Shown here piece by piece: positions 1-64,000 of a stretch of DNA of 64,000 nucleotides. The DNA lies in assembly GCA_023078555.1 (NCBI GenBank), contig CM041197.1:6841810-6905809 (forward strand), in the 5' to 3' direction. Origin of the DNA: Ulva prolifera (taxonomy: Eukaryota; Chlorophyta; Ulvophyceae; Ulvales; Ulvaceae). The notes under the pieces are model-generated. The model did not search any database and was not told where the DNA came from. It was given only the letters and a program-made list of their open reading frames with translations. Made by a program: the position numbers and the translations under genes. Position 1 is the stretch's first letter. Each line of letters starts with the position of its first letter.

Positions 1-3000
1 GACATAGGTGTGTGTGACCTTTGCGCACGTTCGTTAAGAGCAACATGCTTCCCTGTCACCTTGAAGTCGAAAAGTTCACAGGTGCTGAATATGTAATGTA
101 TTGGCTCATCGAGAAAAGTTTTCCCACACGTAAAAGTTGAGTGCTTTACTACAACACACTTAACACAAGCCATAGGTGTGTGTGACCTTTGCGCACGTCC
201 ATTGACGAGCAACCGGCTTCCCTGTCACCTAGTAGTTGAAAAGTTCACAGGCGCTGTATATGGCATGCATTTACTCAGCGAGAAGAGAATTCGACACATT
301 GGATCAGAGCACTTCTCTAGAAAACACTTATCACAAGACATAGGTGTGTGTGACCTTTGCGCACGTTCGTAAAGAGCAACATGCTTCCCTGTCACCTTGA
401 AGTCGAAAAGTTCACAGGTGATGAATATGTAATGTATTGGCTCATCTAGAAAGGTTTTTCCACACGTTGAAGTTGATCGCTTTACTACAACACACGCTAC
501 ACATAACATAGGTGTGTGGGACCTTTGCGCACGTCCGTTAAAGCGCAACCGGCTTCCCTGTCACCTAAAAGTTGAAAAGTTCACAGGTGCTGAACATGTA
601 ATGTATTGGCTCATCGAGAAAAGATTTTCCACACGTCGAAGTTGAGTGCTTTACTACAACACACTTAACACAAGCCATAGGCGTGTGTGACCTTTGCGCA
701 CGTCCGTTGACGAGCAACCGGCTTCCCTGTCACCTAGTAGTTGAAAAGTTCACAGGCGCTGTATATGGCATGCATTTACTCAGCGAGAAGAGAATTCGAC
801 ACATTGGATCAGAGCACTACTCTAGAAAACACTTATCACAAGACATAGGTGTGTGTGACCTTTGCGCACGTCCGTTAAGAGCAACAAACTTCCCTGTCAC
901 CTTGAAGTTGAAAAGTTCACAGGTGATGAATATGTAATGTATTGGCTCATCGAGAAAAGATTTTCCACACGTCGAAGTTGAGTGCTTTACTACAACACTC
1001 TCTTCACATGACATAGGTTTGTGTGACCTTTGCGCACGTCCGTTAAAGCGCAACCGGCTTCCCTGTCACCTAGTAGTTGAAAAGTTCACAGGTGCTGAAT
1101 ATGTAATGTATTGGCTCATCGAGAAAAGATTTTCCACACGTCGAAGTTGAGTGCTTTACTACAACACACTTAACACAAGCCATAGGCGTGTGTGACCTTT
1201 GCGCACGTCCGTTAAAGCGCAACCGGCTTCCCTGTCACCTAGTAGTAGAAAAGTTCATAGGTGCTGAATATGTAATGTATTGGCTCATCGAGAAAAGATT
1301 TTCCACACGTCGAAGTTGAGTGCTTTACTACAACACACTTAACACAAGCCATAGGCGTGTGTGACCTTTGCGCACGTCCGTTGACGAGCAACCGGCTTCC
1401 CTGTCACCTAGTAGTTGAAAAGTTCACAGGCGCTGTATATGGCATGCATTTACTCAGCGAGAAGAGAATTCGACACATTGGATCAGAGCACTACTCTAGA
1501 AAACAATTATCACAAGACATAGGTGTGTGTGACCTTTGCGCACGTCCGTTAAGAGCAACATGCTTCCCTGTCACCTTGAAGTCGAAAAGTTCACAGGTGA
1601 TGAATATGTAATGTATTGGCTCATCTAGAAAGGTTTTTCCACACGTTGAAGTTGATTGCTTTACTACAACACACTTAACACAAGCCATAGGTGTGTGTGA
1701 CCTTTGCGCACGTCCATTGACGAGCAACCGGCTTCCCTGTCACCTAGTAGTTGAAAAGTTCACAGGCGCTGTATATGGCATGCATTTACTCAGCGAGAAG
1801 AGAATTCGACACATTGGATCAGAGCACTTCTCTAGAAAACACTTATCACAAGACATAGGTGTGTGTGACCTTTGCGCACGTTCGTTAAGAGCAACATGCT
1901 TCCCTGTCACCTTGAAGTCGAAAAGTTCACAGGTGATGAATATGTAATGTATTGGCTCATCTAGAAAGGTTTTTCCACACGTTGAAGTTGATTGCTTTAC
2001 TACAACACACTCTACACATGACATAGGTGTGTGTGACCTTTGCGCACGTCCGTTCAAGCGCAACCGGCTTCCCCGTCACCTAGAAGTTGCAAAGTTCACA
2101 GGTGCTGAATATGTAATGTATTGGCTCATCGAGAAAAGATTTTCCACACGTCGAAGTTGAGTGCTTTACTACAACACACTCCACACATGACATAGGTGTG
2201 TGTGACCTTTGCGCACGTCCGTTAAAGAGCAACCGGCTTCCATGTCACCGAAAAAGTTTAAAAGTTCGCAGGTGCTGAATATGTAATGTATTGGCTCATC
2301 GAGAAAGATTTTCCACACTTCGAAGTTGAGTGCTTTACTACAACATACTCCACACATAACATAGGTGTGTGTGACCTTTGCGCACGTCCGTTAAGAGCAA
2401 CATGCTTCCCTGTCACCTTGAAGTCGAAAAGTTCACAGGTGCTGAATATGTAATGTATTGGCTCATCGAGAAAAGTTTTTCCACACGTCGAAGTTGAGTG
2501 CTTTACTACAACACACTCTACACATGACATAGGTGTGTGTGACCTTTGCGCACGTCCGTTCAAGCGCAACCGGCTTCCCCGTCACCTAAAAGTTGAAAAG
2601 TTCACAGGCGCTGTATATGGCATGCATTTACTCAGCGAGAAGAGAATTCGACACATTGGATCAGAGCACTACTCTAGAAAACAATTATCACAAGACATAG
2701 GTGTGTGTGACCTTTGCGCACGTCCGTTAAGAGCAACATGCTTCCCTGTCACCTTGAAGTCGAAAAGTTCACAGGTGCTGAATATGTAATGTATTGGCTC
2801 ATCGAGAAAAGATTTTCCACACGTCGAAGTTGAGTGCTTTACTACAACACTCTCATCACATGACATAGGTGTGTGTGACCTTTGCACACGTCCGTTAAAG
2901 CGCAACCGGCTTCCCTGTCACCTAGAAGTTGCAAAGTTCGCAGGTGCTGAATATGTAATGTATTGGCTCATCGAGAAAAGATTTTCCACACTTCGAAGTT

Positions 3001-6000
3001 GAGTGCTTTACTACAACATACTCCACACATAACATAGGTGTGTGTGACCTTTGCGCACGTCCGTTAAGAGCAACATGCTTCCCTGTCACCTTGAAGTCGA
3101 AAAGTTCACAGGTGCTGAATATGTAATGTATTGGCTCATCGAGAAAAGATTTTCCACACGTCGAAGTTGAGTGCTTTACTACAACACTCTCATCACATGA
3201 CATAGGTGTGTGTGACCTTTGCGCACGTCCGTTAAAGCGCAACCGGCTTCCCTGTCACCTAGAAGTTGCAAAGTTCACAGGTGCTGAATATGTAATGTAT
3301 TGGCTCATCGAGAAATGATTTTCCACACGTCGAAGTTGAGTGCTTTACTACAACACACTCCACACATGACATATGTGTGTGTGACCTTTGCGCACGTCCG
3401 TTAAAGAGCAACCGGCTTCCATGTCACCGAAAAAGTTTAAAAGTTCGCAGGTGCTGAATATGTAATGTATTGGCTCATCGAGAAAAGATTTTCCACACTT
3501 CGAAGTTGAGTGCTTTACTACAACATACTCCACACATAACATAGGTGTGTGTGACCTTTGCGCAGGTCCGTTAAGAGCAACATGCTTCCCTGTCACCTTG
3601 AAGTCGAAAAGTTCACAGGTGCTGAATATGTAATGTATTGGCTCATCGAGAAAAGTTTTTCCACACGTCGAAGTTGAGTGCTTTACTACAACACACTCTA
3701 CACATGACATAGGTGTGTGTGACCTTTGCGCACGTCCGTTAAAGCGCAACCGGCTTCCCTGTCACCTAGTAGTAGAAAAGTTCATAGGTGCTGAATATGA
3801 AATGTATTGGCTCATCGAGAAAAGATTTTCCACACGTCGAAGTTGAGTGCTTTACTACAACACACTTAACACCAGCCATAGGCGTGTGTGACCTTTGCGC
3901 ACGTCCGTTGACGAGCAACCGGCTTCCCTGTCACCTAGTAGTTGAAAAGTTCACAGGCGCTGTATATGGCATGCATTTACTCAGCGAGAAGAGAATTCGA
4001 CACATTGGATCAGAGCACTTCTCTAGAAAACACTTATCACAAGACATAGGTGTGTGTGACCTTTGCGCACGTTCGTTAAGAGCAACATGCTTCCCTGTCA
4101 CCTTGAAGTCGAAAAGTTCACAGGTGATGAATATGTAATGTATTGGCTCATCTAGAAAGGTTTTTCCACACGTTGAAGTTGATTGCTTTACTACAACACA
4201 CGCTACACATGACAAAGGTGTGTGGGACCTTTGCGCACGTCCGTTAAAGCGCAACCGGCTTCCCTGTCACCTAAAAGTTGAAAAGTTCACAGGTGCTGAA
4301 CATGTAATGTATTGGCTCATCGAGAAAAGATTTTCCACACGTCGAAGTTGAGTGCTTTACTACAACACACTTAACACAAGCCATAGGCGTGTGTGACCTT
4401 TGCGCACGTCAGTTGACGAGCAACCGGCTTCCCTGTCACCTAGTAGTTGAAAAGTTCACAGGCGCTGTATATGGCATGCATTTACTCAGCGAGAAGAGAA
4501 TTCGACACATTGGATCAGAGCACTACTCTAGAAAACACTTATCACAAGACATAGGTGTGTGTGACCTTTGCGCACGTCCGTTGACGAGCAACCGGCTTCC
4601 ATGTCACCTTGAAGTCGAAAAGTTCACAGGTGCTGAATATGTAATGTATTGGCTCATCGAGAAAAGTTTTTCCACACGTCGAAGTTGAGTGCTTTACTAC
4701 AACACACTCTACACATGACATAGGTGTGTGTGACCTTTGCGCACGTCCGTTAAAGCGCAACCGGCTTCCCTGTCACCTAAAAGTTGAAAAGTTCACAGGT
4801 GCTGAATATGTAATGTATTGGCTCATCGAGAAAAGTTTTTCCACACGTCGAAGTTGAGTGCTTTACTACAACACACTCTACACATGACATAGGTGTGTGT
4901 AACCTTTGCGCACGTCCGTTAAAGCGCAACCGGCTTCCCGGTCACCTAGTAGTAGAAAAGTTCATAGGTGCTGAATATGAAATGTATTGGCTCATCGAGA
5001 AAAGATTTTCCACACGTCGAAGTTGAGTGCTTTACTACAACACACTCTACACATGACATAGGTGTGTGTAACCTTTGCGCACGTCCGTTAAAGCGCAACC
5101 GGCTTCCCGGTCACCTAGTAGTAGAAAAGTTCATAGGTGCTGAATATGAAATGTATTGGCTCATCGAGAAAAGATTTTCCACACGTCGAAGTTGAGTGCT
5201 TTACTACAACACACTTAACACAAGCCATAGGCGTGTGTGACCTTTGCGCACGCCCGTTGACGAGCAACCGGCTTCCCTGTCACCTAGTAGTTGAAAAGTT
5301 CACAGGCGCTGTATATGGCATGCATTTACTCAGCGAGAAGAGAATTCGACACATTGGATCAGAGCACTACTCTAGAAAACACTTATCACAAGACATAGGT
5401 GTGTGTGACCTTTGCGCACGTCCGTTGACGAGCAACCGGCTTCCATGTCACCTTGAAGTCGAAAAGTTCACAGGTGCTGAATATGTAATGTATTGGCTCA
5501 TCGAGAAAAGTTTTTCCACACGTCGAAGTTGAGTGCTTTACTACAACACACTCTACACATGACATAGGTGTGTGTGACCTTTGCGCACGTCCGTTAAAGC
5601 GCAACCGGCTTCCCTGTCACCTAAAAGTTGAAAAGTTCACAGGTGCTGAATATGTAATGTATTGGCTCATCGAGAAAAGTTTTTCCACACGTCGAAGTTG
5701 AGTGCTTTACTACAACACACTCTACACATGACATAGGTGTGTGTAACCTTTGCGCACGTCCGTTAAAGCGCAACCGGCTTCCCGGTCACCTAGTAGTAGA
5801 AAAGTTCATAGGTGCTGAATATGAAATGTATTGGCTCATCGAGAAAAGATTTTCCACACGTCGAAGTTGAGTGCTTTACTACAACACACTTAACACAAGC
5901 CATAGGCGTGTGTGACCTTTGCGCACGCCCGTTGACGAGCAACCGGCTTCCCTGTCACCTAGTAGTTGAAAAGTTCACAGGCGCTGTATATGGCATGCAT

Positions 6001-9000
6001 TTACTCAGCGAGAAGAGAATTCGACACATTGGATCAGAGCACTTCTCTAGAAAACACTTATCACAAGACATAGGTGTGTGTGACCTTTGCGCACGTCCGT
6101 TAAGAGCAACAAACTTCCCTGTCACCTTGAAGTTGAAAAGTTCACAGGTGATGAATATGTAATGTATTGGCTCATCGAGAAAAGATTTTCCACACGTCGA
6201 AGTTGAGTGCTTTACTACAACACTCTCTTCACATGACATAGGTTTGTGTGACCTTTGCGCACGTCCGTTAAAGCGCAACCGGCTTCCCTGTCACCTAGTA
6301 GTTGAAAAGTTCACAGGTGCTGAATATGTAATGTATTGGCTCATCGAGAAAAGATTTTCCACACGTCGAAGTTGAGTGCTTTACTACAACACACTTAACA
6401 CAAGCCATAGGCGTGTGTGACCTTTGCGCACGTCCGTTGACGAGCAACCGGCTTCCCTGTCACCTAGTAGTTGAAAAGTTCACAGGCGCTGTATATGGCA
6501 TGCATTTACTCAGCGAGAAGAGAATTCGACACATTGGATCAGAGCACTACTCTAGAAAACAATTATCACAAGACATAGGTGTGTGTGACCTTTGCGCACG
6601 TCCGTTAAGAGCAACATGCTTCCCTGTCACCTTGAAGTCGAAAAGTTCACAGGTGCTGAATATGTAATGTATTGGCTCATCGAGAAAAGATTTTCCACAC
6701 GTCGAAGTTGAGTGCTTTACTACAACACTCTCATCACATGACATAGGTGTGTGTGACCTTTGCACACGTCCGTTAAAGCGCAACCGGCTTCCCTGTCACC
6801 TAGAAGTTGCAAAGTTCGCAGGTGCTGAATATGTAATGTATTGGCTCATCGAGAAAAGATTTTCCACACTTCGAAGTTGAGTGCTTTACTACAACATACT
6901 CCACACATAACATAGGTGTGTGTGACCTTTGCGCACGTCCGTTAAGAGCAACATGCTTCCCTGTCACCTTGAAGTCGAAAAGTTCACAGGTGCTGAATAT
7001 GTAATGTATTGGCTCATCGAGAAAAGATTTTCCACACGTCGAAGTTGAGTGCTTTACTACAACACACTTAACACAAGCCATAGGCGTGTGTGACCTTTGC
7101 ACACGTCCGTTAAAGCGCAACCGGCTTCCCTGTCACCTAGAAGTTGCAAAGTTCGCAGGTGCTGAATATGTAATGTATTGGCTCATCGAGAAAAGATTTT
7201 CCACACTTCGAAGTTGAGTGCTTTACTACAACATACTCCACACATAACATAGGTGTGTGTGACCTTTGCGCACGTCCGTTAAGAGCAACATGCTTCCCTG
7301 TCACCTTGAAGTCGAAAAGTTCACAGGTGCTGAATATGTAATGTATTGGCTCATCGAGAAAAGTTTTTCCACACGTCGAAGTTGAGTGCTTTACTACAAC
7401 ACACTTAACACAAGCCATAGGCGTGTGTGACCTTTGCACACGTCCGTTAAAGCGCAACCGGCTTCCCTGTCACCTAGAAGTTGCAAAGTTCGCAGGTGCT
7501 GAATATGTAATGTATTGGCTCATCGAGAAAAGATTTTCCACACTTCGAAGTTGAGTGCTTTACTACAACATACTCCACACATAACATAGGTGTGTGTGAC
7601 CTTTGCGCACGTCCGTTGACGAGCAACCGGCTTCCATGTCACCTTGAAGTCGAAAAGTTCACAGGTGCTGAATATGTAATGTATTGGCTCATCGAGAAAA
7701 GTTTTTCCACACGTCGAAGTTGAGTGCTTTACTACAACACACTCTACACATGACATAGGTGTGTGTGACCTTTGCGCACGTCCGTTAAAGCGCAACCGGC
7801 TTCCCTGTCACCTAAAAGTTGAAAAGTTCACAGGTGCTGAATATGTAATGTATTGGCTCATCGAGAAAAGTTTTTCCACACGTCGAAGTTGAGTGCTTTA
7901 CTACAACACACTCTACACATGACATAGGTGTGTGTAACCTTTGCGCACGTCCGTTAAAGCGCAACCGGCTTCCCGGTCACCTAGTAGTAGAAAAGTTCAT
8001 AGGTGCTGAATATGAAATGTATTGGCTCATCGAGAAAAGATTTTCCACACGTCGAAGTTGAGTGCTTTACTACAACACACTTAACACAAGCCATAGGCGT
8101 GTGTGACCTTTGCGCACGCCCGTTGACGAGCAACCGGCTTCCCTGTCACCTAGTAGTTGAAAAGTTCACAGGCGCTGTATATGGCATGCATTTACTCAGC
8201 GAGAAGAGAATTCGACACATTGGATCAGAGCACTTCTCTAGAAAACACTTATCACAAGACATAGGTGTTTGTGACCTTTGCGCACGTCCGTTAAGAGCAA
8301 CAAACTTCCCTGTCACCTTGAAGTTGAAAAGTTCACAGGTGATGAATATGTAATGTATTGGCTCATCGAGAAAAGATTTTCCACACGTCGAAGTTGAGTG
8401 CTTTACTACAACACTCTCTTCACATGACATAGGTTTGTGTGACCTTTGCGCACGTCCGTTAAAGCGCAACCGGCTTCCCTGTCACCTAGTAGTTGAAAAG
8501 TTCACAGGTGCTGAATATGTAATGTATTGGCTCATCGAGAAAAGATTTTCCACACGTCGAAGTTGAGTGCTTTACTACAACACACTTAACACAAGCCATA
8601 GGCGTGTGTGACCTTTGCGCACGTCCGTTGACGAGCAACCGGCTTCCCTGTCACCTAGTAGTTGAAAAGTTCACAGGCGCTGTATATGGCATGCATTTAC
8701 TCAGCGAGAAGAGAATTCGACACATTGGATCAGAGCACTACTCTAGAAAACAATTATCACAAGACATAGGTGTGTGTGACCTTTGCGCACGTCCGTTAAG
8801 AGCAACATGCTTCCCTGTCACCTTGAAGTCGAAAAGTTCACAGGTGCTGAATATGTAATGTATTGGCTCATCGAGAAAAGATTTTCCACACGTCGAAGTT
8901 GAGTGCTTTACTACAACACTCTCATCACATGACATAGGTGTGTGTGACCTTTGCACACGTCCGTTAAAGCGCAACCGGCTTCCCTGTCACCTAAAAGTTG

Positions 9001-9194
9001 AAAAGTTCACAGGTGCTGAATATGTAATGTATTGGCTCATCGAGAAAAGTTTTTCCACACGTCGAAGTTGAGTGCTTTACTACAACACACTCTACACATG
9101 ACATAGGTGTGTGTAACCTTTGCGCACGTCCGTTAAAGCGCAACCGGCTTCCCGGTCACCTAGTAGTAGAAAAGTTCATAGGTGCTGAATATGA

Positions 9195-10914
9195 AATGTA
9201 TTGGCTCATCGAGAAAAGATTTTCCACACGTCGAAGTTGAGTGATTTACTACAACACACTTAACACAAGCCATAGGCGTGTGTGACCTTTGCGCACGTCC
9301 GTTGACGAGCAACCGGCTTCCCTGTCACCTAGTAGTTGAAAAGTTCACAGGCGCTGTATATGGCATGCATTTACTCAGCGAGAAGAGAATTCGACACATT
9401 GGATCAGAGCACTACTCTAGAAAACACTTATCACAAGACATAGGTGTGTGTGACCTTTGCGCACGTCCGTTGACGAGCAACCGGCTTCCATGTCACCTTG
9501 AAGTCGAAAAGTTCACAGGTGCTGAATATGTAATGTATTGGCTCATCGAGAAAAGTTTTTCCACACGTCGAAGTTGAGTGCTTTACTACAACACACTCTA
9601 CACATGACATAGGTGTGTGTGACCTTTGCGCACGTCCGTTAAAGCGCAACCGGCTTCCCTGTCACCTAAAAGTTGAAAAGTTCACAGGTGCTGAATATGT
9701 AATGTATTGGCTCATCGAGAAAAGTTTTTCCACACGTCGAAGTTGAGTGCTTTACTACAACACACTCTACACATGACATAGGTGTGTGTAACCTTTGCGC
9801 ACGTCCGTTAAAGCGCAACCGGCTTCCCGGTCACCTAGTAGTAGAAAAGTTCATAGGTGCTGAATATGAAATGTATTGGCTCATCGAGAAAAGATTTTCC
9901 ACACGTCGAAGTTGAGTGCTTTACTACAACACACTTAACACAAGCCATAGGCGTGTGTGACCTTTGCGCACGCCCGTTGACGAGCAACCGGCTTCCCTGT
10001 CACCTAGTAGTTGAAAAGTTCACAGGCGCTGTATATGGCATGCATTTACTCAGCGAGAAGAGAATTCGACACATTGGATCAGAGCACTTCTCTAGAAAAC
10101 ACTTATCACAAGACATAGGTGTTTGTGACCTTTGCGCACGTCCGTTAAGAGCAACAAACTTCCCTGTCACCTTGAAGTTGAAAAGTTCACAGGTGATGAA
10201 TATGTAATGTATTGGCTCATCGAGAAAAGATTTTCCACACGTCGAAGTTGAGTGCTTTACTACAACACTCTCTTCACATGACATAGGTTTGTGTGACCTT
10301 TGCGCACGTCCGTTAAAGCGCAACCGGCTTCCCTGTCACCTAGTAGTTGAAAAGTTCACAGGTGCTGAATATGTAATGTATTGGCTCATCGAGAAAAGAT
10401 TTTCCACACGTCGAAGTTGAGTGCTTTACTACAACACACTTAACACAAGCCATAGGCGTGTGTGACCTTTGCGCACGTCCGTTGACGAGCAACCGGCTTC
10501 CCTGTCACCTAGTAGTTGAAAAGTTCACAGGCGCTGTATATGGCATGCATTTACTCAGCGAGAAGAGAATTCGACACATTGGATCAGAGCACTACTCTAG
10601 AAAACAATTATCACAAGACATAGGTGTGTGTGACCTTTGCGCACGTCCGTTAAGAGCAACATGCTTCCCTGTCACCTTGAAGTCGAAAAGTTCACAGGTG
10701 CTGAATATGTAATGTATTGGCTCATCGAGAAAAGATTTTCCACACGTCGAAGTTGAGTGCTTTACTACAACACTCTCATCACATGACATAGGTGTGTGTG
10801 ACCTTTGCACACGTCCGTTAAAGCGCAACCGGCTTCCCTGTCACCTAGAAGTTGCAAAGTTCGCAGGTGCTGAATATGTAATGTATTGGCTCATCGAGAA
10901 AAGATTTTCCACAC
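9195..10914. repeat. Higher-order block of satellite A, copy 1 (partner 13501-15220)
   Basis: This 1,720-bp block recurs at 13501-15220 with a constant offset of 4,306 bp. Both copies share a private variant, GAGTGATTT instead of GAGTGCTTT (around 9240 and 13546), and the same order of ordinary and A' monomers. I found no difference in the stretches I compared. At the left edge the copies diverge at 9194/13500. At the right edge they diverge at 10915/15221, where this copy has a T and the partner a G. The block indicates a recent multi-monomer duplication. Confidence 0.75.
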
Positions 10915-13070
10915 TTCGAAGTTGAGTGCTTTACTACAACATACTCCACACATAACATAGGTGTGTGTGACCTTTGCGCACGTCCGTTAAGAGCAACATG
11001 CTTCCCTGTCACCTTGAAGTCGAAAAGTTCACAGGTGCTGAATATGTAATGTATTGGCTCATCGAGAAAAGATTTTCCACACGTCGAAGTTGAGTGCTTT
11101 ACTACAACACACTTAACACAAGCCATAGGCGTGTGTGACCTTTGCACACGTCCGTTAAAGCGCAACCGGCTTCCCTGTCACCTAGAAGTTGCAAAGTTCG
11201 CAGGTGCTGAATATGTAATGTATTGGCTCATCGAGAAAAGATTTTCCACACTTCGAAGTTGAGTGCTTTACTACAACATACTCCACACATAACATAGGTG
11301 TGTGTGACCTTTGCGCACGTCCGTTGACGAGCAACCGGCTTCCATGTCACCTTGAAGTCGAAAAGTTCACAGGTGCTGAATATGTAATGTATTGGCTCAT
11401 CGAGAAAAGTTTTTCCACACGTCGAAGTTGAGTGCTTTACTACAACACACTCTACACATGACATAGGTGTGTGTGACCTTTGCGCACGTCCGTTAAAGCG
11501 CAACCGGCTTCCCTGTCACCTAAAAGTTGAAAAGTTCACAGGTGCTGAATATGTAATGTATTGGCTCATCGAGAAAAGTTTTTCCACACGTCGAAGTTGA
11601 GTGCTTTACTACAACACACTCTACACATGACATAGGTGTGTGTAACCTTTGCGCACGTCCGTTAAAGCGCAACCGGCTTCCCGGTCACCTAGTAGTAGAA
11701 AAGTTCATAGGTGCTGAATATGAAATGTATTGGCTCATCGAGAAAAGATTTTCCACACGTCGAAGTTGAGTGCTTTACTACAACACACTTAACACAAGCC
11801 ATAGGCGTGTGTGACCTTTGCGCACGCCCGTTGACGAGCAACCGGCTTCCCTGTCACCTAGTAGTTGAAAAGTTCACAGGCGCTGTATATGGCATGCATT
11901 TACTCAGCGAGAAGAGAATTCGACACATTGGATCAGAGCACTTCTCTAGAAAACACTTATCACAAGACATAGGTGTGTGTGACCTTTGCGCACGTTCGTT
12001 AAGAGCAACATGCTTCCCTGTCACCTTGAAGTCGAAAAGTTCACAGGTGATGAATATGTAATGTATTGGCTCATCTAGAAAGGTTTTTCCACACGTTGAA
12101 GTTGATTGCTTTACTACAACACACGCTACACATGACATAGGTGTGTGGGACCTTTGCGCACGTCCGTTAAAGCGCAACCGGCTTCCCTGTCACCTAAAAG
12201 TTGAAAAGTTCACAGGTGCTGAACATGTAATGTATTGGCTCATCGAGAAAAGATTTTCCACACGTCGAAGTTGAGTGCTTTACTACAACACACTTAACAC
12301 AAGCCATAGGCGTGTGTGACCTTTGCGCACGTCCGTTGACGAGCAACCGGCTTCCCTGTCACCTAGTAGTTGAAAAGTTCACAGGCGCTGTATATGGCAT
12401 GCATTTACTCAGCGAGAAGAGAATTCGACACATTGGATCAGAGCACTACTCTAGAAAACACTTATCACAAGACATAGGTGTGTGTGACCTTTGCGCACGT
12501 CCGTTAAGAGCAACAAACTTCCCTGTCACCTTGAAGTTGAAAAGTTCACAGGTGATGAATATGTAATGTATTGGCTCATCGAGAAAAGATTTTCCACACG
12601 TCGAAGTTGAGTGCTTTACTACAACACTTTCTTCACATGACATAGGTGTGTGTGACCTTTGCGCACGTCCGTTAAAGCGCAACCGGCTTCCCTGTCACCT
12701 AGTAGTTGAAAAGTTCACAGGTGCTGAACATGTAATGTATTGGCTCATCGAGAAAAGATTTTCCACACGTCGAAGTTGAGTGCTTTACTACAACACACTT
12801 AACACAAGCCATAGGCGTGTGTGACCTTTGCGCACGTCCGTTGACGAGCAACCGGCTTCCCTGTCACCTAGTAGTTGAAAAGTTCACAGGCGCTGTATAT
12901 GGCATGCATTTACTCAGCGAGAAGAGAATTCGACACATTGGATCAGAGCACTACTCTAGAAAACAATTATCACAAGACATAGGTGTGTGTGACCTTTGCG
13001 CACGTCCGTTGACGAGCAACAAACTTCCATGTCACCGAAAAGTTTAAAAGTTCACAGGTGCTGAATATGT

Positions 13071-13228
13071 AGTGTGTTGTAGTAAAGCACTCAACTTCGA
13101 CGTGTGGAAAATCTTTTCTCGATGAGCCAATACACTACATATTCAGCACGTGCTGAATATGTAGTGTATTGGCTCATCGAGAAAAGATTTTCCACACGTC
13201 GAAGTTGAGTGCTTTACTACAACACACT
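13071..13228. repeat. Perfect 158-bp palindrome (inverted satellite A dimer)
   Basis: The arms 13071-13149 and 13150-13228 are exact reverse complements over 79 bp with no spacer; I checked them base by base. The centre is CAGCAC/GTGCTG. The left arm is the only reverse-orientation piece of satellite A seen in the window. It covers the monomer from GTGCTGAATATGTAGTGT to the ACAACACACT end. The same GTGCTGAATATGTAGTGT segment also lies in forward orientation just to the left (13058-13075). The order is therefore forward, reverse, forward. As single strand it would form a near loopless hairpin. A template-switch (snap-back) replication event fits; a read or assembly artefact must also be considered. 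Confidence 0.93.
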
Positions 13229-13500
13229 CCACACATAACATAGGTGTGTGTGACCTTTGCGCACGTCCGTTGACGAGCAACCGGCTTCCATGTCACCTTG
13301 AAGTCGAAAAGTTCACAGGTGCTGAATATGTAATGTATTGGCTCATCGAGAAAAGTTTTTCCACACGTCGAAGTTGAGTGCTTTACTACAACACACTCTA
13401 CACATGACATAGGTGTGTGTAACCTTTGCGCACGTCCGTTAAAGCGCAACCGGCTTCCCGGTCACCTAGTAGTAGAAAAGTTCATAGGTGCTGAACATGT

Positions 13501-15220
13501 AATGTATTGGCTCATCGAGAAAAGATTTTCCACACGTCGAAGTTGAGTGATTTACTACAACACACTTAACACAAGCCATAGGCGTGTGTGACCTTTGCGC
13601 ACGTCCGTTGACGAGCAACCGGCTTCCCTGTCACCTAGTAGTTGAAAAGTTCACAGGCGCTGTATATGGCATGCATTTACTCAGCGAGAAGAGAATTCGA
13701 CACATTGGATCAGAGCACTACTCTAGAAAACACTTATCACAAGACATAGGTGTGTGTGACCTTTGCGCACGTCCGTTGACGAGCAACCGGCTTCCATGTC
13801 ACCTTGAAGTCGAAAAGTTCACAGGTGCTGAATATGTAATGTATTGGCTCATCGAGAAAAGTTTTTCCACACGTCGAAGTTGAGTGCTTTACTACAACAC
13901 ACTCTACACATGACATAGGTGTGTGTGACCTTTGCGCACGTCCGTTAAAGCGCAACCGGCTTCCCTGTCACCTAAAAGTTGAAAAGTTCACAGGTGCTGA
14001 ATATGTAATGTATTGGCTCATCGAGAAAAGTTTTTCCACACGTCGAAGTTGAGTGCTTTACTACAACACACTCTACACATGACATAGGTGTGTGTAACCT
14101 TTGCGCACGTCCGTTAAAGCGCAACCGGCTTCCCGGTCACCTAGTAGTAGAAAAGTTCATAGGTGCTGAATATGAAATGTATTGGCTCATCGAGAAAAGA
14201 TTTTCCACACGTCGAAGTTGAGTGCTTTACTACAACACACTTAACACAAGCCATAGGCGTGTGTGACCTTTGCGCACGCCCGTTGACGAGCAACCGGCTT
14301 CCCTGTCACCTAGTAGTTGAAAAGTTCACAGGCGCTGTATATGGCATGCATTTACTCAGCGAGAAGAGAATTCGACACATTGGATCAGAGCACTTCTCTA
14401 GAAAACACTTATCACAAGACATAGGTGTTTGTGACCTTTGCGCACGTCCGTTAAGAGCAACAAACTTCCCTGTCACCTTGAAGTTGAAAAGTTCACAGGT
14501 GATGAATATGTAATGTATTGGCTCATCGAGAAAAGATTTTCCACACGTCGAAGTTGAGTGCTTTACTACAACACTCTCTTCACATGACATAGGTTTGTGT
14601 GACCTTTGCGCACGTCCGTTAAAGCGCAACCGGCTTCCCTGTCACCTAGTAGTTGAAAAGTTCACAGGTGCTGAATATGTAATGTATTGGCTCATCGAGA
14701 AAAGATTTTCCACACGTCGAAGTTGAGTGCTTTACTACAACACACTTAACACAAGCCATAGGCGTGTGTGACCTTTGCGCACGTCCGTTGACGAGCAACC
14801 GGCTTCCCTGTCACCTAGTAGTTGAAAAGTTCACAGGCGCTGTATATGGCATGCATTTACTCAGCGAGAAGAGAATTCGACACATTGGATCAGAGCACTA
14901 CTCTAGAAAACAATTATCACAAGACATAGGTGTGTGTGACCTTTGCGCACGTCCGTTAAGAGCAACATGCTTCCCTGTCACCTTGAAGTCGAAAAGTTCA
15001 CAGGTGCTGAATATGTAATGTATTGGCTCATCGAGAAAAGATTTTCCACACGTCGAAGTTGAGTGCTTTACTACAACACTCTCATCACATGACATAGGTG
15101 TGTGTGACCTTTGCACACGTCCGTTAAAGCGCAACCGGCTTCCCTGTCACCTAGAAGTTGCAAAGTTCGCAGGTGCTGAATATGTAATGTATTGGCTCAT
15201 CGAGAAAAGATTTTCCACAC
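13501..15220. repeat. Higher-order block of satellite A, copy 2 (partner 9195-10914)
   Basis: This is the second copy of the 1,720-bp multi-monomer block, offset 4,306 bp. It starts about 270 bp to the right of the 158-bp palindrome and spans the last three A' monomers of the array. Its right end nearly coincides with the change from the A/A' subdomain to the ordinary-monomer subdomain, so the duplication breakpoint may have helped set that boundary. Confidence 0.75.
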
Positions 15221-15511
15221 GTCGAAGTTGAGTGCTTTACTACAACACACTCCACACATGACATAGGTGTTTGTGACCTTTGCGCACGTCCGTTGACGAG
15301 CAACCGGCTTCCATGTCACCGAAAAGTTAAAAAGTTCACAGGTGCTGAATATGTAGTGTATTGGCTCATCGAGAAAAGATTTTCCACACGTCGAAGTTGA
15401 GTGCTTTACTACAACACACTCCACACATGACATAGGTGTGTGTGACCTTTGCGCACGTCCGTTGACGAGCAACCGGCTTCCATGTCACCGAAAAGTTTAA
15501 AAGTTCACAGG

Positions 15512-15598
15512 TGCTAGATATGGCATGCATTTTCTCAGCGAGAAGAGAATTCCACACGTCGAAGTTGAGTGCTTTAATACAACACACTGTACACATGA
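15512..15598. repeat. Hybrid A'/A half-monomer
   Basis: The 3' half begins like A' (GATATGGCATGCAT, then a CTCAGCGAGAAGAGAATTC-like stretch). At about 15550 it switches to the ordinary satellite A sequence (CACACGTCGAAGTTGAG). A second, nearly identical hybrid lies at about 16187-16273, offset 675 bp or four monomers, so the hybrid was itself duplicated. It is either a conversion or crossover product between A' and A or a survivor of an intermediate ancestral form. Confidence 0.7.
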
Positions 15599-16186
15599 CA
15601 TAGGTGTGTGTGACCTTTGCGCACGTCCGTTAAAGCGCAACCGGCTTCCCTGTCACCTAAAAGATTAAAAGTTCACAGGTGCTGAATATGTAATGTATTG
15701 GCTCATCGAGAAAAAATTTTCCACACGTCGAAGTTGAGTGCTTTACTACAACACACTCCACACATGACATAGGTGTTTGTGACCTTTGCGCACGTCCGTT
15801 AAAGCGCAACCGGCTTCCATGTCACCTAAAAGTTACAAAGTTCACAGGTGCTGAATATGTAATGTATTGGCTCATCGAGAAAAGATTTTCCACACGTCGA
15901 AGTTGAGTGCTTTACTACAACACACTCTTCACATGACATAGGTGTGTTTGACCTTTGTGCACGTCCGTTAAAGCGCAACCGGCTTCCATGTCACCTAAAA
16001 GTTAAAAAGTTCACAGGTGCTGAATATGTAATGTATTGGCTCATCGAGAAAAGATTTTCCACACGTCGAAGTTGAGTGCTTTACTAAAACACTCTCTTAA
16101 CATGACATAGGTGTGTGTGACCTTTGCGCACGTCCGTTGACGAGCAACCGGCTTCCATGTCACCGAAAAGTTTAAAAGTTCACAGG

Positions 16187-16273
16187 TGCTAGATATGGCA
16201 TGCATTTTCTCAGCGAGAAGAAAATTCCACACGTCGAAGTTGAGTGCTTTAATACAACACACTGTACACATGA
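16187..16273. repeat. Hybrid A'/A half-monomer, second copy
   Basis: This is the duplicate of the hybrid at 15512-15598, four monomers away, with the same switch point from A'-like to ordinary sequence. It differs by an A in place of G in the GAAGAGAATTCC stretch. It is the last trace of A'-type sequence before satellite A ends. Confidence 0.7.
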
Positions 16274-17494
16274 CATAGGTGTGTGTGACCTTTGCGCACG
16301 TCCGTTAAAGCGCAACCGGCTTCCCTGTCACCTAAAAGATTAAAAGTTCACAGGTGCTGAATATGTAATGTATTGGCTCATCGAGAAAAAATTTTCCACA
16401 CGTCGAAGTTGAGTGCTTTACTACAACACACTCCACACATGACATAGGTGTTTGTGACCTTTGCGCACGTCCGTTAAAGCGCAACCGGCTTCCATGTCAC
16501 CTAAAAGTTACAAAGTTCACAGGTGCTGAATATGTAATGTATTGGCTCATCGAGAAAAGATTTTCCACACGTCGAAGTTGAGTGCTTTACTACAACACAC
16601 TCTTCACATGACATAGGTGTGTTTGACCTTTGCGCACGTCCGTTAAAGCGCAACCGGCTTCCCTGTCACCTAGTAGTTGAAAAGTTCACAGGTGCTGAAT
16701 ATGTAATGTATTGGCTCATTGAGAAAAGATTTTCCACACGTCGAAGTTGAGTGCTTTACTAAAACACTCTCTTCACATGACATAGGTGTGTGTGACCTTT
16801 GCGCACGTCCGTTGACGAGCAACCGGCTTCCATGTCACCGAAAAGTTTAAAAGTTCACAGGTGCTGAATATGTAGTGTATTGGGTCATCGAGAAAAGATT
16901 TTCCACACGTCGAAGTTGAGTGCTTTACTAAAACACTCTCTTCACATGACATAGGTGTGTTTGACCTTTGCGCACGTCCGTTAAAGCGCAACCGGCTTCC
17001 CTGTCACCTAGTAGTTGAAAAGTTCACAGGTGCTGAATATGTAATGTATTGGCTCATTGAGAAAAGATTTTCCACACGTCGAAGTTGAGTGCTTTACTAA
17101 AACACTCTCTTCACATGACATAGGTGTGTGTGACCTTTGCGCACGTCCGTTGACGAGCAACCGGCTTCCATGTCACCGAAAAGTTTAAAAGTTCACAGGT
17201 GCTGAATATGTAGTGTAATGGCTCATCGAGAAAAGATTTTCCACACGTCGAAGTTGAGTGCTTTACTACAACACACTCCACACATGACATAGGTGTGTGT
17301 GACCTTTGCGCACGTCCGTTAAAGAGCAACCGGCTTCCATGTCACCGAAAAGTTTAAAAGTTCACAGGTGCTGAACATGTAGTGTATTGGCTCATCGAGA
17401 AATGATTTTCCACACGTCGAAGTTGAGTGCTTTACTAAAACACACTCTACACATGACATAGGTGTGTGTGACCTTTGCGCACGTCCGTTAAGAG

Positions 17495-19190
17495 CAACAT
17501 GCTTCCCTGTCACCTTGAAGTTGAAAAGTTCACAGGTGATGAATATGTAATGTATTGGCTCATCGAGAAAAGACTTTCCACACGTCGAAGTTGAGTGCTT
17601 TACTAAAACACTCTCTTCACATGACATAGGTGTGTGTGACCTTTGCGCACGTCCGTTAAGAGCAACATGCTTCCCTGTCACCTTGAAGTTGAAAAGTTCA
17701 CAGGTGATGAATATGTAATGTATTGGCTCATCGAGAAAAGACTTTCCACACGTCGAAGTTGAGTGCTTTACTAAAACACTCTCTTCACATGACATAGGTG
17801 TGTGTGACCTTTGCGCACGTCCGTTGACGAGCAACCGGCTTCCATGTCACCGAAAAGTCTAAAAGTTCACAGGTGCTGAATATGTAGTGTATTGGCTCAT
17901 CGAGAAAAGATTTTCCACACGTCGAAGTTGAGTGCTTTACTACAACACACTCCACACATGACATAGGTGTGTGTGACCTTTGCGCACGTCCGTTAAAGAG
18001 CAACCGGCTTCCATGTCACCGAAAAGTTAAAAGTTCACAGGTGCTGAACATGTAGTGTATTGGCTCATCGAGAAAAGATTTTCCACACGTCGAAGTTGAG
18101 TGCTTTACTACAACACACTCTTCACATGACATAGGTGTGTTTGACCTTTGCGCACGTCCGTTAAAGCGCAACCGGCTTCCATGTCACCGAAAAGTCTAAA
18201 AGTTCACAGGTGCTGAATATGTAGTGTATTGGCTCATCGAGAAAAGATTTTCCACACGTCGAAGTTGAGTGCTTTACTACAACACACTCCACACATGACA
18301 TAGGTGTGTGTGACCTTTGCGCACGTCCGTTAAAGAGCAACCGGCTTCCATGTCACCGAAAAGTTAAAAGTTCACAGGTGCTGAACATGTAGTGTATTGG
18401 CTCATCGAGAAAAGATTTTCCACACGTCGAAGTTGAGTGCTTTACTACAACACACTCTTCACATGACATAGGTGTGTTTGACCTTTGCGCACGTCCGTTA
18501 AAGCGCAACCGGCTTCCATGTCACCTAAAAGTTAAAAAGTTCACAGGTGCTGAATATGTAATGTATTGGCTCATCGAGAAAAGATTTTCCACACGTCGAA
18601 GTTGAGTGCTTTACTACAACACACTCCACACATGACATAGGTGTGTGTGACCTTTGCGCACGTCCGTTAAAGCGCAACCGGCTTCCCTGTCACCTAAAAG
18701 TTAAAAAGTTCACAGGTGCTGAATATGTAATGTATTGGCTCATCGAGAAAAGATTTTCCACACGTCGAAGTTGAGTGCTTTACTAAAACACTCTCTTCAC
18801 ATGACATAGGTGTGTTTGACCTTTGCGCACGTCCGTTAAAGCGCAACCGGCTTCCCTGTCACCTAGTAGTTGAAAAGTTCACAGGTGCTGAATATGTAAT
18901 GTATTGGCTCATTGAGAAAAGATTTTCCACACGTCGAAGTTGAGTGCTTTACTAAAACACTCTCTTCACATGACATAGGTGTGTGTGACCTTTGCGCACG
19001 TCCGTTGACGAGCAACCGGCTTCCATGTCACCGAAAAGTTTAAAAGTTCACAGGTGCTGAATATGTAGTGTATTGGCTCATCGAGAAAAGATTTTCCACA
19101 CGTCGAAGTTGAGTGCTTTACTAAAACACTCTCTTCACATGACATAGGTGTGTTTGACCTTTGCGCACGTCCGTTAAAGCGCAACCGGCT
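17495..19190. repeat. Higher-order block of satellite A, copy 1 (partner 19520-21215)
   Basis: A stretch of about 1.7 kb (10 monomers) recurs at offset 2,025 bp, which equals 12 monomers. It belongs to the A'-free right part of the array. The left limit is set where the spacing of the GTTAAGAGCAAC block changes. The right limit is where the partner has CCCTGTCACCTAG instead of CATGTCACCGAAAAG. Bounds are good to about 10 bp. Confidence 0.65.
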
Positions 19191-19519
19191 TCCATGTCAC
19201 CGAAAAGTTTAAAAGTTCACAGGTGCTGAATATGTAGTGTAATGGCTCATCGAGAAAAGATTTTCCACACGTCGAAGTTGAGTGCTTTACTACAACACAC
19301 TCCACACATGACATAGGTGTGTGTGACCTTTGCGCACGTCCGTTAAAGAGCAACCGGCTTCCATGTCACCTTGAAGTTGAAAAGTTCACAGGTGATGAAT
19401 ATGTAATGTATTGGCTCATCGAGAAAAGACTTTCCACACGTCGAAGTTGAGTGCTTTACTAAAACACTCTCTTCACATGACATAGGTGTGTGTGACCTTT
19501 GCGCACGTCCGTTGACGAG

Positions 19520-21215
19520 CAACATGCTTCCCTGTCACCTTGAAGTTGAAAAGTTCACAGGTGATGAATATGTAATGTATTGGCTCATCGAGAAAAGACT
19601 TTCCACACGTCGAAGTTGAGTGCTTTACTAAAACACTCTCTTCACATGACATAGGTGTGTGTGACCTTTGCGCACGTCCGTTAAGAGCAACATGCTTCCC
19701 TGTCACCTTGAAGTTGAAAAGTTCACAGGTGATGAATATGTAATGTATTGGCTCATCGAGAAAAGACTTTCCACACGTCGAAGTTGAGTGCTTTACTAAA
19801 ACACTCTCTTCACATGACATAGGTGTGTGTGACCTTTGCGCACGTCCGTTGACGAGCAACCGGCTTCCATGTCACCGAAAAGTCTAAAAGTTCACAGGTG
19901 CTGAATATGTAGTGTATTGGCTCATCGAGAAAAGATTTTCCACACGTCGAAGTTGAGTGCTTTACTACAACACACTCCACACATGACATAGGTGTGTGTG
20001 ACCTTTGCGCACGTCCGTTAAAGAGCAACCGGCTTCCATGTCACCGAAAAGTTAAAAGTTCACAGGTGCTGAACATGTAGTGTATTGGCTCATCGAGAAA
20101 AGATTTTCCACACGTCGAAGTTGAGTGCTTTACTACAACACACTCTTCACATGACATAGGTGTGTTTGACCTTTGCGCACGTCCGTTAAAGCGCAACCGG
20201 CTTCCATGTCACCGAAAAGTCTAAAAGTTCACAGGTGCTGAATATGTAGTGTATTGGCTCATCGAGAAAAGATTTTCCACACGTCGAAGTTGAGTGCTTT
20301 ACTACAACACACTCCACACATGACATAGGTGTGTGTGACCTTTGCGCACGTCCGTTAAAGAGCAACCGGCTTCCATGTCACCGAAAAGTTAAAAGTTCAC
20401 AGGTGCTGAACATGTAGTGTATTGGCTCATCGAGAAAAGATTTTCCACACGTCGAAGTTGAGTGCTTTACTACAACACACTCTTCACATGACATAGGTGT
20501 GTTTGACCTTTGCGCACGTCCGTTAAAGCGCAACCGGCTTCCATGTCACCTAAAAGTTAAAAAGTTCACAGGTGCTGAATATGTAATGTATTGGCTCATC
20601 GAGAAAAGATTTTCCACACGTCGAAGTTGAGTGCTTTACTACAACACACTCCACACATGACATAGGTGTGTGTGACCTTTGCGCACGTCCGTTAAAGCGC
20701 AACCGGCTTCCCTGTCACCTAAAAGTTAAAAAGTTCACAGGTGCTGAATATGTAATGTATTGGCTCATCGAGAAAAGATTTTCCACACGTCGAAGTTGAG
20801 TGCTTTACTAAAACACTCTCTTCACATGACATAGGTGTGTTTGACCTTTGCGCACGTCCGTTAAAGCGCAACCGGCTTCCCTGTCACCTAGTAGTTGAAA
20901 AGTTCACAGGTGCTGAATATGTAATGTATTGGCTCATTGAGAAAAGATTTTCCACACGTCGAAGTTGAGTGCTTTACTAAAACACTCTCTTCACATGACA
21001 TAGGTGTGTGTGACCTTTGCGCACGTCCGTTGACGAGCAACCGGCTTCCATGTCACCGAAAAGTTTAAAAGTTCACAGGTGCTGAATATGTAGTGTATTG
21101 GCTCATCGAGAAAAGATTTTCCACACGTCGAAGTTGAGTGCTTTACTAAAACACTCTCTTCACATGACATAGGTGTGTTTGACCTTTGCGCACGTCCGTT
21201 AAAGCGCAACCGGTT
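19520..21215. repeat. Higher-order block of satellite A, copy 2 (partner 17495-19190)
   Basis: This is the second copy of the 2,025-bp-offset block. Monomer order and private variants (for example GACTTTCC in place of GATTTTCC, and ACTAAAACACTCTC in place of ACTACAACACACTC) follow the first copy. The tandem arrangement shows local unequal exchange over a 12-monomer register. Confidence 0.65.
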
Positions 21216-24200
21216 TCCCTGTCACCTAGTAGTTGAAAAGTTCACAGGTGCTGAATATGTAGTGTATTGGCTCATCGAGAAAAGATTTTCCACACGTCGA
21301 AGTTGAGTGCTTTACTACAACACACTCCACACATGACATAGGTGTGTGTGACCTTTGCGCACGTCCGTTAAAGAGCAACCGGCTTCCATGTCACCGAAAA
21401 GTTTAAAAGTTCACAGGTGCTGAACATGTAGTGTATTGGCTCATCGAGAAATGATTTTCCACACGTCGAAGTTGAGTGCTTTACTAAAACACACTCTACA
21501 CATGACATAGGTGTGTGTGACCTTTGCGCACGTCCGTTAAGAGCAACATGCTTCCCTGTCACCTTGAATTTGAAAAGTTCACAGGTGATGAATATGTAAT
21601 GTATTGGCTCATCGAGAAAAGATTTTCCACACGTCGAAGTTGAGTGCTTTACTACAACACACTCTACACATGACATAGGTGTGTGTGACCTTTGCGCACG
21701 TCCGTTAAAGAGCAACCGGCTTCCATGTCACCGAAAAGTTTATAAGTTCGCAGGTGCTGAATATGTAATGTATTGGCTCATCGAGAAAATATTTTCCACA
21801 CGTCGAAGTTGAGTGCTTTACTACAACACACTCCACGTGCGTTGTCCATGCACGCCATGTGCGTTGCCCATGCACGGCACGTGCGCACGCCCGCACGACC
21901 AGATATGCACATGCAGTTTGAACAGGTCCATTGCAGACATGAAGAAGGTAATCATTTGGTGCATTCGTGTTTGAGGACGTCCTGGTGCCCAGGAGTGCAT
22001 CCTGCACCATCGCACGTCACGTGCGTTGCCCATGCACGGCACGTACGCATGCCCGCACGACCAGATATGCACTTGCAGGTTTGGCAATTCCTTTGAAGAC
22101 ATAAAGAAGGTAATCATTTGGTGCATTCGTGTTTGAGGACGTCCTGGTGTCCAGGAGTGCTTTGTGCACCATCGCACGCCACGTGCGTTGTCCATGCACG
22201 CCATGTGCGTTGCCCATGCACTGCACGTGCGCACGCCCGCACGACCAGATATGCACATGCAGTTTTAACCGGTCCATTGCAGACATGAAGAAGGTAATCA
22301 TTTGGTGCATTCGTGTTTGAGGACGTCCTGGTGCCCGGGAGTGCATCCTGCACCATCGCACGTCACGTGCGTTGCCCATGCACGGCACGTGCGTTGCCCA
22401 TGCACGGCACGTGCGCACGCCCGCACGACCAGATATGCACTTGCAGGTTTGGCAACTCCTTTGAAGACATAAAGAAGGTAATCATTTAGTGCATTCGTGT
22501 TTGAGGACGTCCTGGTGTCCAGGAGTGCTTTGTGCACCATTGCACGCCACGTGCGTTGTCCATGCACGCCATGTGCGTTGCCCATGCACTGCACGTGCGC
22601 ACGCCCGCACGACCAGATATGCACTTGCAGTTTTAACCGGTCCATTGCAGACATGAAGAAGGTAATCATTTGGTGCATTCGTGTTTGAGGACGTCCTGGT
22701 GCCCAGGAGTGCATCCTGCACCATCGCACGTCACGTGCGTTGCCCATGCACGGCACGTGCGCACGCCCGCACGACCAGATATGCACTTGCAGGTTTGGCA
22801 ATTCCTTTGAAGACATAAAGAAGGTAATTATTTGGTGCATTCGTGTTTGAGGACGTCCTGGTGTCCAGGAGTGCTTTGTGCACCATCGCACGTCACGTGC
22901 GTTGCCCATGCACTGCACGTGCGCACGCCCGCACGACCAGATATGCACTTGCAGTTTTAACCGGTCCATTGCAGACATGAAGAAGGTAATCATATGGTGC
23001 ATTCGTGTTTGAGGACGTCCTGGTGCCCAGGAGTGCATCCTGCACCATCGCACGTCACGTGCGTTGCCCATGCACGGCACGTGCGCACGCCCGCACGACC
23101 AGATATGCACTTGCAGGTTTGGCAATTCCTTTGAAGACATAAAGAAGGTAATTATTTGGTGCATTCGTGTTTGAGGACAACCTGGTGTCCAGGAGTGCTT
23201 TGTGCACCATCGCACGCCACGTGCGTTGTCCATGCACGCCATGTGCGTTGCCCATGCACTGCACGTGCGCACGCCCGCACGACCAGATATGCACTTGCAG
23301 TTTTAACCGGTCCATTGCAGACATGAAGAAGGTAATCATTTGGTGCATTCGTGTTTGAGGACGTCCTGGTGCCCAGGAGTGCATCCTGCACCATCGCACG
23401 TCACGTGCGTTGCCCATGCACGGCACGTGCGCACGCCCGCACGACCAGATATGCACTTGCAGGTTTGGCAATTCCTTTGAAGACATAAAGAAGGTAATCA
23501 TTTGGTGCATTCGTGTTTGAGGACGTCCTGGTGTCCAGGAGAGCTTTGTGCACCATTGCACGCCACGTGCGTTGTCCATGCACGCCATGTGCGTTGCCCA
23601 TGCACTGCACGTGCGCACGCCCGCACGACCAGATATGCACTTGCAGTTTTAACCGGTCCATTGCAGACATGAAGAAGGTACTTATTTGGTGCATTCGTGT
23701 TTGAGGACGTCCTGGTGCCCAGGAGTGCATCCTGCACCATCGCACGTCACGTGCGTTGCCCATGCACGGCACGTGCGCACGCCCGCACGACCAGATATGC
23801 ACTTGCAGGTTTGGCAATTCCTTTGAAGACATAAAGAAGGTAATTATTTGGTGCATTCGTGTTTGAGGACGTCCTGGTGTCCAGGAGTGCTTTGTGCACC
23901 ATCGCACGTCACGTGCGTTGCCCATGCACGGCACGTGCGCACGCCCGCACGACCAGATATGCACTTGCAGGTTTGGCAACTCCTTTGAAGACATAAAGAA
24001 GGTAATCATTTGGTGCATTCGTGTTTGAGGACGTCCTGGTGTCCAGGAGTGCTTTGTGCACCATCGCACGTCACGTGCGTGGCCCATGCACGGCACGTGC
24101 GCACGCCCGCACGACCAGATATGCACTTGCAGGTTTGGCAACTCCTTTGAAGACATAAAGAAGGTAATCATTTGGTGCATTCGTGTTTGAGGACGTCCTG

Positions 24201-27200
24201 GTGTCCAGGAGAGCTTTGTGCACCATTGCACGCCACGTGCGTTGTCCATGCACGCCATGTGCGTTGCCCATGCACTGCACGTGCGCACGCCCGCACGACC
24301 AGATATGCACATGCAGTTTTAACCGATCCATTGCAGACATGAAGAAGGTAATCATTTGGTGCATTCGTGTTTGAGGACGTCCTGGTGCCCAGGAGTGCAT
24401 CCTGCACCATCGCACGTCACGTGCGTTGCCCATGCACGGCACGTGCGCACGCCCGCACGACCAGATATGCACTTGCAGGTTTGGCAACTCCTTTGAAGAC
24501 ATGAAGAAGGTAATCATTTGGTGCATTCGTGTTTGAGGACGTCCTGGTGCCCAGGAGTGCATCCTGCACCATCGCACGTCACGTGCGTTGCCCATGCACG
24601 GCACGTGCACACGCCCGCACGACCAGATATGCACTTGCAGGTTTGGCAATTCCTTTGAAGACATAAAGAAGGTAATTATTTGGTGCATTCGTGTTTGAGG
24701 ACGTCCTGGTGTCCAGGAGTGCTTTGTGCACCATCGCCCGCCACGTGCGTTGCCCATGCCCGGCACGTGCGCACGCCCATGCACTGCACGTGCGCACGCC
24801 CGCACGACCAGATATGCACTTGCAGTTTTAACCGGTCCATTGCAGACATGAAGAAGGTAATCATTTGGTGCATTCGTGTTTGAGGACGTCCTGGTGCCCA
24901 GGAGTGCATCCTGCACCATCGCACGTCACGTGCGTTGCCCATGCACGGCACGTGCGCATGCCCGCACGACCAGATATGCACTTGCAGGTTTGGCAATTCC
25001 TTTGAAGACATAAATAAGGTAATCATTTGGTGCATTCGTGTTTGAGGACGTCCTGGTGTCCAGGAGTGCTTTGTGCACCATTGCACGCCACGTGCGTTGT
25101 CCATGCACGCCATGTGCGTTGCCCATGCACTGCACGTGCGCACGCCCGCACGACCAGATGTGCACTTGCAGTTTTAACCGGTCCATTGCAGACATGAAGA
25201 AGGTAATCATTTGGTGCATTCGTGTTTGAGGACGTCCTGGTGCCCAGGAGTGCATCCTGCACCATCGCACGTCACGTGCGTTGCCCATGCACGGCACGTG
25301 CGCATGCCCGCACGACCAGATATGCACTTGCAGGTTTGGCAATTCCTTTGAAGACATAAAGAAGGTAATCATTTGGTGCATTCGTGTTTGAGGACGTACT
25401 GGTGTCCAGGAGTGCTTTGTGCACCATCGCACGCCACGTGCGTTGTCCATGCACGCCATGTGCGTTGCCAATTCACGGCACGTGCGCACGCCCGCACGAC
25501 CAGATATGCACATGCAGTTTTAACCGATCCATTGCAGACATGAAGAAGGTAATCATTTGGTGCATTCGTGTTTGAGGACGTCCTGGTGCCCAGGAGTGCA
25601 TCCTGCACCATCGCACGTCACGTGCGTTGCCCATGCACGGCACGTGCGCATGCCCGCACGACCAGATATGCACTTGCAGGTTTGGCAACTCCTTTGAAGA
25701 CATAAAGAAGGTAATCATTTGGTGCATTCGTGTTTGAGGACGTCCTGGTGTCCAGGAGTGCTTTTTGCACCATTGCACGCCACGTGCGTTGTGCATGCAC
25801 GCCATGTGCGTTGCCCATGCACTGCACGTGCGCACGCCCGCACGACCAGATATGCACTTGCAGTTTTAACCGGTCCATTGCAGACATGAAGAAGGTAATT
25901 ATTTGGTGCATTCGTGTTTGAGGACGTCCTGGTGCCCAGGAGTGCATCCTGCACCATCGCACGTCACGTGCGTTGCCCATGCACGGCACGTGCGCACGCC
26001 CGCACGACCAGATATGCACTTGCAGGTTTGGCAATTCCTTTGAAGACATAAAGAAGGTAATTATTTGGTGCATTCGTGTTTGAGGACGTCCTGGTGTCCA
26101 GGAGTGCTTTGTGCACCATCGCACGTCACGTGCGTTGCCCATGCACGGCACGTGCGCACGCCCGCACGACCAGATATGCACTTGCAGTTTTAACCGGTCC
26201 ATTGCAGACATGAAGAAGGTAATCATATGGTGCATTCGTGTTTGAGGACGTCCTGGTGTCCAGGAGTGCTTTGTGCACCATCGCACGTCACGCGCGTTGC
26301 CCATGCACGGCACGTGCGCACGCCCGCACGACCAGATATGCACTTGCAGTTTTAACCGGTCCATTGCAGACATGAAGAAGGTAATCATTTGGTGCATTCG
26401 TGTTTGAGGACGTCCTGGTGCCCAGGAGTGCATCCTGCACCATCGCACGTCACGTGCGTTGCCCATGCACGGCACGTGCACACGCCCGCACGACCAGATA
26501 TGCACTTGCAGGTTTGGCAATTCCTTTGAAGACATAAAGAAGGTAATTATTTGGTGCATTCGTGTTTGAGGACGTCCTGGTGTCCAGGAGTGCTTTGTGC
26601 ACCATCGCACGTCACGCGCGTTGCCCATGCACGGCACGTGCGCACGCCCGCACGACCAGATATGCACTTGCAGGTTTGGCAATTCCTTTGAAGACATAAA
26701 GAAGGTAATTATTTGGTGCATTCGTGTTTGAGGACAACCTGGTGTCCAGGAGTGCTTTGTGCACCATTGCACGCCACGTGCGTTGTCCATGCACGCCATG
26801 TGCGTTGCCAATGCACGGCACGTGCGCACGCCCGCACGACCAGATATGCACATGCAGTTTTAACCGATCCATTGCAGACATGAAGAAGGTAATCATTTGA
26901 TGCATTCGTGTTTGAGGACGTCCTGGTGCCCAGGAGTGCATCCTGCACCATCGCACGTCACGTGCGTTGCCCATGCACGGCACGTGCGCACGCCCGCACG
27001 ACCAGATATGCACTTGCATGTTTGGCAATTCCTTTGAAGTCATAAAGAAGGTAATCATTTGGTGCATTCGTGTTTGAGGACGTACTGGTGTCCAGGAGTG
27101 CTTTGTGCACCATCGCACGCCACGTGCGTTGTCCATGCACGCCATGTGCGTTGCCAATGCACGGCACGTGCGCACGCCCGCACGACCAGATATGCACATG

Positions 27201-30200
27201 CAGTTTTAACCGATCCATTGCAGACATGAAGAAGGTAATCATTTGGTGCATTCGTGTTTGAGGACGTCCTGGTGCCCAGGAGTGCATCCTGCACCATCGC
27301 ACGTCACGTGCGTTGCCCATGCACGGCACGTGCGCATGCCCGCACGACCAGATATGCACTTGCAGGTTTGGCAATTCCTTTGAAGACATAAAGAAGGTAA
27401 TTATTTGGTGCATTCGTGTTTGAGGACGTCCTGGTGTCCAGGAGTGCTTTGTGCACCATTGCACGCCACGTGCGTTGTCCATGCACGCCATGTGCGTTGC
27501 CAATGCACGGCACGTGCGCACGCCCGCACGACCAGATATGCACATGCAGTTTTAACCGATCCATTGCAGACATGAAGAAGGTAATCATTTGGTGCATTCG
27601 TGTTTGAGGACGTCCTGGTGCCCAGGAGTGCATCCTGCACCATCGCACGTCACGTGCGTTGCCCATGCACGGCACGTGCGCACGCCCGCACGACCAGATA
27701 TGCACTTGCATGTTTGGCAATTCCTTTGAAGTCATAAAGAAGGTAATCATTTGGTGCATTCGTGTTTGAGGACGTCCTGGTGTCCAGGAGTGCTTTGTGC
27801 ACCATCGCACGTCACGTGCGTTGCCCATGCACGGCACGTGCGCACGCCCGCACGACCAGATATGCACTTGCAGGTTTGGCAACTCCTTTGAAGACATAAA
27901 GAAGGTAATCATTTGGTGCATTCGTGTTTGAGGACGTCCTGGTGTCCAGGAGTGCTTTGTGCACCATTGCACGCCACGTGCGTTGTCCATGCACGCCATG
28001 TGCGTTGCCCATGCACTGCACGTGCGCACGCCCGCACGACCAGATATGCACTTGCAGTTTTAACCGGTCCATTGCAGACATGAAGAAGGTAATCATTTGG
28101 TGCATTCGTGTTTGAGGACGTCCTGGTGCCCAGGAGTGCATCCTGCACCATCGCACGTCACGTGCGTTGCCCATGCACGGCACGTGCGCATGCCCGCACG
28201 ACCAGATATGCACTTGCAGGTTTGGCAATTCCTTTGAAGACATAAAGAAGGTAATCATTTGGTGCATTCGTGTTTGAGGACGTACTGGTGTCCAGGAGTG
28301 CTTTGTGCACCATCGCACGCCACGTGCGTTGTCCATGCACGCCATGTGCGTTGCCAATGCACGGCACGTGCGCACGCCCGCACGACCAGATATGCACATG
28401 CAGTTTTAACCGATCCATTGCAGACATGAAGAAGGTAATCATTTGGTGCATTCGTGTTTGAGGACGTCCTGGTGCCCAGGAGTGCATCCTGCACCATCGC
28501 ACGTCACGTGCGTTGCCCATGCACGGCACGTGCGCATGCCCGCACGACCAGATATGCACTTGCAGGTTTGGCAATTCCTTTGAAGACATAAAGAAGGTAA
28601 TTATTTGGTGCATTCGTGTTTGAGGACGTCCTGGTGTCCAGGAGTGCTTTGTGCACCATCGCACGTCACGTGCGTTGCCCATGCACGGCACGTGCGCACG
28701 CCCGCACGACCAGATATGCACTTGCAGGTTTGGCAATTCCTTTGAAGACATAAAGAAGGTAATTATTTGGTGCATTCGTGTTTGAGGACGTCCTGGTGTC
28801 CAGGAGTGCTTTGTGCACCATCGCACGTCACGTGCGTTGCCCATGCACGGCACGTGCGCACGCCCGCACGACCAGATATGCACTTGCAGGTTTGGCAATT
28901 CCTTTGAAGACATAAAGAAGGTAATTATTTGGTGCATTCGTGTTTGAGGACGTCCTGGTGCCCAGGAGTGCATCCTGCACCATCGCACGTCACGTGCGTT
29001 GCCCATGCACGGCACGTGCGCACGCCCGCACGACCAGATATGCACTTGCAGGTTTGGCAATTCCTTTGAAGACATAAAGAAGGTAATTATTTGGTGCATT
29101 CGTGTTTGAGGACAACCTGGTGTCCAGGAGTGCTTTGTGCACCATCGCACGCCACGTGCGTTGTCCATGCACGCCATGTGCGTTGCCCATGCACTGCACG
29201 TGCGCACGCCCGCACGACCAGATATGCACTTGCAGTTTTAACCGGTCCATTGCAGACATGAAGAAGGTCATCATTTGGTGCATTCGTGTTTGAGGACGTC
29301 CTGGTGCCCAGGAGTGCATCCTGCACCATCGCACGTCACGTGCGTTGCCCATGCACGGCACGTGCGCACGCCCGCACGACCAGATATGCACTTGCAGGTT
29401 TGGCAATTCCTTTGAAGACATAAAGAAGGTAATTATTTGGTGCATTCGTGTTTGAGGACGTCCTGGTGTCCAGGAGTGCTTTGTGCACCATCGCACGTCA
29501 CGTGCGTTGCCCATGCACGGCACGTGCGCACGCCCGCACGACCAGATATGCACTTGCAGGTTTGGCAATTCCTTTGAAGACATAAAGAAGGTAATTATTT
29601 GGTGCATTCGTGTTTGAGGACAACCTGGTGTCCAGGAGTGCTTTGTGCACCATCGCACGCCACGTGCGTTGTCCATGCACGCCATGTGCGTTGCCCATGC
29701 ACTGCACGTGCGCACGCCCGCACGACCAGATATGCACTTGCAGTTTTAACCGGTCCATTGCAGACATGAAGAAGGTCATCATTTGGTGCATTCGTGTTTG
29801 AGGACGTCCTGGTGCCCAGGAGTGCATCCTGCACCATCGCACGTCACGTGCGTTGCCCATGCACGGCACGTGCGCACGCCAGCACGACCAGATATGCACT
29901 TGCAGGTTTGGCAATTCCTTTGAAGACATAAAGAAGGTAATTATTTGGTGCATTCGTGTTTGAGGACGTCCTGGTGTCCAGGAGTGCTTTGTGCACCATC
30001 GCACGTCACGTGCGTTGCCCATGCACGGCACGTGCGCACGCCCGCACGACCAGATATGCACTTGCAGGTTTGGCAATTCCTTTGAAGACATAAAGAAGGT
30101 AATCATTTGGTGCATTCGTGTTTGAGGACGTCCTGGTGTCCAGGAGTGCTTTGTGCACCATCGCACGTCACGTGCGTTGCCCATGCACGGCACGTGCGCA

Positions 30201-30513
30201 CGCCCGCACGACCAGATATGCACTTGCAGGTTTGGCAATTCCTTTGAAGACATAAAGAAGTTTATCATTTGGTGCATTCGTGTTTGAGGACGTCCTGGTG
30301 TCCAGGAGTGCTTTGTGCACCATTGCACGCCACGTGCGTTGTCCATGCACGCCATGTGCGTTGCCAATGCACGGCACGTGCGCACGCCCGCACGACCAGA
30401 TATGCACATGCAGTTTTAACCGGTCCATTGCAGACATGAAGAAGGTAATCATTTGGTGCATTCGTGTTTGAGGACGTCCTGGTGCCCAGGAGTGCATCCT
30501 GCACCATCGCACG

Positions 30514-33500
30514 TCACGTGCGTTGCCCATGCACGGCACGTGCGCATGCCCGCACGACCAGATATGCACTTGCAGGTTTGGCAATTCCTTTGAAGACATA
30601 AAGAAGGTAATCATTTGGTGCATTCGTGTTTGAGGACGTACTGGTGTCCAGGAGTGCTTTGTGCACCATCGCACGCCACGTGCGTTGTCCATGCACGCCA
30701 TGTGCGTTGCCAATGCACGGCACGTGCGCACGCCCGCACGACCAGATATGCACATGCAGTTTTAACCGATCCATTGCAGACATGAAGAAGGTAATCATTT
30801 GGTGCATTCGTGTTTGAGGACGTCCTGGTGCCCAGGAGTGCATCCTGCACCATCGCACGTCACGTGCGTTGCCCATGCACGGCACGTGCGCATGCCCGCA
30901 CGACCAGATATGCACTTGCAGGTTTGGCAATTCCTTTGAAGACATAAAGAAGGTAATTATTTGGTGCATTCGTGTTTGAGGACGTCCTGGTGTCCAGGAG
31001 TGCTTTGTGCACCATCGCACGTCACGTGCGTTGCCCATGCACGGCACGTGCGCACGCCCGCACGACCAGATATGCACTTGCAGGTTTGGCAATTCCTCTG
31101 AAGACATAAAGAAGGTAATTATTTGGTGCATTCGTGTTTGAGGACGTCCTGGTGTCCAGGAGTGCTTTGTGCACCATCGCACGTCACGTGCGTTGCCCAT
31201 GCACGGCACGTGCGCACGCCCGCACGACCAGATATGCACTTGCAGGTTTGGCAATTCCTTTGAAGACATAAAGAAGGTAATTATTTGGTGCATTCGTGTT
31301 TGAGGACAACCTGGTGTCCAGGAGTGCTTTGTGCACCATCGCACGCCACGTGCGTTGTCCATGCACGCCATGTGCGTTGCCCATGCACTGCACGTGCGCA
31401 CGCCCGCACGACCAGATATGCACTTGCAGTTTTAACCGGTCCATTGCAGACATGAAGAAGGTCATCATTTGGTGCATTCGTGTTTGAGGACGTCCTGGTG
31501 CCCAGGAGTGCATCCTGCACCATCGCACGTCACGTGCGTTGCCCATGCACGGCACGTGCGCACGCCCGCACGACCAGATATGCACTTGCAGGTTTGGCAA
31601 TTCCTTTGAAGACATAAAGAAGGTAATCATTTGGTGCATTCGTGTTTGAGGACGTCCTGGTGTCCAGGAGTGCTTTGTGCACCATCGCACGTCACGTGCG
31701 TTGCCCATGCACGGCACGTGCGCACGCCCGCACGACCAGATATGCACTTGCAGGTTTGGCAATTCCTTTGAAGACATAAAGAAGGTAATCATTTGGTGCA
31801 TTCGTGTTTGAGGACGTCCTGGTGTCCAGGAGTGCTTTGTGCACCATTGCACGCCACGTGCGTTGTCCATGCACGCCATGTGCGTTGCCAATGCACGGCA
31901 CGTGCGCACGCCCGCACGACCAGATATGCACATGCAGTTTTAACCGGTCCATTGCAGACATGAAGAAGGTAATCATTTGGTGCATTCGTGTTTGAGGACG
32001 TCCTGGTGCCCAGGAGTGCATCCTGCACCATCGCACGTCACGTGCGTTGCCCATGCACGGCACGTGCGCATGCCCGCACGACCAGATATGCACTTGCAGG
32101 TTTGGCAATTCCTTTGAAGACATAAAGAAGGTAATCATTTGGTGCATCCGTGTTTGAGGACGTACTGGTGTCCAGGAGTGCTTTGTGCACCATCGCACGC
32201 CACGTGCGTTGTCCATGCACGCCATGTGCGTTGCCAATGCACGGCACGTGCGCACGCCCGCACGACCAGATATGCACATGCAGTTTTAACCGATCCATTG
32301 CAGACATGAAGAAGGTAATCATTTGGTGCATTCGTGTTTGAGGACGTCCTGGTGCCCAGGAGTGCATCCTGCACCATCGCACGTCACGTGCGTTGCCCAT
32401 GCACGGCACGTGCGCATGCCCGCACGACCAGATATGCACTTGCAGGTTTGGCAATTCCTTTGAAGACATAAAGAAGGTAATCATTTGGTGCATTCGTGTT
32501 TGAGGACGTACTGGTGTCCAGGAGTGCTTTGTGCACCATCGCACGCCACGTGCGTTGTCCATGCACGCCATGTGCGTTGCCAATGCACGGCACGTGCGCA
32601 CGCCCGCACGACCAGATATGCACATGCAGTTTTAACCGATCCATTGCAGACATGAAGAAGGTAATCATTTGGTGCATTCGTGTTTGAGGACGTCCTGGTG
32701 CCCAGGAGTGCATCCTGCACCATCGCACGTCACGTGCGTTGCCCATGCACGGCACGTGCGCATGCCCGCACGACCAGATATGCACTTGCAGGTTTGGCAA
32801 TTCCTTTGAAGACATAAAGAAGGTAATTATTTGGTGCATTCGTGTTTGAGGACGTCCTGGTGTCCAGGAGTGCTTTGTGCACCATCGCACGTCACGTGCG
32901 TTGCCCATGCACGGCACGTGCGCACGCCCGCACGACCAGATATGCACTTGCAGGTTTGGCAATTCCTCTGAAGACATAAAGAAGGTAATTATTTGGTGCA
33001 TTCGTGTTTGAGGACGTCCTGGTGTCCAGGAGTGCTTTGTGCACCATCGCACGTCACGTGCGTTGCCCATGCACGGCACGTGCGCACGCCCGCACGACCA
33101 GATATGCACTTGCAGGTTTGGCAATTCCTTTGAAGACATAAAGAAGGTAATTATTTGGTGCATTCGTGTTTGAGGACAACCTGGTGTCCAGGAGTGCTTT
33201 GTGCACCATCGCACGCCACGTGCGTTGTCCATGCACGCCATGTGCGTTGCCCATGCACTGCACGTGCGCACGCCCGCACGACCAGATATGCACTTGCAGT
33301 TTTAACCGGTCCATTGCAGACATGAAGAAGGTCATCATTTGGTGCATTCGTGTTTGAGGACGTCCTGGTGCCCAGGAGTGCATCCTGCACCATCGCACGT
33401 CACGTGCGTTGCCCATGCACGGCACGTGCGCACGCCCGCACGACCAGATATGCACTTGCAGGTTTGGCAATTCCTTTGAAGACATAAAGAAGGTAATCAT

Positions 33501-36500
33501 TTGGTGCATTCGTGTTTGAGGACGTCCTGGTGTCCAGGAGTGCTTTGTGCACCATCGCACGTCACGTGCGTTGCCCATGCACGGCACGTGCGCACGCCCG
33601 CACGACCAGATATGCACTTGCAGGTTTGGCAATTCCTTTGAAGACATAAAGAAGGTAATCATTTGGTGCATTCGTGTTTGAGGACGTCCTGGTGTCCAGG
33701 AGTGCTTTGTGCACCATTGCACGCCACGTGCGTTGTCCATGCACGCCATGTGCGTTGCCAATGCACGGCACGTGCGCACGCCCGCACGACCAGATATGCA
33801 CATGCAGTTTTAACCGGTCCATTGCAGACATGAAGAAGGTAATCATTTGGTGCATTCGTGTTTGAGGACGTCCTGGTGCCCAGGAGTGCATCCTGCACCA
33901 TCGCACGTCACGTGCGTTGCCCATGCACGGCACGTGCGCATGCCCGCACGACCAGATATGCACTTGCAGGTTTGGCAATTCCTTTGAAGACATAAAGAAG
34001 GTAATCATTTGGTGCATCCGTGTTTGAGGACGTACTGGTGTCCAGGAGTGCTTTGTGCACCATCGCACGCCACGTGCGTTGTCCATGCACGCCATGTGCG
34101 TTGCCAATGCACGGCACGTGCGCACGCCCGCACGACCAGATATGCACATGCAGTTTTAACCGATCCATTGCAGACATGAAGAAGGTAATCATTTGGTGCA
34201 TTCGTGTTTGAGGACGTCCTGGTGCCCAGGAGTGCATCCTGCACCATCGCACGTCACGTGCGTTGCCCATGCACGGCACGTGCGCATGCCCCCACGACCA
34301 GATATGCACTTGCAGGTTTGGCAATTCCTTTGAAGACATAAAGAAGGTAATTATTTGGTGCATTCGTGTTTGAGGACGTCCTGGTGTCCAGGAGTGCTTT
34401 GTGCACCATCGCACGTCACGTGCGTTGCCCATGCACGGCACGTGCGCACGCCCGCACGACCAGATATGCACTTGCAGGTTTGGCAATTCCTCTGAAGACA
34501 TAAAGAAGGTAATTATTTGGTGCATTCGTGTTTGAGGACGTCTTGGTGTCCAGGAGTGCTTTGTGCACCATCGCACGTCACGTGCGTTGCCCATGCACGG
34601 CACGTGCGCACGCCCGCACGACCAGATATGCACTTGCAGGTTTGGCAATTCCTTTGAAGACATAAAGAAGGTAATTATTTGGTGCATTCGTGTTTGAGGA
34701 CAACCTGGTGTCCAGGAGTGCTTTGTGCACCATCGCACGCCACGTGCGTTGTCCATGCACGCCATGTGCGTTGCCCATGCACTGCACGTGCGCACGCCCG
34801 CACGACCAGATATGCACTTGCAGTTTTAACCGGTCCATTGCAGACATGAAGAAGGTAATCATTTGGTGCATTCGTGTTTGAGGACGTCCTGGTGCCCAGG
34901 AGTGCATCCTGCACCATCGCACGTCACGTGCGTTGCCCATGCACGGCACGTGCGCATGCCCGCACGACCAGATATGCACTTGCAGGTTTGGCAATTCCTT
35001 TGAAGACATAAAGAAGGTAATCATTTGGTGCATTCGTGTTTGAGGACGTACTGGTGTCCAGGAGTGCTTTGTGCACCATCGCACGCCACGTGCGTTGTCC
35101 ATGCACGCCATGTGCGTTGCCAATGCACGGCACGTGCGCACGCCCGCACGACCAGATATGCACATGCAGTTTTAACCGATCCATTGCAGACATGAAGAAG
35201 GTAATCATTTGGTGCATTCGTGTTTGAGGACGTCCTGGTGCCCAGGAGTGCATCCTGCACCATCGCACGTCACGTGCGTTGCCCATGCACGGCACGTGCG
35301 CATGCCCGCACGACCAGATATGCACTTGCAGGTTTGGCAATTCCTTTGAAGACATAAAGAAGGTAATTATTTGGTGCATTCGTGTTTGAGGACGTCCTGG
35401 TGTCCAGGAGTGCTTTGTGCACCATCGCACGTCACGTGCGTTGCCCATGCACGGCACGTGCGCACGCCCGCACGACCAGATATGCACTTGCAGGTTTGGC
35501 AATTCCTCTGAAGACATAAAGAAGGTAATTATTTGGTGCATTCGTGTTTGAGGACGTCCTGGTGTCCAGGAGTGCTTTGTGCACCATCGCACGTCACGTG
35601 CGTTGCCCATGCACGGCACGTGCGCACGCCCGCACGACCAGATATGCACTTGCAGGTTTGGCAATTCCTTTGAAGACATAAAGAAGGTAATTATTTGGTG
35701 CATTCGTGTTTGAGGACAACCTGGTGTCCAGGAGTGCTTTGTGCACCATCGCACGCCACGTGCGTTGTCCATGCACGCCATGTGCGTTGCCCATGCACTG
35801 CACGTGCGCACGCCCGCACGACCAGATATGCACTTGCAGGTTTAACCGGTCCATTGCAGACATGAAGAAGGTCATCATTTGGTGCATTCGTGTTTGAGGA
35901 CGTCCTGGTGCCCAGGAGTGCATCCTGCACCATCGCACGTCACGTGCGTTGCCCATGCACGGCACGTGCGCACGCCCGCACGACCAGATATGCACTTGCA
36001 GGTTTGGCAATTCCTTTGAAGACATAAAGAAGGTAATCATTTGGTGCATTCGTGTTTGAGGACGTCCTGGTGTCCAGGAGTGCTTTGTGCACCATCGCAC
36101 GTCACGTGCGTTGCCCATGCACGGCACGTGCGCACGCCCGCACGACCAGATATGCACTTGCAGGTTTGGCAATTCCTTTGAAGACATAAAGAAGGTAATC
36201 ATTTGGTGCATTCGTGTTTGAGGACGTCCTGGTGTCCAGGAGTGCTTTGTGCACCATTGCACGCCACGTGCGTTGTCCATGCACGCCATGTGCGTTGCCA
36301 ATGCACGGCACGTGCGCACGCCCGCACGACCAGATATGCACATGCAGTTTTAACCGGTCCATTGCAGACATGAAGAAGGTAATCATTTGGTGCATTCGTG
36401 TTTGAGGACGTCCTGGTGCCCAGGAGTGCATCCTGCACCATCGCACGTCACGTGCGTTGCCCATGCACGGCACGTGCGCATGCCCGCACGACCAGATATG

Positions 36501-37681
36501 CACTTGCAGGTTTGGCAATTCCTTTGAAGACATAAAGAAGGTAATCATTTGGTGCATCCGTGTTTGAGGACGTACTGGTGTCCAGGAGTGCTTTGTGCAC
36601 CATCGCACGCCACGTGCGTTGTCCATGCACGCCATGTGCGTTGCCAATGCACGGCACGTGCGCACGCCCGCACGACCAGATATGCACATGCAGTTTTAAC
36701 CGATCCATTGCAGACATGAAGAAGGTAATCATTTGGTGCATTCGTGTTTGAGGACGTCCTGGTGCCCAGGAGTGCATCCTGCACCATCGCACGTCACGTG
36801 CGTTGCCCATGCACGGCACGTGCGCATGCCCGCACGACCAGATATGCACTTGCAGGTTTGGCAATTCCTTTGAAGACATAAAGAAGGTAATTATTTGGTG
36901 CATTCGTGTTTGAGGACGTCCTGGTGTCCAGGAGTGCTTTGTGCACCATCGCACGTCACGTGCGTTGCCCATGCACGGCACGTGCGCACGCCCGCACGAC
37001 CAGATATGCACTTGCAGGTTTGGCAATTCCTCTGAAGACATAGAGAAGGTAATTATTTGGTGCATTCGTGTTTGAGGACGTCCTGGTGTCCAGGAGTGCT
37101 TTGTGCACCATCGCACGTCACGTGCGTTGCCCATGCACGGCACGTGCGCACGCCCGCACGACCAGATATGCACTTGCAGGTTTGGCAATTCCTTTGAAGA
37201 CATAAAGAAGGTAATTATTTGGTGCATTCGTGTTTGAGGACAACCTGGTGTCCAGGAGTGCTTTGTGCACCATCGCACGCCACGTGCGTTGTCCATGCAC
37301 GCCATGTGCGTTGCCCATGCACTGCACGTGCGCACGCCCGCACGACCAGATATGCACTTGCAGTTTTAACCGGTCCATTGCAGACATGAAGAAGGTAATC
37401 ATTTGGTGCATTCGTGTTTGAGGACGTCCTGGTGCCCAGGAGTGCATCCTGCACCATCGCACGTCACGTGCGTTGCCCATGCACGGCACGTGCGCACGCC
37501 CGCACGACCAGATATGCACTTGCAGGTTTGGCAATTCCTTTGAAGACATAAAGAAGGTAATCATTTGGTGCATTCGTGTTTGAGGACGTACTGGTGTCCA
37601 GGAGTGCTTTGTGCACCATCGCACGCCACGTGCGTTGTCCATGCACGCCATGTGCGTTGCCCATGCACTGCACGTGCGCAC
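30514..37681. repeat. Homogenised higher-order region in satellite B
   Basis: Modules of several units recur almost unchanged at offsets of 1870, 1524, 1016 and 1524 bp, starting near 30514, 32384, 33908, 34924 and 36448. These offsets are sums of whole units (7x162+4x184, 6x162+3x184, 4x162+2x184). The modules carry shared private variants such as AATTCCTCTGAAG (near 31090, 32960, 34485, 35500, 37025) and GGACAACCTGG. This marks the most recently amplified part of the left block. Confidence 0.7.
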
Positions 37682-39187
37682 GCCCGCACGACCAGATATG
37701 CACTTGCAGTTTTAACCGGTCCATTGCAGACATGAAGAAGGTAATCATTTGGTGCATTCGTGTTTGAGGACGTCCTGGTGCCCAGGAGTGCATCCTGCAC
37801 CATCGCACGTCACGTGCGTTGCCCATGCACGGCACGTGCGCATGCCCGCACGACCAGATATGCACTTGCAGGTTTGGCAATTCCTTTGAAGACATAAATA
37901 AGGTAATCATTTGGTGCATTCGTGTTTGAGGACGTACTGGTGTCCAGGATTGCTTTGTGCACCATCGCACGCCACGTGCGTTGCCCATGCACGGCACGTG
38001 CGCACGCCCGCACGACCAGATATGCACTTGCAGGTTTGGCAATTCCTTTGAAGACATAAAGAAGGTAATTATTTGGTGCATTCGTGTTTGAGGACGTCCT
38101 GGTGTCCAGGAGTGCTTTGTGCACCATCGCACGTCACGTGCGTTGTCCATGCACGCCATGTGCGTTGCCAATGCACGGCACGTGCGCACGCCCGCACGAC
38201 CAGATATGCACATGCAGTTTTAACCGGTCCATTGCAGACATGAAGAAGGTAATCATTTGGTGCATTCGTGTTTGAGGACGTCCTGGTGCCCAGGAGTGCA
38301 TCCTGCACCATCGCACGTCACGTGCGTTGCCCATGCACGGCACGTGCGCACGCCCGCACGACCAGATATGCACTTGCAGGTTTGGCAATTCCTTTGAAGA
38401 CATAAAGAAGGTAATTATTTGGTGCATTCGTGTTTGAGGACGTCCTGGTGTCCAGGAGTGCTTTGTGCACCATCGCACGTCACGTGCGTTGCCCATGCAC
38501 GGCACGTGCGCACGCCCGCACGACCAGATATGCACTTGCAGGTTTGGCAATTCCTTTGAAGACATAAAGAAGGTAATTATTTGGTGCATTCGTGTTTGAG
38601 GACAACCTGGTGTCCAGGAGTGCTTTGTGCACCATCGCACGCCACGTGCGTTGTCCATGCACGCCATGTGCGTTGCCCATGCACTGCACGTGCGCACGCC
38701 CGCACGACCAGATATGCACATGCAGTTTTAACCGGTCCATTGCAGATATGAAGAAGGTAATCATTTGGTGCATTCGTGTTTGAGGACGTCCTGGTGCCCA
38801 GGAGTGCATCCTGCACCATCGCACGTCACGTGCGTTGCCCATGCACGGCACGTGCGCATGCCCGCACGACCAGATATGCACTTGCAGGTTTGGCAATTCC
38901 TTTGAAGACATAAATAAGGTAATCATTTGGTGCATTCGTGTTTGAGGACGTACTGGTGTCCAGGAGTGCTTTGTGCACCATCGCACGCCACGTGCGTTGC
39001 CCATGCACGGCACGTGCGCACGCCCGCACGACCAGATATGCACTTGCAGGTTTGGCAATTCCTTTGAAGACATAAAGAAGGTAATTATTTGGTGCATTCG
39101 TGTTTGAGGACGTCCTGGTGTCCAGGAGTGCTTTGTGCACCATCGCACGTCACGTGCGTTGCCCATGCACGGCACGTGCGCACGCCC

Positions 39188-39233
39188 GCACGACCAGATA
39201 TGCACTTGCAGCACGACCAGATATGCACTTGCA
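39188..39233. repeat. 23-bp internal duplication in a satellite B unit
   Basis: The segment GCACGACCAGATATGCAC plus the next five bases is present twice in tandem (39188-39210 and 39211-39233). The same doubled form recurs at 39535-39580, 347 bp away, together with a shared TTTGACGAC variant. The duplicated unit was therefore itself re-duplicated. Both copies lie in the last 0.6 kb before the composite element. Confidence 0.85.
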
Positions 39234-39790
39234 GGTTTGGCAACTCCTTTGACGACATAAAGAAGGTAATCATTTGGTGCATTCGTGTTTGAGGACGTCC
39301 TGGTGTCCAGGAGTGCTTTGTGCACCATCGCACGTCACGTGCGTTGCCCATGCACGGCACGTGCGCACGCCCGCACGACCAGATATGCACTTGCAGGTTT
39401 GGCAACTCCTTTGAAGATATAAAGAAGGTAATCATTTGGTGCATTCGTGTTTGAGGACGTCCTGGTGTCCAGGAGTGCTTTGTGCACCATCGCACGTCAC
39501 GTGCGTTGCCCATGCACGGCACGTGCGCACGCCCGCACGACCAGATATGCACTTGCAGCACGACCAGATATGCACTTGCAGGTTTGGCAACTCCTTTGAC
39601 GACATAAAGAAGGTAATCATTTGGTGCATTCGTGTTTGAGGACGTCCTGGTGTCCAGGAGTGCTTTGTGCACCATCGCACGTCACGTGCGTTGCCCATGC
39701 ACGGCACGTGCGCACGCCCGCACGACCAGTTATGCACTTGCAGGTTTGGCAACTCCTTTGAAGATATAAAGAAGGTAATCATTTGGTGCA

Positions 39791-39792
39791 TT
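39791..39792. other. Left flank of the putative 2-bp target duplication (TT)
   Basis: An intact satellite B unit reads GGTGCATTCGTGTTTG at this point. The left flank stops at GGTGCATT, then the element begins. The right flank restarts at TTCGTGTTTG (51468). With element ends taken flush with the inverted repeats, TT is duplicated. If the first C of the module is instead counted as flank, the shared bases are TTC. The assignment is therefore 2 or 3 bp. Confidence 0.5.
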
Positions 39793-39799
39793 CTGGGTG

Positions 39800-39815
39800 C
39801 CGCAAAAACATAGCA
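39800..39815 (+). repeat. Terminal inverted repeat core, outer left end
   Basis: The 16-bp core CCGCAAAAACATAGCA starts 7 bp inside the outer left end of the composite. Its exact reverse complement lies at 40893-40908, at the other end of the same module, and at 51445-51460, near the outer right end of the composite. A same-strand copy is at 50352-50367. Confidence 0.9.
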
Positions 39816-40112
39816 GTTGCCGCGATCGACATTCTGCAATGATCACCCGGACGTTCCGCATCCAGACCTGGGCAAGATATCGGCAAGGCCTATCCCGAAA
39901 TATTTGTGCTCCCGCTTGAACAATGCTCGAGTGTACTGCTTGATTTTGCTCAGCTGCGGTAACGCATTCCGTGGCGTGCGGGGAAACTCACGGTTTGAAC
40001 GTGACGCCTGAAAAGCTACTTTATGCAGTAAGATCCACCTGCAGCCGCAAGGCAGCCTTGTCTGCGGCATCACAACTGATGAATTTCGACAACGTGAACG
40101 TGTCAGCCGCAC

Positions 40113-40724
40113 TTGAGCTGCTGTCGTGACAACGTGTTGCTCAACACATGTGGCATGCATGGGCCACCTGCCATATGCTCAGGGAAATCAGTATGGTCAC
40201 CATTACAGTGTGGCAGTCAACATTCCACTTCCCGAGGCACCAGGAATATGTGTTGGCACTTGGCTGACAGAGTTGGAGGCAGCGCAGGGCTGGCATGCCT
40301 CACGCATGGCCTTGAACAAGGGCTACCTTTGAGTGGCTGTATCTCTCTGCTGGAGCCTGCAGTGACGAAAACGCAGTTTTTTGGGCCTAGACAACGCCTG
40401 GTACCTTTTCCTCAGCGCCAGCTAACTGGGAGGACTGTTGCGGATCCAGGGAACCAAAAATTACCGCAATCCGAGAAGTATGCACTGAGATATGGATTGT
40501 TGAGTGCACTTGGTCTTGGGCCCCACTTGGAGCTGCACCGAGAGCCCGACTACACGAGCACGCAGATCTGCGGCTGCGTCGCGACGAGGCGCGCTACTGC
40601 GCAGATGATTAGACCTTTATCTATAGATGCTCTGCGATCAGTTTTGTCTCCTGAATTCTTGGATGTGTTACGTGCTGCATGTCCTTCCGTGACCCATGCA
40701 TGTGGGGACCTTCAGTCCGGTTGA
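40113..40724 (+). other. Unrecognised 203-codon open frame in left module
   Basis: This is an uninterrupted frame beginning with TTG, a non-standard start. It contains no domain I recognise; the product would be Cys-rich at its N-terminus. It stays open in the second module copy (50665-51276), where one substitution changes Gln to Leu. With only 7 differences between the copies, that conservation is not evidence of selection. It overlaps the short AP2-like frame in another phase, so at most one of the two is likely to be real. Treat it as unproven. Confidence 0.15.
40159..40332 (+). pseudogene. Short AP2-like fragment, left module
   Basis: A 57-codon ATG frame ends in a stretch VGTWLTELEAAQGWHA that resembles the C-terminal part of an AP2 DNA-binding domain. 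The family pattern there is G-T-F-x-T-x-x-E-A-A-x-A-Y; here G, T, an aromatic, T, E, A, A and an aromatic fall at the right spacing. The preceding HHYSVAVNIPLP may be the beta strands. The frame is much shorter than a full AP2 protein and the usual basic N-terminal strand motif is not clear, so it could be a relic, an exon or chance. AP2 domains are known in plant and algal regulators and in some homing endonucleases. The second module has the same frame at 50711-50884 with Arg to Pro near the end. Confidence 0.25.
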
Positions 40725-40892
40725 GATGCACCACGTCAGCTCGACACTGAGACTCGGACGTCCACCGCTACGCCGACAAATGTCCCAGCATGGATTCCTT
40801 GCACGGCTGTCGGTATCCTCGGGGCGCTGGTAGTATAGTCTACGCCGCCGCCGGCTGTAAGGGCGTATCTCTGACGAGGCCGCTGATTCACG

Positions 40893-40908
40893 TGCTATGT
40901 TTTTGCGG
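40893..40908 (-). repeat. Terminal inverted repeat core, inner end of left module
   Basis: This is the reverse complement of the 16-bp core CCGCAAAAACATAGCA, placed 7 bp from the inner end of the left module. It shows that the module itself, not only the composite, has inverted-repeat ends. Confidence 0.9.
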
Positions 40909-40943
40909 GAGCCTGTGCGTTGGGCTGCCAAGCATCACACAAG

Positions 40944-40972
40944 GTTGGCTGCCGCAATATAAACGAGCCAAC
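40944..40972 (+). promoter_or_regulatory. TATA box inside an inverted repeat upstream of the transposase
   Basis: A perfect TATAAA (40958-40963) lies 72 bp before the transposase ATG and 43 bp after the left module ends. It is centred in an inverted repeat with 7-bp perfect arms, GTTGGCT at 40944-40950 and AGCCAAC at 40966-40972, and a 15-bp spacer. The arms could be an operator-like site or chance. The position fits a core promoter for the downstream gene. No transcript data are available. Confidence 0.45.
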
Positions 40973-41029
40973 GTACTCATATATATTCAAAAATCTGATC
41001 CCGAGAGTCTTGACGCACATGCATGAGCT

Positions 41030-42136
41030 ATGCCAGCTTTACCGCTCGAGCAGCGAGTCGCTATTCAGCAGCTCCACCGCCTGGGAATCGCACACGGCAA
41101 GATTGCGAAGGATCTCGTCGTGCACATATCGACAGTCAAGAGATGGGCAGCGAGGGACGACAAGACCGGCTCTGTTGCCCTGGGCACGTCTCCCGGGCGG
41201 CGTCGACTGCTCTCACGGGCAGTGTGCCAGAGAGCTCTGGGTCTGCTCCTGTCGGGAGAAGCTGGTGGCGCAAGGTTCGTCGCTATGCAGATCTTCAGTG
41301 AGGGGCTGTCAACAGTGCGCGTCTCGCCGTGCACGCTGATTCGTGCCGTCAAGCGCTACACTGCTGAGAAGGGCGAGACCCTCATGTGCTTGCGTGGCAG
41401 ACCGCCAAAGGTGATGACTGTGCTCACGCGCGCTAAGCGCAAGCAGTTCGCATCCAAGAACCTCGGCCGCAGCTGGAAGCACGTGATAATCACCGACCGT
41501 TGTCGCTTCTATTTTAGGTTTCCGGGGTCGCGTGTTTCTCGAACGCGCTGGGCTTTGAGGTCGTTGAAGCACGCAGAGGGCGTGTTCACTCCGAACAAGC
41601 CCATGTGCTACAATGTTTATGGTGGCATTACTCGCTATGGTGTGACCAAACTGCATGCAGTGACTGGCACCAGCAAGAGGAAGTCTGTGTACACAAACCA
41701 GAAGGGCCAGGTGGCCAGGAATATCACCAAGGGTGAGTATAGGGATGTTTTACAGAGCACTCTGCTGAAGGAGGGCAGGAGGATTTTTTCAGGCCAAGGC
41801 ATGCATGGCTTTGTGCTGCAGCAAGACAATGATCCTTGCCACACTGCAGCTCAGGGCGTGGTCCAGGCCTGGAATGCAAAGCCTCGTGGTGGGGTGGTGA
41901 CTGTTTTGCAGCAGTGGCCAGGAAATTCTCCAGATTTGAGTCCTATTGAGAACGTGTGGGCGTGGGTGGATGCTGAGGTGGCACAGCAGGGCTGCTCAAC
42001 TTTTGAAAATTTTTGCAAGGAAGTGGATAAGACATTTGCAAGGATCCCTGGGACAATGCTAGAGAACCTGTTTGATTCAATTCCTGAGAGACTGCAGAGA
42101 TGCCTTGACCTTGATGGGCACAAGACAGGGTGGTAA
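41030..42136 (+). CDS. Tc1/mariner-type transposase (DDE, 368 aa)
   Basis: The product is a cut-and-paste transposase acting in the nucleus on DNA ends. Residues about 5-45 form a first helix-turn-helix (VHISTVKRWAA as recognition part) and about 60-110 a second, followed by a GRPPK linker (122-127). The catalytic domain shows D156 in VIITDRCRFYF, D266 in VLQQDNDPCH and E307 in the WPGNSPDLSPIENVW motif; YNVYGGITRYGV (194-205) is also typical. All three acidic residues are present and the frame has no stop or shift, so it may be active. There are 40 residues between D266 and E307 rather than the usual 34. The ATG is chosen because an in-frame TGA lies two codons upstream. No introns are apparent. 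The first half is more GC-rich than the second. I found no convincing inverted repeats or TA duplication closely flanking the gene. Confidence 0.93.
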   Translation: MPALPLEQRVAIQQLHRLGIAHGKIAKDLVVHISTVKRWAARDDKTGSVALGTSPGRRRLLSRAVCQRALGLLLSGEAGGARFVAMQIFSEGLSTVRVSPCTLIRAVKRYTAEKGETLMCLRGRPPKVMTVLTRAKRKQFASKNLGRSWKHVIITDRCRFYFRFPGSRVSRTRWALRSLKHAEGVFTPNKPMCYNVYGGITRYGVTKLHAVTGTSKRKSVYTNQKGQVARNITKGEYRDVLQSTLLKEGRRIFSGQGMHGFVLQQDNDPCHTAAQGVVQAWNAKPRGGVVTVLQQWPGNSPDLSPIENVWAWVDAEVAQQGCSTFENFCKEVDKTFARIPGTMLENLFDSIPERLQRCLDLDGHKTGW

Positions 42137-42519
42137 GAGGGAGGTGGTGCATGGCCATGTGGAGGGCACCTACTGTGTCTGACACTCTGTGTGTACACAG
42201 ACTTGTAAACTAACAATAGGATGCCTGCTAGCCATCACTGCTGCAATATATCATGCACTGTTATCATCTGAGGTCATCTAGTTGTGAATCAATTGCATGA
42301 TCACCAATCAGGATGGCTTTTAAATAGAGTGAAGCCCACAAGCAGCTGGCCTCATGCAAAACCAAGCAGCACAATCTGCACCAAGCATGCTGCATGCTCA
42401 CATTCATACATGCACAGTCATGTTGGATCACCACAGATATGTCTTGCATGTACTGTGGTGGCAGTTCCTGATCACAGGCTGCTGATTCAGATGAGTGAGG
42501 AGGATCACAGCAGGAGTCT
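42137..42519. other. Transposase 3' flank, unique sequence
   Basis: About 380 bp lie between the stop codon and the first recognisable satellite C sequence. They hold the TGTAA motif and TG/CA-rich, TGCATG-rich sequence of the same flavour as satellite C. I see no further gene and no inverted repeat that would close the transposase unit here. Short open frames on both strands show nothing recognisable. Confidence 0.6.
42204..42208 (+). terminator. Possible TGTAA polyadenylation signal
   Basis: TGTAA occurs 68 bp after the transposase stop codon, within ACTTGTAAAC. TGTAA is the established poly(A) signal of chlorophyte green algae. No AATAAA lies in the first 100 bp downstream. A five-base match is weak evidence by itself. 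Confidence 0.3.
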
Positions 42520-42800
42520 TCCTTGCTGAGCAAGAGCACAGCCCCTTGCTTGTAGAGTGCCCATCACACCTGTGCCAGTGCATGCAGCACCTGCCTCCCA
42601 AGACCTCTGCAGACCCTGTCCTCTTGACACACACACAATAGAGGACTCATGTGCTCACCTGCCAAGTGGCTGCAGCTAATTGTGTCAGGGGAGGATGCAA
42701 GCATTGATGGCAGTGGGTTGGTGTGCATTCACCCAACACCCATGCTGTCAGCCCAATCTGGCACTAGCATGATAGGCCTGAGGCACTCAGTGGAACAGGA
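42520..42800. repeat. Divergent left-edge monomer of satellite C
   Basis: Recognisable but degraded satellite C sequence: TGCCAGTGCATGCAGCACCTGCC is followed by CAATAGAGGACTCATGTG in place of CTAGTGGACTAATATG, and by GGATGCAAGCATTG in place of GGATGCATGCACTG. It becomes typical by about 42800. Upstream of about 42520 similarity fades out. Confidence 0.7.
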
Positions 42801-44243
42801 TACATTCCTGAGGTCTCTGTGATGTTCCTGGTGTGTGTGTGCATGGTGGATGGTGGTGCTGCCACTCTGAAAGGTGCTGGTGAGCTGTGCTGCTTGTGAA
42901 AGCACAAGGCCTCCATGGGCTTGGCCAGTGCATGCAGCACCTGCCTCCCCAGACCTGTGCAGACCCTGCCCTCTTGATACACACCTACTAGTGGACGAAT
43001 ATGTTCACCTGCCAAGTGGCTGCAGCAGATTGTGTCAGGAGAGGATGCATGCACTGATGGCAGTGGCTTGGTGTGCATTCACCCAACACCCATGCTGTCA
43101 GCCCCATCTGGCACTGGCATGATAGGCCTGAGGCACTCAGTGAAACAGGATACATTCCTGAGGTCTCTGTGATGTTCCTGGTGTGTGTGTGCATGGTGGA
43201 TGGTGGTGCTGCCACTCTGAAAGGTGCTGGTGAGCTGTGCTGCTTGTGAAAGCACAAGGCCTCCATGGGCTTGGCCAGTGCATGCAGCACCTGCCTCCCC
43301 AGGCCTGTGCAGACCCTGCCCTCTTGATACACACCTACTAGTGGACTAATATGTTCACCTGCCAAGTGGCTGCAGCAGATTGTGTCAGGAGAGGATGCAT
43401 GCACTGATGGCAGTGGCTTGGTGTGCATTCACCCAACACCCATGCTGTCAGCCCCATCTGGCACTGGCATGATAGGCCTGAGGCACTCAGTGAAACAGGA
43501 TACATTCCTGAGGTCTCTGTGATGTTCCTGGTGTGTGTGTGCATGGTGGATGGTGGTGCTGCCACTCTGAAAGGTGCTGGTGAGCTGTGCTGCTTGTGAA
43601 AGCACAAGGCCTCCATGGGCTTGGCCAGTGCATGCAGCACCTGCCTCCCCAGACCTGTGCAGACCCTGCCCTCTTGATACACACCTACTAGTGGACTAAT
43701 ATGTTCACCTGCCAAGTGGCTGCAGCAGATTGTGTCAGGAGAGGATGCATGCACTGATGGCAGTGGCTTGGTGTGCATTCACCCAACACCCATGCTGTCA
43801 GCCCCATCTGGCACTGGCATGATAGGCCTGAGGCACTCAGTGAAACAGGATACATTCCTGAGGTCTCTGTGATGTTCCTGGTGTGTGTGTGTGCATGGTG
43901 GATGGTGGTGCTGCCACTCTGGAAGGTGCTGGTGAGCTGTGCTGCTTGTGAAAGCACAAGGCCTCCATGGGCTTGGCCAGTGCATGCAGCACCTGCCTCC
44001 CCAGACCTGTGCAGACCCTGCCCTCTTGATAAACACCTACTAGTGGACTAATATGTTCACCTGCCAAGTGGCTGCAGCTGATTGTGTCAGGGGAGGATGC
44101 ATGCACTGCTGGCAGTGGCTTGGTGTGCATTCACCCAACACCCATGCTGTCAGCCCCATCTGGCACTGGCATGATAGGCCTGAGGCACTCAGTGAAACAG
44201 GATACATTCCTGAGGTCTCTGTGATGTTCCTGGTGTGTGTGTG

Positions 44244-45637
44244 CATGGTGGATGGTGGTGCTGCCACTCTGGAAGGTGCTGGTGAGCTGTGCTGCTTGTG
44301 AAAGCACAAGGCCTCCATGGGCTTGGCCAGTGCATGCAGCATCTGCCTCCCCAGACCTGTGCAGACCCTGCCCTCTTGACACACACCTACTAGTGGACTA
44401 ATATGTTCACCTGCCAAATGGCTGCAGCTGATTGTGTCAGGGGGGATGCATGCACTGCTGGCAGTGGCTTGGTGTGCATTCACCCAACACCCATGCTGTC
44501 AGCCCAATCAGGCACTAGCATGATAGGCCTGAGGCACTCAGTGAAACATGATGCATTCCTGAGGTCTCTGTGATGTTACTGGTGTGTGTGTGTGTGTGTG
44601 CATGGTGGATGGTGGTGCTGCCACTCTGGAAGGTGCTGGTGAGCTGTGCTGCTTGTGAAAGCACAAGGCCTCCATGGGCTTGGCCAGTGCATGCAGCACC
44701 TGCCTCCCCAGACCTGTGCAGACCCTGCCCTCTTGATACACACCTACTAGTGGACTAATATGTTCACCTGCCAAGTGGCTGCAGCAGATTGTGTCAGGAG
44801 AGGATGCATGCACTGATGGCAGTGGCTTGGTGTGCATTCACCCAACACCCATGCTGTCAGCCCCATCTGGCACTGGCATGATAGGCCTGAGGCACTCAGT
44901 GAAACAGGATACATTCCCGAGGTCTCTGTGATGTTCCTGGTGTGTGTGTGCATGGTGGATGGTGGTGCTGCCACTCTGAAAGGTGCTGGTGAGCTGTGCT
45001 GCTTGTGAAAGCACAAGGCCTCCATGGGCTTGGCCAGTGCATGCAGCACCTGCCTCCCCAGACCTGTGCAGACCCTGCCCTCTTGATACACACCTACTAG
45101 TGGACTAATATGTTCACCTGCCAAGTGGCTGCAGCAGATTGTGTCAGGAGAGGATGCATGCACTGATGGCAGTGGCTTGGTGTGCATTCACCCAACACCC
45201 ATGCTGTCAGCCCCATCTGGCACTGGCATGATAGGCCTGAGGCACTCAGTGAAACAGGATACATTCCTGAGGTCTCTGTGATGTTCCTGGTGTGTGTGTG
45301 CATGGTGGATGGTGGTGCTGCCACTCTGGAAGGTGCTGGTGAGCTGTGCTGCTTGTGAAAGCACAAGGCCTCCATGGGCTTGGCCAGTGCATGCAGCATC
45401 TGCCTCCCCAGACCTGTGCAGACCCTGCCCTCTTGACACACACCTACTAGTGGACTAATATGTTCACCTGCCAAATGGCTGCAGCTGATTGTGTCAGGGG
45501 GGATGCATGCACTGCTGGCAGTGGCTTGGTGTGCATTCACCCAACACCCATGCTGTCAGCCCAATCAGGCACTAGCATGATAGGCCTGAGGCACTCAGTG
45601 AAACATGATGCATTCCCGAGGTCTCTGTGATGTTACT

Positions 45638-45670
<33 letters not shown>

Positions 45671-46631
45671 ATGGTGGATGGTGGTGCTGCCACTCTGGAA
45701 GGTGCTGGTGAGCTGTGCTGCTTGTGAAAGCACAAGGCCTCCATGGGCTTGGCCAGTGCATGCAGCACCTGCCTCCCCAGACCTGTGCAGACCCTGCCCT
45801 CTTGACACACACCTACTAGTGGACTAATATGTTCACCTGCCAAGTGGCTGCAGCTGATTGTGTCAGGGGGGATGCATGCACTGATGGCAGTGGCTTGGTG
45901 TGCATTCACCCAACACCCATGCTGTCAGCCCAATCAGGCACTAGCATGATAGGCCTGAGGCACTCAGTGAAACATGATGCATTCCTGAGGTCTCTGTGAT
46001 GTTACTGGTGTGTGTGTGCATGGTGGATGGTGGTGCTTCCACTCTGGAAGGTGCTGGTGAGCTGTGCTGCTTGTGAAAGCACAAGGCCTCCATGGGCTTG
46101 GCCAGTGCATGCAGCACCTGCCTCCCCAGACCTGTGCAGACCCTGTCCTCTTGACACACACCAACTAGTGGACTAATATGTTCACCTGCCAAGTGGCTGC
46201 AGCTGATTGTGTCAGGGGAGGATGCATGCACTGCTGGCAGTGGCTTGGTGTGCATTCACCCAACACCCATGCTGTCAGCCCAATCTGGCACTGGCATGAT
46301 AGGCCTGAGGCACTCAGTGAAACAGGATACATTCCTGAGGTCTCTGTGATGTTCCTGGTGTGTGTGTGCATGGTGGATGGTGGTGCTGCCACTCTGGAAG
46401 GTGCTGGTGAGCTGTGCTGCTTGTGAAAGCACAAGGCCTCCATGGGCTTGGCCAGTGCATGCAGCACCTGCCTCCCCAGACCTGTGCAGACCCTGTCCTC
46501 TTGACACACACCAACTAGTGGACTAATATGTTCACCTGCCAAGTGGCTGCAGCTGATTGTGTCAGGGGAGGATGCATGCACTGCTGGCAGTGGCTTGGTG
46601 CGCATTCACCCAACACCCATGCTGTCAGCCC
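44244..46631. repeat. 2,388-bp duplicated segment of satellite C, copy 1
   Basis: This is repeated at 46721-49108 with a constant offset of 2,477 bp, about seven units. All spot checks matched, including unusual features such as the long GT run, GGGGGGATGC, and TGCTTCCACTC in place of TGCTGCCACTC. The left limit is set by a 2-bp length difference in the GT run just before 44244. The right limit is the A/C difference at 46632/49109. Confidence 0.85.
45639..45669. repeat. Expanded (GT)15 microsatellite in satellite C
   Basis: The GT run, 11-13 bases in most satellite C units, is 31 bases here. An equally long copy lies at 48116-48146, inside the partner of the 2,388-bp duplication, so expansion came before duplication. 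Intermediate 19-base runs are at 44582-44600 and 47059-47077. Confidence 0.95.
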
Positions 46632-46720
46632 AATCAGGCACTAGCATGATAGGCCTGAGGCACTCAGTGGAACAGGATACATTCCTGAGGTCTCTGTGAT
46701 GTTCCTGGTGTGTGTGTGTG

Positions 46721-48114
46721 CATGGTGGATGGTGGTGCTGCCACTCTGGAAGGTGCTGGTGAGCTGTGCTGCTTGTGAAAGCACAAGGCCTCCATGGGCT
46801 TGGCCAGTGCATGCAGCATCTGCCTCCCCAGACCTGTGCAGACCCTGCCCTCTTGACACACACCTACTAGTGGACTAATATGTTCACCTGCCAAATGGCT
46901 GCAGCTGATTGTGTCAGGGGGGATGCATGCACTGCTGGCAGTGGCTTGGTGTGCATTCACCCAACACCCATGCTGTCAGCCCAATCAGGCACTAGCATGA
47001 TAGGCCTGAGGCACTCAGTGAAACATGATGCATTCCTGAGGTCTCTGTGATGTTACTGGTGTGTGTGTGTGTGTGTGCATGGTGGATGGTGGTGCTGCCA
47101 CTCTGGAAGGTGCTGGTGAGCTGTGCTGCTTGTGAAAGCACAAGGCCTCCATGGGCTTGGCCAGTGCATGCAGCACCTGCCTCCCCAGACCTGTGCAGAC
47201 CCTGCCCTCTTGATACACACCTACTAGTGGACTAATATGTTCACCTGCCAAGTGGCTGCAGCAGATTGTGTCAGGAGAGGATGCATGCACTGATGGCAGT
47301 GGCTTGGTGTGCATTCACCCAACACCCATGCTGTCAGCCCCATCTGGCACTGGCATGATAGGCCTGAGGCACTCAGTGAAACAGGATACATTCCCGAGGT
47401 CTCTGTGATGTTCCTGGTGTGTGTGTGCATGGTGGATGGTGGTGCTGCCACTCTGAAAGGTGCTGGTGAGCTGTGCTGCTTGTGAAAGCACAAGGCCTCC
47501 ATGGGCTTGGCCAGTGCATGCAGCACCTGCCTCCCCAGACCTGTGCAGACCCTGCCCTCTTGATACACACCTACTAGTGGACTAATATGTTCACCTGCCA
47601 AGTGGCTGCAGCAGATTGTGTCAGGAGAGGATGCATGCACTGATGGCAGTGGCTTGGTGTGCATTCACCCAACACCCATGCTGTCAGCCCCATCTGGCAC
47701 TGGCATGATAGGCCTGAGGCACTCAGTGAAACAGGATACATTCCTGAGGTCTCTGTGATGTTCCTGGTGTGTGTGTGCATGGTGGATGGTGGTGCTGCCA
47801 CTCTGGAAGGTGCTGGTGAGCTGTGCTGCTTGTGAAAGCACAAGGCCTCCATGGGCTTGGCCAGTGCATGCAGCATCTGCCTCCCCAGACCTGTGCAGAC
47901 CCTGCCCTCTTGACACACACCTACTAGTGGACTAATATGTTCACCTGCCAAATGGCTGCAGCTGATTGTGTCAGGGGGGATGCATGCACTGCTGGCAGTG
48001 GCTTGGTGTGCATTCACCCAACACCCATGCTGTCAGCCCAATCAGGCACTAGCATGATAGGCCTGAGGCACTCAGTGAAACATGATGCATTCCCGAGGTC
48101 TCTGTGATGTTACT

Positions 48115-48147
<33 letters not shown>

Positions 48148-49108
48148 ATGGTGGATGGTGGTGCTGCCACTCTGGAAGGTGCTGGTGAGCTGTGCTGCTT
48201 GTGAAAGCACAAGGCCTCCATGGGCTTGGCCAGTGCATGCAGCACCTGCCTCCCCAGACCTGTGCAGACCCTGCCCTCTTGACACACACCTACTAGTGGA
48301 CTAATATGTTCACCTGCCAAGTGGCTGCAGCTGATTGTGTCAGGGGGGATGCATGCACTGATGGCAGTGGCTTGGTGTGCATTCACCCAACACCCATGCT
48401 GTCAGCCCAATCAGGCACTAGCATGATAGGCCTGAGGCACTCAGTGAAACATGATGCATTCCTGAGGTCTCTGTGATGTTACTGGTGTGTGTGTGCATGG
48501 TGGATGGTGGTGCTTCCACTCTGGAAGGTGCTGGTGAGCTGTGCTGCTTGTGAAAGCACAAGGCCTCCATGGGCTTGGCCAGTGCATGCAGCACCTGCCT
48601 CCCCAGACCTGTGCAGACCCTGTCCTCTTGACACACACCAACTAGTGGACTAATATGTTCACCTGCCAAGTGGCTGCAGCTGATTGTGTCAGGGGAGGAT
48701 GCATGCACTGCTGGCAGTGGCTTGGTGTGCATTCACCCAACACCCATGCTGTCAGCCCAATCTGGCACTGGCATGATAGGCCTGAGGCACTCAGTGAAAC
48801 AGGATACATTCCTGAGGTCTCTGTGATGTTCCTGGTGTGTGTGTGCATGGTGGATGGTGGTGCTGCCACTCTGGAAGGTGCTGGTGAGCTGTGCTGCTTG
48901 TGAAAGCACAAGGCCTCCATGGGCTTGGCCAGTGCATGCAGCACCTGCCTCCCCAGACCTGTGCAGACCCTGTCCTCTTGACACACACCAACTAGTGGAC
49001 TAATATGTTCACCTGCCAAGTGGCTGCAGCTGATTGTGTCAGGGGAGGATGCATGCACTGCTGGCAGTGGCTTGGTGCGCATTCACCCAACACCCATGCT
49101 GTCAGCCC
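46721..49108. repeat. 2,388-bp duplicated segment of satellite C, copy 2
   Basis: This is the second copy of the seven-unit segment that starts at 44244. Equal GT-run lengths in both copies (19 and 31 bases) show that little time has passed since the duplication, because such runs change length easily. Confidence 0.85.
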
Positions 49109-49689
49109 CATCTGGCACTGGCATGATAGGCCTGAGGCACTCAGTGAAACAGGATACATTCCTGAGGTCTCTGTGATGTTCCTGGTGTGTGTGTGCATGG
49201 TGTATGGTGGTGCTGCCACTCTGGAAGGTGCTGGTGAGCTGTGCTGCTTGTGAAAGCACAAGGCCTCCATGGGCTTGGCCAGTGCATGCAGCACCTGCCT
49301 CCCCAGACCTGTGCAGACCCTGCCCTCTTGATAACCACCAACTAGTGGACTAATATGTTCACCTGCCAAGTGGCTGCAGCTGATTGTGTCAGGGGAGGAT
49401 GCATGCACTGCTGGCAGTGGCTTGGTGTGCATTCACCCAACACCCATGCTGTCAGCCCCATCTGGCACTGGCATGATAGGCCTGCGGCACTCAGTGAAAA
49501 AGGATACATTCCTGAGGTCTCTGTGATGTTCCTGGTGTGTGTGTGCATGGTGTATGGTGGTGCTGCCACTCTGGAAGGTGCTGGTGAGCTGTGCTGCTTG
49601 TGAAAGCACAAGGCCTCCATGGGCTTGGCCAGTGCATGCAGCATCTGCCTCCCCAGACCTGTGCAGACCCTGCCCTCTTGACACAAACA

Positions 49690-49985
49690 CAAGAGTGATC
49701 TCATATGTGCACCTGCCAAGTGGATTGAGCTGATTGTGTCATGGGATGATACATGCATTGATGAAACTGGGTTGGTGTGCATTCACCCAACACCCAGGCT
49801 GTCAGTCCAATGTGGCACTAGCTTGATAGGCCTGAGGCCCTCAGCGATGCATGATGAATGCCCGAGGTCTCTGTGATGTTCCTGGTGTGTGGGTGAATGG
49901 TGGGTGGTGGTTCTGCCACTCTGGAACGTGCTGGTGAGCTGTGCTGCTTGTGCAAGCACAAGGCCTCCATCGGCATGCAGCATGG
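49690..49985. repeat. Divergent right-edge monomer of satellite C
   Basis: This last, degraded unit has substitutions throughout, for example GTGTCATGGGATGATACATGC in place of the usual GTGTCAGGGGAGGATGCATGC, and CAGCGATGCATGATGAATGC. It stops at CCATCGGCATGCAGCATGG. The next bases are unique sequence. Confidence 0.75.
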
Positions 49986-50344
49986 CGTGTTCGCGAGGAC
50001 AACATTATATGCTTCATACAAATTCGCTTGCGTATATATTGATTACATGGGCTCCATAGCGTTTATAGCTGCATACCATTCGAAGCCCGCGGGATTCTGC
50101 ATTGTGAGGACCAATTCCGGCAGCTGGAACGCTGCTGTTCAGCACCCAGAGACAACGAAATTAACCAGTTGTTCTGCTACATCCGGTGCCACGCCTGTTG
50201 CGTGCAGCCGATTTCTCGCGTCTGCGTTGCTACATTGTTGGGTAATTGAATCACTGACGCTCTGGGTGACAAATGACTGATACAAGGAGAAAACTGGAAT
50301 TATCTAGACATCCTGTGTGTCGGAGATTCTGTCGTGGCATCGGA
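49986..50344. other. Unique tail between satellite C and right module
   Basis: This stretch of 359 bp of single-copy sequence is more AT-balanced than the satellites. A 127-codon frame (49897-50280) starts inside satellite C and runs into it; I recognise no domain in the product. No inverted repeat matching the module ends is seen at its borders. It may be the original 3' end of the internal element or captured host DNA. Confidence 0.5.
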
Positions 50345-50664
50345 CTGGGTGCCGCAAAAACATAGCAGTTGCCGCGATCGACATTCTGCAATGATCACCC
50401 GGACGTTCCGCATCCAGACCTGGGCAAGATATCGGCAAGGCCTATCCCGAAATATTTGTGCTCCCGCTTGAACAATGCTCGAGTGTACTGCTTGATTTTG
50501 CTCAGCTGCGGTAACGCATTCCGTGGCGTGCGGGGAAACTCACGGTTTGAACGTGACGCCTGAAAAGCTACTTTATGCAGTAAGATCCACCTGCAGCCGC
50601 AAGGCAGCCTTGACTGCGGCATCACAACTGATGAATTTCGACAACGTGATCGTGTCAGCCGCAC

Positions 50665-51276
50665 TTGAGCTGCTGTCGTGACAACGTGTTGCTCAACACA
50701 TGTGGCATGCATGGGCCACCTGCCATATGCTCAGGGAAATCAGTATGGTCACCATTACAGTGTGGCAGTCAACATTCCACTTCCCGAGGCACCAGGAATA
50801 TGTGTTGGCACTTGGCTGACAGAGTTGGAGGCAGCGCAGGGCTGGCATGCCTCACCCATGGCCTTGAACAAGGGCTACCTTTGAGTGGCTGTATCTCTCT
50901 GCTGGAGCCTGCAGTGACGAAAACGCAGTTTTTTGGGCCTAGACAACGCCTGGTACCTTTTCCTTTGCGCCAGCTAACTGGGAGGACTGTTGCGGATCCA
51001 GGGAACCAAAAATTACCGCAATCCGAGAAATATGCACTGAGATATGGATTGTTGAGTGCACTTGGTCTTGGGCCCCACTTGGAGCTGCACCGAGAGCCCG
51101 ACTACACGAGCACGCAGATCTGCGGCTGCGTCGCGACGAGGCGCGCTACTGCGCAGATGATTAGACCTTTATCTATAGATGCTCTGCGATCAGTTTTGTC
51201 TCCTGAATTCTTGGATGTGTTACGTGCTGCATGTCCTTCCGTGACCCATGCATGTGGGGACCTTCAGTCCGGTTGA
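50665..51276 (+). other. Unrecognised 203-codon open frame in right module
   Basis: This is the second copy of the frame at 40113-40724, with one Gln-to-Leu change and the same TTG start. No recognisable domain is present. It is listed only for completeness. Confidence 0.15.
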
Positions 51277-51444
51277 GATGCACCACGTCAGCTCGACACT
51301 GAGACTCGGACGTCCACCGCTACGCCGACAAATGTCCCAGCATGGATTCCTGGCACGGCTGTCGGTATCCTCGGGGCGCTGGTAGTATAGTCTACGCCGC
51401 CGCCGGCTGTAAGGGCGTATCTCTGACGAGGCCGCTGATTCACG

Positions 51445-51460
51445 TGCTATGTTTTTGCGG
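51445..51460 (-). repeat. Terminal inverted repeat core, outer right end
   Basis: This is the reverse complement of CCGCAAAAACATAGCA, 7 bp inside the outer right end of the composite. Together with 39800-39815 it forms the inverted-repeat pair of the whole 11.7-kb block. Confidence 0.9.
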
Positions 51461-54449
51461 GAGCCTGTTCGTGTTTGAGGACGTCCTGGTGTCCAGGAGT
51501 GCTTTGTGCACCATCGCACGTCACGTGCGTTGCCCATGCACGGCACGTGCGCACGCCCGCACGATTAGATATGCACATGCAGTTTTAACCGATCCATTGC
51601 AGACATGAAGAAGGTAATCATTTGGTGCATTCGTGTTTGAGGACGTCCTGGTGCCCAGGAGTGCATCCTGCACCATCGCACGTCACGTGCGTTGCCCATG
51701 CACGGCACGTGCGCACGCCCGCACGACCAGATATGCACTTGCAGGTTTGGCAATTCCTTTGAAGACATAAAGAAGGTAATCATTTGGTGCATTCGTGTTT
51801 GAGGACGTACTGGTGTCCAGGAGTGCTTTGTGCACCATTGCACGCCACGTGCGTTGTCCATGCACGCCATGTGCGTTGCCAATGCACGGCACGTGCGCAC
51901 GCCCGCACGACCAGATATGCACATGCAGTTTTAACCGGTCCATTGCAGACATGAAGAAGGTAATCATTTGGTGCATTCGTGTTTGAGGACGTCCTGGTGC
52001 CCAGGAGTGCATCATGCACCATCGCACGTCACGTGCGTTGCCCATGCACGGCACGTGCGCACGCCCGCACGACCAGATATGCACTTGCAGGTTTGGCAAT
52101 TCCTTTGAAGACATAAAGAAGGTAATTATTTGGTGCATTCGTGTTTGAGGACGTCCTGGTGTCCAGGAGTGCTTTGTGCACCATCGCACGTCACGTGCGT
52201 TGCCCATGCACGGCACGTGCGCACGCCCGCACGACCAGATATGCACTTGCAGGTTTGGCAACTCCTTTGAAGACATAAAGAAGGTAATCATTTGGTGCAT
52301 TCGTGTTTGAGGACGTCCTGGTGTCCAGGAGTGCTTTGTGCACCATCGCACGTCACGTGCGCTGCCCATGCACGGCACGTGCGCACGCCCGCACGACCAG
52401 ATATGCACTTACAGGTTTGGCAACTCCTTTGAAGACATAAAGAAGGTAATCATTTGGTGCATTCGTGTTTGAGGACGTACTGGTGTCCAGGAGTGCTTTG
52501 TGCACCATCGCCCGCCACGTGCGTTGTCCCTGCACGCCATGTGCGTTGCCAATGCACGGCACGTGCGCACGCCCGCACGACCAGATATGCACATGCAGTT
52601 TTAACCGATCCATTGCAGACATGAAGAAGGTAATCATTTGGTGCATTCGTGTTTGAGGACGTCCTGGTGTCCAGGAGTGCTTTGTGCACCATCGCACGTC
52701 ACGTGCGTTGCCCATGCACGGCACGTGCGCACGCCCGCACGACCAGATATGCACATGAAGTTTTAACCGGTCCATTGCAGACATGAAGAAGGTAATCATT
52801 TGGTGCATTCGTGTTTGAGGACGTACTGGTGTCCAGGAGTGCTTTGTGCACCATTGCACGCCACGTGCGTTGTCCATGCACGCCATGTGCGTTGCCAATG
52901 CACGGCACGTGCGCACGCCCGCACGACCAGATATGCACATGCAGTTTTAACCGATCCATTGCAGACATGAAGAAGGTAATCATTTGGTGCATTCGTGTTT
53001 GAGGACGTCCTGGTGCCCAGGAGTGCATCCTGCACCATCGCACGTCACGTGCGTTGCCCATGCACGGCACGTGCGCATGCCCGCACGACCAGATACGCAC
53101 TTGCAGGTTTGGCAATTCCTTTGAAGACATAAAGAAGGTAATCATTTGGTGCATTCGTGTTTGAGGACGTACTGGTGTCCAGGAGTGCTTTGTGCACCAT
53201 CGCACGCCACGTGCGTTGTCCCTGCACGCCATGTGCGTTGCCAATGCACGGCACGTGCGCACGCCCGCACGACCAGATATGCACATGCAGTTTTAACCGA
53301 TCCATTGCAGACATGAAGAAGGTAATCATTTGGTGCATTCGTGTTTGAGGACGTCCTGGTGTCCAGGAGTGCTTTGTGCACCATCGCACGTCACGTGCGT
53401 TGCCCATGCACGGCACGTGCGCACGCCCGCACGACCAGATATGCACTTGCAGGTTTGGCAATTCCTTTGAAGACATAAAGAAGGTAATTATTTGGTGCAT
53501 TCGTGTTTGAGGACGTCCTGGTGTCCAGGAGTGCTTTGTGCACCATCGCACGTCACGTGCGTTGCCCATGCACGGCACGTGCGCACGCCCGCACGACCAG
53601 ATATGCACTTGCAGGTTTGGCAATTCCTTTGAAGACATAAAGAAGGTAATCATTTGGTGCATTCGTGTTTGAGGACAACCTGGTGTCCAGGAGTGCTTTG
53701 TGCACCATCGCACGCCACGTGCGTTGTCCATGCACGCCATGTGCGTTGCCCATGCACGGCACGTGCGCACGCCCGCACGACCAGATATGCACATGAAGTT
53801 TTAACCGGTCCATTGCAGACATGAAGAAGGTAATTATTTGGTGCATTCGTGTTTGAGGACGTCCTGGTGTCCAGGAGTGCTTTGTGCACCATCGCACGTC
53901 ACGTGCGTTGCCCATGCACGGCACGTGCGCATGCCCGCACGACCAGATATGCACTTGCAGGTTTGGCAACTCCTTTGAAGACATAAAGAAGGTAATCATT
54001 TGGTGCATTCGTGTTTGAGGACGTCCTGGTGTCCAGGAGTGCTTTGTGCACCATCGCACGTCACGTGCGTTGCCCATGCACGGCACGTGCGCACGCCCGC
54101 ACGACCAGATATGCACTTGCAGGTTTGGCAACTCCTTTGAAGACATAAAGAAGGTAATCATTTGGTGCATTCGTGTTTGAGGACGTCCTGGTGTCCAGGA
54201 GTGCTTTGTGCACCATTGCACGCCACGTGCGTTGTCCATGCACGCCATGTGCGTTGCCCATGCACTGCACGTGCGCACGCCCGCACGACCAGATATGCAC
54301 TTGCAGTTTTAACCGGTCCATTGCAGACATGAAGAAGGTAATCATTTGGTGCATTCGTGTTTGAGGACGTCCTGGTGTCCAGGAGTGCTTTGTGCACCAT
54401 CGCACGTCACGTGCGTTGCCCATGCACGGCACGTGCGCACGCCCGCACG

Positions 54450-57400
54450 ACCAGATATGCACTTGCAGGTTTGGCAACTCCTTTGAAGACATAAAGAAGG
54501 TAATTATTTGGTGCATTCGTGTTCGAGGACGTCCTGGTGTCCAGGAGTGATTTGTGCACCATCGCACGTCACGTGCGTTGCCCATGCACGGCACGTGCGC
54601 ACGCCCGCACGACCAGATATGCACTTGCAGGTTTGGCAATTCCTTTGCAGAAATAAATAAGGTCATCATTTGGTGCATTCGTGTTTGAGGACAACCTGGT
54701 GTCCAGGAGTGCTTTGTGCACCATCGCACGCCACGTGCGTTGTCCATGCACGCCATGTGCGTTGCCCGTGCACGGCACGTGCGCACGCCCGCACGACCAG
54801 ATATGCACATGAAGTTTTAACCGGTCCATTGCAGACATGAAGAAGGTAATCATTTGGTGCATTCGTGTTTGAGGACGACCTGGTGCCCAGGAGTGCATCC
54901 TGCACCATCGCACGTCACGTGCGTTGCCCATGCACGGCACGTCCGCACGCCTGCACGACCAGATATGCACTTGCAGGTTTGGCAATTCCTTTGAAGACAT
55001 AAAGAAGGTAATCATTTGGCGCATTCGTGTTTGAGGACGTACTGGTGTCCAGGAGTGCTTTGTGCACCATCGCACGCCAGGTGCGTTGTCCATGCACGCC
55101 ATGTGCGTTGCCAATGCACGGCACGTGCGCACGCCCGCACGACCAGATATGCACTTGCAGGTTTGGCAATTCCTTTGAAGACATAAAGAAGGTAATTATT
55201 TGGTGCATTCGTGTTCGAGGACGTCCTGGTGTCCAGGAGTGCTTTGTGCACCATCGCACGTCACGTGCGTTGCCCATGCACGGCACGTGCGCACGCCCGC
55301 ACGACCAGATATGCACTTGCAGGTTTGCCAATTCCTTTGAAGACATAAATAAGGTAATCATTTGGTGCATTCCTGTTTGAGGACAACCTGGTGTCCAGGA
55401 GTGCTTTGTGCACCATCGCGCGCCACGTGCGTTGTCCATGCACGCCATGTGCGTTGCCCATGCACGGCACGTGCGCACGCCCGCACGACCAGATATGCAC
55501 ATGAAGTTTTAACCGGTCCATTGCAGACATGAAGAAGGTAATCATTTGGTGCATTCGTGTTTGAGGACGTCCTGGTGCCCAGGAGTGCATCCTGCACCAT
55601 CGCACGTCACGTGCGTTGCCCGTGCACGGCACGTGCGCACGCCCGCACGACCAGATATGCACTTGCAGGTTTGGCAATTCCTTTGAAGACATAAAGAAGG
55701 TAATTATTTGGTGCATTCGTGTTTGAGGACGTCCTGGTGTCCAGGAGTGCTTTGTGCACCATCGCACGCCACGTGCGTTGTCCATGCACGCCATGTGCGT
55801 TGCCCATGCACGGCACGTGCGCACGCCCGCACGACCAGATATGCACATGAAGTTTTAACCGGTCCATTGCAGATATGAAGAAGGTAAACATTTGGTGCAT
55901 TCGTGTTTAAGGACGTCCTGGTGCCCAGGAGTGCATCCTGCACCATCGCACGTCACGTGCGTTGCCCATGCACGGCACGTGCGCACGCCCGCACGACCAG
56001 ATATGCACATGCAGGTTTGGCAAATCCTTTGAAGACATAAAGAAGCTAATCATTTGGTGCATTCGTGTTTGAGGACGTCCTGGTGTCCAGGAGTGCTTTG
56101 TGCACCATCGCACGTCACGTGCGTTGCCCATGCACGGCACGTGCGCACGCCCGCACGACCAGATATGCACTTGCAGGTTTGGCAACTCCTTTGAAGACAT
56201 AAAGAAGGTAATTATTTGGTGCATTCGTGTTCGAGGACGTCCTGGTGTCCAGGAGTGATTTGTGCACCATCGCACGTCACGTGCGTTGCCCATGCACGGC
56301 ACGTGCGCACGCCCGCACGACCAGATATGCACTTGCAGGTTTGGCAATTCCTTTGCAGAAATAAATAAGGTAATCATTTGGTGCATTCGTGTTTGAGGAC
56401 AACCTGGTGTCCAGGAGTGCTTTGTGCACCATCGCACGCCACGTGCGTTGTCCATGCACGCCATGTGCGTTGCCCGTGCACGGCACGTGCGCACGCCCGC
56501 ACGACCAGATATGCACATGAAGTTTTAACCGGTCCATTGCAGACATGAAGAAGGTAATCATTTGGTGCATTCGTGTTTGAGGACGACCTGGTGCCCAGGA
56601 GTGCATCCTGCACCATCGCACGTCACGTGCGTTGCCCATGCACGGCACGTCCGCACGCCTGCACGACCAGATATGCACTTGCAGGTTTGGCAATTCCTTT
56701 GAAGACATAAAGAAGGTAATCATTTGGCGCATTCGTGTTTGAGGACGTACTGGTGTCCAGGAGTGCTTTGTGCACCATCGCACGCCAGGTGCGTTGTCCA
56801 TGCACGCCATGTGCGTTGCCAATGCACGGCACGTGCGCACGCCCGCACGACCAGATATGCACTTGCAGGTTTGGCAATTCCTTTGAAGACATAAAGAAGG
56901 TAATTATTTGGTGCATTCGTGTTCGAGGACGTCCTGGTGTCCAGGAGTGCTTTGTGCACCATCGCACGTCACGTGCGTTGCCCATGCACGGCACGTGCGC
57001 ACGCCCGCACGACCAGATATGCACTTGCAGGTTTGCCAATTCCTTTGAAGACATAAATAAGGTAATCATTTGGTGCATTCGTGTTTGAGGACAACCTGGT
57101 GTCCAGGAGTGCTTTGTGCACCATCGCGCGCCACGTGCGTTGTCCATGCACGCCATGTGCGTTGCCCATGCACGGCACGTGCGCACGCCCGCACGACCAG
57201 ATATGCACATGAAGTTTTAACCGGTCCATTGCAGACATGAAGAAGGTAATCATTTGGTGCATTCGTGTTTGAGGACGTCCTGGTGCCCAGGAGTGCATCC
57301 TGCACCATCGCACGTCACGTGCGTTGCCCGTGCACGGCACGTGCGCACGCCCGCACGACCAGATATGCACTTGCAGGTTTGGCAATTCCTTTGAAGACAT

Positions 57401-57860
57401 AAAGAAGGTAATTATTTGGTGCATTCGTGTTTGAGGACGTCCTGGTGTCCAGGAGTGCTTTGTGCACCATCGCACGCCACGTGCGTTGTCCATGCACGCC
57501 ATGTGCGTTGCCCATGCACGGCACGTGCGCACGCCCGCACGACCAGATATGCACATGAAGTTTTAACCGGTCCATTGCAGATATGAAGAAGGTAAACATT
57601 TGGTGCATTCGTGTTTAAGGACGTCCTGGTGCCCGGGAGTGCATCCTGCACCATCGCACGTCACGTGCGTTGCCCATGCACGGCACGTGCGCACGCCCGC
57701 ACGACCAGATATGCACATGCAGGTTTGGCAAATCCTTTGAAGACATAAAGAAGCTAATCATTTGGTGCATTCGTGTTTGAGGACGTCCTGGTGTCCAGGA
57801 GTGCTTTGTGCACCATCGCACGCCATGTGCGTTGTCCATGCACGCCATGTGCGTTGCCAA
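54450..57860. repeat. Tandem 1,708-bp higher-order repeat in satellite B
   Basis: Two adjacent copies are offset by 1,708 bp (6x162+4x184). Shared private marks include GTGTTCGAGG (54520 and 56228), GGAGTGATTTGTGC (54544 and 56252), GCAGAAATAAATAAGG and GGACGACCTGG. A third copy starts near 62110, offset 5,956 bp from the second. The outer limits given are approximate. Confidence 0.75.
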
Positions 57861-60800
57861 TGCACGGCACGTGCGCACGCCCGCACGACCAGATATGCAC
57901 ATGCAGTTTTAACCGATCCATTGCAGACATGAAGAAGGCTATCATTTGGTGCATTCGTGTTTGAGGACGTCCTGGTGTCCAGGAGTGCTTTGTGCACCAT
58001 CGCACGTCACGTGCGTTGCCCATGCACGGCACGTGCGCACGCCCGCACGACCAGATATGCACATGAAGTTTTAACCGGTCCATTGCAGACATGAAGAAGG
58101 TAATCATTTGGTGCATTCGTGTTTGAGGACGTACTGGTGTCCAGGAGTGCTTTGTGCACCATTGCACGCCACGTGCGTTGTCCATGCACGCCATGTGCGT
58201 TGCCAATGCACGGCACGTGCGCACGCCCGCACGACCAGATATGCACATGCAGTTTTAACCGATCCATTGCAGACATGAAGAAGGTAATCATTTGGTGCAT
58301 TCGTGTTTGAGGACGTCCTGGTGCCCAGGAGTGCATCCTGCACCATCGCACGTCACGTGCGTTGCCCATGCACGGCACGTGCGCACGCCCGCACGACCAG
58401 ATATGCACTTGCAGGTTTGGCAATTCCTTTGAAGACATAAAGAAGGTAATCATTTGGTGCATTCGTGTTTGAGGACGTACTGGTGTCCAGGAGTGCTTTG
58501 TGCACCATTGCACGCCACGTGCGTTGTCCATGCACGCCATGTGCGTTGCCAATGCACGGCACGTGCGCACGCCCGCACGACCAGATATGCACATGCAGTT
58601 TTAACCGGTCCATTGCAGACATGAAGAAGGTAATCATTTGGTGCATTCGTGTTTGAGGACGTCCTGGTGCCCAGGAGTGCAGCATGCACCATCGCACGTC
58701 ACGTGCGTTGCCCATGCACGGCACGTGCGCACGCCCGCACGACCAGATATGCACTTGCAGGTTTGGCAATTCCTTTGAAGACATAAAGAAGGTAATTATT
58801 TGGTGCATTCGTGTTTGAGGACGTCCTGGTGTCCAGGAGTGCTTTGTGCACCATCGCACGTCACGTGCGTTGCCCATGCACGGCACGTGCGCACGCCCGC
58901 ACGACCAGATATGCACTTGCAGGTTTGGCAACTCCTTTGAAGACATAAAGAAGGTAATCATTTGGTGCATTCGTGTTTGAGGACGTCCTGGTGTCCAGGA
59001 GTGCTTTGTGCACCATCGCACGTCACGTGCGTTGCCCATGCACGGCACGTGCGCACGCCCGCACGACCAGATATGCACTTGCAGGTTTGGCAATTCCTTT
59101 GAAGACATAAAGAAGGTAATTATTTGGTGCATTCGTGTTTGAGGACGTCCTGGTGTCCAGGAGTGCTTTGTGCACCATCGCACGTCACGTGCGTTGCCCA
59201 TGCACGGCACGTGCGCACGCCCGCACGACCAGATATGCACTTGCAGGTTTGGCAACTCCTTTGAAGACATAAAGAAGGTAATCATTTGGTGCATTCGTGT
59301 TTGAGGACATCCTGGTGTCCAGGAGTGCTTTGTGCACCATTGCACGCCACGTGCGTTGTCCATGCACGCCATGTGCGTTGCCAATGCACGGCACGTGCGC
59401 ACGCCCGCACGACCAGATATGCACATGCATTTTTAACCGATCCATTGCAGACATGAAGAAGGTAGTCATTTGGTGCATTCGTGTTTGAGGACGTCCTGGT
59501 GTCCAGGAGTGCATCCTGCACCATCGCACGTCACGTGCGTTGCCCATGCACGGCACGTGCGCATGCCCGCACGACCAGATACGCACTTGCAGGTTTGGCA
59601 ATTCCTTTGAAGACATAAAGAAGGTAATCATTTGGTGCATTCGTGTTTGAGGATGTACTGGTGTCCAGGAGTGCTTTGTGCACCATCGCACGCCACGTGC
59701 GTTGTCCCTGCACGCCATGTGCGTTGCCAATGCACGGCACGTGCGCACGCCCGCACGACCAGATATGCACATGCAGTTTTAACCGATCCATTGCAGACAT
59801 GAAGAAGGTAATCATTTGGTGCATTCGTGTTTGAGGACGTCCTGGTGTCCAGGAGTGCTTTGTGCACCATCGCACGTCACGTGCGTTGCCCATGCACGGC
59901 ACGTGCGCACGCCCGCACGACCAGATATGCACTTGCAGGTTTGGCAATTCCTTTGAAGACATAAAGAAGGTAATTATTTGGTGCATTCGTGTTTGAGGAC
60001 GTCCTGGTGTCCAGGAGTGCTTTGTGCACCATCGCACGTCACGTGCGTTGCCCATGCACGGCACGTGCGCACGCCCGCACGACCAGATATGCACTTGCAG
60101 GTTTGGCAATTCCTTTGAAGACATAAAGAAGGTAATCATTTGGTGCATTCTTGTTTGAGGACAACCTGGTGTCCAGGAGTGCTTTGTGCACCATCGCACG
60201 CCACGTGCGTTGTCCATGCACGCCATGTGCGTTGCCCATGCACGGCACGTGCGCACGCCCGCACGACCAGATATGCACATGAAGTTTTAACCGGTTTATT
60301 GCAGACATGAAGAAGGTAATTATTTGGTGCATTCGTGTTTGAGGACGTCCTGGTGTCCAGGAGTGCTTTGTGCACCATCGCACGTCACGTGCGTTGCCCA
60401 TGCACGGCACGTGCGCATGCCCGCACGACCAGATATGCACTTGCAGGTTTGGCAACTCCTTTGAAGACATAAAGAAGGTAATCATTTGGTGCATTCGTGT
60501 TTGAGGACGTCGTGGTGTCCAGGAGTGCTTTGTGCACCATCGCACGTCACGTGCGTTGCCCATGCACGGCACGTGCGCACGCCCGCACGACCAGATATGC
60601 ACTTGCAGGTTTGGCAACTCCTTTGAAGACATAAAGAAGGTAATCATTTGGTGCATTCGTGTTTGAGGACGTCCTGGTGTCCAGGAGTGCTTTGTGCACC
60701 ATCGCACGCCACGTGCGTTGTCCATGCACGCCATGTGCGTTGCCCGTGCACGGCACGTGCGCACGCCCGCACGACCAGATATGCACATGAAGTTTTAACC

Positions 60801-62109
60801 GGTCCATTGCAGACATGAAGAAGGTAATCATTTGGTGCATTCGTGTTTGAGGACGACCTGGTGCCCAGGAGTGCATCCTGCACCATCGCACGTCACGTGC
60901 GTTGCCCATGCACGGCACGTCCGCACGCCTGCACGACCAGATATGCACTTGCAGGTTTGGCAATTCCTTTGAAGACATAAAGAAGGTAATCATTTGGCGC
61001 ATTCGTGTTTGAGGACGTACTGGTGTCCAGGAGTGCTTTGTGCACCATCGCACGCCAGGTGCGTTGTCCATGCACGCCATGTGCGTTGCCAATGCACGGC
61101 ACGTGCGCACGCTCGCACGACCAGATATGCACATGCAGTTTTAACAGGTCCATTGCAGACATGAAGAAGGTAATCATTTGGTGCATTCGTGTTTGAGGAC
61201 GTCCTGGTGTCCAGGAGTGCTTTGTGCACCATCGCACGTCACGTGCGTTGCCCATGCACGGCACGTGCGCATGCCCGCACGACCAGATATGCACTTGCAG
61301 GTTTGGCAACTCCTTTGAAGACATAAAGAAGGTAATCATTTGGTGCATTCGTGTTTGAGGACGTCCTGGTGTCCAGGAGTGCTTTGTGCACCATCGCACG
61401 TCACGTGCGTTGCCCATGCACGGCACGTGCGCACGCCCGCACGACCAGATATGCACTTGCAGGTTTGGCAATTCCTTTGAAGACATAAAGAAGGTAATTA
61501 TTTGGTGCATTCGTGTTTGAGGACGTCCTGGTGTCCAGGAGTGCTTTGTGCACCATCGCACGTCACGTGCGTTGCCCATGCACGGCACGTGCGCATGCCC
61601 GCACGACCAGATATGCACTTGCAGGTTTGGCAACTCCTTTGAAGACATAAAGAAGGTAATCATTTGGTGCATTCGTGTTTGAGGACGTCCTGGTGTCCAG
61701 GAGTGCTTTGTGCACCATCGCACGTCACGTGCGTTGCCCATGCACGGCACGTGCGCACGCCCGCACGACCAGATATGCACTTGCAGGTTTGGCAACTCCT
61801 TTGAAGACATAAAGAAGGTAATCATTTGGTGCATTCGTGTTTGAGGACGTCCTGGTGTCCAGGAGTGCTTTGTGCACCATTGCACGCCACGTGCGTTGTC
61901 CATGCACGTCACGTGCGTTGCCCATGCACGGCACGTGCGCACGCCCGCACGACCAAATATGCACTTGCAGTTTTAACCGGTCCATTGCAGACATGAAGAA
62001 GGTAATCATTTGGTGCATTCGTGTTTGAGGACGTCCTGGTGTCCAGGAGTGCTTTGTGCACCATCGCACGTCACGTGCGTTGCCCATGCACGGCACGTGC
62101 GCACGCCCG

Positions 62110-63850
62110 CACGACCAGATATGCACTTGCAGGTTTGGCAACTCCTTTGAAGACATAAAGAAGGTAATTATTTGGTGCATTCGTGTTCGAGGACGTCCTG
62201 GTGTCCAGGAGTGATTTGTGCACCATCGCACGTCACGTGCGTTGCCCATGCACGGCACGTGCGCACGCCCGCACGACCAGATATGCACTTGCAGGTTTGG
62301 CAATTCCTTTGCAGAAATAAATAAGGTAATCATTTGGTGCATTCGTGTTTGAGGACAACCTGGTGTCCAGGAGTGCTTTGTGCACCATCGCACGCCACGT
62401 GCGTTGTCCATGCACGCCATGTGCGTTGCCCGTGCACGGCACGTGCGCACGCCCGCACGACCAGATATGCACATGAAGTTTTAACCGGTCCATTGCAGAC
62501 ATGAAGAAGGTAATCATTTGGTGCATTCGTGTTTGAGGACGACCTGGTGCCCAGGAGTGCATCCTGCACCATCGCACGTCACGTGCGTTGCCCATGCACG
62601 GCACGTCCGCACGCCTGCACGACCAGATATGCACTTGCAGGTTTGGCAATTCCTTTGAAGACATAAAGAAGGTAATCATTTGGCGCATTCGTGTTTGAGG
62701 ACGTACTGGTGTCCAGGAGTGCTTTGTGCACCATCGCACGCCAGGTGCGTTGTCCATGCACGCCATGTGCGTTGCCAATGCACGGCACGTGCGCACGCCC
62801 GCACGACCAGATATGCACTTGCAGGTTTGGCAATTCCTTTGAAGACATAAAGAAGGTAATTATTTGGTGCATTCGTGTTCGAGGACGTCCTAGTGTCCAG
62901 GAGTGCTTTGTGCACCATCGCACGTCACGTGCGTTGCCCATGCACGGCACGTGCGCACGCCCGCACGACCAGATATGCACTTGCAGGTTTGCCAATTCCT
63001 TTGAAGACATAAATAAGGTAATCATTTGGTGCATTCGTGTTTGAGGACGTCCTGGTGTCCAGGAGTGCTTTGTGCACCATCGCGCGCCACGTGCGTTGTC
63101 CATGCACGCCATGTGCGTTGCCCATGCACGGCACGTGCGCACGCCCGCACGACCAGATATGCACATGAAGTTTTAACCGGTCCATTGCAGACATGAAGAA
63201 GGTAATCATTTGGTGCATTCGTGTTTGAGGACGTCCTGGTGCCCAGGAGTGCATCCTGCACCATCGCACGTCACGTGCGTTGCCCGTGCACGGCACGTGC
63301 GCACGCCCGCACGACCAGATATGCACTTGCAGGTTTGGCAATTCCTTTGAAGACATAAAGAAGGTAATTATTTGGTGCATTCGTGTTTGAGGACGTCCTG
63401 GTGTCCAGGAGTGCTTTGTGCACCATCGCACGCCACGTGCGTTGTCCATGCACGCCATGTGCGTTGCCCATGCACGGCACGTGCGCACGCCCGCACGACC
63501 AGATATGCACATGAAGTTTTAACCGGTCCATTGCAGATATGAAGAAGGTAAACATTTGGTGCATTCGTGTTTAAGGACGTCCTGGTGCCCAGGAGTGCAT
63601 CCTGCACCATCGCACGTCACGTGCGTTGCCCATGCACGGCACGTGCGCACGCCCGCACGACCAGATATGCACATGCAGGTTTGGCAAATCCTTTGAAGAC
63701 ATAAAGAAGCTAATCATTTGGTGCATTCGTGTTTGAGGACGTCCTGGTGTCCAGGAGTGCTTTGTGCACCATCGCACGCCATGTGCGTTGTCCATGCACG
63801 CCATGTGCGTTGCCCATGCACGGCACGTGCGCACGCCCGCACGACCAGAT
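62110..63850. repeat. Third copy of the 1,708-bp satellite B higher-order repeat
   Basis: It carries the same private marks as 54450-57860 (GTGTTCGAGG near 62184, GCAGAAATAAATAAGG near 62310, GGACGACCTGG near 62536). Small differences, such as ACGTCC in place of ACAACC near 63047, show it is not a simple assembly duplicate. Confidence 0.7.
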
Positions 63851-64000
63851 ATGCACATATAGTTTCAACAGCTCCATTGCAGACATGAAGAAGGTTATTA
63901 TGTCATGCATTCGGGTTTGAGGACGTCCTGGTGTCCAGGAGTGCTTTGTGCACCATCGCACGCCACGTGCATTGTCCATGCACGCCATGTGCGTTGCCCA

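Follow-up and report, generated by a model that had tools for sequence, protein, structure and literature searches.

Paired inverted-repeat modules around a Tc1-type transposase gene and a tandem repeat in Ulva prolifera: a probable composite DNA transposon

A block at positions 39793–51467 of the window (the whole stretch of Ulva prolifera DNA analysed, 64,000 nucleotides) consists of a module, a transposase gene, a satellite array, a tail and a second module in direct orientation, and is in our judgement probably a composite DNA transposon, in which paired non-autonomous modules surround an IS630/Tc1-type transposase and a tandem repeat. Modules, transposase and satellite appear to move together as one block. 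The layout of the original prediction, two inverted-repeat modules around a transposase and a satellite, was confirmed by the coordinates and by the TT/TT flanks (Table 1). The structure is real and beyond chance, since the 88.9-Mb assembly holds at least 41 rows of module matches and at least 7 rows of transposase matches. It is unusual in two respects: the transposase sits in the cargo between the modules and outside both, whereas in the classical IS-based form it is encoded by a module, and the target duplication is mostly not TA.

Table 1. Features of the block and of its immediate flanks, in window coordinates.
Feature	Position	Strand	Basis or remark
Target duplication, left copy (TT)	39791..39792	.	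In satellite B; flank read
Left module, 1,123 bp, non-coding, inverted-repeat ends of about 22 bp	39793..40915	+	Repeat and end comparison
Inner junction TGCG past the left module	40916..40919	+	Fits NNYG, the right target half-site
Transposase gene, 368 aa	41030..42136	+	Single open frame; triad by motif
350-bp satellite, 21 units, about 7.4 kb	42574..49977	+	Tandem-repeat analysis
370-bp tail, terminal CGGA fits CRNN, the left target half-site	49975..50344	+	Segment comparison
Right module, direct orientation, 1,123 bp, 99.4% identical to left	50345..51467	+	Repeat comparison
Target duplication, right copy (TT)	51468..51469	.	Flank read

A second comparison of the two modules gave 99.3% identity over 1,128 bp. 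Each is bounded, as had been predicted, by its own imperfect inverted repeats (CTGGGTGCCGCAAAAACATAGC ... GCTATGTTTTTGCGGGAGCCTG), 22–23 nt long by eye and computed for the left module as 21 nt at 90% complementarity. That the module could be a second gene was ruled out by substitutions evenly spread over the codon positions, by 7 stop changes and by the loss of the long frame. Among the module matches listed, 24 rows are near full length, namely 14 solo modules, 9 that belong to composites and 1 that belongs to a truncated one; one of the solos (L026) is interrupted near one end. The inverted-repeat core was matched 54 times in all, 53 times within the module rows and once at the displaced end of L026.

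The candidate transposase carries a catalytic triad, assigned by motif, of D156, D266 and E307, with 40 residues separating the last two. Its sole solved-structure match at E up to 0.001 was Sleeping Beauty (5cr4, E 9.5e-10), and Pfam DDE_3 was matched at E 9.7e-6 with 25.9 bits, under the curated cut-off of 28.6; matches to HTH_29 and HTH_23, which would indicate an N-terminal helix-turn-helix, likewise scored under the cut-off. Of nine transposase-region rows listed, six are full length, all with an open frame and all lying between direct modules, and a seventh (contig 1, 203 bp) adjoins a module. Inverted repeats belonging to the transposase itself were sought inside the block, and the best match (at 40945, 15 of 22) was discarded as not significant, because a score of at least 15 was also reached by 134 of 300 random sequences generated with a Markov chain. 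A search for viral relatives with six peptide patterns, a method that detects close relatives only, matched 0 viral contigs. LTR retrotransposons make a 4–6 bp duplication and carry a long repeat with TG...CA ends; the 2-bp duplication and the CT...TG repeat ends contradict such a reading of the block, and no reverse transcriptase was recognised by eye among the window open reading frames of at least 120 aa, two of which were scanned against Pfam.

Full composites occur at other loci. On contig 9 a complete 5.7-kb copy lies in unrelated DNA with the duplication GC/GC, and on contig 2 a 25.3-kb tandem composite (hereafter the array), with 5 modules and 4 transposases, lies in satellite B with the duplication AA/AA; all three complete composite loci, the window block included, have a target duplication outside the module pair. 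Copies elsewhere with duplications of 2–3 bp had been foreseen at a size of 11.7 kb, and the copies are there at other sizes, since satellite length and unit number vary. The module is therefore not restricted to solo copies, although solos that carry a duplication of their own are frequent. The flanks of the window block rejoin within satellite B, as predicted, and a search for the empty site found the 31-base sequence across the rejoined site intact at 816 places in the assembly, 814 of them on the forward and 2 on the reverse strand. The array occupies the same position of the satellite B monomer in the opposite orientation; a sharing of flanks between the array and the solo L021 was indistinguishable from the satellite background. 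When the joined contig 9 flanks were searched in the assembly, the sole match near the insertion was the locus itself, with an overlap of exactly 2 bp, and an empty copy of this site was not found. In the window, the array and contig 9 the inner junctions are identical over 14 bases at each of the two junctions, and the 14 bases following the left module are also present at the contig 1 locus.

Exact 2-bp duplications were read in all 22 insertions with both ends readable (3 composites and 19 solo or interrupted modules, each of the 19 having its own). The sequence C-R-NN-Y-G fits 20 of these insertions, vs a background of 2.0%. The 22 include L033, L034 with L063, and an insertion on contig 3 at 9741143-9742370, and without these there remain 19 duplications and 18/19 fits to CRNNYG; three diverged module relatives (70–78% identity, one readable end each) do not match the target half-site. 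A 2-bp stagger at a palindromic site is the typical product of the IS630/Tc1-type transposase class. The assignment to Tc1/mariner made at the outset holds for the DDE transposase, which is of Tc1 type, but strict membership fails on one defining feature, as the duplicated dinucleotide is TA in 6 insertions and not TA in 16, TA being the signature duplication of Tc1/mariner (PMC4344528). The two inner junctions both match target half-sites (chance 2.1%) with different dinucleotides, TG and GA, a pattern suggesting that a module inserted on two separate occasions, once on each side of a transposase.

The satellite changes in length between loci, with 21 units of 350 bp in the window, 8, 8, 8 and 9 in the array and 4 on contig 9, and it is nearly private to the composite block. 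The first unit is orthologous across the three loci; on contig 9 it is the only clear ortholog, since the last unit there, with 25 differences to the last window unit and 21 to an interior unit, is no closer to the former. The tail was found in 6/6 internal segments examined. Judged by their substitutions, modules tend to resemble each other within a locus, clearly at the contig 9 and array loci and weakly in the window: the left and right modules of contig 9 have 6 private changes in common, the array modules 1 and the window pair 1, and neither the left modules nor the right modules are grouped by any private change. The claim of within-locus homogenisation is weakened by the right module of the window, which shows 5 site differences to the array modules and 7 to its own left partner, and good support in the module tree is confined to 2 of its 17 inner branches. 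The internal segments, compared over 1,658 positions, differ by 6–7 between contig 9 and the array and by 12–13 between the window and the array, whereas the modules give the reverse order, with the array closer to the window than to contig 9; thus, the parts of the block do not have one simple shared history. Two of the internal segments of the array show 0 differences in 4,831 bp.

We propose that two modules inserted independently, one on each side of a transposase gene and a tandem repeat, and that the encoded transposase would recognise the module ends. Acting on both ends of one module it would move a solo module, and acting on the two outermost ends, the left one of the left module and the right one of its partner, it would move the whole block; insertion in each case would be by a 2-bp stagger at C-R-NN-Y-G. 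The link between this presumed mover and the module ends is one of association. The long direct modules would then recombine together, giving tandem arrays, probably some of the solos, and the module resemblance within loci, and the internal satellite would grow and shrink during travel.

The module might not be an independent element: it could be the long direct repeat at the termini of a single ancestral DNA transposon of LTR-like design, with all solos arising by recombination, as solo LTRs do, and we regard this as possible, if doubtful. The clustering by locus of the contig 9 and of the array modules, the excess of solos over modules in composites and the very existence of an array with shared modules accord with it, but both inverted-repeat ends are present on every module, the inner junctions are such as two insertions would leave, and the right module of the window is closer to the array modules than to the left one. 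Moreover, for the oldest near-full solos, 89–90% identical, the region matches contain no transposase remnant of comparable age beyond a 77-bp piece at 78%. It is less likely that the transposase is a passenger, with an unrelated transposase elsewhere moving the modules and the block being mobile as two of them happen to flank the gene. The scarcity of TA duplications, set against the Tc1/mariner signature (PMC4344528), is what such a passenger might leave; nevertheless, every match to the inverted-repeat core belongs to a module, intact or interrupted, and all full transposase copies have kept their frame. The 2-bp stagger on a palindromic site also fits this class of transposase.

An immobile block, copied by segmental duplication or by satellite-mediated exchange, is very improbable. 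It would sit well with two of the three composite loci lying in satellite B on one contig, and with the solo L021 having the site and orientation of the array, but it is largely excluded on contig 9 by unrelated flanks with a 2-bp duplication; duplication along with the flanks is disfavoured too, as it would not yield the opposite orientations of the window and array copies relative to satellite B. Since these two copies share satellite and contig, some room must nevertheless be left for satellite exchange at both. Slightest of all is the chance of an assembly artefact: identical segments such as those of the array can be misplaced or miscounted by assemblers, but the contig 9 copy lies outside the satellite and the loci are distinguished by substitutions. 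The composite transposon stays our preferred reading, and for its stronger form, a self-sufficient eukaryotic composite with ends supplied by the modules, a transposase in the cargo, an LTR-like cycle through solo, unit and tandem-array forms, a target that is relaxed and symmetric (CRNNYG in place of TA) and a satellite copy number changing between insertions, we see evenly balanced chances.

In maize Ac, the transposase is encoded inside the element. The Ac/Ds macrotransposons of maize, blocks with Ac 5' and 3' termini that excise and whose number can rise, are a eukaryotic precedent for mobility through the termini of paired elements; they differ by their Ac/fAc termini, 8-bp duplication and host DNA cargo (PMC9910405), whereas the present element has non-coding modules, a transposase as cargo, three loci and a nearly private satellite. 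MITE-flanked structures of Acinetobacter likewise set non-autonomous modules around a cargo, in a composite-transposon-like manner, but they are bacterial and carry integrons or other genes (PMC6382973) rather than a candidate transposase together with a satellite. The Sleeping Beauty/Tc1 family shares the 2-bp duplication, and Sleeping Beauty can also use non-TA sites, which follow an asymmetric pattern and are presented as mainly aberrant (PMC5801840, PMC7987939); the site found here is symmetric, its central dinucleotide varies, and the duplications on either side are exact. The D-D40-E spacing recurs in Tc1-OP1 of Ogataea, a single 5,659-bp element with one 1,155-aa protein, and the accessible part of its report mentions no composite modules (PMC9977792). 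In Coe1 of sugar beet, too, direct repeats enclose the gene of a DNA transposase and a tandem repeat lies within the block, and its authors speculate on flanking MITEs and transposase-driven movement; however, its transposase is CACTA-type, its repeats measure 169 bp and the surrounding element is a putative LTR retrotransposon, and evidence of multi-site movement does not appear in the accessible text (PMC2426827). Bari1 clusters and Tetris of Drosophila are comparable as heterochromatic tandem arrays of Tc1/mariner elements and satellites linked to DNA transposons, and are not presented as composite in the accessible part of that source (PMC9659126), whereas here the satellite lies inside the block and is almost private to it. 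In the titles and abstract openings searched, largely from outside the subscription journals, no Tc1-type composite with a cargo transposase was described, which falls short of proof that none exists.

If the proposed reading is true, the bacterial route by which two small transposons make a larger one works in a eukaryotic lineage too and can yield a spreading unit, in a natural system with solo, unit and array forms side by side. A satellite would be delivered in this way to new places on the chromosomes, and the Tc1-type transposase may have swapped TA for a flanking CR/YG rule.

The original prediction of a composite transposon was borne out as to its parts, the direct modules, the transposase and the satellite all being present at 39793-51467 of the window. 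There, two direct 1,123-bp modules, each ending in imperfect inverted repeats, enclose a single open transposase frame (368 aa), 21 units of a private 350-bp satellite and a 370-bp tail. In the window, two satellite arrays meet near position 21830, satellite A (169-bp) occupying 1-21833 and satellite B (162/184-bp) 21829-64000; this region of contig 2 is a candidate centromere, by position only. The uninterrupted satellite B site occurs at 816 places in the assembly and, among the matches listed, those on contig 2 begin at 6.466 Mb.

Positions and content of the window, the block and the other complete composites (M, module; I, internal segment)
Feature	Location	Positions	Description
Window	contig 2	6841810-6905809	assembly of 88.9 Mb, 44 contigs
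Block	window	39793-51467	11.7 kb; embedded in satellite B, TT on either side
Composite	contig 9	3143264-3148936	5.7 kb; 4 satellite units
Composite array	contig 2	6490724-6516008	25.3 kb; order M-I-M-I-M-I-M-I-M; 8, 8, 8, 9 satellite units

Further composites, as the prediction proposed, were sought in the assembly and found on contigs 9 and 2; other full composites thus exist, but not at the expected 11.7 kb. The module search gave at least 41 matches, 24 of them nearly full and 17 split, partial or diverged. Of the near-full ones, composites hold 9 and a truncated composite on contig 1 holds another; the other 14 are solo, L026 among them being interrupted near one end. For the transposase region there were at least nine matches: six full copies, a 203-bp stub on contig 1 and two fragments (90 and 77 bp). 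Direct modules flank all six full copies. Apart from every module match, the 3'-terminal 90 bp of the transposase region and pieces of satellite units lie on contig 2 (L053 and L054, 3181538-3192836), with about 10.8 kb of other sequence in between.

The composite on contig 9 gives the cleanest case for movement as a unit. When 250 bp of its left flank were joined to 250 bp of the right one, each side gave one full match, the two overlapping by the 2-bp duplication; no empty copy of the site was found among the best 40 of 64 candidates scored. The other 39 matches were weaker (76-89% identical) and confined to the right flank, starting about 155 bp past the insertion; they mark a dispersed repeat there. 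The inner junctions are the same as in the window composite. The window and array insertions share one position in satellite B, but their orientations are opposite. A solo module in satellite B at 7.002 Mb (L021, contig 2, 7002034-7003149) shares position and orientation with the array, and in its right flank satellite B ends after 69 bp.

The flanking dinucleotide was exactly duplicated in all 22 insertions of the module search with both ends readable (TA 6, AA 5, TT 3, GC 2, TG 2, and CC, GG, AG and CA one each), although L021 and the array, lying at one satellite B site, may not be independent. These 22 include six broken by an insert (L026, L030, L031, L034, L035/36 and contig 3 at 9741143, where about 86 bp separate the two pieces). 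In two of the 22, L033 and that on contig 3, the module end itself is substituted. The motif C-R-NN-Y-G, where NN is the duplicated dinucleotide, was present at 20/22 sites, the exceptions being L025 (G for Y) and L033 (T for G); the background rate, taken from 33.6 kb of flanking DNA, is 2.0% of positions. Where a single end was readable, the half-site was matched by L024, L037 and the module on contig 3 at 10989524, and by none of three diverged relatives of 70-78% identity on contigs 5, 6 and 8. Module relatives of 75-78% identity on contigs 5 (823414), 6 (7714206) and 8 (3112397) suggest an older subfamily; the readable ends of those on contigs 6 and 8 depart from the half-site. In L026/L066 (contig 7, 5512322-5514538), extra sequence of about 1.1 kb sits within the inverted-repeat end, and the outer TT duplication is intact.

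The same target rule bears on the origin of the composite. The four bases following the left module (TGCG) and the four preceding the right one (CGGA) each match one half of it, the chance of both fitting being 2.1%. Since the two inner dinucleotides differ, they are accounted for by two separate module insertions and not by one insertion with a later tandem duplication; as evidence for two insertions at the origin this is modest and falls short of proof.

Exchange between direct modules would have produced the arrays, some of the solo copies and a partial homogenisation. A tree built from 23 modules groups the contig 9 pair firmly (99/98), with looser grouping for the window pair (92/86) and the array set (89/77); the tool marked just 2 of 17 inner branches as well supported. 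Private changes numbered six in the contig 9 pair, one in the window pair and one in the array set; none united all left or all right modules. Against grouping within loci, the window right module differs from array modules at 5 positions and from its own left partner at 7. Four of the five array modules are identical, as are two internal segments across 4,831 bp. Contig 9 and the array differ at 6-7 of 1,658 positions in the internal segment and 13-15 of 1,123 in the modules, the window and the array at 12-13 and 5-9, respectively; these conflicting histories also point to exchange.

The first satellite unit is orthologous at all three loci (window against array 1 difference, against contig 9 7), the last clearly so only between window and array (3-5), that of contig 9 showing 25 differences to the window's last unit and 21 to the nearest interior one; for the array, the comparison was confined to segments 2 and 4. 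The interior expands through segment duplication, units 6-11 of the window being identical to units 13-18. Outside the composites, the assembly search found nothing beyond short related stretches of 56 to 346 bp. Four pieces of 187-190 bp on contig 1 (3529005, 3642871, 3681241 and 3715726), 85% like the private satellite, are possibly part of another repeat.

Among solved structures (E up to 0.001), the transposase matched only Sleeping Beauty, and its Pfam DDE_3 score was below the cut-off. Its triad, by motif, is D156, D266 and E307, with 40 residues separating the last two; a D-D40-E Tc1 element is described in yeast (PMC9977792). The predicted Tc1/mariner-type gene resembles the Tc1 type in its Sleeping Beauty match; strict Tc1/mariner membership was rejected because TA is duplicated in only 6/22 insertions. 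Window and array copies differ by 2 synonymous and 4 replacement substitutions, too few for an argument on selection; the open frames fit recent activity.

We classed the block as a variant composite transposon whose transposase is of IS630/Tc1 type. Maize Ac macrotransposons (PMC9910405) are a known eukaryotic case of paired-element mobility, and composites bracketed by MITEs are known in bacteria (PMC6382973); the Ulva element differs from both in that it combines non-coding modules, a cargo-borne transposase, a carried satellite and a symmetric, mostly non-TA target.
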